Positions 1 through 64,000 of a stretch of 64,000 nucleotides of DNA are shown here, piece after piece. The notes beneath the pieces were generated by a model that worked only from the letters and a program-made list of their open reading frames with translations, made no database searches and was not told the origin of the DNA. Each line of letters opens with the position of its first letter. Positions within the stretch are counted from its first letter, which is position 1. The translations under genes and the position numbers were made by a program. This stretch comes from an uncultured Tateyamaria sp. (GTDB lineage: Bacteria; Pseudomonadota; Alphaproteobacteria; Rhodobacterales; Rhodobacteraceae): NCBI RefSeq assembly GCF_947497045.1, contig NZ_CANMEU010000004.1:372001-436000 (forward strand), written 5' to 3'.

Positions 1-42
1 TGTTCGCGTCTCCCCCAAGGTATTTCTGGCGAAAGGAAGAGG
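1..42. other. Left-edge intergenic stretch with interspersed-motif copy
   Basis: Bases 8-35 read GTCTCCCCCAAGGTATTTCT followed by GGCGAAAG, close to the motif seen at 41908-41940 and, inverted, at 37932-37963. No gene. Confidence 0.35.
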
Positions 43-2424
43 CTAGGGGGTGCCCACTCTGCGCAGTCTGAGTGCATTCGTGACGACAAAGACGGACGAG
101 AGTGCCATGGCCAGCGCCGCCAGTGCGGGGGAGAGTTGTGGCCCCCCGAAGGGCACAAGCACCCCTGCCGCCACCGGGATCAGCAGCATATTGTAGCCAA
201 AGGCCCAGGCGAGGTTTTGTTTGATGTTGCGCAATGTTGCCGTGCTGATGCGCACCGCACGCAGGACGGCTCCTGGTTCGGGCGACATCAGCACCACATC
301 CGCTGCTTCAATCGCCACGTCGCTTGCCCCATTTACCGCAAGCCCGACCTCGGCGGCGGCCAGTGCAGGCGCGTCGTTGATCCCATCGCCGACAAAGGCA
401 ACCGCCCCGTGCGCCGCGCGCAGCTCGGCGATGGCTGCGACTTTCCCATCCGGTCGCACGCCCGCCACGATATGCCGGATCCCCAAGGCCGCGCCCACAT
501 GCTGCGCGGTCGCCTCATTGTCGCCCGAGATCATCGCGACGGTCCGTCCCGTGGCATGCAGGTCCGCCACCACCTCGGCGCTGCCATCGCGTATTTGATC
601 GCTGATGGCGATCACTCCGAGATGTGCCCCATTGATGGCGACGTGCACCGACGTCATCCCCTGGCGTGCCCATGCAGTTGCTTGGGCAACCCAAGCGGCT
701 TCGGGGGTGATCTGATGGGCGCTCAGCATATCCCGATTGCCCACGATCACGTGTTCACCACCCGCCTGCGCGCTTGCGCCCTGCCCCGGCGCGGCGTTGA
801 AATCGCTGACCTCCTGCGCCACCTCGGGTGCTGCTGCCACGATGGCGCGGCCAAGCGGGTGTTCGGAGTGGCTTTCGACCGCGGCGGCGCGTACCAGCAG
901 GATGTCCCGATCAACGCTGCCTGCCACATCTGTCACCACGGGCGCCCCAACCGTCAGCGTCCCGGTCTTGTCGAAGGCAATCACACGCGCGTCCTGCAAA
1001 TGTTGAAGCGCAGCCCCTTTGTGGAACAAAACGCCCTGTTCGGCCGCGCGGCCTGTGCCAACCATGATCGACATGGGCGTGGCCAGCCCCATGGCGCAGG
1101 GACAGGCGATGATCAGCACCGACACCCCGGCCACGACAGCAGGGCCAAGGCCCACCACCCCCCACCAGATCGCAAAAGTGACCGCCGCGATCAGCAGCAC
1201 AACCGGCACGAACCACGCGGTGATCCGATTGACCAGCGCCTCGACCGGCAGCCGCGCGGCCTGGGCCGCTTGCGTAAGCGCAGTGATCCGCGCGAGCACC
1301 GTATCGCGCCCCACGCGGGTTGCGCGATATGTGAGGGTGCCGGTTGTCGTCAGTGTTCCGGCACTCAGCTCGTCGCCTTCGCGCTTCAGAACGGGGATCG
1401 GCTCGCCCGTCAGCATCGCCTCGTCCACATAGGTGGTTCCGGACACCACCACGCCGTCCACTGCGATCCGCCCCCCCGGGCGCACCCGCACCACCTCCCC
1501 AACCTGCACATCATCAAACGGAACATGGGCAAAGCTGCCATGGCGTTCGACTTCGGCTGTGTCGGGGCGCAACTCCAGCAACCGCCGCACCGCATCGCCC
1601 GTGCGCCCCTTGGCCCGCGCCTCAAGCCAGCGGCCCAGCAGGATCAGAGTGACAATGACCGCCGCCGCCTCGAAATAGACACCCGAGGGGGGCAACAGCA
1701 CGGGCAGCAACACCGCAAGTGCCGAAAACCCAAAGGCCGCCCCCGCCCCCAAGGCCACAAGCGCGTCCATATCGGGCCGTGCGCGCAGCAAGCCGGGGAT
1801 GCCACGCCGAAAGAACCCGGCCCCCGGCCCCATCAGCACAAGGGTGGTCAAAGACAGTTGGATCAGATGGCTGGTGTCGAGACCGATGGTGCGCATGATC
1901 CAGTGATGCATGGCCGGGATGGCATGACTACCCATCTCGAGCACAAACACCGGAAGAGTCAGCACAGCCGCCACGACAAAGCGTTGCAAGAGCGGTCGGG
2001 TCGTATCGGATGGTGTGTCCATCTGAGGCGCGGATGCGGGATATCCTGCTGCGGCCAGGGCATTCTTTACGGGCTCAAGATCGCCCAACACCTCGACCAA
2101 AAGGCTTTGGGTCGGCAGTTGTGCGCTGACCGTCAGCACCCCCGGCACCGCCTTAGCCGCCGCCTCGACCCGGGCCACGCAAGACGCACACGACATGGCC
2201 GGAATGGCGAGCTGTGTGGTGATCACCCGCCCCTCATACCCCGCGCCGGACAATGCACTGAGCACTGCATGCGGATCGCCGCCGGTGACGCGCGCGCTGT
2301 GATCAGCCAGATTGACCTGCACATCACGCGCACCGGGCACTGCGGCCAGCGCCCCCTCTGCGCGGCCCACGCAAGATGCGCAGTGCAAACCTGTGATATC
2401 GAAACGGAGTGTGCTGTTGCCCAT
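43..2424 (-). CDS. copA: Cu(I)-exporting P1B-type ATPase
   Basis: Pumps Cu(I) out of the cytoplasm across the inner membrane at the cost of ATP. The 793-residue product has two N-terminal HMA metal-binding domains (CASC at residues 15-18 and 79-82), the actuator TGEP (339-342), the membrane CPC site (441-443), the phosphorylation motif DKTGT (485-489), the HP dipeptide (522-523) and GDGIND (679-684). Tyr744-Asn745 and Met773-x-x-x-Ser-Ser (to 777) in the last helices are the Cu(I) signature of subgroup 1B-1. It is full length with a TAG stop. It diverges from the TPP-enzyme gene, and a candidate MerR-type promoter lies just upstream. No copper chaperone or regulator is visible in the window. 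Confidence 0.95.
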   Translation of the reverse strand: MGNSTLRFDITGLHCASCVGRAEGALAAVPGARDVQVNLADHSARVTGGDPHAVLSALSGAGYEGRVITTQLAIPAMSCASCVARVEAAAKAVPGVLTVSAQLPTQSLLVEVLGDLEPVKNALAAAGYPASAPQMDTPSDTTRPLLQRFVVAAVLTLPVFVLEMGSHAIPAMHHWIMRTIGLDTSHLIQLSLTTLVLMGPGAGFFRRGIPGLLRARPDMDALVALGAGAAFGFSALAVLLPVLLPPSGVYFEAAAVIVTLILLGRWLEARAKGRTGDAVRRLLELRPDTAEVERHGSFAHVPFDDVQVGEVVRVRPGGRIAVDGVVVSGTTYVDEAMLTGEPIPVLKREGDELSAGTLTTTGTLTYRATRVGRDTVLARITALTQAAQAARLPVEALVNRITAWFVPVVLLIAAVTFAIWWGVVGLGPAVVAGVSVLIIACPCAMGLATPMSIMVGTGRAAEQGVLFHKGAALQHLQDARVIAFDKTGTLTVGAPVVTDVAGSVDRDILLVRAAAVESHSEHPLGRAIVAAAPEVAQEVSDFNAAPGQGASAQAGGEHVIVGNRDMLSAHQITPEAAWVAQATAWARQGMTSVHVAINGAHLGVIAISDQIRDGSAEVVADLHATGRTVAMISGDNEATAQHVGAALGIRHIVAGVRPDGKVAAIAELRAAHGAVAFVGDGINDAPALAAAEVGLAVNGASDVAIEAADVVLMSPEPGAVLRAVRISTATLRNIKQNLAWAFGYNMLLIPVAAGVLVPFGGPQLSPALAALAMALSSVFVVTNALRLRRVGTP

Positions 2425-2431
2425 GATCCTT

Positions 2432-2462
2432 CACATAAGGCGGCGCAGGCCGCTGAGGTCAA
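2432..2462 (-). promoter_or_regulatory. Candidate MerR/CueR-type promoter of copA
   Basis: Read on the minus strand, TTGACC (2462-2457) and TATGTG (2437-2432) are separated by 19 bp, the overlong spacer typical of MerR-family promoters. A GCGGC/GCCGC dyad (2440-2444 and 2449-2453) sits at the centre of the spacer. The position, 8 bp upstream of the copA start codon, implies a very short leader. The spacing and dyad are seen directly; control by a CueR-like protein is inference, and the dyad does not match the usual CueR operator bases well. Confidence 0.35.
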
Positions 2463-2563
2463 GAGGGCGCTGAAACAATGCACAACGCAGGTGTGAGTTG
2501 TACGCGAGGTCGACCCATGACAGGAAGGCGCGACGCGCTGATACTGTTGAGAAAGACCGCCAA

Positions 2564-4213
2564 ATGAGAGACTTGCCCCCTTCCCCGCCGCGCGCTGCCG
2601 ATGTCTTGGCGGCACGTTTGTATGATGCGGGCTGTCGTCTGGCCTTTGGGATGCCGGGGGGCGAGGTGCTGACACTGGTGGACGCACTTGAGCGCGCGGG
2701 CATCCGGTTCATCCTGTGCAAACACGAGAATGCAGCCGCCTTCATGGCCGAAGGCGCATGGCATCGCACTGGCGCGCCCGGTATTCTTGTGGCCACCGTC
2801 GGCCCCGGCGCGCTCAATGGTGTGAACGCTGTAGCCAACGCCCATCAGGACCGAGTGCCGCTGATCGTCCTGTCTGGCTGCGTTGATGCGGACGAGGCCC
2901 AGACCTATACCCATCAGGTGCTGGATCAGACCCAGGTGTTTCGTCCGATCACCAAGGCCACATTCACCCTCAATACGGGGGCGGCCCATGTGATTGCGGA
3001 CAAGGCCGTCGGCATCGCGCTTGAGGGGCGCCCCGGACCGGTGCACATTGACGTTCCCATCACGGTGGCTGTCACGCCCGTGACCCCCGAAATCCCGTCA
3101 CGGCGGGCCCTTGCTGCGCCTTTGACCCCAGATCCGACCACGCTTGAAGCCATGCGCGCGAGCCTTGCGCGCGCGGAACGGCCCATCCTGATTGTGGGCG
3201 TTGATGCGCTGAACCAGGGATTTGATACGCGCCGTACAGATATGGCCGACACGTTGCGCGACTTTGTCGAGACGTTCAACGTACCGGTCATCACCACCTA
3301 CAAAGCCAAGGGGTTGCTGCCCGAGGATCACCCGCTTGCCCTTGGTGGTGCGGGCCTCTCGCCCAAGGCGGATCAGGTGTTGCTGCCGATGGTGCAACGG
3401 GCCGATTTGATCATCGGCCTTGGCTATGATCCGATCGAGATGCGCACGGGCTGGCGTGATTTCTACTTCCCCGGCATTCAGGAGATGATCGACATCACTG
3501 CCGAGCCGAACCACCACTACATGCATCAGGCCACAACCAACATCGTGGGCGACTGCGCGGCCACGCTGATCGCCATGTCCGACGGGGTCGCACCGCGCGA
3601 CACGTGGACCAGCGGCGAGATTGCGGCCGCCAAAGGCAACCTTGCCGACACCTTCCCACGTGACGATACGTGGGGGCCAGCCGCCGTTATCGACACTTGC
3701 CGCACTGTCCTGCCACGCAACACATTGGCCACCGCCGACAGTGGCGCGCACCGCATTCTGCTGAGCCACATGTGGGAATGCTATGAGCCGCGCGGCCTCA
3801 TGCAGTCCTCGGCCCTGTGTACGATGGGCTGCGCCATCCCGCTTGCCATGGGCGCGCAAGTGGTTGAACCCGACCGCCCCGTCGTCAGCTTTTCAGGCGA
3901 TGCCGGGTTCCTGATGGTGGCGGGCGAGTTGTCGACGGCTGCCGAATTGGGCCTGCGCACGATCTTTGTCGTCTTTGTCGATGCCTCCCTGTCGCTGATC
4001 GAGTTGAAACAACGCCAGCGGCAACTGACCAATGCGGGCGTGGACTTTGCCAAGCACGACTTTGCGGCGATGGGCAAAGCCTTTGGCGGGGCGGGCCATA
4101 CGGTCACCTCGCGCACCGCGTTGAAAGCCGCACTGGATGCCGCCCAAAACGGCGATACCTTTACGGTTATCGCAGCCGTGATCGAACGAGGGGCCTATGA
4201 CGGACGTATCTGA
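2564..4213 (+). CDS. Thiamine-pyrophosphate-dependent enzyme, acetolactate synthase-like
   Basis: A 549-residue three-domain TPP enzyme (PYR domain, central domain, PP domain) of the acetolactate synthase/2-hydroxyacyl-CoA lyase superfamily. The catalytic Glu that activates TPP is Glu55 in the KHEN motif; the Mg-TPP loop begins GDAG near residue 445. ATG 2564 was chosen because homology starts there; the frame is open further upstream but that part looks non-coding. The last 17 bases overlap the CaiB-type CoA transferase gene, so the two are probably co-translated. That partner suggests an acyl-CoA substrate, as in oxalyl-CoA decarboxylase or 2-hydroxyacyl-CoA lyase, but the sequence resembles acetolactate synthase more than oxalyl-CoA decarboxylase. 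The reaction is unassigned. Confidence 0.85.
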   Translation: MRDLPPSPPRAADVLAARLYDAGCRLAFGMPGGEVLTLVDALERAGIRFILCKHENAAAFMAEGAWHRTGAPGILVATVGPGALNGVNAVANAHQDRVPLIVLSGCVDADEAQTYTHQVLDQTQVFRPITKATFTLNTGAAHVIADKAVGIALEGRPGPVHIDVPITVAVTPVTPEIPSRRALAAPLTPDPTTLEAMRASLARAERPILIVGVDALNQGFDTRRTDMADTLRDFVETFNVPVITTYKAKGLLPEDHPLALGGAGLSPKADQVLLPMVQRADLIIGLGYDPIEMRTGWRDFYFPGIQEMIDITAEPNHHYMHQATTNIVGDCAATLIAMSDGVAPRDTWTSGEIAAAKGNLADTFPRDDTWGPAAVIDTCRTVLPRNTLATADSGAHRILLSHMWECYEPRGLMQSSALCTMGCAIPLAMGAQVVEPDRPVVSFSGDAGFLMVAGELSTAAELGLRTIFVVFVDASLSLIELKQRQRQLTNAGVDFAKHDFAAMGKAFGGAGHTVTSRTALKAALDAAQNGDTFTVIAAVIERGAYDGRI

Positions 4214-5402
4214 GACGCCGGGCGCACTGGACGGGCTTTATGTCCTTGATCTGAGCCGTATTCTGGCCGGACCGACCGCCACGCAAATGCTGGGCGATCT
4301 GGGCGCGACCGTGATCAAGGTCGAAAACCCCAAGACGGGCGGGGATGACACGCGCGGATGGGGGCCGAACTATGCCCGTGATGCCGAGGGTAACGCCACC
4401 GACCTGTCGGCCTATTTCATGTCGGCCAATCGCAACAAGCAATCCATCGCGGTCGATATCTCAACCCCCGAAGGCCAGGACATTGTGCGCCAGCTGGCTG
4501 CCCGTGCGGATGTGGTGATCGAGAACTACAAACCCGACGGTCTGGTCAAATACGGGCTGGATCACGAAACGCTGCTCAAGGCGCATCCAGGGCTTGTCTA
4601 TTGCTCGATCTCGGGCTTTGGCCAGACCGGGCCGAACCGCGCGCAGCCCGGTTATGATCTGATGGCCCAAGGCTATGGCGGGATCATGTCCCTGACCGGA
4701 GAACCGGACGGCGCGCCCATGAAGGTGGGTGTGGGCATCGCGGACGTGATGTGCGGGATGTATGCGACCATCGGCATTCTGGCGGCCCTGCGTCACCGCG
4801 ATGCGACCGGGCAAGGCCAGCATATCGACCTGTCGCTGGTGGATGCGCAAATGGCGTGGCTGATCAATGAAGGGGGCAATTTCCTGACCAGCGGGCAGGT
4901 GCCGGAACGACGCGGCAATGCGCACCCCAACATCGTACCCTATGACGCGTTTGCATGCAGCGACGGGCATATCCTGATCGCGGTGGGCAATGATGCGCAA
5001 TTCGTGCGGTTCTGTGACGCCATTGATGCCCCAAAGCTTGGTCAGGATGCGCGATTTACCACAAACCTGCTGCGGATCGAACATCGCGTGGCATTGACCG
5101 ATGCGTTGTCTCAAGTGCTGAAGACGCTAAGCAAGGACGATGTGCTGAACCGCCTGCGCGCGGCCAAAGTGCCCGGCGGTCCGATCCATGACGTTGCAGA
5201 GGCGCTTGGGTCAGATCAGGCGCAGGCCCGCGGTACGGTGGTGAATGTGGCCCGCGGCGATGTCGCAGACGGGCACGTTCGGCTGCTGGCGAATCCGCTC
5301 AAATTTTCAGCAACCCCTGTGCAGTATCGTCGGCCCCCACCTCGGTTCGGGCAGGATACAGATGCGATTCTTGCAACATTGAAGATTGCGAAAAAGCAAT
5401 AA
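4197..5402 (+). CDS. CaiB/BaiF family (class III) CoA transferase
   Basis: Moves CoA between carboxylic acids through a mixed anhydride on a conserved Asp. The 401-residue protein opens with the family's typical L-D-L-S-R-x-x-A-G-P sequence (about residues 17-26) and has a GYD motif around 152-154 whose Asp is the probable nucleophile (family knowledge, not shown here). It covers the whole family length. The start codon lies inside the 3' end of the TPP-enzyme gene, so a joint pathway is likely: CoA activation of an acid followed by TPP-dependent C-C cleavage, or the reverse. The acid is unknown. No hairpin with a T-run follows the stop codon. Confidence 0.9.
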   Translation: MTDVSETPGALDGLYVLDLSRILAGPTATQMLGDLGATVIKVENPKTGGDDTRGWGPNYARDAEGNATDLSAYFMSANRNKQSIAVDISTPEGQDIVRQLAARADVVIENYKPDGLVKYGLDHETLLKAHPGLVYCSISGFGQTGPNRAQPGYDLMAQGYGGIMSLTGEPDGAPMKVGVGIADVMCGMYATIGILAALRHRDATGQGQHIDLSLVDAQMAWLINEGGNFLTSGQVPERRGNAHPNIVPYDAFACSDGHILIAVGNDAQFVRFCDAIDAPKLGQDARFTTNLLRIEHRVALTDALSQVLKTLSKDDVLNRLRAAKVPGGPIHDVAEALGSDQAQARGTVVNVARGDVADGHVRLLANPLKFSATPVQYRRPPPRFGQDTDAILATLKIAKKQ

Positions 5403-5585
5403 AACTCCGTAATCCCAAGCGCTTTGGCCGGATTCCGCCGTAAATCGAGGGCGCTGCTGACATTTTACTCACGGGGCTTCATATACGCTTCACGGTTACG
5501 TGTTTTCCCCCCGCAATCGATGCCATTGGCGCATAAGTTACTTTAAACCCAACACGACACGCATACGGTAAGAGGTACCGCACCC

Positions 5586-6932
5586 ATGATGCATGATATT
5601 TGCCAAGCCCCGGTCAGTCTGGATGACCCCGCCCTCGTGGCCGAGTGGAACGGACTGATCCGTGCGTTTCTGGCGCATGGGACAGCGACTCCAACCCATT
5701 TGGGTGCCGTTTTGTCGGGAGCGCCGCAATTTGCGATGGGACATGCCGCCAAGGGGCTGTTTTCGCTGATGATGGGGCGCAAGGAATTGAATGCCGTCGC
5801 ACATGAGGCCGGACAAGCCGCCGTGGCTGCGCTGGCAGTCGCCGGTGGCACCACACGCGAACGTCTATGGGTCCGCGCCCTCGGGGAATGGCTCGCGGGC
5901 CGTCCATCTGGCGCGATTGCCGCGATGGAGCGTGTTTTGGCCGACCACCCGACCGATACGCTGTCGGCCAAGGTGAGCCATGCGATCCGTTTTATTCTGG
6001 GCGACGGCGTGGGCATGCGCGCCTCGATCGAAAACGTACTGGAGGCCCATAAAGGCCACGAGTTGGAAGGCTACGTACTGGGCTGTCACGCCTTCACACT
6101 GGAAGAGACGGGCGATTATGCCGCCGCCGAGGCGACGGGCCTGCGCGGCCTGCAACTGGCCGGCGATGATGCTTGGGGGCTGCATGCGGTTGCCCACGTC
6201 TATGATATGACCGCGCGCCCCGATCACGGGATCGCATTGATCGAGAACAACGTATCCGCCTGGGATCACTGTAACAATTTCCGCTACCACGTGTGGTGGC
6301 ACAAGGCGCTGCTGCATCTTGACCGGGGCGAGAACGAGATCGTTCTGGCGCTTTATGACCACAAGATCCGGGCCGAAAAGACTGACGACTACCGTGACAT
6401 CGCCAATGCAACCTCGCTGCTGATGCGGCTTGAGCTTGAGGGCACAGATGTGGGCGCGCGCTGGACTGAACTGGCTGATTTCGCGCAACACCGCACCGAT
6501 GACGGATGTGTCGTGTTTGCGGATCTACATTATCAACTGGCGCTTGGCGCGGCGGGTCGCGATGATGCGCAATCCGCGCTGGCCACCCGCTTTGCGCTGG
6601 ATGCCACGCGACAGGGCGAAATGCCGGCCCGTGTTGCCGATCCGGGCAAGGCCGCGCTTGCGGGCCTCAACGCCTTTGCCGAAGGGCGCTATGACGCCGC
6701 CTTCCAGAACCTCGTCGCGGCACGTCCCACGATGCAGACCATCGGCGGCAGCCACGCCCAACGTGACGTGTTTGAGCGTATGACAATTGACGCGGGCCTG
6801 CGTGCAGGCATGGTCGATGCAACCGAAGCCCTGATCGAGGATCGCATCGCACGCCGTGATGGCGCAGTCGACCGCTTTGCCGCAACCCGCCTTGCCACCA
6901 TCAGCGAAGAGCGGCGCATCCCCGCACAATAA
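5586..6932 (+). CDS. Tetratricopeptide repeat protein (TTC38-like)
   Basis: A 448-residue soluble, helix-rich protein without signal peptide or membrane segment. It resembles the tetratricopeptide repeat protein 38 family, an all-helical solenoid of unknown function found in bacteria and animals. Two consecutive ATG codons (5586, 5589) follow GAGG at 5572-5575; the first is used here. It is followed after 49 bases by opgC in the same direction, so it may be the first gene of the glucan operon or simply a neighbour. No catalytic residues could be recognised. The 183-bp gap before it should hold its promoter. Confidence 0.8.
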   Translation: MMHDICQAPVSLDDPALVAEWNGLIRAFLAHGTATPTHLGAVLSGAPQFAMGHAAKGLFSLMMGRKELNAVAHEAGQAAVAALAVAGGTTRERLWVRALGEWLAGRPSGAIAAMERVLADHPTDTLSAKVSHAIRFILGDGVGMRASIENVLEAHKGHELEGYVLGCHAFTLEETGDYAAAEATGLRGLQLAGDDAWGLHAVAHVYDMTARPDHGIALIENNVSAWDHCNNFRYHVWWHKALLHLDRGENEIVLALYDHKIRAEKTDDYRDIANATSLLMRLELEGTDVGARWTELADFAQHRTDDGCVVFADLHYQLALGAAGRDDAQSALATRFALDATRQGEMPARVADPGKAALAGLNAFAEGRYDAAFQNLVAARPTMQTIGGSHAQRDVFERMTIDAGLRAGMVDATEALIEDRIARRDGAVDRFAATRLATISEERRIPAQ

Positions 6933-6981
6933 GCGCAGGCGACCCCTCGACCTATCGGGTAAAGAAGACGAGAGAGCGGCC

Positions 6982-8235
6982 ATGACATTTGCCGACCCCA
7001 TCCAAACGAGCGCGCCCCCCGCGGCTGCGACACCTGCCAATCCGGCGCGGGTGCGTGATATTCGTCTGGATTTCTTCCGCGGGATTGCGATGTTCATCAT
7101 CCTCATCGCACACACCCCCGGCAACTTCCTGACGTCGTGGATTCCGGCGCGGTGGGGTTTTTCCGATGCGACGGAAATCTTTGTGTTCTGTTCGGGCATG
7201 GCCAGCGCCATCGCCTTCGGCACCACCTTTGACCGCGCAGGCTGGCGCATGGGCGCGGCCCGCGTCGGGTTTCGGGTCTGGCAGGTCTATTGGGCGCATG
7301 TGGGGCTGTTCATGGCCACAGTCGCGCTGGTTGTGTTCCTCACCGATTCCGAGCTGGGTACCCGCAACTACTGGGGTCAGTTGAACCTTTGGCCCTTGTT
7401 TGTCGAAAGCGAACGGTGGGCCAATGCGGACATCTGGTTCAGCTTTGTGACCCTGCAATACGTGCCGAACTATTTCGACATTCTGCCGATGTACATGGTG
7501 ATCCTGCTGATGATGCCTATCATCATGGGGTTGTCGCGCATCCACCTCGGGCTTGTGGCGGGCTTTATTGGAATCGTCTGGCTGATGGGTCAGCAGGCGC
7601 TGACGGACATGCTGGGCCTGTCCCATTTCAACTTTATCGCCGAGCCGTGGGTGAAAGACGATGGCAGCCAACGCGAGTGGTTCTTCAACCCCTTTGGGTG
7701 GCAACTGGTCTTTTTTACCGGGTTCGCCTTCATGCGCGGCTGGATTCCCAAGCCACCCGTCACCCCCCTGCTGATCGGGATCGCGCTGGTGATCGTACTG
7801 GCCAATGTGCCGCTCTCCAATATCGGCGTGCGCGAGTTCGGCTTTGACTGGGCGCGCGAATGGCGGATCGAGAACCGCGCATGGATCACCAAATCCGATT
7901 TCGGCATCCTGCGCTTTGTTCAGTTCCTCGCACTTGCCTATCTCATGTGGGTGCTGGCAGGCGACAAGGGAAACCGCATCCGCGCAGGCACCTCCGCGCT
8001 TGGCCGTGCATGGGGTCGGCTATTGCAGATCATCCTCAAGGTTGGCCAGCAATCACTCGCCGTCTTTGTGGTGTCGATGTTCACTGCCCGCCTGATGGGA
8101 TTTGCCATGGACGTGATGGGTCGCGAGACTGGCACAGTCTTGCTGGTGAACCTTGCGGGCGCTTGTGTGTTGATCGCAACAGCCTACCTAGCAGGGTGGT
8201 TCAAAAGCAATCCGTGGAAAAAGGTGCCTGCCTGA
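6982..8235 (+). CDS. opgC: OpgC, glucan succinyltransferase membrane protein
   Basis: Polytopic inner-membrane protein of the OpgC family (417 residues), which adds succinyl groups to osmoregulated periplasmic glucans; the activity was shown for the family in Rhodobacter sphaeroides. After a roughly 25-residue cytoplasmic lead, the conserved block R-D-I-R-L-D-F-F-R-G-I-A begins, with about ten hydrophobic segments following. ATG 6982 is preceded by a GAGAG purine stretch; the open frame extends upstream but overlaps the TPR gene. The stop overlaps the opgG start (TGATG), so opgC, opgG and opgH form one translationally coupled operon. Confidence 0.92.
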   Translation: MTFADPIQTSAPPAAATPANPARVRDIRLDFFRGIAMFIILIAHTPGNFLTSWIPARWGFSDATEIFVFCSGMASAIAFGTTFDRAGWRMGAARVGFRVWQVYWAHVGLFMATVALVVFLTDSELGTRNYWGQLNLWPLFVESERWANADIWFSFVTLQYVPNYFDILPMYMVILLMMPIIMGLSRIHLGLVAGFIGIVWLMGQQALTDMLGLSHFNFIAEPWVKDDGSQREWFFNPFGWQLVFFTGFAFMRGWIPKPPVTPLLIGIALVIVLANVPLSNIGVREFGFDWAREWRIENRAWITKSDFGILRFVQFLALAYLMWVLAGDKGNRIRAGTSALGRAWGRLLQIILKVGQQSLAVFVVSMFTARLMGFAMDVMGRETGTVLLVNLAGACVLIATAYLAGWFKSNPWKKVPA

Positions 8236-9764
8236 TGTTGCGCCGAGAATTTCTTGCCAGCCTTGCGGCTCTTGCCGCCGCCCCGCGTGCGTCGTGGGCC
8301 CAAACAGCTGAGCCGGGTCTGCAACTGGGGGCCCGCACCCCGTTCAGCGCCACTGATGTGGCGGATATGGCGCGCGAGATGGCAACGCGCGACTACGAAC
8401 CTCGCCCTCTCATCCCCGAAGAGTGGCGCAACCTGACCTATGATCAGTATCGCAAGATCTGGTTCGATTCCCGCAATGCGCTGTGGGAGGGGTCGGACGC
8501 CCCGCAACGGGTCGATGTGTTCCCGCCGGGTCTGTATTTTCCGCAAGCGATCAAAACCTATGTGGTCGAGGACGGTCAGGCCCGCCCCATGCTGTTCGAC
8601 CTGAACGTCTTTGACACGACCGACAAGTTCCCGGACGTGCCTATCGATGACACGCTTGGTTATAGTGGCCTGCGCCTGCGCGCTGAATTGCGCCAGCCCG
8701 GCATTTACGAAGAATACGCGGTGTTTCAGGGCGCAAGCTATTTCCGCGGCATCGGCACCGGCGATATCTATGGGCTGTCGGCCCGTGGCCTCGCGCTCAA
8801 GACAGGTGATCCGATGGGGGAGGAGTTCCCCGATTTCACCCGCTTCTGGCTGGAACGCCCCGACGATGGGGCAACCACAATCGTTCTGCACGCGTTGCTC
8901 GACAGCCCATCCTGCACGGGTGCTTACCGGTTCGAGATCACGCCCGGCCAACCACTCACCATGCAGGTCGAGGCCGAGATTTTTGCGCGCACGACCCTGA
9001 CCCATGTGGGGATTGCGCCGCTGACCTCGATGTTCCTGTTCGATGACACGGATCGACAGCGCTTTGATGACTTCCGCCCCGCCGTTTATGACAGCGACGG
9101 GCTGATGATCCACAACGGCGCGGGCGAGGTGATCTGGCGCCCGCTTGCCAACCCGCTGACATTGCAGATCAGCGCCTTCGGTGACACCGACCCACGCGGC
9201 TTTGGCCTTATGCAGCGGGCGCGCAGTTTCGAACATTTCAACGACCTTGAGGCGCTTTATCACCGCCGTCCCGGTCTGTGGGTCACACCCGGTGAAGGCT
9301 GGGGGCGCGGCAATGTGCAGCTGGTCGAGATCCCGGCCGACCTCGAAATTTACGACAACATCGTCGCTTACTGGCGTCCCTCGGCGGATATCGAGGCAGG
9401 CCAGTCACGCCGCATGACCTATCGCCTTGATTGGGGCGAAGACCCGGCACCACGCACCGCCATGCCCCTGCGTGTCACCAACACGGCCGCAGGCGGGCGC
9501 CCCGAAGGCGGGCGCATCTTTGCCATCGACTTTGAAAACGCCGATCACGTACCAGAGGACCTGTCGCGGCTGGACCGGCTTGTGCGCAGCTCGGCGGGCG
9601 AAGTGACCGAGGGCATCATCCAGCGCAATCCGGCCACGGGTGGCCCGCGCCTGGCTTTCACCTTCATGCCGGGCGAGGCCACATGGGCTGAATTCCGGGC
9701 GCAACTGCGTCTTGACGGCGAAGCGCTGAGCGAAGTCTGGCTCTATCGGTGGACCAAGTCGTGA
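8235..9764 (+). CDS. opgG: Periplasmic glucan biosynthesis protein OpgG/OpgD family
   Basis: A 509-residue periplasmic protein of the MdoG family, needed to shape or release the beta-glucan backbone made by OpgH. The N-terminus carries a twin-arginine motif (R3-R4-E-F-L) followed by an Ala-rich hydrophobic stretch, so Tat export is likely; Tat export is usual for OpgD, whereas enterobacterial OpgG uses Sec. The body has the family length and domain order. ATG 8235 overlaps the opgC stop codon. The 3' end overlaps opgH by up to 16 bases. With only one G/D-type gene here, the name opgG is assigned by operon position and could equally be opgD-like. Confidence 0.9.
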   Translation: MLRREFLASLAALAAAPRASWAQTAEPGLQLGARTPFSATDVADMAREMATRDYEPRPLIPEEWRNLTYDQYRKIWFDSRNALWEGSDAPQRVDVFPPGLYFPQAIKTYVVEDGQARPMLFDLNVFDTTDKFPDVPIDDTLGYSGLRLRAELRQPGIYEEYAVFQGASYFRGIGTGDIYGLSARGLALKTGDPMGEEFPDFTRFWLERPDDGATTIVLHALLDSPSCTGAYRFEITPGQPLTMQVEAEIFARTTLTHVGIAPLTSMFLFDDTDRQRFDDFRPAVYDSDGLMIHNGAGEVIWRPLANPLTLQISAFGDTDPRGFGLMQRARSFEHFNDLEALYHRRPGLWVTPGEGWGRGNVQLVEIPADLEIYDNIVAYWRPSADIEAGQSRRMTYRLDWGEDPAPRTAMPLRVTNTAAGGRPEGGRIFAIDFENADHVPEDLSRLDRLVRSSAGEVTEGIIQRNPATGGPRLAFTFMPGEATWAEFRAQLRLDGEALSEVWLYRWTKS

Positions 9765-11605
9765 ACCAGCCCCATGCCATGCCCCCGCGTGCGCCACTGG
9801 CCATGCCTGCACAGGATTTCGGCACGGCCCCCGCAGTGGACATGCCCGGCACCGAAGCCCCTGACCCGATCTGGCGGATCGCGGTGTTCCTGCCCGCGCT
9901 GATCCTGACGGGCCTGATGATCTGGGCGCTGCACGGGTTGTTTGCAACGGCAGGCATGACCACGCTCGAATATGTGCTTCTGACGCTGATCGGCATGACC
10001 TTTGTCTGGGTCACGCTGGCCGTATCCACTGTGGGTGTGGGCCTGGCGGGGCGTTTTGATACTGTGAAAAAGCTGCCCGAGGCCGAACCGCTCGACGTGG
10101 CGCTTTTGGTCCCGATCTACAACGAGACCCCGTGGGATGTATTCGGCAATGCCGCCGCCATGTTGCAGGATCTGACGCGCCAGCGCGGCGGGCACCGCTA
10201 TACGCTGTTCGTGCTGAGCGACACGCAGGATGACGAGATTGCGATGCAGGAATGGCAGGCTTTCACCAGTCTGCAGGCCAGCGCGCCCATCACCGTCCAT
10301 TACCGCCGTCGCGCCGAAAATACAGACAAAAAGGTCGGCAATCTGCTCGACTGGATCACCGGGTGGGGGGCGGATTACGAGGCGATGCTGGTGCTGGACG
10401 CCGACAGCCTGATGACGGGCCGCGCCATTGATCGACTGGCCTGTGAATTGGCCGCCGACCCCAAGGCGGGCCTGATCCAGAGCTTTCCGCAGCTTATCGG
10501 CGCTGACACCCTGTTTGCGCGCATGCAGCAGTTTTCAAACGTCGCCTATGGCTGGCTACTGGCCGAGGGGTTGGCGCATTGGGCGCGCACCGAGGGCAAC
10601 TATTGGGGCCACAACGCGATCATCCGCACCCGCGCCTTTGCGTCCTCGGCCGGATTGCCCCATCTGCGCAGCCTTACCGGGCGCTCTGATCTGATCCTGA
10701 GCCATGATTTTATCGAAGCCTCGCTGCTGCGGCGCTCGGGGTGGCGGGTGCGTTTCCTGCCGCGCATGGCAGGTAGTTTCGAGGAAACGCCGGGCACCCT
10801 CATCGACTATGTGGTGCGTGACCAGCGCTGGTGCCGGGGCAACCTGCAACACCTGCGCCTGCTGACCACACGCGGGCTGCACCCGGTCAGTCGGTTCCAC
10901 CTGTTTCAGGGGGCAGCGGCGTACCTGATGTCGCCTGCGTGGTTTGTGCTACTGGTGTTCTGGGCGTTGCTTGGGCGCGATGAAAACACCAACGTTATCT
11001 CGTATTTCAACGAAGCAAACCCGTTGTTCCCAAACTGGCCCCCGGCCATGACCCATATCGACAGCGCCATCTTTCTGGTGGTGATGTATGTGATGTTGCT
11101 GACGCCAAAGCTGACAAGCGGGATCGTGATTGCGACCCATGCAAAGGCAGTGAAACTCTTTGGTGGGCGGCGCGCCTTTGCAGGCGCGGTCCTGCTTGAA
11201 CTGGCCCTGTCCATCGCCTACGCGCCAATTATGATGATTCAGCAGACGCGGGCTGTTCTGCGCGCCATCTTCGGACATGGCACGGGATGGCAGCCGCAAC
11301 AACGGGGTGGGCGGGCCTATCCGCTGCGCGCGTTGCTGGCCTTTCACTGGGTTGAAACGATTGTTGGGCTATTGTTACTGGCCGGTCTGGTCGCGGGCCT
11401 TGTGTCGTGGTGGCTTGTCCCGATCATGGCGAGCCTCGTGCTGGCCGTGCCCCTTTCTGCACTCAGCGCACGCAGCGTGGCGGGTCTGCCCCTGCGCCTC
11501 GACAATCCGCTGACCTTACGCGAACCCACCATCGTGGGCAACGCACGTGCGGCCCGCGCCGACATGCGCGCCCGGATCGAGGCCGCGAACGTGCCTGCCG
11601 AATGA
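9749..11605 (+). CDS. opgH: Glucan glucosyltransferase H (GT2)
   Basis: Inner-membrane family 2 glycosyltransferase that polymerises UDP-glucose into the linear backbone of periplasmic glucans. The 618-residue protein has two N-terminal membrane segments, a cytoplasmic GT-A domain beginning with V-A-L-L-V-P-I-Y-N-E, the D-A-D metal site, and the Q-R-W-C-R-G-N-L-Q motif of processive glycosyltransferases, then several C-terminal membrane helices. Three starts are possible: GTG 9749, GTG 9761 (overlapping the opgG stop as GTGA) and ATG 9779; the longest is listed. It is the last gene of the opgC-opgG-opgH operon and converges on the esterase gene at 11613. Confidence 0.92.
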   Translation: MDQVVNQPHAMPPRAPLAMPAQDFGTAPAVDMPGTEAPDPIWRIAVFLPALILTGLMIWALHGLFATAGMTTLEYVLLTLIGMTFVWVTLAVSTVGVGLAGRFDTVKKLPEAEPLDVALLVPIYNETPWDVFGNAAAMLQDLTRQRGGHRYTLFVLSDTQDDEIAMQEWQAFTSLQASAPITVHYRRRAENTDKKVGNLLDWITGWGADYEAMLVLDADSLMTGRAIDRLACELAADPKAGLIQSFPQLIGADTLFARMQQFSNVAYGWLLAEGLAHWARTEGNYWGHNAIIRTRAFASSAGLPHLRSLTGRSDLILSHDFIEASLLRRSGWRVRFLPRMAGSFEETPGTLIDYVVRDQRWCRGNLQHLRLLTTRGLHPVSRFHLFQGAAAYLMSPAWFVLLVFWALLGRDENTNVISYFNEANPLFPNWPPAMTHIDSAIFLVVMYVMLLTPKLTSGIVIATHAKAVKLFGGRRAFAGAVLLELALSIAYAPIMMIQQTRAVLRAIFGHGTGWQPQQRGGRAYPLRALLAFHWVETIVGLLLLAGLVAGLVSWWLVPIMASLVLAVPLSALSARSVAGLPLRLDNPLTLREPTIVGNARAARADMRARIEAANVPAE

Positions 11606-11612
11606 TCTGCGC

Positions 11613-12458
11613 CTAATTCGGGAGCGGCTGCAATCCGTCCAACCAGCTGAGCATCAGCGCCGCCCAACCGTCCGGCATCGTGTGCCCCCCGGGATAAAGC
11701 GCCAGTTCCAGTGCCGTGCCGGGTGCGCACCGATCCCAGGATCGGACCCAGAACGCATTCGACACATCAAAGCGATCGCCCCGCAGCTGCACGCAGTCAT
11801 TCATCTCGCGCCACAGCGACATGGCATAGAACACGTCCCCCTGCACCCATGCGTCAGGATCGTTCACGTCTTGCCCGCGCACCACGCGGCCCTCAAGCGG
11901 GACCGTCGTATCCCGCCAGCCATGGGTGTGCAGCATCCGCACGGGGCCTGCGCAGGTTTCAGGGTGTGGCCGCCATAGCGCGCCCGCCACAGGCACATAG
12001 GCCGCAAAAGCCTCGGGCGCGGCACAGGCCAGATAGTGGGTCATGGAGCCGCCAATCGAAAACCCGCCCAGCACCATTGCCTCGGCATCAAGGCTAAAGC
12101 GGGCGGCAGCATCATCGCGCACCGCTGTCAGAAAAGGGATTTCATCGCGTTGTGGGGGCCAATCGGGATGGAAGGACCAACGTCGACCGTTCGCGCCCTC
12201 TCGCGGCATCCCGTCAGGCGCGATGACCGCATAGCCAGCCTCCAGCGCGTCAGCCACCCACGCGCTGCGCAAGCTGCCCGCGCCGCTGCCCCCAAAGCCA
12301 TGGATGAACATGATCGCGCCCGTAGGCGGGCTCTCGGGCAAGGCGATGTGATAGGTGCCGCCCTCGATTTCACACGCACCCGGCTCTGGACCACAATCGG
12401 CCGCAGCCATCGTGGCGCTGGCCGCAAACACTGCGCCCGCAACACCCGCACGGATCAT
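11613..12458 (-). CDS. Exported alpha/beta-hydrolase, polyhydroxybutyrate depolymerase-like esterase
   Basis: A 281-residue exported serine esterase of the LpqC/PHB-depolymerase type. The first 20 residues are a Sec signal peptide. The nucleophile elbow is G-F-S-I-G (132-136, Ser134) and the oxyanion region H-G-F-G-G is near 53-57; a late His in G-G-H-T completes the expected triad. Substrate is unknown; family members cut short polyesters or feruloyl esters. Its start overlaps the end of the rhodanese gene by four bases (ATGA), forming an operon with the YHS and rhodanese proteins. Confidence 0.82.
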   Translation of the reverse strand: MIRAGVAGAVFAASATMAAADCGPEPGACEIEGGTYHIALPESPPTGAIMFIHGFGGSGAGSLRSAWVADALEAGYAVIAPDGMPREGANGRRWSFHPDWPPQRDEIPFLTAVRDDAAARFSLDAEAMVLGGFSIGGSMTHYLACAAPEAFAAYVPVAGALWRPHPETCAGPVRMLHTHGWRDTTVPLEGRVVRGQDVNDPDAWVQGDVFYAMSLWREMNDCVQLRGDRFDVSNAFWVRSWDRCAPGTALELALYPGGHTMPDGWAALMLSWLDGLQPLPN

Positions 12459-12955
12459 TCAGCGACCCAAGTCACAGTGGGCAGGCCACGTTTCAGCCAG
12501 CCGGGACCAGCACCCGAGCCAAGCATCCCTTCCGGCACGTCAATGATCGTTGTGAACCCCGCCTCGCTGAGCTGGCGCGACATGCGGCGGGACCGCACCC
12601 CACGGGCGCAAATCAGTGCCACAGGCGTATCTGTGCGCCCCGCCGTATGCACAAGCAGCACATCGGTGAAATCATCGCGGCGCATATCGATGGGGATAGC
12701 CCCCTCGCCCACGCCAGTGGTTTGCCATTCGTCAGGGCGGCGGATGTCGATCAGTACAACATCGCCCGACACCGCCGCGCTATGGGCGTCCGGCGTGCTC
12801 AGCGTGCCTTCTACCCCGGCCTGGGCCGAGATGTTGTACCAACGCGAGGCAAACACGGCGCCGCCCACGATCATCGCGCCCACGCCAAGTCCGAAGGCCC
12901 GGCGCGTTATGCGCCCGGCCCCTTGACCATCGGGGGTGTTGTGCTCAGCCGTCAT
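12455..12955 (-). CDS. Rhodanese-domain protein with Tat-like anchor
   Basis: A 166-residue protein with one rhodanese domain. The N-terminus reads R-I-T-R-R-A-F-G-L-G followed by a hydrophobic stretch (about 22-38), a twin-arginine signal or anchor, so the domain should face the periplasm. The active loop is C116-A-R-G-V-R121, the six-residue sulfurtransferase type. ATG 12955 was chosen because the upstream extension overlaps the YHS gene and lacks a signal-like sequence. It lies between the YHS gene (1 base upstream) and the esterase gene (4-base overlap). Sulfur acceptor unknown. Confidence 0.85.
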   Translation of the reverse strand: MTAEHNTPDGQGAGRITRRAFGLGVGAMIVGGAVFASRWYNISAQAGVEGTLSTPDAHSAAVSGDVVLIDIRRPDEWQTTGVGEGAIPIDMRRDDFTDVLLVHTAGRTDTPVALICARGVRSRRMSRQLSEAGFTTIIDVPEGMLGSGAGPGWLKRGLPTVTWVAE

Positions 12956-12956
12956 A

Positions 12957-13484
12957 TCAGGACCTGGGTGCCTCGCTTGTGAACTGGGGTACGGTCCGGT
13001 CGGAGGCGGGGCCGGGTTCAAGCGACACCCAGTTGCCTTCGGACTTGTCGAGGTTACCGGGAATGTCCGCCTCCCAGAAGCCCGCCACGTTCTGCGTGAT
13101 GTTCAGGTACAGCTTGCCATCCACGATGCGCCACAGTTCCGGGTTGGCCGGCACCTTGCCACCCTGGGCGACGCCATAGGCGCAGTGACCGTCATATTGG
13201 GGCGCGTATCTGGCCGGGTCTGCGACGAACAGATCACGGTTTTCCTTGGTCGAGAACGCGAAGGTCGAGCCGTTGTATTCGGCCGTGATGTCCGCCTTGC
13301 CGGGCACAGCGGTCGGTTGGGATTGACCCACAGGGGCCTGATCAAGGCTGAAATAGGCCACCACATCATAGCCTGACACCGCAAATCCGGTCTCATCGAT
13401 GTACTGATCCCCGGCAAATGCGGCTGTGGCAAGGGTCAGCGCGCTGACGGCAGCGGCTATGGTCAGGGTGAAACGGTTCATCAT
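12957..13484 (-). CDS. YHS domain-containing exported protein
   Basis: A 175-residue periplasmic protein with a clear signal peptide (about residues 1-24, ending A-F-A) and a YHS-type domain whose V-S-G-Y-D-V-V-A-Y-F sequence is typical of this family. YHS domains are often linked to metal or thiol handling, but no ligand is established. Two start codons in tandem (13484, 13481). It is the first gene of the three-gene run YHS-rhodanese-esterase, all exported. The 150 bp upstream (13485-13634) hold the presumed promoter and nothing else recognisable. Confidence 0.85.
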   Translation of the reverse strand: MMNRFTLTIAAAVSALTLATAAFAGDQYIDETGFAVSGYDVVAYFSLDQAPVGQSQPTAVPGKADITAEYNGSTFAFSTKENRDLFVADPARYAPQYDGHCAYGVAQGGKVPANPELWRIVDGKLYLNITQNVAGFWEADIPGNLDKSEGNWVSLEPGPASDRTVPQFTSEAPRS

Positions 13485-13634
13485 CAGGATCGTCCTATTG
13501 GCAGCTCATTATTGGGCGCAAGGCGTGTCCTGCCTTGGTGATGATGAGACAATAAGGGGTGTGTGTCTATCATTGCAGGCACCCTCGCGCCGTTGTGACT
13601 GCGCGCAATGTTGCCGTGATCAATCCGCGCAGGA

Positions 13635-14423
13635 TCAACGCAGACGCGGGGGGCGGTCGGGGTCTGATCCGGGTGCTGCGGTGTCGGGCGCACGCACGGG
13701 TGCCGGTTGGGGCAGATCAAAGCGCAAACCCACCCGCGCAAACCGTTCTGTCACCGGGTCACGCGCATCGAAGAACCCCACATCCATCGCCCCCGCCTCA
13801 ATCCCCGAGAATGTCAGCGCTTCGGATGCGGCCCGCGCAAGCGCCGTTTCCGCCCCCGGTGCGGCCCCCACCACCGCCAGCAGATGCCCCCGTTTGCCAT
13901 CCCCATCTGTGGTGCCCACAAGATAGGCCATCTGGGCCAGCCCCGTTGCAGTGGCAAGTTTCGTATCAAGCGCCGAGATCAACGCAGCGGGCAGTCCCGC
14001 AGGGGCAGAGACTTCGGCCAGGCGCGCCTCGACCTCATCGGGTCCATGGCCCAATGTGGCCGCCAGCCAGCGCACGCCGTCCGCATCCAGCAGGAACGAA
14101 GACGGGGCCACATCAAGGTTCAGACCCAGTCCGATGCCTTGCGCGCTCAACAACTCCGCAGTCACCCGACCCGACAGCGCGGCATAGGGGGCAGGCCCAC
14201 CCACAAAGGCCGCCAACCGTTCCTCGCGATCAAAGGCCAGAACCATCGCACCGGTACCGGGATCAAAGACCTGCGGGGTGATCTGATCCCCCTCCGCCTC
14301 GACCTCAAGCAGCAGGAACAACTCCGCATCGGCAAGCCGCTCAAAGAACCGCAGACGTGCGGTGTTATCCTCTGGCGCGGCCTGCATGGCGGCATGCGCA
14401 AGATCAAGCGGGGTGTCTGTCAT
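13635..14423 (-). CDS. SseB-family protein
   Basis: A 262-residue cytoplasmic protein with an SseB N-terminal domain in its first half and a conserved C-terminal part ending in a Pro/Asp-rich tail. The family name comes from an Escherichia coli gene linked to serine sensitivity; the biochemical role is unknown. ATG 14423 overlaps the end of the UDG-like gene (14420), so the two are co-translated. The frame is open upstream of this ATG but would run deep into the neighbouring gene. Confidence 0.8.
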   Translation of the reverse strand: MTDTPLDLAHAAMQAAPEDNTARLRFFERLADAELFLLLEVEAEGDQITPQVFDPGTGAMVLAFDREERLAAFVGGPAPYAALSGRVTAELLSAQGIGLGLNLDVAPSSFLLDADGVRWLAATLGHGPDEVEARLAEVSAPAGLPAALISALDTKLATATGLAQMAYLVGTTDGDGKRGHLLAVVGAAPGAETALARAASEALTFSGIEAGAMDVGFFDARDPVTERFARVGLRFDLPQPAPVRAPDTAAPGSDPDRPPRLR

Positions 14424-15001
14424 GCGAGAACCTCTTTGACGCGGGCGCGCAGGGCGGGCAGCACCTCGGCTTCGAACCACGGATTTTTTCTGATCCAACC
14501 GGTATTGCGCCACGAGGGATGAGGCAAGGGAAAGGCGCGGGGCGCATGGTCACGCCATGCCGCCACTGTGTCGGTCACATTTGTCTTGGTGCCCAAATGC
14601 CAGCTTTGCGCATAGCCTCCGATCAGCAGGACAAGAGGGACATCGCCCACCTCCTCCATCGCTGCCGCGCGCCATGTCTGCGCACAAATGCGCGGCGGCG
14701 GTCGGTCGGACCCCTTGGCGTCATAGCCCGGAAAACAGAATGCCATGGGCACGATGGCAAGCTTGTCGCGGTCATAGAATGTGGCCTCATCCACGCCCAT
14801 CCAGTCGCGCAACCGGTCCCCGGAGGGATCGGTGAACGGCTGTCCGCTTTCATGGACCCGCGCGCCGGGGGCCTGCCCTGCCACAAGAATGCGTGCGCCT
14901 TCCTTGAACCAGACAACGGGCCGTGGCGCATGCCCGGTTTCCGTCGCCGCAAAGCGATCAGCGCAGATGGTGCAGGCACGGATATCAGAGGCCACGGGCA
15001 T
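14420..15001 (-). CDS. Uracil-DNA glycosylase family protein
   Basis: A 193-residue protein of the uracil-DNA glycosylase superfamily. The glycosylase motif G-Q-A-P-G-A is followed by G-Q-P-F-T-D-P-S-G, as in family 4-type enzymes. An N-terminal Cys10-x-x-Cys13 pair is present, but the full four-cysteine Fe-S pattern of family 4/5 enzymes could not be confirmed. Members of this short subgroup are mostly untested, so a role in base excision repair is inferred from the fold. It forms an operon with the SseB gene and diverges from the ArsR regulator. Confidence 0.8.
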   Translation of the reverse strand: MPVASDIRACTICADRFAATETGHAPRPVVWFKEGARILVAGQAPGARVHESGQPFTDPSGDRLRDWMGVDEATFYDRDKLAIVPMAFCFPGYDAKGSDRPPPRICAQTWRAAAMEEVGDVPLVLLIGGYAQSWHLGTKTNVTDTVAAWRDHAPRAFPLPHPSWRNTGWIRKNPWFEAEVLPALRARVKEVLA

Positions 15002-15080
15002 AACGTCCAGCTAAAGCGTTGCCCTGCAAAGCGCAATCATTTCGATATTCTTCGAAATATGTCTTGGCGCGTTACAAATA

Positions 15081-15098
15081 TTTCTATAATTCTAGAAA
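15081..15098 (+). promoter_or_regulatory. Inverted repeat operator abutting the arsR-type start codon
   Basis: TTTCTA (15081-15086) and TAGAAA (15093-15098) form a perfect 6-bp inverted repeat with a 6-bp spacer, ending one base before the ATG at 15100. This size and A+T-rich style fit ArsR/SmtB operators. A second A+T-rich near-palindrome with a TTCGAA core lies at about 15047-15063. Binding by the downstream ArsR protein (autoregulation) is inference from position. Confidence 0.5.
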
Positions 15099-15099
15099 C

Positions 15100-15444
15100 A
15101 TGAAAATGGAATCACCCATCCCGCTCGATCTGACCCGCGCTGCCAGCGCCTTTGCCGCCCTTGGATCGGAACAACGTCTGTCGGTATTGCGCACCCTCGT
15201 GCGCGCCGGGCCCGAAGGGCTGAGCATCGGCGCGCTTGCGGATCGCACCGGCATCACCGGCTCCACCCTGACCCATCACGTCAAAATCCTGTCAACGGCG
15301 GGGCTTGTCACCCAAGCCCGTCAGGGGCGTTCGATCATCTGTGCCGCCGTTGCCTTTGATGAGGTCGAGAGCCTGTCGCGTTTCTTGCTGACCGAATGTT
15401 GCGCTGACGGCGCCGCCCCTGCCGAGGATCACCACCATGGCTGA
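15100..15444 (+). CDS. ArsR-family transcriptional regulator
   Basis: A 114-residue winged-helix repressor of the ArsR/SmtB type. The helix-turn-helix is in the middle (…G-I-T-G-S-T-L-T-H-H-V-K, about residues 52-64). A C-terminal Cys-Cys pair (E-C-C) and a terminal His-rich tail (D-H-H-H-G) are candidate metal or metalloid ligands; the ligand set differs from the classical C-x-C-x-x-C of ArsR. ATG 15100 is chosen by homology; ATG 15106 is an alternative. Neither has a visible Shine-Dalgarno sequence, and an inverted repeat sits directly against the start. It overlaps the permease gene by 8 bases. Confidence 0.88.
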   Translation: MKMESPIPLDLTRAASAFAALGSEQRLSVLRTLVRAGPEGLSIGALADRTGITGSTLTHHVKILSTAGLVTQARQGRSIICAAVAFDEVESLSRFLLTECCADGAAPAEDHHHG

Positions 15445-16465
15445 CACAACCACTCAGGCGATCCCCACATGGCGCAACCGGATCGATGGAGCATGGCTCT
15501 TTTCAGTCAGCTTGGTCGTACTCGTTGCGCTGTTTGACCGGGGCCAGTTGATCCCCACATTATCTTTTGCAGCCAAGGCACTGGCAGGCACTGCCCCTTT
15601 CATCCTGTTTGCGGTGTTTGCGGTTGCCTATCTCAAGGCGACGGGGGCGGAAAACCTGCTGGCCCGCGCGTTCGAGGGCAACCCGGCGCGGATGATCGTG
15701 ATGGCGGCATTGCTTGGCGGGCTGTCGCCTTTTTGTTCATGCGAGGTCATTCCCTTCATCGCCGCCTTGCTGGCAGTCGGCGCGCCGTTGGGGGCCGTGA
15801 TGGCGTTTTGGCTGGCCTCGCCGCTGATGGATCCGGCGATGTTTGCGATCACCACAGGCGCAATCAGCCCGGAATTCGCGCTGGCCAAGACGGTTGCCGC
15901 CGTGGGTTTGGGCATGTTTGGCGGGTTTGGGACCTTGTTGCTGGCCAACACGCCCGTCTTCGCCAACCCGTTGCGGGACAAGCCACAGGTGGGCGGGTGT
16001 TGCGGCGTCAAACAGCCTTTCTCGGCCAGGCCGGTCTGGACGTTCTGGCAAGACCCCGTACGCATCGCGACCTTCAAATCGACAGCACTGGAAAACGGGG
16101 TGTTCCTGCTGAAATGGCTCACATTGGCCTATGTGGTCGAGGCGCTGATGGTGAACTACATCCCGGCCAACCTGATTGCGAACGTGCTGGGCGGGAATGG
16201 GTTGGGAACGGTCATTCTGGGTGCGGTGGTGGGTATGCCAGCCTACCTGAACGGGTATGCAGCAGCCCCCCTGGTCGCCGAACTTCTGGATCAGGGGATG
16301 TCAAACGGGGCCGCCATGTCGTTTATGATCGCAGGCGGCGTCAGCTCCATCCCTGCTGCCATCGCCGTGTGGGCGCTGGTCAAACCACGGGTCTTCGCGG
16401 CCTATCTCGGCTTTGCGCTGAGTGGATCGGTGCTGGCCGGGATGGTGTGGCAGATCACGGGCTAG
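15437..16465 (+). CDS. CSC-motif permease (ArsP/DUF318, SO_0444-type efflux)
   Basis: A 342-residue polytopic membrane protein of the DUF318 permease family, which includes ArsP (organoarsenical efflux) and the SO_0444 Cu/Zn group. It has about eight to ten membrane segments. Candidate substrate-binding thiols are Cys100-Ser-Cys102 in a conserved P-F-C-S-C-E-V-I-P block and a Gly-Gly-Cys188-Cys189 pair in a cytoplasmic loop. It is translationally coupled to the ArsR-type regulator, so it is almost certainly induced by the ion it exports. Which metal or metalloid cannot be told from sequence. Confidence 0.88.
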   Translation: MADTTTQAIPTWRNRIDGAWLFSVSLVVLVALFDRGQLIPTLSFAAKALAGTAPFILFAVFAVAYLKATGAENLLARAFEGNPARMIVMAALLGGLSPFCSCEVIPFIAALLAVGAPLGAVMAFWLASPLMDPAMFAITTGAISPEFALAKTVAAVGLGMFGGFGTLLLANTPVFANPLRDKPQVGGCCGVKQPFSARPVWTFWQDPVRIATFKSTALENGVFLLKWLTLAYVVEALMVNYIPANLIANVLGGNGLGTVILGAVVGMPAYLNGYAAAPLVAELLDQGMSNGAAMSFMIAGGVSSIPAAIAVWALVKPRVFAAYLGFALSGSVLAGMVWQITG

Positions 16466-16741
16466 CGCACAAAACCTTGAAGCACGCGTGACAGGCCCCG
16501 CAGGCCGATCCGCGCCAAAGCCCATAAAAACAGGCCCAAACGCCGGTCACGGACGCCAAATCGGCCCGTGTGCGTTGTCGCGATTGACGCAACAGTGCCG
16601 GTGCAATCCTCTAGATTTGTTGGTAATAACGACATAATGTCGCCTAAATCGGTGACTACATCGTTAACACACCTCTGGTAAGGAGGGTCGAGGTCTCCCA
16701 CATAATGAGGGGGACGCAGCAGCACACGGCGGAGCACCGGG
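16466..16741. other. 276-bp intergenic region upstream of the polysaccharide export genes
   Basis: No convincing gene. It contains a perfect 13-base odd palindrome CGACATAATGTCG (16630-16642), a candidate operator about 100 bp before the KpsT-type gene. A 14-codon ORF (16705-16749) runs into the KpsT start but lacks a well-placed ribosome site. The rest shows nothing recognisable. Confidence 0.5.
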
Positions 16742-17401
16742 ATGCTTGAGTTCGAAAACGTATCGAAGTCCTTTTGGACAGGCACACAGCGCAAGGTGAT
16801 CCTTGACCGTGTGTCTTTCCGAGTGGAATTGGGTCAGTCCTTTGGGGTCTTGGCCCCGAACGGGACAGGCAAGACGACGCTGATCAACATGATGGCGGGC
16901 CTTGAAAAACCGGACGAAGGGGAAATTCGGCGCACCTGCAACGTGTCCTTTCCGCTTGGGTTCATGGGCGGGGTCGTGGCCAAGGTGTCGGCCATGGAAA
17001 ATGCGCGCTACATCGCGCGGCTCTATACGCTTGATCCGGACTATGTCGAAAGTTTCTGCCGCTGGCTGTGCAACCTGGGCGAATATTTTGACCAGCCCAT
17101 CGGGACTTACTCGTCCGGCATGCGGGCGCGGTTTTCGTTCGCGCTGATGCTTGCGCTCGACTTTGATATCTATCTGATCGACGAAGGGATGCCCGCCTCC
17201 ACCGACGTTGAATTCAACCGCAAAGCGGGCGAAGTGTTGCAGGAACGGCTGCGCACGACCACCATCATCATCGTGTCGCATCAGGCCGCGACGCTCGAAA
17301 AATTCGCACGCTCTGCGGCGGTCCTGCTGGACGGCAAACTGCACATGTTCGACACACTCGAAGAAGCGAAACGGCTCTATGACTACGAAACCCAAGGCTA
17401 G
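16742..17401 (+). CDS. kpsT: Polysaccharide export ABC ATPase, KpsT type
   Basis: A 219-residue nucleotide-binding subunit that powers export of capsular polysaccharide across the inner membrane. Walker A is P-N-G-T-G-K44-T-T, the signature is Y-S-S-G-M (about 122-126), and Walker B ends L-I-D-E-G (about 143-147), typical of the KpsT/Wzt-like group. The start follows GGAG at moderate distance. It overlaps the KpsE-like gene by 23 bases. The partner permease KpsM is not adjacent: upstream lies an unrelated permease on the far side of a 276-bp gap. KpsM must be elsewhere in the genome. Confidence 0.88.
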   Translation: MLEFENVSKSFWTGTQRKVILDRVSFRVELGQSFGVLAPNGTGKTTLINMMAGLEKPDEGEIRRTCNVSFPLGFMGGVVAKVSAMENARYIARLYTLDPDYVESFCRWLCNLGEYFDQPIGTYSSGMRARFSFALMLALDFDIYLIDEGMPASTDVEFNRKAGEVLQERLRTTTIIIVSHQAATLEKFARSAAVLLDGKLHMFDTLEEAKRLYDYETQG

Positions 17402-19085
17402 AAAATTTCGCATAAAACGGACGCCTCCGGCGTTGGGTTCAGGGCAGGCACGCCGCCCCGAAGCTGTGGAACCGTCCGAGCAAGACGGCGCGCAACCTGC
17501 CTCCTCCACATCGCGGCGTGCAGTGCCCGTGCCCCCAAGCGCAGGTCAGGGGGATGTTGCCACCCCCCGTCAGGTCGACAGCGAGAACTCGATTGACGCC
17601 ATCCGTCAGGAAGGGTTGACCGGGCGCCAGTTGCGCATGGCCCGCCGGGTCGCCCAACGGCACAACCTTGCACCGACCTCGGACTTTGATGCGGTGCGGT
17701 TGCTGCGCGCCCAGGGGATCGATCCGTTCCAACGCTCCAACATGCTGGAACTTGTGGTGCCACAGGCCGGTGCCGAACCCCACGAAGGTGGCGCACCCGA
17801 CGCGTTTGCGGGTCTGGCCGCCGCGCCCGGCGGTGCCGGGGCCGGATCAAGAGACGCCGGCGAAAAGGTCCAATTGCCACAAACCGTCCCGGTCAGGCGA
17901 CAGCAGTTGCCTTCGACCGAGATCAGCCCCGCGGATCGGCGCGCGACCGAAATTCAGAACATGCAGATGGATATCCGGCGCAGGCGACGCAAAAAGATGG
18001 GTCTGCTGCTGGTCCGGCTTGCGTTCTTTGTGATGCTGCCGACCTTCTTTGCAGGGTACTATTTCTATGTGATCGCGACGCCCATGTACGCCACGAAATC
18101 CGAGTTTCTGATCATCCAGAACGAAGGGTCAGGCGGCACGGGGCCCTTGGGTGGCCTGTTGCCGACACAGTTCGCAACCAATTCTGACAGTATCGCGGTG
18201 CAGGGCTTCTTGCAGTCCAAGGACGCAATGTTGCGCCTGGATCGTGACGTGGGCTTCAAATCCCATTTCATACAGGACTGGATCGACCCGATCCAACGCC
18301 TCAGCCCCGATCCGACGAACGAAGAAGCCTACAAGACATTCAAAAAGAACATCAAAATCGGATATGACCCGACCGAGGGCATGATCCGCATGGAAGTCGC
18401 CGCTGCCGATCCCGAAGTCGCTGCGGACTTTTCGCGGCAGTTGATTTCCTATGCCGAAGAGCGGGTCAACAATCTCAGCCAGCAAAAGCGCGAAGACCAG
18501 ATGAAGGACGCGCGCGAAGGGTTTGAGCGCGCGGACGAGGAACGGCGCAGCGCGCAGGAGGCGCTGGTGAGGTTACAGATCGACGGCTCCACCCTTGATC
18601 CTGAAAACGTCATCGCCAGCTATCGCACTCAGATCTCGAATATCGAAACCCAGATCATCGAGAAAGAGATCGAACTGGCGAGCCTTTTGAACAACGCACG
18701 CCCCAATCAAAGCCGGGTCGACGGGGCACGTGGGACACTCGACATCCTCAACACCCAGTTGGACATCCTGAACGACAAGATGACGGATGTGAGCAAGGGT
18801 GAAAATTCGCTGGCTGAACTGGCCGCACGGATTCAGATTGCCCAAGCCGACCTGGCGGCGCGCGATATGATGATGCAATCCGCGTTGCAACAGATGGAAC
18901 AGGCCCGTGTCGAGGCCACGCGTCAGGTCCGCTATCTGACGGTCGCGGTCGAACCCATTGCCAGCCAGGAACCCTCTTTCCCCCGCTCGTTCGAAAACAC
19001 GATCTTGGCATTCCTTGTCTTTGCAGGCATCTATCTGATGATCTCGATCACCGCGTCGATCCTCAGAGAACAGGTCACCAGCTAG
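17379..19085 (+). CDS. kpsE: Capsule export inner-membrane polysaccharide co-polymerase, KpsE-like
   Basis: A 568-residue PCP-3-type protein that bridges the KpsMT transporter to the outer-membrane channel. The first membrane helix starts near residue 207, a periplasmic coiled-coil region follows (about 340-500, with repeated Gln/Glu-rich heptads), and a second helix lies near the C-terminus (about 540-560). The roughly 200-residue Pro/Gln/Ala-rich cytoplasmic extension before the first helix is unusual; classical KpsE is about 380 residues. ATG 17379 lies inside the kpsT gene; the frame is open further upstream only as shadow sequence. kdsA starts one base after the stop. Confidence 0.85.
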   Translation: MTTKPKARKFRIKRTPPALGSGQARRPEAVEPSEQDGAQPASSTSRRAVPVPPSAGQGDVATPRQVDSENSIDAIRQEGLTGRQLRMARRVAQRHNLAPTSDFDAVRLLRAQGIDPFQRSNMLELVVPQAGAEPHEGGAPDAFAGLAAAPGGAGAGSRDAGEKVQLPQTVPVRRQQLPSTEISPADRRATEIQNMQMDIRRRRRKKMGLLLVRLAFFVMLPTFFAGYYFYVIATPMYATKSEFLIIQNEGSGGTGPLGGLLPTQFATNSDSIAVQGFLQSKDAMLRLDRDVGFKSHFIQDWIDPIQRLSPDPTNEEAYKTFKKNIKIGYDPTEGMIRMEVAAADPEVAADFSRQLISYAEERVNNLSQQKREDQMKDAREGFERADEERRSAQEALVRLQIDGSTLDPENVIASYRTQISNIETQIIEKEIELASLLNNARPNQSRVDGARGTLDILNTQLDILNDKMTDVSKGENSLAELAARIQIAQADLAARDMMMQSALQQMEQARVEATRQVRYLTVAVEPIASQEPSFPRSFENTILAFLVFAGIYLMISITASILREQVTS

Positions 19086-19086
19086 T

Positions 19087-19920
19087 ATGAAACACATCTC
19101 AATCGGCAACCTTGTGGTTGGCAATGATCAGCCTCTCACAGTGATTGCGGGGCCGTGCCAACTGGAATCTGCCGATCATGCCCAGATGATCGCAGGCACC
19201 ATGAAAGAGGCGTGTGCGGCTGCCGGGGCGCAGTATATTTTCAAGGCCTCCTTTGACAAGGCCAACCGCACGTCAGCGGACGCATCGCGCGGGCTGGGTA
19301 TGGACAAGGGCCTCGCCGTGTTGGCCGATCTGCGCAAGACGATAGGCGTGCCCGTACTGACCGACATCCACAAGGAAAGCCAATGCGCCCCCGCCGCCGC
19401 CGCGGTCGATGTGCTGCAAATCCCGGCCTACCTGTGTCGCCAAACCGATCTGCTGATCGCCGCCGGAGAGTCCGGTGCCGCAATCAACGTGAAAAAGGGC
19501 CAGTTCCTGGCACCCTGGGATATGGCCAACGTGGCTGCCAAAATCGCAAGTACGGGCAATGACAAGATCATGCTGACCGAACGCGGCGCATCCTTTGGTT
19601 ACAACACCCTCGTGACGGACATGCGCAGCCTACCGCAGATGGCGCAAACCGGATACCCCGTGATCATGGACGCCACCCATTCAGTGCAGCAACCGGGGGG
19701 ATTGGGCGGATCATCGGGCGGGCAGCGCGAGTTGGCCCCCGTCATGGCACGCGCCGCGGCGGCTATCGGGGTTGCAGGTATCTTTATGGAAACGCATCAG
19801 GATCCTGACACCGCCCCCTGCGACGGGCCCAACATGATCTATCTGCGCGACATGCCTGTGCTGATCGAGATGCTGATGCAGCTTGATGCGCTCGCAAAGG
19901 CCCATCCGATCACATTGTGA
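19087..19920 (+). CDS. kdsA: 3-deoxy-8-phosphooctulonate synthase
   Basis: Condenses arabinose 5-phosphate with phosphoenolpyruvate to Kdo 8-phosphate in the cytoplasm, the committed step to Kdo. The 277-residue protein has the DAHP-synthase-type barrel signature I-A-G-P-C near the N-terminus, K-A-S-F-D-K-A-N-R-T (about 53-62), and the late F-M-E-T-H-Q-D-P loop. Location directly behind the capsule export genes suggests its product serves the Kdo linker of the exported polysaccharide as well as LPS. It abuts the KpsE-like gene and the phosphomannomutase gene. Confidence 0.96.
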   Translation: MKHISIGNLVVGNDQPLTVIAGPCQLESADHAQMIAGTMKEACAAAGAQYIFKASFDKANRTSADASRGLGMDKGLAVLADLRKTIGVPVLTDIHKESQCAPAAAAVDVLQIPAYLCRQTDLLIAAGESGAAINVKKGQFLAPWDMANVAAKIASTGNDKIMLTERGASFGYNTLVTDMRSLPQMAQTGYPVIMDATHSVQQPGGLGGSSGGQRELAPVMARAAAAIGVAGIFMETHQDPDTAPCDGPNMIYLRDMPVLIEMLMQLDALAKAHPITL

Positions 19921-19931
19921 ATGGCCCCGAC

Positions 19932-21428
19932 ATGATGAAACCCGCACCCACCGTGACGCAGAACACGTGGGCGTTTCTGCGCGACCCGATGATCGCGCCG
20001 ACGGGGTTTCGCGAATATGATGCCCGCTGGAAATACCCCGACGATATCAACCTGCCCGGTATCACCGCTCTTGGTCTGGGTCTTGGGACCCAGATATATC
20101 GGCGCGGGATCAAGCCTGAAATCGCAGTGGGCAACGATTATCGCGACTATTCGCTGTCGATCAAGAACGCGCTGATGTTGGGGCTGATGCAGGCCGGTAT
20201 TCAGGTGCGTGACATCGGCCCGGCCCTGTCGCCCATGGCCTATTTCAGCCAGTTTCACCTTGATGCACCTGCGGTGGCCATGGTCACCGCCAGCCACAAT
20301 CCAAATGGTTGGACAGGCGTCAAAATGGGCTTTGAACGGCCCCTCACCCACGGCCCCGACGAGATGCGCGAATTGCGCGATATCGTGTTGAACGGTGAGG
20401 GTGTTGCGCGCGCGGGCGGCGGCTATGAGTTTGTTCCGGGGGTACGGGAGGCGTATCTGGACGACCTCGTGGGCGATTTCAAAATGACGCGCAAGCTGAA
20501 GGTTGTGTGCGCCACGGGCAACGGTACCGCGTCCGCTTTCGCGCCGGATCTGTTTCGCCGACTTGGGGTGGAGGTGGTCGATAGCCACAACAGCCTCGAC
20601 TACACCTTCCCCCACTACAACCCGAACCCCGAAGCACTGGAAATGCTGCACGACATGGCGGATGCCGTGCAGACGTCTGGTGCGGATTTCGCGCTTGGGT
20701 TTGACGGCGACGGGGACCGCTGCGGCGTGGTCGATGATGAGGGCGAAGAGATTTTCGCAGACAAGGTCGGGGTCATTCTGGCCCGCGATCTGGCCAGACT
20801 GCACCCCAACGCCACCTTTGTGGCTGACGTGAAATCGACAGGGCTGTTTGTATCAGACCCCGAGTTGCAAAAACACGGGGCCAGGGCGGATTTCTGGAAA
20901 ACCGGGCACAGCCACATGAAACGGCGGGTTAAGGAGCTTGGCGCGCTGGCGGGGTTTGAAAAGTCGGGGCACTACTTTCTGGCCGAACCCATCGGGCGCG
21001 GATATGATTGCGGCATGCGGGTGGCTGTCGAAATCTGCAAGTTGATGGATCGAAACCCGGATATGCAAATGTCCGATCTGCGCAAGGCCCTGCCCACGAC
21101 CTACGCCACCCCGACCATGTCACCCTATTGCCCAGATATTAAGAAATACGAGGCACTCGAACGCATCGTTGGCAGATTGGTTGCAATGCGCGACGCCGGC
21201 GAACAGATCGCAGGCCAGACCATCAAAGAGATCGTGACCGTCAACGGCGCGCGCGTGATCCTGAACAACGGAGGCTGGGGGCTGGTGCGCGCCTCGTCCA
21301 ACACGCCCAATCTGGTGGTGGTGTGTGAAAGCCCGGAGTCCGAGGCCGAGATGCGTGCGATCTTTGCCGATATTGACGCGGTGATACGCACCGAGCCGTC
21401 GGTCGGCGACTACGACCAGACCATCTGA
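19932..21428 (+). CDS. Phosphomannomutase/phosphoglucomutase
   Basis: Interconverts hexose 6- and 1-phosphates, supplying GDP-mannose or UDP-glucose precursors. The 498-residue alpha-D-phosphohexomutase has the phosphoserine loop T-A-S-H-N-P (Ser121), the metal site D-G-D-G-D-R (258-263) and a C-terminal phosphate-binding domain, matching the AlgC/ManB type. ATG 19932 is preferred; a GTG at 19917 overlapping the kdsA stop (GTGA) is a real alternative. It ends the four-gene polysaccharide run and is followed by a pair of inverted hairpin repeats. Mannose versus glucose preference is not predictable here. Confidence 0.92.
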   Translation: MMKPAPTVTQNTWAFLRDPMIAPTGFREYDARWKYPDDINLPGITALGLGLGTQIYRRGIKPEIAVGNDYRDYSLSIKNALMLGLMQAGIQVRDIGPALSPMAYFSQFHLDAPAVAMVTASHNPNGWTGVKMGFERPLTHGPDEMRELRDIVLNGEGVARAGGGYEFVPGVREAYLDDLVGDFKMTRKLKVVCATGNGTASAFAPDLFRRLGVEVVDSHNSLDYTFPHYNPNPEALEMLHDMADAVQTSGADFALGFDGDGDRCGVVDDEGEEIFADKVGVILARDLARLHPNATFVADVKSTGLFVSDPELQKHGARADFWKTGHSHMKRRVKELGALAGFEKSGHYFLAEPIGRGYDCGMRVAVEICKLMDRNPDMQMSDLRKALPTTYATPTMSPYCPDIKKYEALERIVGRLVAMRDAGEQIAGQTIKEIVTVNGARVILNNGGWGLVRASSNTPNLVVVCESPESEAEMRAIFADIDAVIRTEPSVGDYDQTI

Positions 21429-21435
21429 AGACGCA

Positions 21436-21454
21436 GGCGGGCGGCACGCCCGCC
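21436..21454. repeat. Palindromic hairpin repeat, copy 1
   Basis: GGCGGGC and GCCCGCC pair around a 5-base loop, followed on the plus strand by TTACGCC. Copy 2 at 21480-21498 is inverted relative to it, so the two face each other between two convergent genes, where they could act as a bidirectional terminator. Same family as copies at 26113 and 63842. Confidence 0.7.
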
Positions 21455-21479
21455 TTACGCCACTCGGCTTGTAGGATAA

Positions 21480-21498
21480 GGCGGGCGTGTCGCCCGCC
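21480..21498. repeat. Palindromic hairpin repeat, copy 2
   Basis: Preceded by GGATAA; GGCGGGC and GCCCGCC pair around the loop GTGTC. Inverted relative to copy 1. Lies 7 bp before the stop codon of the carbonic anhydrase gene read from the other strand. Confidence 0.7.
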
Positions 21499-21504
21499 TC
21501 CAAC

Positions 21505-22362
21505 TCAGTTGATCGGTGAAATCAGCGCGGGGTTAATCACCAGATTGCGCACCCCATGTGCGTGATCTTCTTTGAAAATATTATCCGCCAGCCATGTTTC
21601 GACGCTGGTGATCGACACCTTCAGAACTTCGGGACGCACGCTCCAGGTCACCTGAAAAGGCGACCCGACGCTGTTATAACTCGGTCCTGTTGTCGAGCCG
21701 CTGTATTCAATCGGTTTGCCTGTGTCGGTTGGCCGTCCCGAAGCCTGATACAGCCCATCGACCTCTTCGACCGCATTGAAGGCGACGAAATCCGCCGCCT
21801 CTGTGTCATTGACCAGTACGAACACCTGCGCCTCGACCCGCAATTGGGGGTTGCCGATGGAGTCGTCCAGACAAGCCCCAAGCGTCGGACCGGGCGTCAC
21901 TTGCGCTGTGGTGTGCACGTAATGCACCTCGATTGTGTCGCCGGGGGCAAGGTTGCCGTATGTACCGGTTCCCACATCGCGCCCGAGCGGCGCAAGTTCG
22001 GCCTCGCTCAACTCCCCATCATAGCGAAAGCCGGTGTTGATCCCCTTGCCGTTGCCATTGCCCGCATATGTCGTGAATTCGCCGCCCTTATGTTCCGCAT
22101 TCTTGTGGAAATGAATGTTGCACAGGTTCATCAGCCCGGCCGCGGGGGCCGCACCAAAAACACGTGCATTTGCACCCTCAACCGTGCCCAGATCGCGCGG
22201 GGCTTGTGGCCCGAACCCTTCGCCGTCCGTGCTTTGCGCCAACGCGGCACGCTGAGCGGCGATCACATCGTCACCAACCTGGGCGCCGTCTTTCGCGAGG
22301 GTCGCGCCCGTGCCGAATGTGGTGATGGCAAGTGCGTAAAAAAATGGTTTGGTCAGCATCAT
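21505..22362 (-). CDS. Delta-class carbonic anhydrase, exported
   Basis: Hydrates CO2 to bicarbonate, probably in the periplasm. The 285-residue protein has an N-terminal signal peptide (about 1-23). The metal-site block Cys81-N-I-H84-F-H86-K-N-A-E90-H91 with K-G-G-E-F is the hallmark of delta-class enzymes, first known from diatoms and dinoflagellates and present in some marine bacteria. Two tandem start codons (22362, 22359). It converges on the phosphomutase gene with the paired hairpin repeats between them. Enzyme activity is inferred from the motif; which residues bind zinc is only partly inferable. Confidence 0.8.
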   Translation of the reverse strand: MMLTKPFFYALAITTFGTGATLAKDGAQVGDDVIAAQRAALAQSTDGEGFGPQAPRDLGTVEGANARVFGAAPAAGLMNLCNIHFHKNAEHKGGEFTTYAGNGNGKGINTGFRYDGELSEAELAPLGRDVGTGTYGNLAPGDTIEVHYVHTTAQVTPGPTLGACLDDSIGNPQLRVEAQVFVLVNDTEAADFVAFNAVEEVDGLYQASGRPTDTGKPIEYSGSTTGPSYNSVGSPFQVTWSVRPEVLKVSITSVETWLADNIFKEDHAHGVRNLVINPALISPIN

Positions 22363-22614
22363 GTGGTTCTCTTTCTCTTAAACTACCCGTCGCACATCAC
22401 CCGAAGGCCGCGCACCAGAACAAATTGCGCATCGTCCCAAGCCTGGAACGTGGCGCGTTCTTGCAGGTAAAGGCAGGTGCAAACCGATCCGATACCACTT
22501 TCGGCAGAAAACCATCCGGCAAGGCACCCCGTCAACCTGATCAGACATCAAGGTTTTGAGATCACATCAATCGGGCTGGACCGGGATGGGGTGTCTTTTT
22601 CCTGTACGCCGCGG
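22363..22614. other. 252-bp intergenic region
   Basis: Between the carbonic anhydrase start and the AsmA stop, both on the minus strand. It should carry the carbonic anhydrase promoter. No gene, palindrome or T-rich terminator stands out. Confidence 0.5.
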
Positions 22615-24630
22615 TCAGTCAAACAGGCTGCGCAGGCTCTTTTTCAACTCGCCTTCCAACTTGTCCTTGGCCGCCTCTTCCAGATCCTGCCCTTGATCTG
22701 CAACACCCAATTCTTCGGTCACCTTTTCACGTACAGCCGCCTTCGCCTTGGCCTGCGCCCTGGCCTTTTCCTCTTCGATCTTCTTGTCGAGGTTCAGATC
22801 GATAGCCGCATCCAGATCGGGGCGGATAGAGGGGCTGGCCCACGGCCCACGAATGCGCACCGGGATGGCAATGCCGTTGCCTTCGTTGGCGCGCAACGCC
22901 ACGGGGGTAAACGTATAATCAATGGTTTGCGCACCAAGGCCCACCCGCCCTTCGCCACGCGCTTCGTAATTCTTGAGCTTGAGCAGCAGATCGCGATTAT
23001 CCATCACGCCCGCATTCATCGTCCATGTCGCAGTCAGGCTGTCAAAGACGGTTGTGCCACCCCCGGTCTGACCCGACCGCATCAGGCGATCCAGATCGAT
23101 GCCCAGAATGGTGCCTTTGCCAAACTTGACCTGCCCGTCCCCGGATAGGGATTTCACAATCGCATCCACGCTTTGCCCCACGCCCAAGAACGAAACGCTG
23201 GCATTGGCCGTGCCAGTCAGCCGCTCGACCTCGGCTGCATCGCGCAGGAAAGACTGGATGTCGATCGAACTCGCATCCAATTGCCCACCCACCGACAATC
23301 CCGATCGGTTGTTCATCACGAACTGACCCGTGACATTACCGCCGTAAGCCACCACATCGCGCAACTCGAACACCATCCGCGAACGATCGTTGCGCAATAA
23401 TGTCCGCGTCGGGCCCAGCTTGAACTGGCCCAGATCAATAGACGATGCGCTGAGCGCGATTTCCCCGTTAAAGGCGGCCAATCCGCTCGCATCAATCCGG
23501 TCTTTTGGCCAGCCACTGTCTGCGTCCGCATCACCAGAAGAGGACGAAGACGAGGACCCGCCCGCTCCGACGCTGCCGCCAGACGAGGTAGAACCCCCGG
23601 TCGCACCGCGCAGATCAAGCGCCCCCGCGCTCAGTTGTGCGTTGATCTGGGGTGTGTCGTTCAGGTTGATGTCCGCCGCCCCGTTCAGCGCATTGCCCCC
23701 CAGATCCACACGCAGGTCCCGCAACGCAAGCCGCCGATCCGAGGTCAGCGTCATATCCGTCGACATGTCAACCGACTGCCCCAATTTGGCCGGCAGCCCC
23801 GGTTGCGGCAGATCAAGGGCGGCAAAAAACGCATCCGTGTCGGGCATCGCCAGTGCGAGTTGGCCTGCCACATCTCCGGCCGTGCTCGCCCGTCCTTTGA
23901 GGGTGGCCGTGCCGCCCCCCGCGTTCACCGTCACCTCGATCGGTTGAACCTGCCCATCGATAAAGCCCGCAAACCCACCGACCAAGGCGCGCACGTCCAC
24001 CTCACTGCCTGCGGGGCGCAAGGTCATTGCAATCTCGGCCGCACCCAGACGTTCAGGCCAGTCCAGTGTCAGGTCGACCCCCGCATATGACACGAGGTCA
24101 GCCCCCTCCGCATCATAGATCAAGGTGGCGTCCGTAACCTCAAGGCGTTGAATTGAAACGGTTTGCGATGTGCTGGCCTCGGCCATGTCAGCGGGGGCTG
24201 TGGCCTCGACCGGGGCCTCTGCCTCGATCTGGGTCGTGTCACCTGCGGTGGTGAATGCCCAGCTTGCACGCCCATCCGCGCGGCTTTCAAGGCGAATGGT
24301 AGGACGCGTCGCTTCGATATTGGTGATCAGAATGTTGCCAGAGATCAACGCCATCGCGTCCACTCCGATGGCAACATTTTCGGCCCACAACATGGGCCCG
24401 ATATCCGACCATTCAGGGTTGGCGACCTCAAGTTGCCCCGCTTTCACGCCCAACACAGGCCACACCGTGATCGACACGTCGCCGGTGATAGTGACATCGC
24501 GCCCCGTTGCGTTGCGGATCTGGTCGGTGGCCAGCTTTGCAATCCGTTCGGCAGGCAGGAACAGGACCGACACGCCCGCCACAAGGACCAGCACGATCAC
24601 AAACCCAATCAGGCGAACAATCCATCTCAT
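22615..24630 (-). CDS. AsmA family protein
   Basis: A 671-residue envelope protein of the AsmA/YhdP-like family: one N-terminal membrane helix (about 4-22) and a long periplasmic beta-rich part, now thought to help lipid transfer between membranes. A low-complexity Gly/Ser/Asp linker (around residues 350-370) divides it, and the last 60 residues form a charged Lys/Glu/Ala-rich, probably coiled region. ATG 24630 has GGAG nine bases upstream; an earlier in-frame start at 24684 is less likely. It diverges from rimO. Substrate unknown. Confidence 0.88.
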
Positions 24631-24733
24631 AACCACTGCTCCGTTCTTGCGACGTATTGAAATCAGCTTAACGCAGCATCCCAATCAACCCCAACCCTTT
24701 TCGCGCAGGGTTTCATCGCCTATGAGGCACCTT

Positions 24734-26104
24734 ATGAGCACCAACCCACCAGACCTTCGCCCCGACCTTGCCCCCAAGGCCCAGCTGAAACGCAATGACC
24801 GCCCCGGCCAGCCGACCATCGGAATGGTCAGCCTGGGCTGTCCCAAGGCGCTTGTGGACAGCGAACGCATCCTCACCCGACTGCGCGCCGAAGGGTATGG
24901 GATTTCGCCCGACTATAGCGGGGCAGATGCGGTGATCGTGAACACCTGCGGATTCCTCGACAGTGCCAAGGCCGAAAGTCTTGAAGCGATTGGCGAGGCG
25001 CTGACAGAAAACGGGCGGGTCATCGTGACAGGATGCCTTGGTGCTGAACCGGACTATATCACCGGGGCCCACCCCAAAGTCCTCGCCGTGACCGGGCCAC
25101 ACCAATACGAACAGGTGCTCGATGCGGTGCATGCCGCCGTGCCCCCCGACCCCAACCCTTTTGTCGATCTGCTGCCTGCGCGCGGAATCAGCCTGACACC
25201 GCGCCATTTCAGCTATCTGAAAATCTCCGAAGGCTGCAATCACAAGTGCAAGTTCTGCATCATTCCCGACATGCGCGGACGGCTGCAATCGCGCCCCGCC
25301 CACGCGGTGATGCGCGAGGCCGAAAAACTGGTTGAGGCGGGCGTGCGCGAACTGCTGGTGATCTCGCAGGATACCTCGGCATATGGCATTGACATCAAAC
25401 ATGCGACAGATCGCGACCACCGTGCCCATATCACCGATCTGGCCCGTGATCTGGGATCGCTTGGGGCGTGGGTGCGGCTGCACTACGTCTATCCCTACCC
25501 GCATGTGCGCCAGTTGATCCCGCTGATGGCGGACGGGCTGGTGCTGCCCTATCTCGATATCCCGTTCCAGCATGCGCACCCGGATGTGCTCAAACGCATG
25601 GCGCGGCCCGCTGCAGCGGCCAAAACGCTGGACGAGATCGCCGCCTGGCGCGATATCTGCCCGGAGCTTACCCTACGCTCGACCTTTATCGTGGGCTATC
25701 CCGGTGAGACGGAGGCGGAATTTCAGACCCTGCTCGACTGGATGGACGAGGCGCAACTCGACCGGGTGGGCTGCTTTCAATACGAAAACGTGGACGGGGC
25801 GCGCTCAAACGCGCTGCCAGATCACGTCGCCCCGGAGGTCAAACAAGAGCGGTGGGAACGGTTCATGGAGAAAGCCGCCGCCATTTCCGAAGCCAAACTG
25901 GCGGCCAAAGTCGGCCAAACCTGTCAGGTGATCGTGGACGAGGTCGACGGCGAGGCCGCAACCTGCCGCACCAAAGCCGACGCGCCCGAAATCGACGGCA
26001 ACCTGTTCATCGACGAAGGGTTCGAAGCACTTAACCCCGGTGACATCGCGACGGTCCAAGTGGACGAAGCGGGCGACTACGACCTATGGGGCCGACTGGT
26101 GTGA
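24734..26104 (+). CDS. rimO: Ribosomal protein S12 methylthiotransferase
   Basis: Radical-SAM enzyme that adds a methylthio group to the conserved Asp of ribosomal protein S12. The 456-residue protein has the N-terminal Fe-S cysteines C36, C72 and C101, the radical-SAM C168-x3-C172-x2-C175 motif and a C-terminal TRAM domain, the full RimO arrangement. ATG 24734 is used; ATG 24722 is an in-frame alternative. The stop is followed within ten bases by a hairpin repeat (26113-26131), which may end transcription. Confidence 0.96.
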
Positions 26105-26112
26105 TGGCGTAA

Positions 26113-26131
26113 GGCGGAGGCGCCCTCCGCC
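26113..26131. repeat. Palindromic hairpin repeat, copy 3
   Basis: Preceded by CGTAA; GGCGGAG and CTCCGCC pair around GCGCC. The stem differs from copies 1 and 2, but both arms changed together, so pairing is kept. Sits 9 bp after the rimO stop codon. Confidence 0.7.
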
Positions 26132-26184
26132 ACCCATCAATCCTTTGATATTAATATATTTTCAGGGACACGCCAACCAAACCC

Positions 26185-26232
26185 TTGCAAACACGCACCT
26201 CGTGTTCTATATTTGTTCTCCCGCAAGAGAAC
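26185..26232 (+). promoter_or_regulatory. LexA-controlled promoter (SOS box GTTC-N7-GTTC)
   Basis: TTGCAA (26185-26190) and TATATT (26208-26213) with a 17-bp spacer form a good sigma-70-type promoter. GTTC (26204-26207) and GTTC (26215-26218) separated by seven bases form the direct-repeat SOS box known from alphaproteobacteria including Rhodobacter. The -10 hexamer lies between the two half-sites, so a bound LexA would block RNA polymerase. An overlapping inverted repeat GTTCTC/GAGAAC (26215-26220, 26227-26232) lies just before the ribosome site. Confidence 0.75.
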
Positions 26233-26243
26233 GGAGCACGCAT

Positions 26244-26600
26244 ATGTCCTACCACTCGTATCAGCCCGGCCTTTTCGACCCTGCCCAAGGGGCGCTGCCC
26301 ATCGACGTGCCCGACACAACGCCCGCCACGGAAAAACAGATCGCTTTCGCACACAGTCTGGCGGCCAAAACGGGGACCAAACTGCCCACCCATCTGTTGC
26401 GTAACAAGACGGGGCTGTCGGTGTGGATCGATCAGACGAAAGCGGCGGTGCCCACCTCGCGGTTCTCCAATTATCCAAGCGCGAAACAGGTGCAGTTTGC
26501 CGAACGGATTGCCCGTCTCAAACGCCGTGACATTCCAGCGGAGTGTTTCAAGGACAAGGTGATGATGTCGCGCTGGATCGACGGGAACAAACCCCGCTGA
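26244..26600 (+). CDS. Small tandem-repeat protein, predicted SOS-regulated
   Basis: A 118-residue cytoplasmic protein of unknown function. Residues 28-66 and 78-116 are a gapless tandem duplication of a 39-residue unit: 12 of 39 positions are identical, including Lys-Gln (4-5), Phe-Ala (8-9), Pro21, Lys28, Ser32, Trp-Ile-Asp (34-36) and Lys39 of the unit. The unit recalls short helical motifs found in DNA-processing proteins, but that link is from memory and weak. GGAG precedes ATG 26244 at good distance. The promoter carries a LexA box, so induction by DNA damage is expected. Confidence 0.8.
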   Translation: MSYHSYQPGLFDPAQGALPIDVPDTTPATEKQIAFAHSLAAKTGTKLPTHLLRNKTGLSVWIDQTKAAVPTSRFSNYPSAKQVQFAERIARLKRRDIPAECFKDKVMMSRWIDGNKPR

Positions 26601-26653
26601 GGTGCGGCGGTTTGCCTCCTGTGGACGAGGCCACATACCGCTATCTTTCGCAC

Positions 26654-27046
26654 ATGACCGATGAAACCCGCGTTCTTTACAATGCCGACTGCCCCGTATG
26701 CAGTTTCGAGATTGACCACTATGCCAAGTATAGTGACGAAACCGGGCTGCCCATCGCGTTCGAGGATCTCAACACCGAGGACACCACAGCCTGGGGCATG
26801 ACACCGGACGAAGCTGCACGACGCCTATACGTGCGCAAAGGTGGGCAAACCTATTCAGGCATCCCGGCCTTTATCGTGCTTTGGCGGGATATGCCGCGAT
26901 ATCGCTGGCTGGCCTGGCTGGTGTCATTGCCGGGGGCGCATTGGGCGGCCACAAAGCTCTACGATCACATGGCCGCACCGCTGATCTATCGCTGGCATCT
27001 GCGTCGACAGGCTCGCGCAACGTCACCAGCCCCCTCGCGCGAATGA
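26654..27046 (+). CDS. DCC-family thiol-disulfide oxidoreductase-like protein (DUF393)
   Basis: A 130-residue protein of the DUF393/DCC family, named for its conserved D-x-x-C-x-x-C; here D12-C13-P14-V15-C16 near the N-terminus. A thioredoxin-like fold and redox role are proposed for the family but not proven. ATG 26654 is supported by homology rather than a strong ribosome site. It follows the LexA-controlled gene by 53 bases in the same direction and may share its transcript; the hemolysin III-type gene follows after 39 bases. Confidence 0.82.
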   Translation: MTDETRVLYNADCPVCSFEIDHYAKYSDETGLPIAFEDLNTEDTTAWGMTPDEAARRLYVRKGGQTYSGIPAFIVLWRDMPRYRWLAWLVSLPGAHWAATKLYDHMAAPLIYRWHLRRQARATSPAPSRE

Positions 27047-27085
27047 GACTGGACGCGGCGGGCCTGCCCCGGCACGCTTGAGATC

Positions 27086-27718
27086 ATGGCATATCCCTAT
27101 TCCACGCGTGAAACGCTGGCGGATGCCGGCGTGCATCTGATCAGCCTCGCGGCCGCCATTGGCGCAGGCGTGCTGCTGATCCTGTATGTCAGTCAGACGC
27201 ATGGCGTGCCGCAGATTGCGGCCACCAGCATCTATGCGACCTTTCTGATTTTCTCGTTGCTGGCCTCGACGGCCTATCACCTGCTGCCTTGGGATTGCAG
27301 TCGCCCGGTCTTTCACCGGATCGATCATGCCGCAATTTACCTCAAAATCGCGGGGACCTACACGCCTCTGGTGGTGTTGATCGGGTCGGCCTTTGCCTAC
27401 GCGGTGCTGGCCGGGGTGTGGTTGGTGGCGCTGTTCGGGGCGCTGGCCAAGCTCAGCTTTTGGGCCACGGACGCCCGCGGCTCGCTGGCCCTTTACCTCG
27501 CGATGGGATGGGCGAGCGTGCTGCTGATCTGGCCAATGTGGCAGGCGCTGCCTGCATCCGCCGTCGCGTTGATCGCAGCGGGCGGGCTGCTTTACACCGT
27601 GGGAACCGCATTTTTTGCACGCGACGGTCTGCGGTTTCAGAACGCGATCTGGCACAGTTTCGTGCTGGCCGCATCGGCCTGTTTCTTTGGTGCGGTGTCT
27701 TTGGGCGTCTCAGCCTAG
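27086..27718 (+). CDS. Hemolysin III/PAQR-family membrane protein
   Basis: A 210-residue seven-helix inner-membrane protein of the YqfA/hemolysin III (PAQR) family. The family's conserved S-T-x-Y-H (about 62-66), the D-H-A-x-I-Y block (about 80-85) and a late H in the last helices, expected zinc ligands, are present. Bacterial members have been linked to membrane fluidity, but the substrate is not known. The 3' end overlaps the DUF6455 gene on the other strand by nine bases. Confidence 0.85.
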   Translation: MAYPYSTRETLADAGVHLISLAAAIGAGVLLILYVSQTHGVPQIAATSIYATFLIFSLLASTAYHLLPWDCSRPVFHRIDHAAIYLKIAGTYTPLVVLIGSAFAYAVLAGVWLVALFGALAKLSFWATDARGSLALYLAMGWASVLLIWPMWQALPASAVALIAAGGLLYTVGTAFFARDGLRFQNAIWHSFVLAASACFFGAVSLGVSA

Positions 27719-27994
27719 ACGCTTGGCGATGTCGCTCAATGCGTGCGCATTGCGGCAGTAATGCGGTGCCGCAGACACGGTACCGATCTGGGCATCAAGC
27801 CATGTTTCACACATCACTGTCCGGGTACATCCCACACAGCGCAGCACCATATCCGGCAACTCAGACGGGGCAACAGCCCCGCGCAAAGTCGCCTCTTCGA
27901 GGTCGAGTCCGCGCGCAGTGGCCATACGATCAACAAGAGTGGCGTGGCGTTTCAGCAAAAGCGAGGTCATCAGATCATCCTTGTGCAGTTGCAT
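27710..27994 (-). CDS. DUF6455 family cysteine-rich small protein
   Basis: A 94-residue protein with Cys53, Cys56, Cys62 and Cys80, a spacing that suggests a small metal or Fe-S site. This family is common in Rhodobacterales and has no assigned function. ATG 27994 is chosen because homology begins there; ATG 27970 is an alternative. It lies tail-to-tail with the hemolysin III-type gene and about 50 bases downstream of the YigZ-like gene in the same direction. Confidence 0.78.
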   Translation of the reverse strand: MQLHKDDLMTSLLLKRHATLVDRMATARGLDLEEATLRGAVAPSELPDMVLRCVGCTRTVMCETWLDAQIGTVSAAPHYCRNAHALSDIAKRLG

Positions 27995-28044
27995 CGGTAT
28001 GGCCCGACGGTGGCGCAGATCCCGCCTACGCGCCTTGACGCAGA

Positions 28045-28395
28045 TCAAATCGCGTCCAGATAGGCTCGCACACAGGTCTGCACGTGACGAAACCGGTCTC
28101 CGCCCAGATGTTTGCCGCCATACCACCGAGTGACCACGATCAAGTGGTCTTGCACGGCGTCCCGCTCGAGCATCCGCAAGATGACCATGCCCGCCCCGCT
28201 TTCGCCGTCATCCCCCTTGATCGGCCCTCCATCGCGCAACCACGCACCCCAAGTATTGTGGGTCGCCTTTGCATAGGCGCGGTCCGCCTTGAGCATCTTG
28301 AGGGCGGCATCAATCCCGGCCCGATCCGTCACAGGACAGCCCGACACCGCATATTTCGACCCTTTGTCGGTCAATATATGGCCAAGCCGCCTCAA
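28045..28395 (-). CDS. YigZ/IMPACT family protein, N-terminal domain only
   Basis: A 116-residue protein matching the UPF0029 (IMPACT) N-terminal domain, with G-W-L-R-D-G-G-x-x-x-x-D-D-G-E-like sequence (Asp-Asp-Gly-Glu then A-G) and R-W-Y-G-G-K-x-L-G. Typical YigZ is about 200 residues and has a second DUF1949 domain, absent here. The start is TTG 28395; no ATG or GTG gives a longer frame. Function in bacteria is unclear. Confidence 0.78.
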   Translation of the reverse strand: MRRLGHILTDKGSKYAVSGCPVTDRAGIDAALKMLKADRAYAKATHNTWGAWLRDGGPIKGDDGESGAGMVILRMLERDAVQDHLIVVTRWYGGKHLGGDRFRHVQTCVRAYLDAI

Positions 28396-28487
28396 GGTCG
28401 GGAATCCCCCACCCGACAGCTACGGATTGGCGTGATAGGCAAAGGGTATTGAGATTTAAGACCGCATTTTTGCATCGGATTTTTCCA

Positions 28488-28763
28488 ATGAATTTTTTTA
28501 CAACCATGCCGCCGCACGTCTTTGAAGCTGTAGGAGTCGTGGGATTTGCACTTTACGTGATGAATTACGGGTTTTTGACCTTCCACTGGCTCAGCAGTCA
28601 CAGCCGGATGTATTTTGCGATCAACATCGTGGCCGCCTTATGTGTTCTGAGCGGGCTGGCCGTCAGCTTCAATCTGGCATCAGCACTGATACAGATTTTC
28701 TGGGTGGTGATGTCGAGCGTGGGGCTGATGCTGCGGTTGCGGCGCAGCCCCACGATGTTCTAA
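28488..28763 (+). CDS. CBU_0592-family small membrane protein
   Basis: A 91-residue protein with three hydrophobic helices (about 11-28, 38-58, 63-80) of the CBU_0592 family, function unknown. ATG 28488 is used; ATG 28506 is a possible later start. It diverges from the YigZ-like gene and its 3' end overlaps that of the M48 protease gene by four bases on the opposite strand. Confidence 0.72.
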   Translation: MNFFTTMPPHVFEAVGVVGFALYVMNYGFLTFHWLSSHSRMYFAINIVAALCVLSGLAVSFNLASALIQIFWVVMSSVGLMLRLRRSPTMF

Positions 28764-29476
28764 AGGCCCGCCGCCGTGCGCCGCACCGTCTCGATCCGTT
28801 GGGCGTTGGGCGGGTGCGTGCCAAGGAACCGGTCGCCGGGATCCGGAATTCGGTTAAAGAACTGCGCACCCGCGATCGGATCGAACCCCGCGCGGGACGT
28901 AATGATGGTGCCAAGGGCGTCGGCCTCAAGCTCGAAATCCTTGGAGTAGCTGCGCGCGCCCACCTGCGCACCGATACGTTGTGCAGACTCCACAGCCCCC
29001 TGATCACCACCGGTCAAGGTGGCAAGCCCGGCAAAGATGACAGCGCCCGCAGCGGCGTTCTGTTTCTGGCGGGCGATGTGCCCCTCAACATGGTGTGCGG
29101 CCTCGTGACCCAGAACGAAGGCGATCTCATCCGCGTTGCGCGCCTCGTTCAGCAGGGCAAGGGTAAACACGATGATGGGACGGTTGTTATCATCCAGCGT
29201 TTGAAAGGCGTTGGGCGGCTGGTTCGGGCGATCATCGACCAGAATACGAAAATCGCAGTTCACATTGCTGGTGCGGCGGCGACATTCCTGCTCGGCCACG
29301 GGCTCGACCCGGGCCACCACGGCCGAAAACGCACGCGCCGTCTGGTTGCCCGTACGCAACTCATCCTGCACGTTTTGGACCTGCAACGGAGGCCCGGAGG
29401 GTGCCGACGTCGTCGTGACCTCATCACAGGCGGCGGCAAAGATCAGCAGCGTCAGCGCGGCCATCAAGCGGGTCAT
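28760..29476 (-). CDS. M48-family zinc metalloprotease, lipoprotein
   Basis: A 238-residue outer-envelope protease. A signal peptide ends in the lipobox F-A-A-A-C17, so it should be lipidated and face the periplasm. The zinc motif is H124-E-A-A-H128, with the third ligand Glu in the later E-L-E-A-D. BepA/LoiP-type relatives degrade or quality-check outer-membrane proteins; that role is inferred. The gene is convergent with the small membrane protein gene. Confidence 0.88.
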   Translation of the reverse strand: MTRLMAALTLLIFAAACDEVTTTSAPSGPPLQVQNVQDELRTGNQTARAFSAVVARVEPVAEQECRRRTSNVNCDFRILVDDRPNQPPNAFQTLDDNNRPIIVFTLALLNEARNADEIAFVLGHEAAHHVEGHIARQKQNAAAGAVIFAGLATLTGGDQGAVESAQRIGAQVGARSYSKDFELEADALGTIITSRAGFDPIAGAQFFNRIPDPGDRFLGTHPPNAQRIETVRRTAAGL

Positions 29477-29596
29477 GTGCGGTTCCTTATCACTATCAAC
29501 AATGACTAACTTACCACGGACATAATCGGCTGCCAGCCCTGATCAAGCGCTTGTGGCCCTCTTTGCAACGCTCTGCCGATGTCCTAGCGTGGCCGT

Positions 29597-29839
29597 ATGT
29601 TTACGATTGAACACGAATTCGACGCCACGGTGATCACGTTGGTCGACGAGGGGGCCACCCCCCTGCAGGAAGACGTGGTGGTCAACAGCTTTGCCGAAGT
29701 GATCACGGTCGAGCAATTCGACCCGCGCACAGATCGCGTCGTCAAGATCACCCTGTCGCCCGAACAGGTGCGTGATCTGGCTGCCGCGCTGGACCTGCCC
29801 GAAGGGGTCTACCAATTGGCTCCGGATTCCAACCACTGA
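29597..29839 (+). CDS. Small conserved protein, function unknown
   Basis: An 80-residue acidic protein without signal, membrane segment or cysteine. Codon usage and the reading frame look genuine and related proteins occur in Rhodobacterales (from memory). It precedes the branched-chain aminotransferase gene by 59 bases in the same direction. No function can be offered. Confidence 0.6.
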   Translation: MFTIEHEFDATVITLVDEGATPLQEDVVVNSFAEVITVEQFDPRTDRVVKITLSPEQVRDLAAALDLPEGVYQLAPDSNH

Positions 29840-29898
29840 AAGGTCTGGACCTATGACCTGTCTCTGATAGCGTGGCGCTGCTCAAGGGAGGACAGCGC

Positions 29899-30759
29899 AT
29901 GGCCATCGGCTCAAAGATCCGCACGTTTTACAATGGGACCTGGCATGACGAGGATGTCGCGATCATGCGGGCGGCGGATCACGGGTCCTGGGTGGGCAGC
30001 ACGGTCTTTGACGGCGCACGTTTTTTCGACGGACGCGCCCCCGATCTGGAGGCACATTGCGCCCGTGTGAACCGATCGGCCGAGGCCTTGATGATCACGC
30101 CGACCATGGCCCCCGAAGACATCGTGGCAGCGGTGCGCGAAGGGCTTTCTGCGTTCACACGCGACGATGCGGTCTATATCCGCCCAATGTATTGGGCCAT
30201 CGATGGCGGCACCTCGGGCATCGTGCCCAAACCGCAATCGACCGGCTTTGCGATCTGCCTTGAGACGGTGCCAATGGCTGATCAAGGCGCATCGACCACT
30301 CTGGGACGCACCCAGTTCCGCCGACCTGTGTTGGAAGACAACGTGGTGAACGCCAAGGCAGGCTGCCTTTACCCCAACAATGCGCGGATGCTGGCCGAGG
30401 TGCGCAAGCGTGGCTTTGGCAACGCACTTGTGGCCGATGCGATGGGCAATGTCGCCGAAAGTGCGACCGCCAATGTCTTTATGATCAAGGATGGCGAGGC
30501 GTTTACGCCCATTCCCAATGGCACTTTTCTGGCTGGAATCACCCGCGCCCGGCACATGTCCAACATGCGCGCGGATGGGATGAAGGTGCACGAAACGGTT
30601 CTGTCCTTTGCTGACTTTGCCGATGCAGACGAGGTGTTTCTGTCGGGCAACATGATGAAAGTCACCCCCGTGACCGGGTTTGAGGACACATCCTATCAGA
30701 TCGGGCCGGTCACGCGCCGGGTGCGCGAGATGTATTGGGACTGGGCCGCGTCTGCCTAA
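29899..30759 (+). CDS. ilvE: Branched-chain amino acid aminotransferase
   Basis: PLP-dependent class IV aminotransferase acting on Leu, Ile or Val and 2-oxoglutarate. The 286-residue protein has the PLP lysine Lys153 in N-A-K-A-G and the late S-G-N-M-M-K-V-T-P-V phosphate loop. ATG 29899 is fixed by GGGAGGA seven bases upstream; the frame is open further but without a ribosome site. Class IV also contains D-amino-acid and aminodeoxychorismate enzymes; the length and motifs fit IlvE best. Confidence 0.88.
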   Translation: MAIGSKIRTFYNGTWHDEDVAIMRAADHGSWVGSTVFDGARFFDGRAPDLEAHCARVNRSAEALMITPTMAPEDIVAAVREGLSAFTRDDAVYIRPMYWAIDGGTSGIVPKPQSTGFAICLETVPMADQGASTTLGRTQFRRPVLEDNVVNAKAGCLYPNNARMLAEVRKRGFGNALVADAMGNVAESATANVFMIKDGEAFTPIPNGTFLAGITRARHMSNMRADGMKVHETVLSFADFADADEVFLSGNMMKVTPVTGFEDTSYQIGPVTRRVREMYWDWAASA

Positions 30760-30822
30760 GTTTCGATTGCAAGGTTGTGCGCGCGGCGTCATGATCAGGG
30801 CCGCTGAGTATAAGGACACCTG

Positions 30823-31278
30823 ATGCGCAAATTTCTGGTCGTTTTGGACGATACCCGCGAGTGTCTTAACGCGATGCGTTTTGCCGCGATGCGCGCTGCA
30901 AACACGGGTGGTGGTGTGGCGATTTTGTCGGTGATCCCCCCGGATGAGTTCAACCACTGGATCGGCGTGGGTGCCGTTATGCGGGAAGAGGCGCGCGAGC
31001 GCATCCATGCCCATTTCGAAGTCTTTGCCAAATGGATGCGCGACAAGCAGAACATTGACCCCGAGTTGATCATTCGCGAGGGGCAGCCCGTGGACGAAAT
31101 CATGTCTCAAGTGCATGACGATTCCGAAATTGGCGTGCTTGTTCTGGGGGCCGGGACCGACAAAAAAGGGCCCGGCCCACTTGTCACCCAATTGACCCGG
31201 AACGCCGGCAATCTGCCGATCCCCATCACCATCGTACCCGGTGATCTGAGCAAAGAAAGGCTCGAGGCGATCACGTAA
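30823..31278 (+). CDS. Universal stress protein (UspA family)
   Basis: A 151-residue cytoplasmic protein with one Usp domain. The C-terminal nucleotide-binding stretch L-V-L-G-A-G-T-D…G-P (about 105-125) suggests ATP binding, though it departs from the classical G-x2-G-x9-G-S/T. AAGGA precedes the ATG at good distance. It faces the RTX/Hint gene tail-to-tail with six bases between. Confidence 0.88.
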   Translation: MRKFLVVLDDTRECLNAMRFAAMRAANTGGGVAILSVIPPDEFNHWIGVGAVMREEARERIHAHFEVFAKWMRDKQNIDPELIIREGQPVDEIMSQVHDDSEIGVLVLGAGTDKKGPGPLVTQLTRNAGNLPIPITIVPGDLSKERLEAIT

Positions 31279-31284
31279 TGCGGC

Positions 31285-32949
31285 TTACGCCACCGCCTCC
31301 AATGCCTTGAGCGTGTCAGGCAGCATGCAAAAACGTGCGACCGGATGCACAGTCGGTCCATAGGCCTGCACAACGCCGTGTTTGCCAAGATCAGGCAGCA
31401 GGCGCCCAAGCGCCCGCATATTGTCCGTCCCGACTGACATCAACCCCCACGCACCGGGATAAAAGCTCTCGCTGGCGAGGCCATCGGTCATAATCAGGTC
31501 GTGGCTGTCCAGAAGGAGATGGACATAGGTAACCGATCGCGCCCCGTTTGCCGTGCGCACCTGACCGCCTTGCAGACGGGCCAGATGACCGGCACGCACC
31601 AACACACATGACCCGGCCTCGTCACGGTGGCCAAGCGCCAGGGCATGTTGCGCCGACACCCGGATATCAACCGTGTTCCCAAAGGCTCCTGCCGCAATGT
31701 GAACTGGCCGCAGCTTCGGGTTGGCGTTCAGCGCGCGTGCGCCCAAATGGCGTTGGCCAACCCATCGTACCTTGCGCAGACCGTTGTCGCGGGTCTGCAC
31801 AAGGTCGCCAACGCGCAGCGTTTCGACAGGCACCCGCCCGCGCGCAGTCTGCACAAATGTACCCGCGGCAAAGCAGGGAATGCCCGCCGCGTTCAGTTGT
31901 TGAGCCGACGACATCTGCTCGGGACTGACACCTTGCAGCGTGATCGTTTCCCCTTCGGGAAACATCAGAACAGCGTTTCCACTGCCATCATCGGACACAA
32001 CGACATCCTGCGTACGCACCGGCTTGCCATCCAACGTGCGCAGTTCGGTGACATCCAACTGGTCATTGTAATTGCCGTCTGCATCCGCATCACCTGTGTC
32101 GAAATCCGTGACATAGGTGTGTCCGTCCTGGCTTTGGACAAAGGTGTCGTCGCCCGCGCCACCCGTAACCGTATTACTGCCCGACCCACCGTCGATACGG
32201 TCATCGCCATCATCGCCGTAGATCGTATCGTTACCGATGCCGCCATTCAGCGTGTCATCACCCGCACCACCCCGGATCGAATCGTCACCCGACCCACCCG
32301 AGATGTTGTCGTTGCCCTCGTCACCATGAAGGGTGTCATGGCCTGCACCCCCCACCAGCGTGTCATCACCCGACCCGCCATAAACTGCGTCGTCGCCGTC
32401 GCCACTGCTGACGTAATCCGCGCCATCCCCCGACTCGACCGTGTCGGCATCCGCGCCGGTAACAAAGCTGTCTTCGTAGTCGCTGCCTGTATAGTGGTTG
32501 GCATCGTCAGGATCGTCGGTCGGCGCAACCAAACTGTCATAGCGCGGCGCGTTACCCGCGACGACATCGTTCGGCCCCGAATACGTCCATGCCTTACCGG
32601 GAGTGATCTCTCCATCCGCGACCCAACCTGAATGTATTCCGCCGCTTTCGACTTTATAAAGGGTGACGGTGTTGCCCTGCCCATCCGTCAGCGTCCAACT
32701 TTCCTCGAGATAAACCTCACCTTCGGCAATCTGATTGCCATTTGCATCGAACTTGCGGGCATATTGATCGCCGTCACCGACCTCGTCGTCGGCGTTGTCC
32801 CCGTTGAACCGCACGCCGCCATCGGATTCCTCAATCTCATAGCGCAGCGCGTCCTCGCTGGCGTCAAAATTGGGGTCCAACATCAACTTGCCCTCAGGCG
32901 TGATGAAAAAGGCGTTTTGGGCGTAGCCCCCGACGGTATAGTTGGCCAT
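31285..32949 (-). CDS. RTX-repeat protein with C-terminal Hint domain
   Basis: A 554-residue secreted-type protein. About residues 175-285 hold many G-G-x-G-x-D-x-x-x repeats that bind calcium and fold outside the cell after type I secretion. A Hint-type domain starts at Cys359 (C-F-A-A-G-T-F-V) and carries V-G-D-L-V and a late H-x-x-H-x-L region. Hint domains in hedgehog proteins and inteins cleave their own backbone at that Cys; whether this one does is unknown. No signal peptide, as expected for type I export. No transporter gene is nearby. The GC-rich repeats create long open frames on the other strand that are not genes. Confidence 0.88.
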
Positions 32950-33125
32950 GGATCTGGCTTTCTGCTGCTTTGGGTCCCACAGCCTCTACCCGCCAACCCC
33001 AAACGCCCGGTTAAAGGGACATTTTTAGCGAAACCTACATTGGCATCTCATTTTTAGAATCATTCCAAACCTTGACAGACCTCCCCACGATCCGCATATC
33101 CAAGAGTAACCCTCAGGAGGTGCCG

Positions 33126-33689
33126 ATGTTCATCCAGACCGAATCCACGCCCAACCCCGCCACGCTGAAGTTCCTGCCCGGCCAAACCGTGCTTGAAATG
33201 GGCACAGCAGACTTTCCCACGGCTGAGGCCGCCACCAAATCGCCGCTGGCGCAGCGGGTATTCGGGGTCGACGGCGTCACGGGCGTATTCTTTGGCGCGG
33301 ATTTCGTCACCGTGACCAAGGCAGATGCCGTGGACTGGGATCACATCAAACCCGCCCTGCTTGGCGCGATCATGGAACATTTCCAATCCGGTCAGCCTGT
33401 GATGGACGATGATCACGCCCCCGCATCGGGCCACGCTGAACATACCGGCGAAGACGGCGTTGTCGTGGGTCAGATCAAGGAGCTGCTGGACAGTCGCGTG
33501 CGTCCGGCGGTGGCACAGGATGGCGGTGATATCACCTTCCACGGCTTTGATCGCGGTGTGGTCTACCTGCACATGCAGGGGGCCTGCGCGGGCTGTCCGT
33601 CCTCGACGCTGACCCTCAAGATGGGGATCGAGAACCTGCTGCGTCACTACATTCCCGAAGTGACAGAGGTGCGTCCTGTCGCCGTCTGA
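33126..33689 (+). CDS. Nfu-type iron-sulfur cluster scaffold
   Basis: A 187-residue Fe-S carrier with an N-terminal Nfu domain and a C-terminal NifU-like domain holding the Cys-Ala-Gly-Cys pair (about residues 154 and 157) that binds a cluster between two subunits. It delivers clusters to target enzymes in the cytoplasm. ATG 33126 is set by AGGAGGT upstream. The stop overlaps an ATG (TGATG at 33687-33691), the relic start of the next gene. Confidence 0.92.
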   Translation: MFIQTESTPNPATLKFLPGQTVLEMGTADFPTAEAATKSPLAQRVFGVDGVTGVFFGADFVTVTKADAVDWDHIKPALLGAIMEHFQSGQPVMDDDHAPASGHAEHTGEDGVVVGQIKELLDSRVRPAVAQDGGDITFHGFDRGVVYLHMQGACAGCPSSTLTLKMGIENLLRHYIPEVTEVRPVAV

Positions 33690-33696
33690 TGCCGAG

Positions 33697-34104
33697 CTGA
33701 GTGCGCGCTGCTATTGTGGCGCGTCCCAGCTTGGCTTTGCCCGATCTCCCGCCACGGTCGCCTATTGCCACTGCACGGATTGCCGTCGTTGGACAGGCGC
33801 GCCCGTGACGGCATTTGCCGCCTTTGAACACACAGCACTGACCGGCACTATGGGCACACCCTATGTCGCGGACAGCGGGGTCGAGCGATGGTCATGCGCC
33901 AGCTGCGGATCACCGCTTGCCGCCCGCTTTCCCTATCTGCCAAACCAGATTTACGTTCCCGTCGGTCTGTTCGATCAGATCGAAACGCTGGCACCCAAGC
34001 TGCATTCACATGCCCACAATGCCCTGACATGGCTGCATATTGACGATGATTTGCCCCGCGCAACCGGAACCGCCCGCGACGCCCTGAACCGGACAACCGC
34101 ATGA
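33697..34104 (+). CDS. GFA/CENP-V family protein with a damaged start (probable frameshift)
   Basis: About 135 residues of a glutathione-dependent formaldehyde-activating enzyme-like zinc protein: C-Y-C near the start, then C-H-C-T-D-C and later C-A-S-C, the complete zinc ligand set. The frame has no ATG, GTG or TTG before these cysteines; only CTG (33676, 33697) is available. An ATG at 33689 overlaps the Nfu stop exactly as a coupled start would, but hits a stop after three codons. A single-base loss between 33692 and 33703 would explain both. The later GTG 33805 would delete half the zinc site. Function untested even for intact family members. Confidence 0.6.
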   Translation: MSARCYCGASQLGFARSPATVAYCHCTDCRRWTGAPVTAFAAFEHTALTGTMGTPYVADSGVERWSCASCGSPLAARFPYLPNQIYVPVGLFDQIETLAPKLHSHAHNALTWLHIDDDLPRATGTARDALNRTTA

Positions 34105-34682
34105 CGATGGCATCGCCTCCACTGATCCTCGGATTTGACACCTCGGGCGCATATTGCGCCGCCGCGCTGATGCGCGGGGGGCACCTATTGGGTGCCGTGT
34201 CCGAGGATATGGCAAAGGGTCAGGCCGAGCGATTGATGGACTTGCTCCAAGACCTGCTCAAAGACCACGACACGGGCTGGAGAGATCTGAATGCACTGGC
34301 CGTGGGAACAGGCCCCGGCAACTTCACAGGCATCCGCATCGGGGTGTCGGCGGCGCGCGGGCTGGCCCTTGGGCTTGGCATCCCGGCCTATGGCGTCACC
34401 GGGTTCGAAGCGCGCGCACGGCTTGCGCCTGCCGGACATATAGTGGCGATCCCGGCACCGCGCGACATGGCCTATTCCATGACCCAAAACGGACCACAGC
34501 TTGGGCCACTTGCCGACATTGCAAACCCGGCCCCTCCGCCCGCGCCACATGAGATGGCCCACGCGATTGCGGCCCACGCCACGACACTGTGGCCTGCCCC
34601 GACGGCCCCACCCGCGCCCTATTATCTGCGCGCCCCCGACGCCGCCCCTGCGCGGGACGCACCGCCCGCGATCCTGACATGA
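34101..34682 (+). CDS. tsaB: tRNA threonylcarbamoyladenosine biosynthesis protein TsaB
   Basis: A 193-residue partner of TsaD in making the t6A modification at position 37 of ANN-decoding tRNAs. It has the N-terminal D-T-S-G actin-like fold start and the conserved G-T-G-P-G-N-F-T-G-I-R block (about 69-80). The C-terminal third is Pro/Ala-rich and poorly conserved. It overlaps the GFA-family gene by four bases (ATGA) and rimI by four bases, so the run nfu-GFA-tsaB-rimI is likely one operon. Confidence 0.93.
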   Translation: MTMASPPLILGFDTSGAYCAAALMRGGHLLGAVSEDMAKGQAERLMDLLQDLLKDHDTGWRDLNALAVGTGPGNFTGIRIGVSAARGLALGLGIPAYGVTGFEARARLAPAGHIVAIPAPRDMAYSMTQNGPQLGPLADIANPAPPPAPHEMAHAIAAHATTLWPAPTAPPAPYYLRAPDAAPARDAPPAILT

Positions 34683-35098
34683 CACCCGAGACCCTTGCGC
34701 GCCTGCACGCCGCCGCCTTTCAAGATCAACGCGCATGGAGTGCGGGTGAGTTTGCACAACTCATTGACAGTGAACATGTTTTTCTAACCGCGCATGCGCA
34801 CGGCTTTGCGCTGTGGCGGGCCGTTGCGGGCGAAGCGGAGCTGTTGACCATCGCCGTTGACCCCGCCCGTCAAGGGCAGGGGATCGGGCACACCCTGATG
34901 CAGCAAGGCATGCAACAGGCCGCAACAATCGCAGATACGGTATTTCTTGAAGTGGCGCAGGACAACGCTGCCGCCTGCGCACTCTATGATCGTTTGGGGT
35001 TTAAGGTGATGGCCCGCCGCCCCGCCTATTACCAAAGCGGACCGACGCGCACGGATGCGTTGGTGATGCGCGCATCGCTGCCCATCACCCGGACCTGA
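34679..35098 (+). CDS. rimI: Ribosomal protein S18 alanine N-acetyltransferase-like GNAT
   Basis: A 139-residue GNAT acetyltransferase. The acetyl-CoA loop reads R-Q-G-Q-G-I-G and is followed by L-E-V…N-x-A-A-x-x-L-Y, the RimI type pattern. Pairing with tsaB by a 4-base overlap is the usual genome context for rimI, which supports the name. Its known reaction is N-terminal acetylation of ribosomal protein S18. Confidence 0.88.
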   Translation: MTPETLARLHAAAFQDQRAWSAGEFAQLIDSEHVFLTAHAHGFALWRAVAGEAELLTIAVDPARQGQGIGHTLMQQGMQQAATIADTVFLEVAQDNAAACALYDRLGFKVMARRPAYYQSGPTRTDALVMRASLPITRT

Positions 35099-35324
35099 AA
35101 TCCGCTCAAGACACCAACCGCCCTTCGTGCTGCAACGCAAGCACGTCCCGCCCAACAGTTCAGCTTCCCCTTAGGTCATGGGCCTTGCACCTGCGCCAAA
35201 TCAGCAAAAAGCGGTTGACCCCACCCCGCCCCTGCGGCCTAATCCGGCATGATCGCTGCGATCCCGGGCAGGCGTGGCCCCGCTGTTCCTGCCCCCACAA
35301 ACAAAAACCGGGAGTAATACCATA
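35099..35324 (+). promoter_or_regulatory. 226-bp region with candidate promoter of the nucleoside ABC operon
   Basis: TTGACC (35215-35220) and CCTAAT (35238-35243) are 17 bp apart, a moderate sigma-70-like match about 80 bp before the binding-protein gene. GGGAG precedes the start codon at 35325. No riboswitch-like structure could be recognised. Confidence 0.35.
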
Positions 35325-36320
35325 ATGACCCTGATGCAGAAATTCCTCGGCGCGACCGCCGGGCTGGCCCTGTCCGCAGGCGCTGCACTGGCCGAACCAG
35401 CACTGATTTTTGACCTTGGCGGCAAATTCGACAAGTCCTTCAACGAAGCAGCCTTCAACGGCGCACAACGCTGGTCCGAAGAAACCGGCAACTCGTTCCG
35501 CGAAATCGAACTGCAATCCGAAGCCCAACGCGAGCAGGCCCTGCGCCGCTTTGCCGAAGCAGGCGCAAACCCGATCGTCATGGCCGGCTTTGCCTTTGCC
35601 GACGCATTGGGCCAGGTGGCAGCTGATTATCCAGAGACGAAATTCACCATCATCGACATGGTCGTGGATGCGCCAAATGTCCGCTCGGTCGTGTTCAACG
35701 AACATGAGGGCTCGTATCTGGTTGGCATGATGGCGGCCAAAGCCTCTGAATCAGGCACCGTCGGCTTCATCGGCGGCATGGACATCCCGCTGATCCGCAA
35801 ATTCGCCTGTGGCTATGCCCAGGGCGTCAAGGCAGCCAATCCCGACGCGACCGTCGTGGCCAACATGACCGGCACGACGCCTGCGGCCTGGAACGACCCC
35901 GTCAAAGGGTCTGAGTTGACCAAAGCGCAGATCAGTCAGGGCGCTGATGTTGTCTATGCCGCGGCGGGTGGCACCGGCGTGGGCGTTCTGCAAACCGCAG
36001 CGGATGAAAACATCCTGTCGATCGGCGTGGACAGCAACCAGAACTATCTGCACCCGGGCAAAGTCCTGACCTCGATGATGAAGCGGGTGGACAACGCGGT
36101 CTATCAGGCCTTTACCGATGGGTCCGACATGGAAACCGGGTTCAACGTGATGGGTCTGGCCAATGGCGGCGTCGGCTACGCGCTGGACGACAACAACGCC
36201 AGCCTCGTGAGCGCAGAAATGCAGGCCGCCGTTGACGCAGCCTCCGCTCAGATCGCCAGCGGTGAACTGGTCGTGCATGATTACATGTCCGACGACAGCT
36301 GCCCTGCGCTGAACTTCTGA
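35325..36320 (+). CDS. BMP-family nucleoside ABC transporter substrate-binding protein
   Basis: A 331-residue periplasmic protein with signal peptide (1-23). It belongs to the Med/PnrA/BMP family, whose tested members bind purine nucleosides, sometimes other nucleosides. The F-D-K-S-F-N-E-A motif near the mature N-terminus and the late G-V-D-S-N-Q stretch are typical. The gene heads an operon with one ATPase and two permease genes, a complete importer. With DeoD elsewhere in the window, uptake and phosphorolysis of purine nucleosides is the most likely role. Confidence 0.92.
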   Translation: MTLMQKFLGATAGLALSAGAALAEPALIFDLGGKFDKSFNEAAFNGAQRWSEETGNSFREIELQSEAQREQALRRFAEAGANPIVMAGFAFADALGQVAADYPETKFTIIDMVVDAPNVRSVVFNEHEGSYLVGMMAAKASESGTVGFIGGMDIPLIRKFACGYAQGVKAANPDATVVANMTGTTPAAWNDPVKGSELTKAQISQGADVVYAAAGGTGVGVLQTAADENILSIGVDSNQNYLHPGKVLTSMMKRVDNAVYQAFTDGSDMETGFNVMGLANGGVGYALDDNNASLVSAEMQAAVDAASAQIASGELVVHDYMSDDSCPALNF

Positions 36321-36398
36321 TCCGGCATCACTGACACAAGGGTCGCGCTGCGCACGGGTTGCGGCGCGGCCCTTTTCCAATCGGGGAACATCACCGAC

Positions 36399-37925
36399 AT
36401 GACCGCCACCCATCCCGCCATCGAACTCAAGGGCATTTCCAAAGCGTTCGGGCCTGTGCAGGCGAACAAGGATATCTCGATCCGGGTGATGCCCGGCACG
36501 ATCCACGGGATCATCGGGGAAAACGGGGCGGGCAAGTCCACGCTGATGTCGATCCTCTATGGGTTCTACAAGGCCGACGCAGGCGAGGTGTTCATCGCCG
36601 GCCAAAAGACCGACATTCCCGACAGTCAGGCCGCCATTGCGGCAGGCATCGGCATGGTGTTCCAGCATTTCAAACTGGTTGAAAACTTCACGGTCCTCGA
36701 AAACATCATCCTCGGGGCCGAAGACGGGGGTTTTCTGAAACCCTCGCTGGCCAAAGCACGCAAATCGCTGGTCGATCTGGCCGCGGAATACGAGTTGAAC
36801 GTGGACCCGGATGCGCGCATCGAAGAGATCGGCGTGGGCATGCAGCAGCGGGTCGAAATCCTCAAGGCACTCTACCGACAGGCCGATATCCTGATCCTGG
36901 ACGAACCCACAGGGGTGCTGACCCCCGCCGAAGCGGACCAGCTGTTCCGCATCCTCGGGCGGCTGCGCGAAGAGGGCAAGACGATCATCCTGATCACCCA
37001 CAAGCTGCGCGAGATCATGGACACGACCGATACCGTATCCGTCATGCGGCGGGGCGAAATGACGGCCACCGTCAAAACCTCCGAAACGTCGCCCGAGCAA
37101 TTGGCTGAACTGATGGTGGGGCGCAAGGTGCTGCTGCGGGTGGACAAAACACCTGCCGCGCCGGGTCCCGTCGTGCTCGACATCCAGAACCTGCGCGTCG
37201 TGGACGAACAAAAAGTCGAACGGCTGCGCGGGATCGACCTGCAAGTGCGTGCCGGTGAAATTCTCGGGATCGCGGGGGTGGCTGGCAACGGGCAATCCGA
37301 ACTGCTCGAAGTGTTGGGCGGCTACGCGGATGGGACCGGGACGGTCACGTTGAACGGCCAGCCCATTGACCTGACGGGCAAATACTCGGACGGGCGCTCA
37401 CGGCGGACCAACGGGATTGCGCACGTGCCCGAAGACCGCCAACGCGAAGGGTTGATCATGGACTTTGCAGCCTGGGAAAACACCGCCTTTGGCTATCACC
37501 ACGACCCGGCCTACACCTCCGGCCTGCTCAGCAACAACGCCGCGATCAAGGCCGAAACCCAGGCCAAGATGAACCGGTTCGATGTGCGCCCCCCGAACCC
37601 GCAGCTTGCTGCCAAGAACTTCTCGGGCGGCAACCAGCAAAAGATCGTGCTGGCGCGCGAAATCGAACGCAACCCCGACCTGCTGCTCGTGGGCCAACCC
37701 ACACGGGGGGTCGATATTGGGGCCATCGAATTCATCCACCAACAGATCGTGGCGCTACGCGATCAGGGCAAGGCGATCCTGCTCGTCTCGGTCGAACTCG
37801 AAGAAATCCTCAGCCTCGCAGACCGGGTGGCAGTCATGTTCGACGGACAGATCATGGGCGAACGGCTCTCGCAAGACACCGACGAAAAAGAACTGGGCCT
37901 GCTCATGGCCGGGGTGGGTGCATGA
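36399..37925 (+). CDS. Nucleoside ABC transporter ATP-binding protein (double domain)
   Basis: A 508-residue cytoplasmic ATPase with two ABC domains in one chain, as in sugar and BMP-type nucleoside importers. The first domain has G-E-N-G-A-G-K-S (about 46-53) and L-D-E-P-T (about 167-171). The second has degenerate Walker A (G-V-A-G-N-G-Q-S, about 292-299), its signature F-S-G-G-N-Q-Q-K and a G-Q-P-T-R-G-V-D stretch, so only the first is expected to hydrolyse ATP fully. It lies 78 bases after the binding-protein gene. Confidence 0.93.
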   Translation: MTATHPAIELKGISKAFGPVQANKDISIRVMPGTIHGIIGENGAGKSTLMSILYGFYKADAGEVFIAGQKTDIPDSQAAIAAGIGMVFQHFKLVENFTVLENIILGAEDGGFLKPSLAKARKSLVDLAAEYELNVDPDARIEEIGVGMQQRVEILKALYRQADILILDEPTGVLTPAEADQLFRILGRLREEGKTIILITHKLREIMDTTDTVSVMRRGEMTATVKTSETSPEQLAELMVGRKVLLRVDKTPAAPGPVVLDIQNLRVVDEQKVERLRGIDLQVRAGEILGIAGVAGNGQSELLEVLGGYADGTGTVTLNGQPIDLTGKYSDGRSRRTNGIAHVPEDRQREGLIMDFAAWENTAFGYHHDPAYTSGLLSNNAAIKAETQAKMNRFDVRPPNPQLAAKNFSGGNQQKIVLAREIERNPDLLLVGQPTRGVDIGAIEFIHQQIVALRDQGKAILLVSVELEEILSLADRVAVMFDGQIMGERLSQDTDEKELGLLMAGVGA

Positions 37926-38037
37926 TCCCTTCATCTTGCAAAATAAACTCTGGGGGAGTCGCGCAAGCGACGGGGGTAAAACCCCCTAAAACATCGCGCG
38001 TGCGCAGCACTCAATCAGATAACATCGGAGACCACTC
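37926..38037. other. Intergenic spacer with interspersed-motif copy
   Basis: A 112-bp gap inside the ABC operon. On the minus strand positions 37963-37932 resemble the CTCCCC…TATTTT…GAAAG motif found also near 10-35 and 41908-41940. The piece GTCGCGCAAGCGAC (37959-37972) forms a small hairpin followed by GGGGGTAAAACCCCC, a second hairpin. These may trim or attenuate the operon transcript. Confidence 0.4.
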
Positions 38038-39135
38038 ATGGACGTGATGCCCAAATGGGCCGAGGTGGTCCTTGTTCCGCTCATCTCACTGCTGCTGGCA
38101 GCGATCCTGTCCGCACTCGTCATCCTCGCCATCGGCGAAGACCCCATAGCGGCTGTCAACCTGATGGTCACGGGCGCGCTCGGGTCGACCTATGGGTGGG
38201 GCTACACGCTTTATTACGCGACCAACTTCATGTTCACAGGGCTTGCAGTCGCAGTCGCCTTCCACGCGGGTCTGTTCAACATCGGGGGCGAGGGGCAGGC
38301 GATGCTCGGCGGGCTTGGTGTCGCCCTTGTATGCCTGTTCATCCCTTGGCCCCACTGGACCATTGCAGTCTTGGCCGCCACCGTTGGTGCGGCGGTTTTT
38401 GGCGCGCTCTGGGCCGCTATTCCGGCCTATCTACAGGCCAGACGCGGCAGCCATATCGTGATCACCACGATCATGTTCAACTTCATCGCCGCAGCCGTGC
38501 TGAACTACATGCTGGTCAACATCCTGCGTCCCGCGGGCAGCATGGACCCCGCAACCGAGCGTTTTCCCGAGGCGGTCCACCTGCCCTCACTCCATGATCT
38601 GCTTACCCCCTTCGGGATCGCCTTTTCCAAGGCGGCACCCGCCAACGTCTCTCTGGTCATTGCGGTCATTGCCTGCGTGCTTGTCTGGGTCCTCATCTGG
38701 CGCACGCCTTTGGGGCTTGAGATCCGGTCCTATGGCAAATCCCACCGCGCGGCGAGCTATGCGGGCATCGGCGCGGTGCGCATCACCATGATCGCCATGC
38801 TGATCTCGGGCGGGCTTGCGGGCATGATGGCAATCAACAATGTCATGGGAGAGGCAGAACGGCTGGTTCTGAACGCGGTCGAAGGGGCCGGGTTCATCGG
38901 CATCGCCGTGGCGCTCATGGGGCGCAGCCACCCGTTTGGGGTGTTTCTCGCCGCAATCCTCTTTGGGTTCCTCTACCAGGGCGGGGCGGAACTTGCGCTC
39001 TGGACGTCGATCCCGCGTGAGTTGATCGTGGTCATCCAGGCCCTTGTGATCCTGTTCACGGGCGCGCTCGACAACATGGTCCGGATGCCACTTGAACGCA
39101 TATTCCTGGCCATTCGTCGGGGGGGCACGACATGA
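38038..39135 (+). CDS. Nucleoside ABC transporter permease 1
   Basis: A 365-residue inner-membrane permease with eight to ten hydrophobic helices, of the BPD_transp_2 type found with BMP-family binding proteins. Conserved G-G-E-G-Q (about 83-87) and the later E-G-A-G-F-I-G-I-A-V-A-L-M-G block mark the permease core. It overlaps the second permease gene by four bases (ATGA). Confidence 0.93.
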   Translation: MDVMPKWAEVVLVPLISLLLAAILSALVILAIGEDPIAAVNLMVTGALGSTYGWGYTLYYATNFMFTGLAVAVAFHAGLFNIGGEGQAMLGGLGVALVCLFIPWPHWTIAVLAATVGAAVFGALWAAIPAYLQARRGSHIVITTIMFNFIAAAVLNYMLVNILRPAGSMDPATERFPEAVHLPSLHDLLTPFGIAFSKAAPANVSLVIAVIACVLVWVLIWRTPLGLEIRSYGKSHRAASYAGIGAVRITMIAMLISGGLAGMMAINNVMGEAERLVLNAVEGAGFIGIAVALMGRSHPFGVFLAAILFGFLYQGGAELALWTSIPRELIVVIQALVILFTGALDNMVRMPLERIFLAIRRGGTT

Positions 39136-40106
39136 ACTTTCTCGCACTCTTTGATCTGTCGGTTCTGGACTCCACCGTCCGGCTTGCCGTGCCCTTGTTG
39201 CTGGCCTGTCTTGCCGGCCTGTTTTCGGAACGCGGGGGCATCTTTGATATCGGGCTTGAAGGCAAAATGCTGGCCGCCGCCTTCTTCTCGGCTGCCATCG
39301 CCGCCACAACCGGGTCGGTCTGGATCGGCTTGCTGGCCGGGATCGGTGCCTCGCTGACGCTGTCCGCAGTGCACGGGGTCGCCTCGATCACCTTCCGTGG
39401 CAATCAGCTGATCTCGGGCGTTGCCATCAACTTTCTGGCCGCCGGGCTGACCGTTCTCATTGCCCAAAGCTGGTTTCGGCAAGGCGGGCGCACGCCATCC
39501 CTGATCGGCGGCGGGCGGTTCGAGCCGATCACGCTGCCATTCGCAGATGCGCTCACCACGGTGCCATTCTTCGGGCCGCTGTATTCCGAACTGATCTCGG
39601 GCCACTCGATCCTTGTTTATGTGGCGCTGCTTTGTGTGCCCGGTACATGGTACATCCTGTTCCGCACGCGCTTTGGGCTGCGGCTGCGGGCCGTGGGCGA
39701 AAACCCGGCAGCAGTGGACACGGCGGGCGTGTCGGTTGTCGGCCTGCGGTTCGCGGCCGTCGGCATCTGCGGGATTCTGTGCGGGATCGCGGGGGCCTAC
39801 CTTGCCACCGGCCTGCAGGCAGGCTTCGTCAAAGACATGACTGCGGGGCGTGGGTTCATTGCGCTCGCCGCACTGATCTTTGCCAAATGGCGGCCCTGGC
39901 ACGCATTGTGGGCAACGCTGCTGTTTGGATATCTTCAGGCCATTGCCCTGCGTCCGGACATTATCGAAGGGGCGCTTGGGTTCAAGGTACAGGTGCAACT
40001 GCTGGACGCAATGCCCTACATCCTGACGGTGGTAATCTTGGCCGGATTCGTGGGCAAGGCGATCCCGCCGCGCGCCGGCGGTGAGCCCTACGTCAAGGAA
40101 CGTTAA
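39132..40106 (+). CDS. Nucleoside ABC transporter permease 2
   Basis: A 324-residue permease with about eight to nine helices, the second half of the heterodimeric channel. I-F-D-I-G-L-E-G-K near residues 36-44 is the counterpart of the equivalent loop in permease 1. Last gene of the importer operon; the next gene is 102 bases away. Confidence 0.93.
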   Translation: MNFLALFDLSVLDSTVRLAVPLLLACLAGLFSERGGIFDIGLEGKMLAAAFFSAAIAATTGSVWIGLLAGIGASLTLSAVHGVASITFRGNQLISGVAINFLAAGLTVLIAQSWFRQGGRTPSLIGGGRFEPITLPFADALTTVPFFGPLYSELISGHSILVYVALLCVPGTWYILFRTRFGLRLRAVGENPAAVDTAGVSVVGLRFAAVGICGILCGIAGAYLATGLQAGFVKDMTAGRGFIALAALIFAKWRPWHALWATLLFGYLQAIALRPDIIEGALGFKVQVQLLDAMPYILTVVILAGFVGKAIPPRAGGEPYVKER

Positions 40107-40208
40107 CAGCCCACCCGCTAAGGCCAGTTTATACACACTCATCAAACCAGTTTGCTGCGCGGCGGCGAGACACCTTGATTTGGCGCAGAACCCGTCCTAA
40201 CAGGGTTC

Positions 40209-41126
40209 ATGCAAATTTACCTGCCCATCGCCGAGGTATCGGTCAACGCCTTCCTTTTGCTGGGACTTGGCGGAATGGTGGGTATTTTGTCGGGCATGTT
40301 CGGCGTGGGCGGCGGGTTTTTGATGACCCCGCTGCTGTTCTTTATCGGCATCCCCCCCGCCGTGGCCGTTGCAACCGAAGCCAATCAGATCGTGGCGTCG
40401 TCCTTTTCGGGGGTTCTGGCGCATTTCAAGCGAAAGACGGTGGACCTCAGGATGGGGGTCGTGCTGTTGATCGGGGGATTGATCGGGGCCGCACTTGGGG
40501 TGGTGCTGTTCAACTATCTCAAGGCGCAGGGGCAGGTCGATCTGCTGGTCAAGCTGTGCTACGTCGTTTTTCTGGGCGTGATCGGCGGGCTGATGTTCAT
40601 CGAAAGCCTGAATGCGATCCGCAAGACCGCCAAAGGCGGCGCGGTCCCCACACGCAAGAAACACAACTGGATCCACAAGCTGCCGTTCAAGATGCGGTTT
40701 CGGGTGTCGGGCCTTTATATCAGCGTGATCCCACCCGTTCTGGTGGGGCTGTGTGTCGGTGTTCTGGCCGCAATCATGGGCGTTGGCGGCGGGTTCATCA
40801 TGGTGCCTGCCATGATCTACCTGTTGGGGATGCCGACCAAGGTCGTTGTGGGCACGTCGCTGTTTCAGATCATTTTCGTGACCGCCTTCACCACGATGCT
40901 ACATGCGACGACCAACTTTACCGTCGACGTGGTGCTCGCGGTTTTGCTGCTTGTCGGGGGCGTCGTTGGCGCACAGGTCGGCACCCGGATCGGGGTCAAG
41001 ATGAAGGCCGAACAGCTGCGCATCCTGCTGGCGATCATGGTGTTGCTGGTCTGTGGCAAGCTGGCCTTTGATCTGCTGGTGATGCCCTCCGAGTTGTTCT
41101 CGATCGCAGCCGAAGGGGGACACTGA
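40209..41126 (+). CDS. TauE/SafE (TSUP) family sulfite/anion exporter
   Basis: A 305-residue membrane permease built of two related halves, each carrying the family motif G-V-G-G-G-F (about residues 32-37 and 193-198). TSUP proteins move small sulfur or organic anions; the substrate here is unknown. The stop overlaps the start of the TIGR02186 gene (TGATG), a pair often kept together in alphaproteobacteria, implying a shared job. Confidence 0.9.
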   Translation: MQIYLPIAEVSVNAFLLLGLGGMVGILSGMFGVGGGFLMTPLLFFIGIPPAVAVATEANQIVASSFSGVLAHFKRKTVDLRMGVVLLIGGLIGAALGVVLFNYLKAQGQVDLLVKLCYVVFLGVIGGLMFIESLNAIRKTAKGGAVPTRKKHNWIHKLPFKMRFRVSGLYISVIPPVLVGLCVGVLAAIMGVGGGFIMVPAMIYLLGMPTKVVVGTSLFQIIFVTAFTTMLHATTNFTVDVVLAVLLLVGGVVGAQVGTRIGVKMKAEQLRILLAIMVLLVCGKLAFDLLVMPSELFSIAAEGGH

Positions 41127-41875
41127 TGCGCTGGCTGATCGCCCTGCTGCTGCTCGCATTCCCCGTTGCTGCCGAAGAGGTGGTTTTGGGTCTGAGCCAG
41201 GATGAAATCGCCATCACCACCAGCTTTGATGGCTCCGAGATATTCGTGTTCGGTGCGGTCAAACGCGAAGCCCCGATTCCCGAAGGCGAGTTGGGCGTGA
41301 TCGTTACCATTGCAGGCCCATCCGTGCCCGTGACCGTGCGCCGCAAGGAGCGCCGTTTCGGGATCTGGGTCAACACCGATGGGGTCGAGATCGAGTCCGC
41401 ACCCAGCTATTATGCTGTCGCCACCAGTGCCAATCTGGACGAGGTATTGAGTGTACGCGAAAACCTGCGCCACAAGGTGTCGGTGCCCAGCATGATCCAG
41501 TCTGTCAGCGCGCCCAACACGGTGCTGGATGCCAGTGCCTATGTCAGTGCGCTGATCCGCATTCGCGAAAACTCGGGCAATTTCCAACTGCTTGAAGGCA
41601 AGGTCGTCGTGGATGATGAGACCCTGTTTCGCACACGTATTCGCCTGCCCGCGGCGCTGACCGAAGGGGCCTATGAGACCCGCATTTTTCTGACCCGCGA
41701 TGGCAATATCGTGTCGCAATACGAAACGGCCATTGATGTGCGCAAAGTCGGGCTGGAGCGATGGCTGCACAGCCTGAGCCGCAACCAGCCCGTGGTGTAT
41801 GGGCTTATGTCTCTGGCGATTGCGATCTTTGCAGGCTGGAGTGCATCAGCGGCATTTTCCCTGTTGCGCAACTAG
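41126..41875 (+). CDS. TIGR02186 family membrane-anchored protein
   Basis: A 249-residue protein with an N-terminal signal peptide (about 1-16), a periplasmic beta-rich body and one C-terminal membrane helix (about 224-246). The family is defined as a conserved alphaproteobacterial protein next to TSUP permeases and has no proven function; a periplasmic accessory to the permease is the simplest idea. A hairpin (41875-41892) begins at the stop codon. Confidence 0.85.
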   Translation: MRWLIALLLLAFPVAAEEVVLGLSQDEIAITTSFDGSEIFVFGAVKREAPIPEGELGVIVTIAGPSVPVTVRRKERRFGIWVNTDGVEIESAPSYYAVATSANLDEVLSVRENLRHKVSVPSMIQSVSAPNTVLDASAYVSALIRIRENSGNFQLLEGKVVVDDETLFRTRIRLPAALTEGAYETRIFLTRDGNIVSQYETAIDVRKVGLERWLHSLSRNQPVVYGLMSLAIAIFAGWSASAAFSLLRN

Positions 41876-41892
41876 CGCCCGGTCGAGGGCGC
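41875..41892 (+). terminator. Hairpin after the TIGR02186 gene
   Basis: GCGCCC (41875-41880) pairs with GGGCGC (41887-41892) around a 6-base loop. A T-run (TATTTTTGG) comes only about 35 bases later, so this is a weak intrinsic terminator at best. Confidence 0.35.
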
Positions 41893-41950
41893 GAGAGGCC
41901 AGCCCCTCAAACTCCCCGCGGTATTTTTGGTCGAAAGAAACCGGACCCCG

Positions 41951-43483
41951 TCAGATTTCGGGCTCGGTTGCATCCAGGGTGAGCGGTGCGGCAGGTGTGC
42001 TGCGCAGATCATCAATGGTGAGCGGGTTTGTCGGCTTTGACAGCCGGTTGCGCACCACCCAGATCAGCCGATCCTGCGCCCGTGTGATCGCCACATAGGC
42101 CAGCCGTTTCCACAGTGGCTGCCCGGCCTCGGATCGTCCCATCCGCGCCGCGCCGTATAGGTCTGGCGCAAAGACCTGCACCGTGTCCCACTGGCTGCCT
42201 TGTGCTTTGTGGATCGTCACCGCCGCCCCGTGCAGGAACGTCGCCCCCATGCGCGCGGCGTAGGGGATGAACGGTTCTTCTTCATCCGGTTTTTCGATTT
42301 TCACAATGGAGGCCGCCGACACTTGAGGGTCCTCCGCCCCCATCACATGCAAACGCGAAAAGCCCGGCTTGCGCCCCTCCCCCAGATAGATCACCTGCGC
42401 CCCCTTGATCAGGCCGCGCGCCTCGAGGTCCAGCCGTTTCTTGCGATGTTTCAGCGGAAGTTCGAGGCCGTCGCAAATCAGCGGCTCCCCTTCGATCAGC
42501 GCATCCTGCGGCGCGCCATAGACATCGCGGAATGCGTTGATCAGCCGGATGCGTGTGGCGTTGCGCCAGACCAGAACGGGGCTGCGCGCCATCAGATCAA
42601 CCTCCACCCGCTGACCCCAGACAACGCGTTCGTCACGAGCGGCAGCCTCTTCCACCATCTTTTCAAAGCGGTAAAAGTCCACCTCGGGGTCCGCCAAAGC
42701 GTGCGCAAGGTCAAGGATCGGGTTGTCCGCCTCTTGCCGGTGGATGCGATTGAGGTTCAGCACGCGGGGGGCGGGCAGTTTTTCAAACACCATCGCACCG
42801 GATTGATTGACCGGGGCAAGCTGCGCCGGATCACCAAACATCAACAGAGTGGGAAAGATTTCCTTGAGATCCCCGAACTGCTTGTCATCCAGCATCGACG
42901 CCTCGTCGATGAACCCGATATCCAGCGGTTCCTCGCGGCGTTTCCAACCTGTGATAAAGTCCGAACCGCGCAGGCCCGCCGCCGCCAATGCGCCGGGGAT
43001 CGACTTGTTGCCCTGATAGAACGCATAGGCCCGGTCGAGGGCTTGGTCGGTCAGCCCTTCGACCTCGGGGCGGTCACCATTGCCTGCGAGCCACTCGGCA
43101 ATCCGCTCGTATTCCGGGTCATAGACCGGCGTATAAAGAATACGGTGGATCGTGGTCGCGGGCACCCCGCGAAAGCGCAAGACACTTGCCGCCTTGTTGG
43201 TGGGCGCGAGGATGGCGAGGGTGCGTTTGTCTTTACGCTTGCGTGATTCATAGTCGCCCGACACGATCTCGACTCCTGCCGCCTCAAGCGCCTTGTAAAG
43301 CTCGGCCAACAGCAGTGTCTTGCCCGACCCGGCCTTGCCCGTGATCGCCATGACGGAGGTTTTGGAGGACTTGGGCGGCATCAAAAGCGCGTCGTCCAGA
43401 TCAACCCCCGCGCCGCGCAACATGTCCGTTACGGCATCAAAGGCGCTCGCCTGATCGTCAGAAAGGGAGAGGGTCGTCGTCAT
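41951..43483 (-). CDS. RecD-like ATP-dependent DNA helicase
   Basis: A 510-residue superfamily 1B helicase resembling the RecD/TraA motor. Walker A is G-K-A-G-S-G-K55-T56; motif II is D193-E194-A-S; the C-terminal UvrD-type half has H-K-A-Q-G-S-Q-W-D and Y-V-A-I-T-R-A, which couple ATP use to single-strand movement. It lacks the long N-terminal domain of RecD2. Nearby genes give no clue to a partner. Role in DNA repair or recombination is inferred. Confidence 0.88.
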   Translation of the reverse strand: MTTTLSLSDDQASAFDAVTDMLRGAGVDLDDALLMPPKSSKTSVMAITGKAGSGKTLLLAELYKALEAAGVEIVSGDYESRKRKDKRTLAILAPTNKAASVLRFRGVPATTIHRILYTPVYDPEYERIAEWLAGNGDRPEVEGLTDQALDRAYAFYQGNKSIPGALAAAGLRGSDFITGWKRREEPLDIGFIDEASMLDDKQFGDLKEIFPTLLMFGDPAQLAPVNQSGAMVFEKLPAPRVLNLNRIHRQEADNPILDLAHALADPEVDFYRFEKMVEEAAARDERVVWGQRVEVDLMARSPVLVWRNATRIRLINAFRDVYGAPQDALIEGEPLICDGLELPLKHRKKRLDLEARGLIKGAQVIYLGEGRKPGFSRLHVMGAEDPQVSAASIVKIEKPDEEEPFIPYAARMGATFLHGAAVTIHKAQGSQWDTVQVFAPDLYGAARMGRSEAGQPLWKRLAYVAITRAQDRLIWVVRNRLSKPTNPLTIDDLRSTPAAPLTLDATEPEI

Positions 43484-43542
43484 GTCGCGACCCTACAGTT
43501 GGGTCGCGACAGGGGCCAGCGCGTTTCGCCGCGCGGCGGGAA

Positions 43543-44178
43543 TTAGGCTGTGCGTGCGAAAGGTTCGGGGGCGATTGTCCCGAAGGCGCGATCAAACCAC
43601 TGGCGCGAACGCTCAAGCGGCACGCCCGCACGTTCTGCCACCTTGGCGGCGGCACCTTGCTCGAAATGCCACAGCCCGACGCTGATCTGATCGCGGCCCG
43701 TGCCTGCGCTGCCCAGCACCTCTGGGGAGGAGCCGATCATACGGTAAATGCGGACCATGCGCGCATCAAAGACCCCGACGAAGTGTTCGACACCAAAATT
43801 CTGCATGATCTCACCCCCGCCCAGCATCAGCGCAGCGGCCACGTGGCTACCAGCGCCACGGGTCAGGCAAAACCGGGTGCATTCCCAAATGACCGGGCTG
43901 GTAATGGGGCCAGAGATCAGATCGCCAAAGTGCTCGTTCACCATAGTGCGCCCGGTCGTCGGCAGAAACCGCATGGACCCGCCATGGCTGCCGTCAGGTT
44001 CTTCCCAGATCACATAAAGCGGGTTCAGGTCATCATATTCGTCACGCTCGCACCCATCAGCATCAATGCTGACATCCCAGCCAAGTCGGGTTTTGAACTG
44101 ATCCGCACGGTCGCGAAACATGGTGCGGGCAAGTTTGGGGTGATCAACCAAGTCGGAGGCATAAAGATAGCGCAGCAT
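43543..44178 (-). CDS. Acyl-homoserine-lactone synthase (LuxI family)
   Basis: Makes an N-acyl-homoserine lactone signal from S-adenosylmethionine and an acyl carrier (ACP or CoA). The 211-residue protein keeps the family invariants: Arg24, Phe28, Trp34, Asp46/Asp49 in the E-R-D-E-Y-D-D stretch, Arg70, Phe84, Glu99 and Arg102. AAGGA precedes the ATG. It is transcribed after the luxR-type gene on the same strand but has its own 113-bp upstream region with a perfect CtrA box and an adjacent palindrome. Acyl chain length is not predictable. Confidence 0.95.
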   Translation of the reverse strand: MLRYLYASDLVDHPKLARTMFRDRADQFKTRLGWDVSIDADGCERDEYDDLNPLYVIWEEPDGSHGGSMRFLPTTGRTMVNEHFGDLISGPITSPVIWECTRFCLTRGAGSHVAAALMLGGGEIMQNFGVEHFVGVFDARMVRIYRMIGSSPEVLGSAGTGRDQISVGLWHFEQGAAAKVAERAGVPLERSRQWFDRAFGTIAPEPFARTA

Positions 44179-44224
44179 TTCAGGATTCCTTGTCAGACCA
44201 GAGCAGGTATGACCGAAACACTAC

Positions 44225-44240
44225 TTAAACGTGCGTTAAC
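44225..44240. promoter_or_regulatory. Perfect CtrA-type box upstream of luxI
   Basis: TTAA (44225-44228), seven bases, TTAAC (44236-44240): the full CtrA consensus TTAA-N7-TTAAC with no mismatch. It ends 47 bp upstream of the luxI start codon. CtrA control of this gene is inferred from the site alone. Confidence 0.6.
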
Positions 44241-44251
44241 GTCTAGACATT
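44238..44251. promoter_or_regulatory. Palindrome next to the luxI CtrA box, candidate LuxR site
   Basis: AACGTCTAGACATT has a perfect GTCTAGAC core and one mismatched pair in the flanks. It shares three bases with the CtrA box. It is shorter than a classical 18-20 bp lux box, so binding by the LuxR-type protein is a guess from location. Confidence 0.35.
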
Positions 44252-44265
44252 CTCGCGTACGATGT

Positions 44266-44283
44266 GTTGCCGCGCGTGGCAAC
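44266..44283 (-). terminator. Hairpin after the luxR-type gene
   Basis: GTTGCC and GGCAAC pair around GCGCGT, 8 bp after the luxR stop on the minus strand. No T-run follows, so termination would be inefficient and luxR transcription may read into luxI. Confidence 0.35.
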
Positions 44284-44291
44284 GGGGGGTG

Positions 44292-45023
44292 TCAGACGAC
44301 AATCAGCCCCCGACTCATTGCCCGTGCGACCGCGTGGGTCGTGTTCATAGCACCCAGTTTAAACCGGGCGCTTTCGATGTAGACGCGCAGGGTATGCTCG
44401 GAAATGGCGAGCGTATCGGCCACCTGAGCGCGGCTGTATCCCATCGCAAGGAACGTCATCGCATCGACCTCTCGCGGGCTGAGGGACTGGGGTTGATCGG
44501 GCGTCCTCTCTGGTTCGAAATCAAGAGCCTTTTCGTTGAAGTAGTGGGCGATCAGGATCAGGTCGCGGCGGTGCGCATCTGTCCAGGCGGCCCAGATGTC
44601 GTCGTCGCAGGAGTGGCTGACGGTGAAAAGTGCGAACTGGCCGTTGGGCCCCCGGATAGGCACCGAGAACCCCTGGTTCCCGACGCCGTGTGATATAGCC
44701 TCTGCCTGAAAGGCGCGGGCGGCTTTGCTGGACCAATCGAGCCGCTTCCAATCAACGGGGTGAAACCTTTGAAAACAACCAAGAATAACTGGATCGACGC
44801 GGAGGTAGTTTTGCTCAAGATAGCGATCACGCCATGTGTCTGAATATGTCCCGCATCCGTACTGCGCCCCGGCGGAATCGACCCAATGATAGATGACATG
44901 ACCAACCGAATAGTGGCTTTGGATCGCCTCGGTTGCGGCCTGTAATGCGTCCAGCCCCTCAGCTGTTTCCAAATCCCCCAAAATGACTTCCAACGGCTGC
45001 CTCGCCGTCGTGACGCTGACCAT
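44292..45023 (-). CDS. LuxR-family quorum-sensing regulator
   Basis: A 243-residue regulator with an N-terminal autoinducer-binding domain (about 15-165) and a C-terminal LuxR-type helix-turn-helix (about 180-238, L-S-P-R-E…S-E-H-T-L-R-V…K-L-G). The Tyr/Trp/Asp residues expected in the lactone pocket lie in the stretch from H-W-V-D (about 46-49) to L-R-V-D-P (about 74-78). Its start lies inside the 3' part of a 68-codon ORF in another frame, a 65-base overlap, so the two are probably translationally coupled. luxI follows after 113 bp. Confidence 0.93.
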   Translation of the reverse strand: MVSVTTARQPLEVILGDLETAEGLDALQAATEAIQSHYSVGHVIYHWVDSAGAQYGCGTYSDTWRDRYLEQNYLRVDPVILGCFQRFHPVDWKRLDWSSKAARAFQAEAISHGVGNQGFSVPIRGPNGQFALFTVSHSCDDDIWAAWTDAHRRDLILIAHYFNEKALDFEPERTPDQPQSLSPREVDAMTFLAMGYSRAQVADTLAISEHTLRVYIESARFKLGAMNTTHAVARAMSRGLIVV

Positions 45024-45165
45024 CTGCTGTATCCTTCATCGCGGCGATCTCGGCCATGGCAACGATTGCGGTGTCATCCAACTGTTCTGCCAAGTTTGGC
45101 ATGTTGTTGGCCCGTGCAAAGGTCTTGAGGTCCGTAAGAACGTCCAGTATCCAATCACTTCTCAT
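44959..45165 (-). CDS. Small ORF upstream of and overlapping luxR
   Basis: A 68-residue protein beginning M-R-S-D-W-I-L-D-V-L-T-D-L; the first 43 residues are amphipathic and look conserved with small ORFs next to luxR genes in other Rhodobacterales (from memory). The last 25 residues, which overlap luxR, look like unconstrained read-through. GGAGAG stands nine bases before the ATG. A CtrA box and a TATAGT -10-like element lie upstream. Function unknown; it may be a LuxR modulator or a leader that couples luxR translation. Confidence 0.7.
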   Translation of the reverse strand: MRSDWILDVLTDLKTFARANNMPNLAEQLDDTAIVAMAEIAAMKDTADGQRHDGEAAVGSHFGGFGNS

Positions 45166-45187
45166 TCCCAGACTCTCCCTGAAGTGG

Positions 45188-45203
45188 TTAATGAATCATT
45201 AAC
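45188..45203. promoter_or_regulatory. Perfect CtrA-type box upstream of the luxR leader ORF
   Basis: TTAA (45188-45191), seven bases, TTAAC (45199-45203), again the full consensus. It is embedded in a 17-base perfect odd palindrome (45187-45203). It lies 22 bp before the start codon and immediately downstream of TATAGT (45212-45207, minus strand), so a bound protein would sit at about the transcription start. Confidence 0.6.
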
Positions 45204-45317
45204 ACAACTATAGCATGAGCATTCTCACGCTGAAAATTCACCTATTTCTACTCCCCAGAAATGGTGAGGGCGCTTTTTTTAACCCACTGAACCTGTTGAA
45301 GCCCCCGAGAATACGAA

Positions 45318-45353
45318 AACGCCCGCGACAACCAGAGGTGATTCGCGGGCGTT
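45318..45353 (-). terminator. Intrinsic terminator of ccr
   Basis: AACGCCCGCG (45318-45327) pairs perfectly with CGCGGGCGTT (45344-45353). On the minus strand the stem ends in GTTTTCG, giving a short T-run. It lies 26 bp after the ccr stop codon. Confidence 0.75.
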
Positions 45354-45379
45354 GAAGGCACATCCACAGCGTGTAGGGA

Positions 45380-46672
45380 TTAAGCGCGGGCCTCCAGCGC
45401 GTCTTCGAGGGTGCGCAGCCCGGTTTTAGGCGCTTGCACCAGCACCGACATATTGCCGGGCTTGTGTTCGTTACGCAGCATCTTCATGTGCGCGGCAGGC
45501 AGGTCGTTCCATTCGAACACTTCGGACATGCACGGGTCCAGACGGCGTTCGACCATCAGATGGTTGGCGGCCGAGGCTTGCTTGAGGTGCGCAAAGTGGC
45601 TGCCCTGCAAACGCTTTTGGTGCATCCACATATACCGGACATCAAAGGTACAGTTGAACCCGGTGGTGCCCGCGCAGATCACGACCATGCCGCCCTTCTT
45701 GCACACGAATGTCGACACCGGGAACGTGGATTCGCCGGGGTGTTCAAACACCATATCCACATTGACGCCCTTGCCGGTAATGTCCCAGATCGCTTTGCCA
45801 AACTTGCGCGCTTCCTTGAACCAGTCGTTATATTCCGGCGTGTTCACCGTAGGCATCTGCCCCCAGCAATTGAAATCCTTGCGGTTCAGGACGCCCTTTG
45901 CGCCCAGCTCCATCACGAAGTCGCGCTTGGATTCATCCGAAATGACCCCAATCGCATTGGCCCCGGCGGTGTTGATCAACTGGATCGCATAGGATCCCAA
46001 ACCACCCGAAGCCCCCCAGACCAGGACGTTCTGACCGGGTTTCAGATCGTGAGGTTCGTGCCCGAACAGCATCCGGTAGGCGGTCGCAAGCGTCAGCGTG
46101 TAACACGCACTTTCTTCCCAGGTCAGGTGCTTGGGGCGGGGCATCAATTGCTGGCTTTGCACACGGGTGAACTGGCTGAAGGACCCGTCCGGTGTCTCAT
46201 AACCCCAAATCCGTTGCGTTGGCGAATACATCGGATCGCCGCCGTTGCAGAATTCATCATCGCCATCATCCTGGTTGCAGTGGATTACCACCTCGTCCCC
46301 GACTTTCCAGCGTTTGACCCGGTCGCCCACGGCCCACACGATACCCGACGCATCGGAGCCTGCGATATGATAGGGGTGCTTGTGCCCGTCAAAGGGGCTG
46401 ATCGGCTGACCAAGCGCGGCCCACACCCCGTTATAGTTCACGCCCGCCGCCATCACGAGGACGAGCACGTCATTGCTGTCAAGTTCCGGCACCTCGACCA
46501 CCTCTTGCAACATGGCGCTGTCAGGTTCGCCATGGCGCTCGCGGCGGATCGCCCATGCGTACATTTGTTTGGGAACATAGCCCATCGGGGGTATCTCACC
46601 CATCTCGTACAGATCTTTTTCGGGCGCGTCGTAGGATGCAATGCCCGTGTCAGTTGCAAGGTCGAGTGCCAT
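45380..46672 (-). CDS. ccr: Crotonyl-CoA carboxylase/reductase
   Basis: Reductively carboxylates crotonyl-CoA to ethylmalonyl-CoA with NADPH and CO2, the key step of the ethylmalonyl-CoA pathway for acetate and C1 assimilation. The 430-residue medium-chain reductase has the nucleotide loop G-A-S-G-G-L-G (about 225-235) and long insertions typical of Ccr, such as the N-Q-D-D-G-D-D-E region. ATG 46672 has GGAGG upstream. It is monocistronic by appearance, with its own terminator. Ecm is encoded 2 kb away on the other strand. Confidence 0.96.
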   Translation of the reverse strand: MALDLATDTGIASYDAPEKDLYEMGEIPPMGYVPKQMYAWAIRRERHGEPDSAMLQEVVEVPELDSNDVLVLVMAAGVNYNGVWAALGQPISPFDGHKHPYHIAGSDASGIVWAVGDRVKRWKVGDEVVIHCNQDDGDDEFCNGGDPMYSPTQRIWGYETPDGSFSQFTRVQSQQLMPRPKHLTWEESACYTLTLATAYRMLFGHEPHDLKPGQNVLVWGASGGLGSYAIQLINTAGANAIGVISDESKRDFVMELGAKGVLNRKDFNCWGQMPTVNTPEYNDWFKEARKFGKAIWDITGKGVNVDMVFEHPGESTFPVSTFVCKKGGMVVICAGTTGFNCTFDVRYMWMHQKRLQGSHFAHLKQASAANHLMVERRLDPCMSEVFEWNDLPAAHMKMLRNEHKPGNMSVLVQAPKTGLRTLEDALEARA

Positions 46673-46782
46673 GTCAGCCTCCGTTTGGAATTTCTGTGCC
46701 GCAGCGCAGAATCGCAGCGTGTTCAGGCTGAATATGACCTCAAACGCAACATTGCAACACATGATGCGTCTATTTTGTAACT

Positions 46783-48174
46783 TTATGACTTTGCACACGC
46801 AGCATCCAGAGGTGCATCCACCTGCGCACCTTCAACGACACCAAGAGAGTTCGCGTAGTATTGGGCCAGGGCTCGCTCCTCTTCTGACATCTGCCAGCCA
46901 TCATCCGACAACAGGAAAACACGCCGTTTTGCCATCAACGCGCGGGCGCGGATAACGTAGCTTGCAACATCTCCTTCTTCGATGGCCGGAACCGCTCCCC
47001 GCGTGCGCGGCAACAGATCACGCACCGCCTGCACCATCTGCGCTTCGCTCAGTGGCGCGGGCGCGTTCAGCATCACATGCGACAGCAAAGGCACAAACGT
47101 CACCGGCATCACATCCTCGATCCGCGTCTTCAACTTGTCCGCCAACCGTTCAATCGGGCCATCCGGTCCAAACTGGCGCAAGGACAGCGGCTGCCCGAAC
47201 ATCACCGACGCCATCCCAAACCGGGCATCGCGGCGCAAAACGCGCTGCCAGATGTTGTGGAGGATGAACTTCATAATGACCGAAATCCGCGCCCCAAACC
47301 GGCGATCCCCACGTTTGTCCGCAGCGATTAGGACCCGATCTTCGAGTATGCGATCATAGTTGATCGCCACGGGGACGAACACGACGTCCCGCCCGTCGGC
47401 ATCAAACCCTTCGACCACATAGGACAGCAGGCCCATCTTCAGCGGCATCAGCTTGCCATTTACGGTCAACCCGCCTTCGGGAAAGATGGCCTGGGTCACG
47501 CCACCTTGCGTCGCCATCTGCACATAACGGGCCAGCACCTTGCGATAAAGCTGCCCCCGCGCACGGCGGCGAATGAAATACGCACCCATCGACTTGATCA
47601 AACGCGACAGCGGCCAGACCCGCGCCCATTCCCCAACTGCATAGCTCAGCGCTGAGGCCTGGGCGGCGAGATATGTCACCAACACATAATCCATGTTGCT
47701 GCGGTGGTTCATCACAAAGATCACCGTGGCATCCGGGCTGACTTTGGCCAGTTGGGAATCGTTGTTCACGCCAGTACGCACATCATAAAGGGCATTGGCC
47801 AGCCACCGCGCCGCCCGAGCGCCAAAGCTGAAATAAGCAAAGGCGGAAAAACTTGGCACGATCTCACGCGCGTAACGGCGGGCCTGCTCAAAGGCGACGT
47901 TTTCGGGCACGCCTTCCTTTTGGGCATGGGCGGCAATCGCCTCGGACACTTCGGGATCATAGATCAGGCGCTGGATCATGTCATAGCGGCGCGCCAGCTT
48001 GAACGGCTCAATCGGGCGGGTCAGGCGTTGGTTAAGGCGGGTGACCGCCCTTTCAAGGCGACGACGAAAGAACCAGCGCACGGACGGAAACAGAAAATGC
48101 GAGGCGAACGTCACCGCTGCGAACAGCACGATCAACACAAAAAACCACAGCGGAAGTTCAACAGTTCGCATCAT
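46783..48174 (-). CDS. Glycerol-phosphate/lysophosphatidate acyltransferase-like protein
   Basis: A 463-residue membrane-bound acyltransferase of the PlsC/PlsB superfamily. An N-terminal helix (about 5-25) precedes the acceptor motif N-H-R-S-N-M-D (the HX4D box, near 147-153) and F-P-E-G-G-L (about 220-225). It is longer than PlsC, so it may be a PlsB-like glycerol-3-phosphate acyltransferase or a related enzyme. Start taken at ATG 48174 (ATG 48171 follows). It diverges from a small membrane protein gene and ends 110 bases before ccr begins. Confidence 0.82.
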   Translation of the reverse strand: MMRTVELPLWFFVLIVLFAAVTFASHFLFPSVRWFFRRRLERAVTRLNQRLTRPIEPFKLARRYDMIQRLIYDPEVSEAIAAHAQKEGVPENVAFEQARRYAREIVPSFSAFAYFSFGARAARWLANALYDVRTGVNNDSQLAKVSPDATVIFVMNHRSNMDYVLVTYLAAQASALSYAVGEWARVWPLSRLIKSMGAYFIRRRARGQLYRKVLARYVQMATQGGVTQAIFPEGGLTVNGKLMPLKMGLLSYVVEGFDADGRDVVFVPVAINYDRILEDRVLIAADKRGDRRFGARISVIMKFILHNIWQRVLRRDARFGMASVMFGQPLSLRQFGPDGPIERLADKLKTRIEDVMPVTFVPLLSHVMLNAPAPLSEAQMVQAVRDLLPRTRGAVPAIEEGDVASYVIRARALMAKRRVFLLSDDGWQMSEEERALAQYYANSLGVVEGAQVDAPLDAACAKS

Positions 48175-48259
48175 CGCGGCCAATCTCGCAGGGCGACGGG
48201 CCGGGGTAAAGCGGTGTTTCGGGGTGGCGCTCTGCCCTTCTCTGGTCGACACTGCGCGA

Positions 48260-48655
48260 ATGTATGATGGCGATTCATTCTACACGCTCAGCATGATGGG
48301 CCGAATTGGGCTGGTCCTTGTGTCGCTGATGTTTGCGGCCATCGCACTTGGTATGACCCGCCTGATGACCTTCACACGGCCCATCTATCTGCGGATTCCG
48401 ATCTGGATCGTGGTGTTCATCACATTCGTGTGGGCGTCACCGCAGGGGTATTACACCTACTATCGGCTCATCATTGACGGCCTGCCCGCGCAATCAGTGA
48501 TTGGTCCGCCGCCACCCCCTCAGGAAATCATGGCCCTGTTGACCTTTAGCGGCAAAAGCAACCTGTCGGCCCACAGCATAGGCATTCTTGGATGGCTGAT
48601 GTTGGTCGTCGCGCTTTTGCCGTACCGCAAGAAATGCCGCAACGCAGCGGATTGA
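48260..48655 (+). CDS. Small integral membrane protein, function unknown
   Basis: A 131-residue protein with three predicted helices (about 14-34, 44-62, 103-122) and a proline run (G-P-P-P-P-P) between the second and third. No family recognised. ATG 48260 chosen as first in-frame start clear of the divergent acyltransferase gene; ATG 48293 is an alternative. It is 73 bases upstream of ecm. Confidence 0.62.
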   Translation: MYDGDSFYTLSMMGRIGLVLVSLMFAAIALGMTRLMTFTRPIYLRIPIWIVVFITFVWASPQGYYTYYRLIIDGLPAQSVIGPPPPPQEIMALLTFSGKSNLSAHSIGILGWLMLVVALLPYRKKCRNAAD

Positions 48656-48664
48656 CTGCGCCAC

Positions 48665-48698
48665 ATAATTACCTATAGATCACATCAAACGTAATTAT
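48665..48698. promoter_or_regulatory. Inverted repeat in the ecm promoter
   Basis: ATAATTAC (48665-48672) and GTAATTAT (48691-48698) form a perfect 8-bp inverted repeat with an 18-bp spacer, 31 bp before the ecm start. It stands out in GC-rich DNA and is a candidate operator for control by carbon source. The regulator is unknown. Confidence 0.5.
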
Positions 48699-48728
48699 CT
48701 TGCTTGCCTAGTTCACAAGGGGTGCACC

Positions 48729-50699
48729 ATGACTGATGCCGTTCAAAAAGATCGCCCGTGGTTGATCCGAACATATGCGGGCCACTCGACCGCTGCGGCA
48801 TCCAACGCGCTTTACCGTGCAAACCTTGCCAAGGGGCAGACCGGCCTGTCTGTCGCCTTCGATCTGCCCACCCAGACAGGCTATGACAGCGATCATGTTC
48901 TGGCGCGGGGCGAGGTGGGCAAGGTCGGCGTGCCCGTCTCGCATCTTGGTGACATGCGCACGCTGTTCGCCGACATCCCGCTGGAACAGATGAACACGTC
49001 CATGACGATCAACGCGACGGCTCCCTGGCTGCTGGCGCTTTACATTTCGGTGGCCGAAGAACAGGGAGCGGATGTGGCGACGCTGCAAGGCACCGTACAA
49101 AATGATCTGATCAAGGAATATCTGAGCCGGGGCACGTATATCTGCCCGCCCGAGCCCTCATTGCGAATGATCGCGGATGTGGCTGAATACTGCTATACGC
49201 ATGTGCCGAAATGGAACCCGATGAATGTGTGTTCCTATCATCTGCAAGAAGCGGGCGCGACGCCCGAACAGGAATTGGCCTTTGCATTGGCTACCGCGAC
49301 GGCGGTGCTGGACGCACTGAAACCCCGCATCGCACCACAGGATTTTCCAGCCGTTGTGGGCCGCATTTCATTCTTTGTGAATGCAGGCATTCGGTTTGTG
49401 ACCGAGATGTGCAAAATGCGCGCCTTTGTCGATCTTTGGGACGAGATTTGCGAGAAACGCTATGGGGTGAGCGATCCGAAGTTTCGCCGTTTCCGCTATG
49501 GGGTGCAGGTCAATTCGCTTGGGCTGACCGAACAGCAGCCCGAAAACAACGTCTATCGTATTCTGATCGAAATGCTGGCCGTGACCCTGTCGAAAAAGGC
49601 CCGCGCACGCGCTGTCCAATTGCCCGCCTGGAATGAGGCGCTTGGCCTGCCCCGCCCCTGGGATCAGCAATGGTCGATGCGGATGCAGCAGATCATGGCC
49701 TATGAAACGGACCTTTTGGAATTTGATGATCTCTTTGACGGCAACCCGGCGGTTGATGCAAAAGTCGATGCGCTCAAGACCGGTGCACGCGCGGAATTGG
49801 AGCAATTGGATGCCATGGGCGGCGCAATTGCGACGATTGACTACATGAAAGCGCAATTGGTTCAATCCAATGCGGAACGGCTCAACCGGATCGAAAAGGG
49901 TGAAACGGTTGTGGTCGGCGTGAACAAATATCAAGCCGGAGAACCTTCGCCCCTGATGACCGGAGACGGCGGGATCATGGTGGTCGACCCTGCGGTCGAA
50001 CAGGAACAGATTGATCGGCTGACGGCCTGGCGCGATGCGCGTGACACAGATGCGGTGGCTGCGGCGCTGGCTGATTTGCGGGCTTCGGCTGCGGCGGGTG
50101 AGAATGTCATGCCCGCCTCGATCCAGGCGGCCAAAGTCGGTGTCACGACCGGAGAATGGGCCGCACAGATGCGCACCGTTCACGGGGAATATCGTGGACC
50201 GACAGGGGTTTCGACCTCTCAATCAAATATGACCGAAGGGTTGGACGCATTGCGCGACGCGGTGGACGTGGTCAGCGACAGGCTTGGGCGGCGGCTCAAG
50301 TTTCTTGTGGGCAAGCCGGGTCTTGATGGGCATTCCAACGGTGCGGAACAGATCGCCGTACGGGCCCGCGACTGCGGCATGGACATCACCTATGAAGGCA
50401 TCCGGCTAACCCCAGAAGAGATCGTGCGCGCGGCGCGCGAAGACGGTGCACATGTGATTGGATTGTCGATCCTGTCCGGCAGCCACATCCCATTGGTCGA
50501 GGATCTGATGCAGCGCCTGCATGCCGAAAACCTGACGGATATTCCGGTGATTGTGGGCGGGATCATTCCTGATGACGACGCAGAGCGGTTGCGCACCATG
50601 GGCGTTGCCCGCGTCTATACGCCCAAGGATTTCGAATTGAATACCATCATGTCCGATATCGTGACACTCGCTGATCCCCAGGCCGTGGCCGCGCAATAG
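48729..50699 (+). CDS. ecm: Ethylmalonyl-CoA mutase
   Basis: Coenzyme B12-dependent mutase converting (2R)-ethylmalonyl-CoA to methylsuccinyl-CoA. The 656-residue protein has the catalytic barrel first and the cobalamin-binding domain last, with D-G-H-S-N-G near residues 532-537 whose His ligates cobalt. The single-chain form and the barrel sequence fit MeaA/Ecm rather than methylmalonyl-CoA mutase. GGGG precedes the ATG. An inverted repeat lies upstream. A GCAA-loop hairpin (50704-50721) follows the stop. Confidence 0.95.
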   Translation: MTDAVQKDRPWLIRTYAGHSTAAASNALYRANLAKGQTGLSVAFDLPTQTGYDSDHVLARGEVGKVGVPVSHLGDMRTLFADIPLEQMNTSMTINATAPWLLALYISVAEEQGADVATLQGTVQNDLIKEYLSRGTYICPPEPSLRMIADVAEYCYTHVPKWNPMNVCSYHLQEAGATPEQELAFALATATAVLDALKPRIAPQDFPAVVGRISFFVNAGIRFVTEMCKMRAFVDLWDEICEKRYGVSDPKFRRFRYGVQVNSLGLTEQQPENNVYRILIEMLAVTLSKKARARAVQLPAWNEALGLPRPWDQQWSMRMQQIMAYETDLLEFDDLFDGNPAVDAKVDALKTGARAELEQLDAMGGAIATIDYMKAQLVQSNAERLNRIEKGETVVVGVNKYQAGEPSPLMTGDGGIMVVDPAVEQEQIDRLTAWRDARDTDAVAAALADLRASAAAGENVMPASIQAAKVGVTTGEWAAQMRTVHGEYRGPTGVSTSQSNMTEGLDALRDAVDVVSDRLGRRLKFLVGKPGLDGHSNGAEQIAVRARDCGMDITYEGIRLTPEEIVRAAREDGAHVIGLSILSGSHIPLVEDLMQRLHAENLTDIPVIVGGIIPDDDAERLRTMGVARVYTPKDFELNTIMSDIVTLADPQAVAAQ

Positions 50700-50703
50700 C
50701 ACG

Positions 50704-50721
50704 ATCCCTCGCAAGAGGGAT
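50704..50721 (+). terminator. Hairpin after ecm
   Basis: ATCCCTC pairs with GAGGGAT around a GCAA tetraloop, 4 bp after the stop. There is no T-run, so it may stabilise the 3' end rather than terminate. Confidence 0.4.
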
Positions 50722-50919
50722 TGCATCGTCAATAATGGTCAGCAATTTTCCGAATTTGGAACCATCTCGGTTATTTCCGGTATTCCCACTCCCGGTCGCA
50801 AAAAGCACGCATAACGAGCGGGGATATGCTGCTGACACAAATTGATGCACCCACACCATTGCATTTTTTTGCAAATTGAAAAATACGGTCAAATTACACG
50901 ATAAATACTGGAGATGAAA

Positions 50920-51243
50920 ATGGCGATCAAACTCGACAAGATGAGCCGCAAAGAGCTGGAAGCGTTGCGGTCTGACGTGGACAAGGCGATCATTGACCTG
51001 CGCAAAAAAGAAAAATCAGACGCATTGGCCGCAGCCCAGAAAGCCGCAGCCGAGTTTGGTTTTTCGCTTGATGAACTGACATCGAAACGGGGTGGAAAAG
51101 CGGGCGCAAAAGGTGCCAGTGCTGAACCCAAATACATGAACCCCGAAAACCCGACACAAACATGGACCGGAAAAGGCCGCCAGCCGAACTGGTTCAAGTC
51201 CGCGTTGGAAAACGGTAAGAAAGCCGACGATCTGATGATCTGA
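50920..51243 (+). CDS. H-NS/HvrA-family nucleoid-associated protein
   Basis: A 107-residue DNA-binding protein. The N-terminal half is a charged coiled coil for oligomerisation (about 1-45); the C-terminal half holds the H-NS-type DNA-binding core with N-P-x-x-P-x-x-T-W-T-G-K-G-R-Q-P-x-W. GGAG is six bases before ATG 50920; ATG 50914 directly abuts it and is unlikely. HvrA in Rhodobacter capsulatus modulates photosynthesis genes; here the targets are unknown. The 5' region is A+T-rich, with TTGAAA (50876) and GATAAA (50900) as a weak promoter. Confidence 0.88.
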   Translation: MAIKLDKMSRKELEALRSDVDKAIIDLRKKEKSDALAAAQKAAAEFGFSLDELTSKRGGKAGAKGASAEPKYMNPENPTQTWTGKGRQPNWFKSALENGKKADDLMI

Positions 51244-51245
51244 GA

Positions 51246-51267
51246 AACGCCTGTACGGGGGCGTTTT
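51246..51267 (+). terminator. Intrinsic terminator of the H-NS-type gene
   Basis: AACGCC (51246-51251) pairs with GGCGTT (51260-51265) and the stem runs into TTTT. It starts 2 bp after the stop codon. Confidence 0.7.
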
Positions 51268-51336
51268 CGCCCTCGTATCCAGCCCGCGTTTTGCGCTAGC
51301 CTGGGTCTGACCTTATCTCAGATCGGAGCATTTTTT

Positions 51337-52044
51337 ATGACCGTCCATATCGGTGCCAAGCCCGGCCAAATTGCAGAAACCGTGCTGATGCCCGGCGACC
51401 CCTACCGCGCCAAATGGGCGACCGAGACCTTTCTTGAGAACGCTGAACTTGTGAATGAAGTCCGCGGCATGCTGGGCTTTACCGGTACGTGGCGCGGCAA
51501 CCGCGTGACAATCCAAGGATCGGGCATGGGCATGCCGTCGCTGTCAATCTATGCCAACGAATTGATGGCGGAATACAACGCCCAAACCCTGATCCGCATC
51601 GGATCCTGTGGCGGGATGCAGACGCATGTCGGCATTCGCGACGTGATCCTTGCGATGACGGCCAGCACCATCACTTCCCCCTCCTCCGGCATTTTCCGCG
51701 AAGTGAATTACGCGCCATGTGCGGATTACGGATTGCTGTCAGCGGCGGTTGCGGCAGCTCAGGCCAAGGGCACCAAGACCCATGTCGGCGGCATCTATTC
51801 CTCGGACGTGTTCTATGCCGAACGCCCTGATCTGGACGAACAGATGGTGCGCCACGGTATTCTGGGCGTCGAGATGGAAGCGGCGGAGCTTTACACGCTG
51901 GCCGCCCGTCATGGTCGCCGTGCCCTGGCTGTGCTGACCGTATCGGACCATCTGCAAACGGGCGAGGCGCTGCCCTCCGAAGATCGCGAAAAGACGTTTG
52001 GCGACATGGTCGAGATCGCGCTTGAGGCTGCATTCTCCAGCTGA
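51337..52044 (+). CDS. deoD: Purine-nucleoside phosphorylase
   Basis: Splits purine nucleosides with phosphate to base and ribose 1-phosphate. The 235-residue protein matches the bacterial hexameric DeoD type, with M-P-G-D-P-Y-R near 18-24, G-S-G-M-G-M-P-S (about 61-68) and the late V-E-M-E-A-A-E-L. It complements the BMP-type nucleoside importer encoded at 35-40 kb. About 70 bp of spacer separate it from the H-NS terminator. Confidence 0.95.
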
Positions 52045-52061
52045 TCCGCCTGATGAAAATG

Positions 52062-52095
52062 CGGATGCCTCCGGCGGGAGTACTTTATGGAACAA
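52062..52095. repeat. Interspersed motif copy
   Basis: Contains GCCTCCGGCGGGAGTACTTT followed by ATGGAACAATGAA. I recall very similar intergenic strings ending GGGAGTATTTTTGG in Rhodobacterales genomes. It lies between deoD and the DUF1989 gene, which converge. Confidence 0.4.
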
Positions 52096-52106
52096 TGAAT
52101 GGGATA

Positions 52107-52949
52107 TCAGCGTCCGTGTGACCGGTCGTATCCATTTGGATACGGACTGGTCCAACCGTTAAGCGATCCCTTCGCGGGCGCGAACACTTCGATCTTGAGC
52201 GGATAGCAGGCGGCCGCATCCGAAGAATGTTCGGCGCTGCAATCCCCACCCGGACAGGCGCTGAGTCCACCAAGCAGGTCAATCTCGGCCAGAAAATCGA
52301 TATGATCGCCGGGTCGGACGGGCGATGCTTTCATAAAGTACTGTCCCGTATCGCGGGTAAAGCCCGTGCACATGAACACGTTCAGCACATCATGCACATG
52401 CGGCTCGGCCTCTGCCAACGGGACCCCGAGGTGGTCGGCCAGAGCCCGGGTCAGGTTGGAATGACAGCAATGATGATAATGATCCCCCTGCAACAGGTTG
52501 CCGGTATAGGGATCGCAGCGGGTGCCGATCACGTCGTGCACGGATCCTCCATATTGATCAATGCCGTACCATGCGAGGCTGTCGTGGATAACTGTCGCCA
52601 TGGGGCGCAAATGTGGAAAACTGCTCCACGTCCGCTCACCAGTGGTGATGTGGGTGCCATGCAGCGCACGCGTCTTGCCCGAATAGAACCGCTCGGACAG
52701 ATCATTCGCATTCCACAGGTTCAGGTCACCCACCTGCGGCCCTTCAACGCTTGAGATGCGGAAGATATGCCCGGCAGGGACGTTGAAACAGACAGCATCG
52801 CGGGGTGCCGCGATCACCTCATCAATCTTGGTCATCCCTTCACGCGCCGCGCCGTAGCGCACCATATCAGGTGCGGGCAGCGTGTCGTTTGGGTAACAAA
52901 TCACCGGCGCAATCGCGCGCCGATCATCAGCATCTGTCGGAATATCCAA
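52107..52949 (-). CDS. DUF1989 (urea carboxylase-associated) family protein
   Basis: A 280-residue protein of the DUF1989 family. Tested relatives form carboxyguanidine deiminase with urea/guanidine carboxylase; others are unassigned. Conserved features seen: V-G-D-L-N-L-W-N-A (about 74-82), R-C-D-P-Y (about 142-146), H-Y-H-H-C-C-H with two Cys and several His, and a late C-x4-C, probably metal ligands. The start listed is TTG 52949 with AGGTG five bases upstream; ATG 52865 is the first ATG but would drop conserved N-terminal sequence. The start lies in a perfect hairpin. It is 67 bp downstream of the ornithine decarboxylase gene on the same strand. Confidence 0.82.
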   Translation of the reverse strand: MDIPTDADDRRAIAPVICYPNDTLPAPDMVRYGAAREGMTKIDEVIAAPRDAVCFNVPAGHIFRISSVEGPQVGDLNLWNANDLSERFYSGKTRALHGTHITTGERTWSSFPHLRPMATVIHDSLAWYGIDQYGGSVHDVIGTRCDPYTGNLLQGDHYHHCCHSNLTRALADHLGVPLAEAEPHVHDVLNVFMCTGFTRDTGQYFMKASPVRPGDHIDFLAEIDLLGGLSACPGGDCSAEHSSDAAACYPLKIEVFAPAKGSLNGWTSPYPNGYDRSHGR

Positions 52950-52989
52950 TGGCGCACCTCGTGTGATTTGATATCAGGTGCGCCATTGG
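52946..52989 (-). promoter_or_regulatory. 14-bp perfect stem enclosing the DUF1989 start codon
   Basis: CCAATGGCGCACCT (52946-52959) and AGGTGCGCCATTGG (52976-52989) are exact reverse complements with a 16-base loop. In the mRNA the ribosome site AGGTG and the TTG start are both paired. A short ORF of 19 codons (M-A-H-L-I-S-N-H…) begins in the left arm and ends after the gene start. Looks like a translational switch; no ligand is known. Confidence 0.6.
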
Positions 52990-52995
52990 ACCAAT

Positions 52996-53015
52996 CCTTG
53001 CCCGGATCGGCAAGG
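52996..53015 (-). terminator. Hairpin after the ornithine decarboxylase gene
   Basis: CCTTGCC (52996-53002) pairs with GGCAAGG (53009-53015), 1 bp after the stop. Without a T-run it is not a standard terminator; together with the next hairpin it fills the whole 67-bp spacer. Confidence 0.4.
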
Positions 53016-53016
53016 G

Positions 53017-54186
53017 TTATATGACAACCACGTCCAGCGGCGGAAACCCATTGAACCCGATAGTGGCATATGTGGTCGTATAGGCCCCGCAGTTGCGGAT
53101 GATCATACGATCCCCCGCAGACAGGCTTTGCGGCAGGTCAACCATCTTTTTCTCATAAAGCACGTCGGCGCTGTCACAGGACGGGCCCGCGACGATGCAA
53201 GGCGCTGCCGGACCCGATGCCGTGGGTGTCACGAACTGATAGCGGATCGCCTCGTCCATGGTTTCGGCAAGGCCCGAGAATTTGCCGATATCAAGGTACA
53301 CCCAACGGTGCAGATCGCTGTTTGATTTACGCGACACCAGCAGCACTTCGGCGGCGATCGCCCCTGCTTCGGCCACGAGGCCACGACCGGGTTCGGCCAT
53401 GACATGTGCCACATCGCCAAAGCGTGCATCGATCTGGGCCATAACTGCTGCGGCATAGGCGGTGGGTGCCTCGATGGCCTCGCCATAGAATGCGGGGAAC
53501 CCACCCCCGATGTTGAGAAGATCAAGGTCGAAGCCCGCGTCCTTTGCCTTGGCCCAGATGGCTGCAATCTGATCCAGCGTATCACCCCACATCGCCGCCT
53601 GACGCGTCTGGCTGCCCACATGAAAGCTGAACCCACGCGGGCGCAGACCCAATGCAACCGCCAAACCAAGCAGGGCAAGCGCCTTGTCGCGCGTGCAGCC
53701 AAATTTACGGCTAAGCGGCCAATCGGCCTGCGATGTTTCGACAATCAAGCGGATATAGACTTCAGCACCTGGCGCATGCTCTGCGATCTTTTCCAGCTCT
53801 TCCTCGGCATCGGCGGCAAACAGTGTCAGCCCGGCCTGATGGGCAAATGCGATGTCAGAGGCCCGCTTGATCGTGTTGCCAAAGGAGATATGCCCGGCAT
53901 CGGCCCCCTGGGACAGGCACAATTCAATCTCACCGCGCGAGGCTGCATCAAAATGCGAGCCCAATTGTACCAGCCGTTCGATGACTTCGCGCTGTGGGTT
54001 CGCCTTGACGGCGTAGTGGATACGCGCACGGCCCAGACCCAGAGCAAGCGCGCGGTACTGCGCCTCGACCGCATCAATATCCAAAACGAGGGTGGGGCGA
54101 TCAAACTGATGGCGGGTGATATAGATCTCGGCACGGTTCGGGCGGATGGGCGTGAGGGCCGCGAAATCGGCGACATATGCGTTCAT
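53017..54186 (-). CDS. Ornithine (or lysine/ornithine) decarboxylase, PLP fold III
   Basis: Makes putrescine (or cadaverine) from ornithine (or lysine). The 389-residue alanine-racemase-fold decarboxylase has the PLP Lys61 in A-V-K-A-N-P, the G-G-G-F-P phosphate loop (about 228-232) and catalytic Cys337 in G-P-S-C-D-S-x-D of ornithine decarboxylases. Specificity for ornithine versus lysine cannot be decided. The DUF1989 gene follows and may be co-transcribed. The 207 bp upstream (54187-54393) contain the promoter and an A+T-rich imperfect palindrome around 54346-54370, and no gene. Confidence 0.9.
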   Translation of the reverse strand: MNAYVADFAALTPIRPNRAEIYITRHQFDRPTLVLDIDAVEAQYRALALGLGRARIHYAVKANPQREVIERLVQLGSHFDAASRGEIELCLSQGADAGHISFGNTIKRASDIAFAHQAGLTLFAADAEEELEKIAEHAPGAEVYIRLIVETSQADWPLSRKFGCTRDKALALLGLAVALGLRPRGFSFHVGSQTRQAAMWGDTLDQIAAIWAKAKDAGFDLDLLNIGGGFPAFYGEAIEAPTAYAAAVMAQIDARFGDVAHVMAEPGRGLVAEAGAIAAEVLLVSRKSNSDLHRWVYLDIGKFSGLAETMDEAIRYQFVTPTASGPAAPCIVAGPSCDSADVLYEKKMVDLPQSLSAGDRMIIRNCGAYTTTYATIGFNGFPPLDVVVI

Positions 54187-54393
54187 GGGTCATCTCCAAT
54201 AGACATGGGCCGTTCAAGGCCGCGTAGTTCCAAGAGGAGACGTTACCGTCGCTACATACCGGACCCCGGACAGAGGCGCGTGCGTTGGCGTCTATGTTCG
54301 CCATATCTGCTCAAAGGTACATCATGGGAAGCTGTTATTTTTGCATGGCTGCATTGCGAAAAATGGAGGGGTTTCTGCCTGACGTCCTGCGGA

Positions 54394-55107
54394 TCAGATC
54401 AGCACATGCCCTGCAAGCCCCAACAGGAACCCGAACACAGCCCCAAGCGGGGGCAGCCACGCATTTTCAAGGGGCACTTCGGGGGCGATATCCTGAAACA
54501 TCAAATACAGAATACCCCCCGATGCAAGCATCATCACCGCCCCGATCAGCGGTGCATCCGGTCCGGCGGCGATCCCACCAAGGGCGGCCAGTGGCCCAAG
54601 GGGCACCATCGCAACAAACAGCGCCATCAACATCAGCACGCCGCGGTCGCTGGAGGCGCGGATCTCCTCCATCGCATTGAACCCTTCAGGCAGGTTTTGC
54701 AGCACCATCAGGATCGCCACCAGCACGGCTGTGGTCATATCGGCAGCGGCAAGCGCACCAAGGGCCATCGCTTCGGGCAGATAATCCATCATCATCGCAA
54801 GAAACTGGGCCGCGTTCGATCCGCTGGCCTTCAACGCGCGATCAATCAACGCGAACAGGCCCCCACCCACCGCGAACCAGATCAAGGCGGGCATGGGGGC
54901 AAGCCGGTCAACGCCCTCGGGGATCAGCACAAGCGCAATGGCCGCAAGCAGCGCCCCGGCTCCGAAGGCGACGACTCCATGGCGGGCTTCGGTCCTTGCC
55001 ATCTGGGACAGCCGGGAAATCCGGCACAGGGACAATGCAGCGCCCGCAGGGATAGATGCCCCCGCAAGCGCCGTAAGGATCAGAGCCGCCCAAAACGGGT
55101 CGAGCAT
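54394..55107 (-). CDS. ZIP-family divalent metal transporter
   Basis: A 237-residue membrane protein with seven to eight helices. The metal path motifs D-Y-L-P-E-A (about 108-113) and N-L-P-E-G (about 139-143) in the fourth and fifth helices are the ZIP signature. Likely imports Zn, Fe or Mn. It starts 4 bp after the sdhB stop in the same direction, so it is probably the last gene of the sdh operon. Confidence 0.88.
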   Translation of the reverse strand: MLDPFWAALILTALAGASIPAGAALSLCRISRLSQMARTEARHGVVAFGAGALLAAIALVLIPEGVDRLAPMPALIWFAVGGGLFALIDRALKASGSNAAQFLAMMMDYLPEAMALGALAAADMTTAVLVAILMVLQNLPEGFNAMEEIRASSDRGVLMLMALFVAMVPLGPLAALGGIAAGPDAPLIGAVMMLASGGILYLMFQDIAPEVPLENAWLPPLGAVFGFLLGLAGHVLI

Positions 55108-55111
55108 GAGA

Positions 55112-55891
55112 TCACACCGTGCGGTCGACCATCATCTTCTTGATGTTCGCAATCGCCTCTGCCGGATTCAGACCTTTGGGGCAGGTCTTGGCGCAGTTCA
55201 TAATCGTATGGCAGCGGTACAGTTTGAACGGGTCCTCAAGGTCATCAAGCCGCTCGCCCGTGGCTTCATCCCGGCTGTCGATGATCCAACGGTAGGCATG
55301 CAGCAACGCGGCGGGCCCAAGATAGCGGTCACCGTTCCACCAATAGGAGGGGCACGCGGTGGAGCAGGACGCACACATCACGCATTCATAAAGCCCATCC
55401 AGCTTTTTGCGATCCTCGATGGATTGCTTCCATTCCTTGGCGGGCCGGTTCGTCTTGGTTTCAAGCCAGGGCATGATCGAGGCGTGCTGCGCATAAAAAT
55501 GCGTCAGATCCGGGATCAGGTCCTTGACCACGGGCATGTGCGGCAAGGGGTAGATTTTGACATCGCCCTTCACCTCGTCCATGCCATAGATACAGGCCAG
55601 CGTGTTGATCCCGTCGATATTCATCGCGCAAGACCCGCAGATACCCTCTCGGCAGGACCGGCGGAAGGTCAGCGTCGGGTCAATCTCGTTTTTGATCTTG
55701 ATCAGCGCGTCCAGCATCATCGGCCCGCAGGTGTCCATATCAACCCAATAGGTGTCGAGCTGCGGGTTTTTGCCATCATCCGGGTTCCAACGATAGATCT
55801 GGAACTTGCGCAGGTTGGTTGCGCCTTCGGGTTTTGGCCACGTCTTGCCCGTCGTCATCCGCGAATTCTTGGGAAGCGTCAGTTGGACCAT
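55112..55891 (-). CDS. sdhB: Succinate dehydrogenase iron-sulfur subunit
   Basis: Carries electrons from the flavoprotein to ubiquinone through three Fe-S clusters. The 259-residue protein has C-R-E-G-I-C-G-S-C for the 2Fe-2S cluster and C-V-M-C-A-S-C plus C-x-x-x-x-x-C-x-x-x-C-P for the 4Fe-4S and 3Fe-4S clusters. ATG 55891 is chosen by homology. It follows the small lipoprotein gene by 17 bases, separated from sdhA by two non-sdh genes. Confidence 0.97.
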
Positions 55892-55908
55892 GTCAGGTAC
55901 TCCTGTGG

Positions 55909-56238
55909 TTATAGCGTCAGGGCGGCGCTGCCGGCCCGGACGATGCACTGTTGTGTTTCGGGACGCGCGATGACGGTGCGCACGAGGGTTGCGGTGGCAT
56001 CAGTGACACCGATCACCGCAGCCCGCGCAAATTCGCGGATTTCAAGGGCGTCCGCATTGTCAATCACGCAATCCGTAAAGGGGGCGACAGCCTGTTTGGG
56101 AACGGCCGGAAAGCGGGTGACAATCGCCTCGTTCACCGCCACCTTGGCACTGCGCCGTCCGACATCATCTGCCGCGCGCGTCGCCTCGTCACAGCCCACC
56201 AGGGCCAGAACGGCGATCAATACCGCGCCCCGGATCAT
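55909..56238 (-). CDS. Small lipoprotein in the sdh operon
   Basis: A 109-residue protein with a lipoprotein signal (A-L-V-G-C at about 12-16), two later Cys residues (about 57 and 97) that could form a disulfide, and no recognised domain. ATG 56238 overlaps the fkbM stop (ATGA), so it is tightly coupled. Function unknown; similar small proteins accompany sdhB in other Rhodobacterales as far as I recall. Confidence 0.7.
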
Positions 56239-56930
56239 GCCGCCCACCGTGTGAACAACACATCCATATGCCGCGGTCGCGCCCTTTTGCCGGGTCCGTC
56301 TGCGATTGCCATAATGTCACGCATTTCAAGTCCTGCCTGTGCCAGTAGTGTTATTGCCCTTGAAGGAGGGGCGACGCCCGCAAACCGTTTGCTGACGCTG
56401 AGTTCAAGGATCACGAAGTCGCAGCGTTTCAGCGTCTCACCGCCGCCTTGCAGTACCGCTGTTTCAAATCCTTCAGTGTCGATCTTGAGGCCAACGCGCC
56501 CCGGATAATCCGCCATCAGATCATCAAGCCGCATGACGGGCACATCCATCCTGTCAACCTGTGTAAAGGTATCGACAAGGACATCCGTCCGCTCCATCAG
56601 GCTCGCCATGGCCCCACCTTTGCCCGGTGCGGTTTCGGGTACATGAAGTGTCGCCTGTCCCGTTTCCGCCCCAAGGGCCACGGCGTGAAAGTCAAACACG
56701 CTCAGATGCCCGCTTGCCCGCACGGAGTCGCCGCAATCCGGTTGCGGATCCACCAGCACAAAGCGCGCATCGGGGAAGGATTTGTAGAGCCACGGCGTGC
56801 CGTCATGCACGCCCACATCCACCACCACGTCTGGCGTAAACCCATAGCCGCGCACATAAAACGCACGCGTTTTGAGAGGATGAACCGCCATCCCCTCAGC
56901 CCGCAATGTGCGCCGCATATCCGCCAGCAT
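56235..56930 (-). CDS. FkbM-family methyltransferase
   Basis: A 231-residue SAM-dependent methyltransferase of the FkbM type. The SAM loop is V-D-V-G-V-H-D-G (about 37-44) and a later D-T-E-G-F-E motif (about 151-156) marks the family. FkbM enzymes methylate sugars, peptides or polyketides; the target is unknown. It begins 4 bp after the sdhA stop and overlaps the lipoprotein gene, so it is inside the sdh operon between sdhA and sdhB. Confidence 0.85.
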   Translation of the reverse strand: MLADMRRTLRAEGMAVHPLKTRAFYVRGYGFTPDVVVDVGVHDGTPWLYKSFPDARFVLVDPQPDCGDSVRASGHLSVFDFHAVALGAETGQATLHVPETAPGKGGAMASLMERTDVLVDTFTQVDRMDVPVMRLDDLMADYPGRVGLKIDTEGFETAVLQGGGETLKRCDFVILELSVSKRFAGVAPPSRAITLLAQAGLEMRDIMAIADGPGKRARPRHMDVLFTRWAA

Positions 56931-56934
56931 AGGG

Positions 56935-58740
56935 TCAGTACACCCGTGCTTTCGGCGCGATCTTTTTCAGGTCGATCCCGCCATCATTATGGCTGGTCAG
57001 CGGTTGCAGATGCACCCCGCGATACCCCAGAGAGGCCGCGTTGCCCTTGAACCAGACGAGGCTGTGCTTGCGCCAGTTCTCGTCGTCACGGTCCGGGTAA
57101 TCCTCGTGCGCATGCGCGCCCCGGCTTTCCTTGCGCGCAGCAGCGGCAGTGATGGTGGCGACCGCGTTCGGCATCAGGTTGGTCAGCTCCAGCGTCTCCA
57201 TCAGGTCCGAGTTCCAGACCAGCGATGTGTCCGACACCTTGAGGTCGGATTGCTTGGCCGACACGTCCTCCATCTTGGCCTGACCTTCGGCCAGCGTCGC
57301 GTCGGTGCGGAACACGGCCGCATCAGCCTGCATGGTTTTCTGCATCTCAAGACGCAGCTCGGCCGTGGGCACATGGCCCTTGGCATAGCGCAACCCGTCA
57401 AAGCGCGAGAATGCCGCATCAACCGAGCGTTGATTGGGCGTGGGCACAGGCGTGGAGGGATCGATGATTTCACCTGCCCGGATTGCCGCCGCCCGACCAA
57501 AGACGACAAGGTCGATCAGCGAATTTGAACCCAAGCGGTTGGCCCCGTGGACCGAGGCGCAGCCCGCCTCGCCCACCGCCATCAGACCCGGCGACACGTT
57601 GTCAGGCTTGTCGGCGGTCGGTGCCAGCACCTCACCCCAATAGTTCGTCGGAATACCGCCCATGTTATAGTGAACCGTGGGCAGAACCGGGATCGGTTCC
57701 TTGGTCAGGTCAACGCCTGCAAAGATGCGCGCGCTTTCCGAAATGCCGGGCAGGCGCAGGTCCAGCGTTTCCTTGGGCAGGTGGTTGAGGTGCAGGTGGA
57801 TGTGATCGGACTGATCGCCCACGCCGCGTCCTTCGCGGATTTCCATAGTCATGCAGCGCGACACCACATCGCGGCTCGCCAGATCTTTGTAGGTCGGCGC
57901 ATAGCGTTCCATGAACCGCTCGCCTTCGGAGTTGGTAAGGTAGCCGCCCTCGCCCCGTGCGCCTTCGGTGATGAGACACCCGGCACCGTAGATGCCAGTC
58001 GGGTGGAACTGTACAAACTCCATATCCTGAAGCGGCAGACCGGCCCGGGCCGTCATGCCGCCGCCATCACCTGTGCAGGTGTGCGCCGATGTGGCCGAGA
58101 AGTACGCGCGCCCGTAGCCGCCCGTGGCCAGCACGACCATCTTGGCGCTGAACAGGTGCATGGTGCCGTCATCCAGCTTCCAGCACAGGACACCCTGACA
58201 GACACCATCATCCGACATGATCAGATCAATGGCGAAATACTCGATATAGAATTCGGCGTTGTTCTTGAGCGATTGGCCATAGAGCGTATGCAGGATCGCG
58301 TGGCCGGTCCGGTCGGCGGCGGCGCAGGTACGCTGCACCGGGGGGCCTTCGCCGAATTCCGTGGTGTGCCCGCCAAAGGGGCGCTGATAGATCTTGCCCT
58401 GCTCGGTGCGCGAAAACGGGACGCCGTAATGTTCCAGCTCGTAAACGGCCTTGGGGGCCTCGCGCGCCAGATATTCCATCGCGTCCGTATCGCCGAGCCA
58501 GTCAGAGCCTTTGACCGTGTCATACATATGCCACTGCCAGTTGTCGGGGCCCATGTTGGACAGCGACGCGGCAATACCACCTTGGGCGGCAACCGTGTGA
58601 GAGCGGGTCGGGAACACCTTGGTCACACAGGCCGTGCGCAAACCCTGCTCGGCCATCCCAAGGGTTGCGCGCAGGCCAGCGCCACCAGCCCCCACGACAA
58701 CCACGTCATATTCATGCGTCTCGTATTCGTAAGCAGCCAT
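56935..58740 (-). CDS. sdhA: Succinate dehydrogenase flavoprotein subunit
   Basis: Oxidises succinate to fumarate at a covalent FAD. The 601-residue protein has the Rossmann loop G-A-G-G-A-G (about 18-23), the FAD-linking His48 in [11 protein letters not shown], and the catalytic G-G-x-P-T and R-G-E-G-G-Y-L regions. ATG 58740 is chosen by homology with a purine-rich site upstream. It follows sdhD by 16 bases. Confidence 0.98.
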
Positions 58741-58756
58741 CTTGTGACCTCCTATT

Positions 58757-59128
58757 TCAAAGCGCCAGACGCGCGACGGCAAACAGGCCCGTCGCGGCGG
58801 CAGCATAACTCAGGCAGATCATCGCGAGAATGAGGACCTTTTGCATTGTTCCGTGCACGTAGTCTTCGATCAGCACCTGCACACCGTCCTTGAAGTGCAT
58901 GAACGTGACCACGATTGTGAGGGCCGCAACGATCGCCGGGAAGGGGCGCGCGAAATAGGCGGTGACCTCTTCGTAAGGCGCGCCAAGGATGGACCCGAAT
59001 GTGAACACGAACAGCGGGATAAGCAGCAGCAGTGCAAAGCTCGACACTTTCATCGCCCAGAAATGTGCGGTGCCCGATTTTGCCGATCCCATTCCGACGG
59101 CCCGTTTGCGGTCTGTAAGATAACGCAT
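58757..59128 (-). CDS. sdhD: Succinate dehydrogenase membrane anchor subunit
   Basis: A 123-residue hydrophobic subunit with three helices (about 25-45, 62-82, 95-118) that with SdhC binds heme b and ubiquinone. The conserved H-x-K-D-G…D-Y-V sequence in the second half of helix 2 is present. ATG 59128 is used; the frame upstream overlaps sdhC. It starts 11 bases after sdhC. Confidence 0.93.
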
Positions 59129-59139
59129 GATGCCCTCCG

Positions 59140-59523
59140 CTACAGGATAATGATGGTAAGAATGGTCAGGATGAACGAACCTGCAACGACCGCCCACCCC
59201 ATCTTTTCAGCTGTTTCAAGGTCAAGCCCGATGGCGTTGTCCCAGATCATGTGCCGCACGCCTGCCAGCGTGTGATACCACAGCCCCCACAGCGAAAAGA
59301 GCAGGATCAGCTTGCCGAAGATGCTTGTGATAAATCCGTTGGCCGTCGCGAACGCCTCGGACGAGGTGGACGCCGCCAGCAGCCACCACACCACCAAAAG
59401 CGCCGAAATCAGCAGCGCATTGCCCGTGATCCGCGTGAGGATCGACGTCATTGACGTCAACTGCGGGCGGTAGATCTGTAGATGCGGTGAGAGGGGTCTA
59501 TTGCCCCGGTTGACGTCAGCCAT
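59140..59523 (-). CDS. sdhC: Succinate dehydrogenase cytochrome b556 subunit
   Basis: A 127-residue subunit with three helices. The N-terminal R-P-L-S-P-H-L-Q-I-Y-R sequence and the heme region H84-T-L-A-G-V-R-H91 are characteristic; His84 has the same number as the heme ligand in the Escherichia coli protein. First gene of the operon sdhC-sdhD-sdhA-fkbM-lipoprotein-sdhB-ZIP. GGA-rich sequence precedes the ATG. Confidence 0.95.
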   Translation of the reverse strand: MADVNRGNRPLSPHLQIYRPQLTSMTSILTRITGNALLISALLVVWWLLAASTSSEAFATANGFITSIFGKLILLFSLWGLWYHTLAGVRHMIWDNAIGLDLETAEKMGWAVVAGSFILTILTIIIL

Positions 59524-59637
59524 GGTGGGTCCTTTTTGGTTCCTGATCTCTTGATACCGGATTTTACGCGCAAGTCACGTGCCGCAAGGTCACATTTCGC
59601 GCGGTTATTTGGCGCATTGGCGAGAATACCCCCATTC

Positions 59638-59666
59638 GTGATCACACAGGAAAACGCTGTGATCAC
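59638..59666. promoter_or_regulatory. Twin GTGATCAC palindromes upstream of sdhC
   Basis: Two copies of the perfect palindrome GTGATCAC (59638-59645, 59659-59666) are 21 bp apart centre to centre, two helical turns. Together with flanking ACA/TGT they form a 9-bp inverted repeat. They lie about 115-143 bp before sdhC and 9 bp after the vWA gene stop, so they may be an operator or a weak terminator. Confidence 0.5.
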
Positions 59667-59674
59667 AAGATGCG

Positions 59675-60340
59675 TCATTCTGACAAGACCGTGACCTGCT
59701 TGGTGGTTTCCCGCTGAAGTTTACGCAGAATTTGTGCAGGATAATCCTCGAATCCATCCGCTGTGACCACAAAAGCGCCCGGCCCCGTGATCAGGTTTTC
59801 GTAGAAATAGCCTGTCAGGTCGGTCTGATCCGTCTCGATAGCGATGGCATTCACCGTAATCTGCGCGCGTGTCAGCGATGTGCGTTGCGCGCTTGGCTCC
59901 ACCCCTTCATTCGATATGCCGTCACCGGACACATCAATCACCCATTTTGTGCAATGACTTACGGCATCAAAGGCGCGCTGCCCGACAATCAACGCCTCCC
60001 CAATCGCGGTCGAGAAATTGCGCCATATGCGCGGGTCCCGGGCCACAGTATCCGCAAGGGCCAGCACATCCGCATGGCTGTGCATCGCGGTCCACGCAAC
60101 GGTCTGTTTCTGGCGCGATGATCCGGTCCATTGCAGCAACGCCACCTGCGCGCGTTGTTCAACCAGCGCGTCCGCCACGATCCCATCACGCAAGGCGGCT
60201 GCCAGCCCGTCCATCTGAATGCGGTATTCATCGGGGTCGACAGATCCCGAGACATCCACGGCCAGCAAAAGGGCCAGATCACAGGCTCGGGCACCAAGCG
60301 GCGCAAGCACCAGACATATCGCAAATATCAGCGGTTTCAT
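59675..60340 (-). CDS. DUF1194 (von Willebrand A-like) exported protein
   Basis: A 221-residue protein with a signal peptide (about 1-19) and a vWA-type fold; the metal-adhesion motif is D29-V-S-G-S33, with Ser31 and Ser33 as expected ligands. The DUF1194 family is common in Rhodobacterales and has no known partner. It precedes the sdh operon on the same strand, with 151 bp between; the twin palindromes are in that gap. Confidence 0.85.
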   Translation of the reverse strand: MKPLIFAICLVLAPLGARACDLALLLAVDVSGSVDPDEYRIQMDGLAAALRDGIVADALVEQRAQVALLQWTGSSRQKQTVAWTAMHSHADVLALADTVARDPRIWRNFSTAIGEALIVGQRAFDAVSHCTKWVIDVSGDGISNEGVEPSAQRTSLTRAQITVNAIAIETDQTDLTGYFYENLITGPGAFVVTADGFEDYPAQILRKLQRETTKQVTVLSE

Positions 60341-60463
60341 GCCCGCACTCTACCCGCTCCATCGCCATGTGCACCTGACATTTGCGACAAGGGGCTAGCC
60401 AAAGGGACGGCGGGTGGGGCGTCATTGCCGCGCAAGCGGTCAATGCGCGTAACCCCCCGGCCC

Positions 60464-61495
60464 TCAGATCGGCATCAAGGCCCAATAATCCAGATCAAGC
60501 AGCACATTGGGGTCATATTTCCCATCCGCCCCGCGCAACATGAACGGATCGCCCCCTTTGGTCGCCACCAATCGCAGCCGGATCGCCCCCACACCGGGGG
60601 CAGAGGTCTCGGCCTTGTCCAGAACCTCGGACCACGCCCGCACCGTATCACCTGCAACACAAGGGTTCGCATGCGCCCCCGCATTCAGCCCCACGATCAT
60701 CTGCGCGTTGGCCAAGCCATTGAACGACAGCGCCCGCGCCATCGAAATCACATGCCCGCCATAGATCAAGCGGCTGCCATCGGGACGGGCAGAAGTGTCA
60801 AAATGGACCTTGGCCGTGTTCTGCCACAACCGGGTGGCCATCATATGTTCGGCCTCCTCGATGGTGACACCGTCCACATGGTCGATCAACTCGCCAATCT
60901 GGTAGTCGCCCCACCGATGCGGTTCTCCGGCCAGCGCGAAATCGTAGCCTTCAAAGGTCAGGTCCTCGGGGATCATCAAAGTGTCGGGGGCCACGACCTG
61001 CGTCAGTTCCGGCACGACGGTCTCGGGGGCGGCCGCGTCCAAATCCCCTTTGCGCACCATCACCCACCGCACATAAGTCAGGACATCCGCGCCATGCTGA
61101 TTGCGCCCGGTGGTGCGGACCCAGACCACACCCGTCTTGCCGTTCGAGTTCTGCTTCAGCCCGATCACCTCGGACTGCGCGGTCAGTGTGTCCCCCGGCC
61201 AGACCGGGGCCAGCCAACGCCCTTCGGCGTAACCCAGATTGGCCACCGCATTCAGCGACACATCGGGCACCGTTTTGCCAAATACCGTGTGGAACGCGAT
61301 CATATCATCCAGCGGCGCGGCGGCCAAACCGCAGCCCTGCGCGAAGCTGTCGGAAGAATAGAGCGCATGGCGTGCCGGATAAAGCGCATGATAAAGTGCC
61401 CGTTCCCCGCCCGACAGGGTTCGTGGCATCGAATGGGTCAGCACCTGACCCACGTCATAGTCCTCGAAAAACCGGCCCGCATTCGTCTTGGCCAT
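60464..61495 (-). CDS. mch: Mesaconyl-CoA hydratase
   Basis: Hydrates mesaconyl-(C1)-CoA to beta-methylmalyl-CoA in the ethylmalonyl-CoA pathway. The 343-residue protein consists of two MaoC-like hot-dog domains in tandem, the length and arrangement of the known Rhodobacter enzyme. ATG 61495 overlaps the stop of the DUF1737 gene (TGATG). It is the last gene of the mcl2-nnrU-DUF1737-mch operon. Confidence 0.92.
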   Translation of the reverse strand: MAKTNAGRFFEDYDVGQVLTHSMPRTLSGGERALYHALYPARHALYSSDSFAQGCGLAAAPLDDMIAFHTVFGKTVPDVSLNAVANLGYAEGRWLAPVWPGDTLTAQSEVIGLKQNSNGKTGVVWVRTTGRNQHGADVLTYVRWVMVRKGDLDAAAPETVVPELTQVVAPDTLMIPEDLTFEGYDFALAGEPHRWGDYQIGELIDHVDGVTIEEAEHMMATRLWQNTAKVHFDTSARPDGSRLIYGGHVISMARALSFNGLANAQMIVGLNAGAHANPCVAGDTVRAWSEVLDKAETSAPGVGAIRLRLVATKGGDPFMLRGADGKYDPNVLLDLDYWALMPI

Positions 61496-61698
61496 CACTG
61501 CGCCCCCAGCTTGGTCTCGGGTGTGTAGGTGCCCTCCACCTCTTTGGTGACCGCCTGCCCACAGCGCATGACGCCCGCCGCATGGTCCCATGTTTGGGTC
61601 GGGCTGCCATGCAGCTCCCAACCCTTGTTCAGCGCATCCGTTACCTTGTGACAAAAGGCCGATGTGTCCTCTGCGGACAAAAAGCGATAAAGTTTCAT
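61495..61698 (-). CDS. DUF1737 small protein
   Basis: A 67-residue protein matching the DUF1737 family (Y-R-F-L…G-W-x-L-x-G), function unknown. It sits between nnrU (4-base gap) and mch (1-base overlap), so it is co-translated with a pathway enzyme. Members of this family occur as small solo proteins next to unrelated genes, so context may be incidental. Confidence 0.75.
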   Translation of the reverse strand: MKLYRFLSAEDTSAFCHKVTDALNKGWELHGSPTQTWDHAAGVMRCGQAVTKEVEGTYTPETKLGAQ

Positions 61699-61702
61699 GG
61701 GT

Positions 61703-62257
61703 TTACCCCGGGAACGGCCAGACGCCGAGCCAATTGTGCACAAATCCGATCACCCCCAGCAACACGGCGGATCCCACAAGGAACATCGCATCCTTGGCAT
61801 AGCTGCCGCCGGTATTGGGTGTCCACTCGGGCTGTGCCGTGTTGATGATCCGCCCGGTGACGATAGCCCAGATCAGAAGCCCTCCGAACATCACAAGCGA
61901 CGCCGCATCCCCGTTCACCAGCAAGTGTGCGGTGGCCCAGATCGCAAATCCCGTCAGCATCGGGTGGCGCATACCCTGCAACAGCTTGCCGCGCTTGGGT
62001 GCCGGGCTGAGCATATAAATCGCAACCAGCATCAGGAGGTTATTGATATGGACCATGAAGCTGGGCGGGGTCCAGACGGGGATAAACGGCGTCCCTCGAT
62101 ATCCAATGACCATCAGCACGATGGACACGCCCAACGCCGCCGCAATCACCCCCTTGCCGCGATCGCCCATGCCTGCCCGCCGCTCGGGCGCGACCCGTTT
62201 GAACAAATGCGCCCCCCACCACAATGCGACACCCGCAATCAGAACGATCCAGTCCAT
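61703..62257 (-). CDS. NnrU-family membrane protein
   Basis: A 184-residue protein with five to six helices of the NnrU family, first described beside denitrification genes and required there for nitric oxide-linked respiration in Rhodobacter. The R-H-P-M-L-x-G motif (about 97-103) is conserved, with W-A-T-A-H-L following. No denitrification gene is near. It starts 3 bp after the mcl2 stop. Confidence 0.85.
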   Translation of the reverse strand: MDWIVLIAGVALWWGAHLFKRVAPERRAGMGDRGKGVIAAALGVSIVLMVIGYRGTPFIPVWTPPSFMVHINNLLMLVAIYMLSPAPKRGKLLQGMRHPMLTGFAIWATAHLLVNGDAASLVMFGGLLIWAIVTGRIINTAQPEWTPNTGGSYAKDAMFLVGSAVLLGVIGFVHNWLGVWPFPG

Positions 62258-62260
62258 GGC

Positions 62261-63115
62261 CTATCCCTTTTCCATTTCAGCGATGGCATCGGCTTTGGCC
62301 AATGTTTCGCGCGCAGTCACGATGTGCAGATTTTCGACGATCCGTCCATCGACAACGGCGACGCCCTGGCCACTGGCCTCGATTTCCTCGAAGGCCGCGA
62401 TCTGGCGACGGGCCAGATCAATGTCCGCCTCAGAAGGGGAAAAGGCCGCATTGGCGACATCGACCTGCGCCGGATGGATCAGCGTTTTACCGTCAAAGCC
62501 CATGTCGCGGCCCTGCGCGCATTCCGCCTCAAGCCCGGCGTCGTCCTTGAACGCATTATACACACCATCAATGATGGCCAGCCCATGGGCCTTGGCCGCA
62601 AGCAGGCACAGCCCCAGACTGGTTTGCAAGGGCAGACGGTCGGGACGGAACCGGGTTTGCAACTCTTTGGCCAGGTCGTTGGTGCCCATGACCATGCCGT
62701 CCAGCATTGGATGGGCCGCGATAGCTGCGGCGTTCAGCATACCCAAGGGCGTTTCCATCATGGCCCACAGCCGGGCCTCACCCGTGATAGCCGCCAGCGC
62801 ATCAAGGTCCGCTGTGCTGGACACTTTGGGAAGTAGGATGGCATCCGCCCCCATATCCCTGGCCGCCTGTGCATCCTGCGCGCCCCAGGAGGTGTCGAGC
62901 GCGTTGATACGGACAATCCTCATCCGCGCGCCATAGCCGCCGTCACTCAGCGCCTGGGCCAACGCGGCGCGCGCCGCCTCCTTTTCATCCACCGACACCG
63001 CATCTTCGAGATCAAAGATGATGGCATCCACAGGCAGCCCGCGCGCCTTGTCCAGCGCACGGGATTTTGAACCGGGAATATACAGAACCGAGCGGAGCGG
63101 GCGGGCAATAGACAT
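62261..63115 (-). CDS. mcl2: (3S)-malyl-CoA thioesterase (HpcH/HpaI, CitE-like)
   Basis: A 284-residue CitE-like enzyme. The opening R-S-x-L-Y-I-P-G-S, the F-D-L-E-D-A-V metal site (about 34-40) and the late K-T-L-I-H-P block are typical of the Mcl2 group. In Rhodobacter sphaeroides Mcl2 hydrolyses (3S)-malyl-CoA to malate, while the longer Mcl1 cleaves beta-methylmalyl-CoA. Size (284 against about 320 residues) and the operon with mch support Mcl2; the separate lyase gene is not in this window. Confidence 0.85.
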   Translation of the reverse strand: MSIARPLRSVLYIPGSKSRALDKARGLPVDAIIFDLEDAVSVDEKEAARAALAQALSDGGYGARMRIVRINALDTSWGAQDAQAARDMGADAILLPKVSSTADLDALAAITGEARLWAMMETPLGMLNAAAIAAHPMLDGMVMGTNDLAKELQTRFRPDRLPLQTSLGLCLLAAKAHGLAIIDGVYNAFKDDAGLEAECAQGRDMGFDGKTLIHPAQVDVANAAFSPSEADIDLARRQIAAFEEIEASGQGVAVVDGRIVENLHIVTARETLAKADAIAEMEKG

Positions 63116-63436
63116 CAGAGCATCCTAGGCTGCGTTATAAAGTTGCGCAGACAGGGGCATTTTTTGCGTGATAATTCAAGGCCCATTGCGCCGCAGCGCA
63201 GCAAAAACGCGCAGACCGCCGTACCGCGCGCGGCGTTAACCACTTTTTCAGGTCCCGGGCGCAGCCTGTGGCCACTCCGATCTTTCCGGGAGGGCCGTTT
63301 CAGCAGGGCCGCTGAACCGTTTGCGGACAGAAAGCACGGAGATGACTTGAACCGGGGCTGCCCGGTCATCACCGGACCTTGCCGGGTGGGCCAGATGACC
63401 AGCGCAGGCACCGTTTTTGCAAAGGGGCTGAACGAT
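63116..63436. other. 321-bp intergenic region
   Basis: Lies between the divergent mcl2 and exported-protein genes. It should carry both promoters. A small hairpin TTCAGC/GCTGAA (around 63299-63316) is visible. No ORF with convincing codon use, no tRNA or other RNA gene was recognised. Confidence 0.5.
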
Positions 63437-63769
63437 ATGAAACGGATGACAAAAAGTGTGACATTGAGTGCACTGATACTGGCAGGCGCGCTGCAAACAA
63501 TCGCGACGGGGGCCGCAACCGCACAGCAAAACCGCAATTGCGGCCCGCGCGACCTGGTGGTGGCCCGCCTGGCCGAAGGATATGGCGAAACACGTCAATC
63601 CATGGGGCTGGCGGCCAATAACGCGGTGATCGAGGTCTTCGCCTCATCCGAGTCGGGCTCGTGGACGATTACGGTCACGGCAGCCAACGGGATGACCTGC
63701 CTCGTGGCCAGCGGTCAAGCCTATGAGGCACTGGTCGAAGCACTGCCCGCCAAAGGCAACGACGCCTGA
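63437..63769 (+). CDS. Small exported protein, function unknown
   Basis: A 110-residue protein with a Sec signal peptide (about 1-29, ending A-T-A-Q) and a short periplasmic domain with Cys35 and a later Cys (about 87), possibly a disulfide. Similar proteins occur in Rhodobacterales (from memory). ATG 63437 is chosen because the signal begins there. Confidence 0.7.
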   Translation: MKRMTKSVTLSALILAGALQTIATGAATAQQNRNCGPRDLVVARLAEGYGETRQSMGLAANNAVIEVFASSESGSWTITVTAANGMTCLVASGQAYEALVEALPAKGNDA

Positions 63770-63841
63770 TCACGAACCTTACAAGCTGTTCCAAAGGGCG
63801 CGCCGCTGGTTGCGCCCTTTTTCCTATCCGGCATGCCGTAA

Positions 63842-63860
63842 GGCGCACGTGTCGTGCGCC
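63842..63860. repeat. Palindromic hairpin repeat, copy 4
   Basis: Preceded by CGTAA; GGCGCAC and GTGCGCC pair around GTGTC, the same loop as copy 2. Three stem positions differ from copy 2 with matching changes in the other arm. Lies 4 bp after the stop of the TauE/SafE gene read leftward. Confidence 0.7.
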
Positions 63861-63864
63861 ATGC

Positions 63865-64000
63865 TCACGTCAACCCGTCCCAGATCAGTTTGGTGCCCGT
63901 CAGGATCAACAACGCATAGGTCAGCACGAAAAACGCCCGCTCGGGCATGAGATGATGCGCCTTGACGCCCAGCCACGCACCAAGCAATGCAAAGGGGGCC
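63865..64000 (-). CDS. TauE/SafE-family permease, C-terminal end (partial)
   Basis: The last 45 codons of a gene that enters from the right edge. The residues P-F-A-L-L-G-A-W-L-G and the closing helix ending K-L-I-W-D-G-L-T are typical of the C-terminus of TSUP permeases. Too short for the ORF lists to catch. Substrate unknown; it is distinct from the complete TSUP gene at 40.2 kb. Confidence 0.75.
   Translation of the reverse strand, partial: APFALLGAWLGVKAHHLMPERAFFVLTYALLILTGTKLIWDGLT

Follow-up and report, generated by a model that had tools for sequence, protein, structure and literature searches.

A conserved palindromic box upstream of luxR as a probable CtrA input to roseobacter quorum-sensing operons of topology B

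Within a 64,000-nucleotide stretch of a Tateyamaria genome (here called the window), a 17-bp palindrome upstream of luxR, at positions 45187 to 45203, is very probably a real, inherited CtrA site that feeds CtrA into the quorum-sensing operon, judging from its retention at orthologous loci. CtrA is a regulator of the cell cycle and of differentiation in alphaproteobacteria. The best explanation, to which we assign a probability of roughly 0.78, is that the palindrome is the inherited CtrA input of a Roseobacter topology-B operon consisting of a small ORF, luxR, and luxI, that its net effect is activation, and that the CtrA-like element in front of luxI is a half-site. A link between CtrA and quorum sensing is already known in Dinoroseobacter shibae; the Tateyamaria locus is a strong new example and not a new kind of system. 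What is added by these data is the depth and breadth of the conservation, the contrast with Phaeobacter, and a small protein of no known family that is linked to the box.

All parts of the locus are located on the minus strand. luxR (44292 to 45023; Pfam Autoind_bind, 7.9e-36, and GerE, 4.6e-11) is followed by luxI, encoding the AHL synthase (43543 to 44178; Pfam Autoind_synth, 7.2e-22). Between the palindrome and luxR lies a small ORF of 68 aa (44962 to 45165), supported by a profile, its pN/pS, and a predicted fold, which overlaps the luxR start. The upstream neighbor is ccr, for crotonyl-CoA carboxylase/reductase (45380 to 46660; NCBIfam TIGR01751, 1.3e-184), and the downstream neighbor encodes an ATP-dependent helicase (41951 to 43483) whose best NCBIfam match, a RecD2-type helicase at 1.8e-19, is below the model cutoff. 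With ccr before luxRI and this helicase-type gene after, the window has the arrangement designated topology B by Cude and Buchan (PMC3824088), in whose Table A1 both D. shibae DSHI_2852/2851 (luxR2I2) and PGA1_c03880/03890 of Phaeobacter inhibens DSM 17395 (there P. gallaeciensis) are entered as B1, a subgroup marked by a short-chain dehydrogenase gene following that of the helicase. The window locus is an ortholog of D. shibae luxR2I2, and the 13 best named relatives of its LuxI are all from Tateyamaria. Within the genus, luxI carries internal stops in two genomes (L127 and L128) and a LuxI match is absent in one of 20 (G006), which may point to local decay of the quorum-sensing system. The window's genome has a second luxI (48% identity) on a 3.3-kb contig (L211, G000:C36), and no luxR was matched in the surrounding sequence that was examined. 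A perfect box neighbors this gene, but at approximately 1.9 kb upstream, and a link between the two was not drawn.

An earlier, sequence-only reading of the window had placed TTAA-N7-TTAAC at 44225 to 44240 and 45188 to 45203 (both plus strand), noticed no further copy in the 64 kb, and estimated well under one copy by chance. The coordinates are exact, three strand matches at these two places are the sole exact ones, and dinucleotide shuffles give a mean of 0.02; with one mismatch tolerated, there are six strand matches compared with 1.42 expected. The distances, given as 47 and 22 bp, hold to within a base, with 46 bp between the first box and the luxI ATG (44178) and 21 bp between the second and the ATG (45165) of the small ORF leading into luxR. 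Because the luxR-side box is a 17-bp palindrome, GTTAATGATTCATTAAC (in plus orientation, GTTAATGA-A-TCATTAAC), it matches on both strands, the second exact match being on the other strand at 45187 to 45202. Both window sites agree exactly with the CtrA full-site sequence, TTAA-N7-TTAA(C). Genome-wide (4.24 Mb), perfect copies of the motif give 29 strand matches at 22 places and a control with the motif pattern reversed gives 15, placing the true motif at approximately twice the background. The earlier reading had made its case depend on the motif not being common genome-wide and on its conservation in front of orthologous lux genes; the motif proved less exclusive than that, whereas the luxR box is conserved. 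A perfect match on its own is, at only about twice background, not strong evidence, and the case must therefore rest on conservation.

The genome (G000) encodes CtrA (G000:C2:364948-365622), with 165 of 224 residues (74%) identical to Caulobacter CtrA and an identical DNA-binding stretch from LTGKEYQ to KLRKKL. Another of the perfect boxes (L023, G000:C8:10276-10291) lies 50 bp before a gene that we take to be divL-like, and one (L009, G000:C3:305600-305616) lies 457 bp before what is presumably the gene for a GTA terminase; neither protein had an NCBIfam match at 1e-10. A perfect box (L004, G000:C2:227804-227819) is also present approximately 19 bp before the start of the cckA ORF, for which the CckA model matched a partial protein at 4e-50, below its cutoff, and published accounts of how cckA responds to CtrA vary with the species (PMC3692519, PMC7232146, and PMC11974857). 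The majority of the 22 perfect places are not beside genes that we could connect with CtrA (profile searches covered six of their proteins). A perfect TTAA-N7-TTAAC (L028, G000:C20:20027-20042) was found approximately 400 bp from the cas1 gene of a type II CRISPR system (cas1_NMENI, 1.1e-66), with an intervening ORF that we assume to be cas2-like; its position near cas1 is possibly due to chance.

Conservation was examined in a set of 151 loci, made up of 80 kept from the 227 of the named collection, the 29 best (apart from the window's) and 40 weaker loci chosen by hand from a family search in which 267 of 394 genomes matched, D. shibae, and the window. Dropping six loci with identical luxI upstream sequence left 145, of which six were set aside and 139 could be aligned in the pre-luxR region. 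The exact core TTAA-N7-TTAA was present at the orthologous luxR place in 120 of the 139 loci, in keeping with the conservation at orthologous lux loci that the earlier reading had proposed checking, although these counts are not independent events because the loci are related and were picked by LuxI similarity. By source, 74 of 77 loci from the named collection, counting the window, and 46 of the remaining 62 had the exact core. It was absent in 19 loci, and a word with one mismatch occurred somewhere in the pre-luxR stretch, not always at the box, in 11 further loci. Across the 80 named-collection loci, 86 cores were counted in the 1.3 kb preceding luxI and a single one in the other 724,613 bases. 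When the window's words of 4-N7-4 spacing were compared at 235 positions before luxR, conservation was highest for TTAA-N7-TTAA, shared by 119 of the 138 other loci; the runner-up, inside the small ORF, was shared by 82, and the median was 7.

Using a profile of the small ORF, matches upstream of luxR were obtained in 137 of 145 loci, a tally that includes six more genomes from the genus of P. inhibens. The ORF was found in all 120 loci with the exact box and in 17 without it, and the eight loci with neither are those of L208 and of the seven examined genomes from the genus of P. inhibens, in all of which the luxR core is absent at this place. When whole genomes were searched, one copy each was identified in the window's genome and in D. 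shibae, with no match to the profile in P. inhibens or G094. A pN/pS of 0.054, calculated from the window and the 14 nearest loci, indicates strong purifying selection. The product, of approximately 70 aa, has the conserved pattern WILDVLxDLKxFAxxNGLxxLAEQLDDT... and is predicted to form a two-helix hairpin (mean pLDDT, 79). Searches with 41 members against Pfam and NCBIfam returned zero matches, comparison with the PDB gave nothing meaningful by sequence (best E value, 0.12) or by fold (best E value, 1.9), and no publication on the protein was found in the open-access literature.

Adjacent to the box, a predicted upstream promoter, P_up (45236 to 45207), has a putative extended -10 (TG-C-TATAGT, 45207 to 45212) identified from a consensus scan together with column conservation. 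Each of the five specified bases of TGnTAnnnT is conserved at 85 to 88% in 94 nonredundant loci with the exact box, and the scan hit alone is weak, as shuffles yield 0.6 such sites. This best-supported -10 places the box over the start and not at -35; transcription would begin at about 45200, inside the box, which would span about -2 to +13. In Caulobacter, full CtrA motifs start mostly near -35 and go with activation, including one at -39 of ctrA P2, and half-sites over the -10 go with repression; repression is also the reading given to a full motif at -14 of ctrA P3 (PMC4287350). Lying over the predicted P_up start, the window box would have a repressing geometry, and it may have a dual role. 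The Caulobacter ctrA P2/P3 region resembles the window in that a single full motif is placed for two starts, which its authors read as activating one and repressing the other (PMC4287350), but the starts in Caulobacter are mapped and those here are predicted. A start approximately 39 bp downstream would coincide with the small-ORF ATG and would have a weak -10 (GAGTCT). Further upstream is an 18-bp imperfect palindrome, CTCACCATTTCTGGGGAG (45251 to 45268), with conserved columns from -66 to -49, about 60 bp before the predicted start, which is possibly a LuxR-type site. With up to three mismatches allowed, the genome holds two copies of this element, the other being at G000:C9:51176-51193 (L213); with just one other near copy, the element was not retained as a regulon marker.

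The D. shibae luxR2I2 locus (L167) has the same box at the same place as well as the same extended -10, 18-bp element, and small ORF; it differs from the window in that the full box at luxI is missing. Expression of luxR2I2 is reported to be reduced in ctrA, cckA, and chpT mutants of D. shibae, with CtrA sites predicted there and in other roseobacters (PMC4046655), and its rise is reported to begin 20 min after AHL (PMC6473078). While PMC4046655 speaks of two perfect CtrA sites at D. shibae luxR2, we found one core that matches both strands, and the published two sites may therefore be one palindrome counted twice. The pgaRI1 operon of P. inhibens, by our own reading the topology-B1 entry of PMC3824088 Table A1, is reported as unchanged in ctrA, cckA, and chpT mutants, a difference from D. 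shibae on which the authors remark (PMC11974857, a preprint). In contrast to the window, pgaRI1 is without the CtrA box and without the small ORF, and the upstream promoter elements, judged by eye, are missing too; the P. inhibens genome was matched by a plasmid at 99%.

CtrA dependence thus tracks the presence of the luxR box in the two species for which expression is reported, with activation as the sign. The opposite proposal, made in the earlier reading, is that CtrA acts from the luxR box chiefly as a repressor, keeping RNA polymerase from the start site of the conserved upstream promoter. The overlap on which it was based is borne out for the predicted P_up start, with the conserved extended -10 beside it, and the Caulobacter sites over the -10 and at -14 of ctrA P3 show that such placements have been read as repressing. 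Repression is not supported, however, as luxR2I2 expression falls when D. shibae, a species that shares both the box and the -10, loses ctrA, cckA, or chpT (PMC4046655), and the operon of the species without the box changes neither up nor down (PMC11974857). Activation fits better because luxR2I2 falls without ctrA in D. shibae and is unchanged in box-less P. inhibens, and mainly repressive action is considered unlikely; this contrast comprises two species and is confounded because the entire promoter region differs in Phaeobacter. The literature searched yielded no experiment on binding of CtrA to this promoter, and the D. shibae effect could therefore be indirect. A more speculative arrangement, which we regard as decidedly unlikely, is that the one palindromic box is a promoter switch, shutting the upstream promoter that would give a full leadered small ORF-luxR-luxI message and turning on transcription from the beginning of the small ORF or slightly within it, such that the state of CtrA would decide whether the approximately 70-aa protein, as a partner or modulator of LuxR, accompanies it.

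Whether a different protein could account for the box was also considered, and it is very improbable that its main ligand is a different regulator that recognizes a TTAAC-like half-site, such as one of the Crp/Fnr type. A Dnr/Fnr site of D. shibae has the TTAAC half in common with CtrA sites, and luxR2 transcripts rise when fnrL or dnrE is lost (PMC7232146); against this, TTAA-N7-TTAA has the spacing of CtrA sites and is exact across the aligned loci in the proportion given above, and the D. shibae operon follows the CtrA mutants (PMC4046655). That both boxes are products of chance is scarcely credible. The number of matches to the reversed pattern genome-wide lends this some weight, but chance is excluded for the luxR box, since its core is conserved across orthologous loci.

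Returning to the palindrome as an inherited, net activating CtrA input, phosphorylated CtrA would bind the luxR box and, on balance, raise transcription of the operon. Positive feedback would close wherever the CckA-ChpT-CtrA relay responds to AHL signaling with a rise; such a response has been reported for D. shibae and for Ruegeria sp. strain KLH11, where quorum sensing through SsaRI raises the relay and the authors suspect feedback (PMC3692519). The direction tested in KLH11 differs from that considered here, being from quorum sensing to CtrA, and the available part of PMC3692519 shows no CtrA site at ssaRI. For Tateyamaria, we infer direct CtrA binding, the regulatory sign, and the transcription starts. 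The earlier claim that CtrA feeds back on signal production is thus supported for the luxR box, given its conservation, the CtrA encoded in the genome, and the CtrA dependence of the D. shibae ortholog, but it is not novel, as the feedback was published in 2014 (PMC4046655). Quorum-sensing mutants of P. inhibens are reported to have raised flagellar gene expression and motility (PMC11974857), and the direction of quorum sensing is therefore not uniform across roseobacters. If the CtrA input at luxR is kept across most sampled roseobacter loci, quorum signaling in this abundant marine group would be partly a readout of the cell-cycle or differentiation state. CtrA sites at quorum-sensing genes have been described as scattered across the alphaproteobacteria and as probably having evolved several times (PMC4046655). 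For topology B, the distribution of the box suggests one inherited site with losses, such as in Phaeobacter, instead of repeated origin, which would also explain the differing CtrA dependence reported in the two model species.

The CtrA-like full box in front of luxI, GTTAACGCACGTTTAAG (44224 to 44240, minus strand), is an exact match on the plus strand, and the earlier reading had given it equal standing with the luxR box. This could not be upheld, as the full core at that place, -61 before luxI, is shared by only 2 of the 144 loci with 150 bp of upstream sequence, namely, the window and its closest relative (L030); only the GTTAAC half is conserved. TTAAC was found between -95 and -36 of luxI in 113 of 144 loci and TTAA in 129, compared with TTAAC in 60 of 8,683 60-bp segments downstream of the luxI start, a mostly coding and lenient background. 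In an alignment anchored on TTAAC (106 rows, 90 of them nonredundant), a TAnnnT-like -10 that is only moderately conserved lies 16 bp on from the 5' T of the anchor, and the predicted -10 of the window luxI promoter (TAGTGT, 44218 to 44223) fits these columns (+16 to +21). From this spacing, we infer that the half-site, found for the most part between about -48 and -63 relative to the ATG, would take the position that the downstream half has in activating CtrA sites of Caulobacter (PMC4287350). Such a half-site alone is insufficient, because P. inhibens retains TTAACC before pgaI yet is reported to be CtrA independent (PMC11974857).

On comparison of these loci, we lean towards the full luxI box being fortuitous, with only the GTTAAC half, or nothing, working there; the perfect form would then be a recent local extension of the conserved half-site. 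Its restriction to the window and L030 and the TTAACC of P. inhibens favor this, as do several other loci of the genus in which GTTAACGCACG is kept without the second half. On the other side, a full core is present within 150 bp upstream of luxI in 16 of the 144 loci, including 13 at -96 to -100 (12 of one sequence type overlapping the luxR end, and L192) and one at -129 (L170). The 12 loci of one type (eight titled Ruegeria, Silicibacter lacuscaerulensis, Falsiruegeria, Tropicibacter, and one other) indicate that full sites before luxI arose elsewhere too, although these cores are partly within codons, which may explain them otherwise. Two additional elements were identified between luxR and luxI. 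A CGnnCG element (CGTACG, 44256 to 44261, in the window) located 17 to 22 bp before TTAAC is conserved at 82 to 86% per base in 90 nonredundant loci and is a candidate LuxR site. A perfect inverted repeat, GTTGCC-ACGCGC-GGCAAC (44266 to 44283), whose arms recur in some members of the genus with a different middle, may be either a hairpin or a LuxR site.
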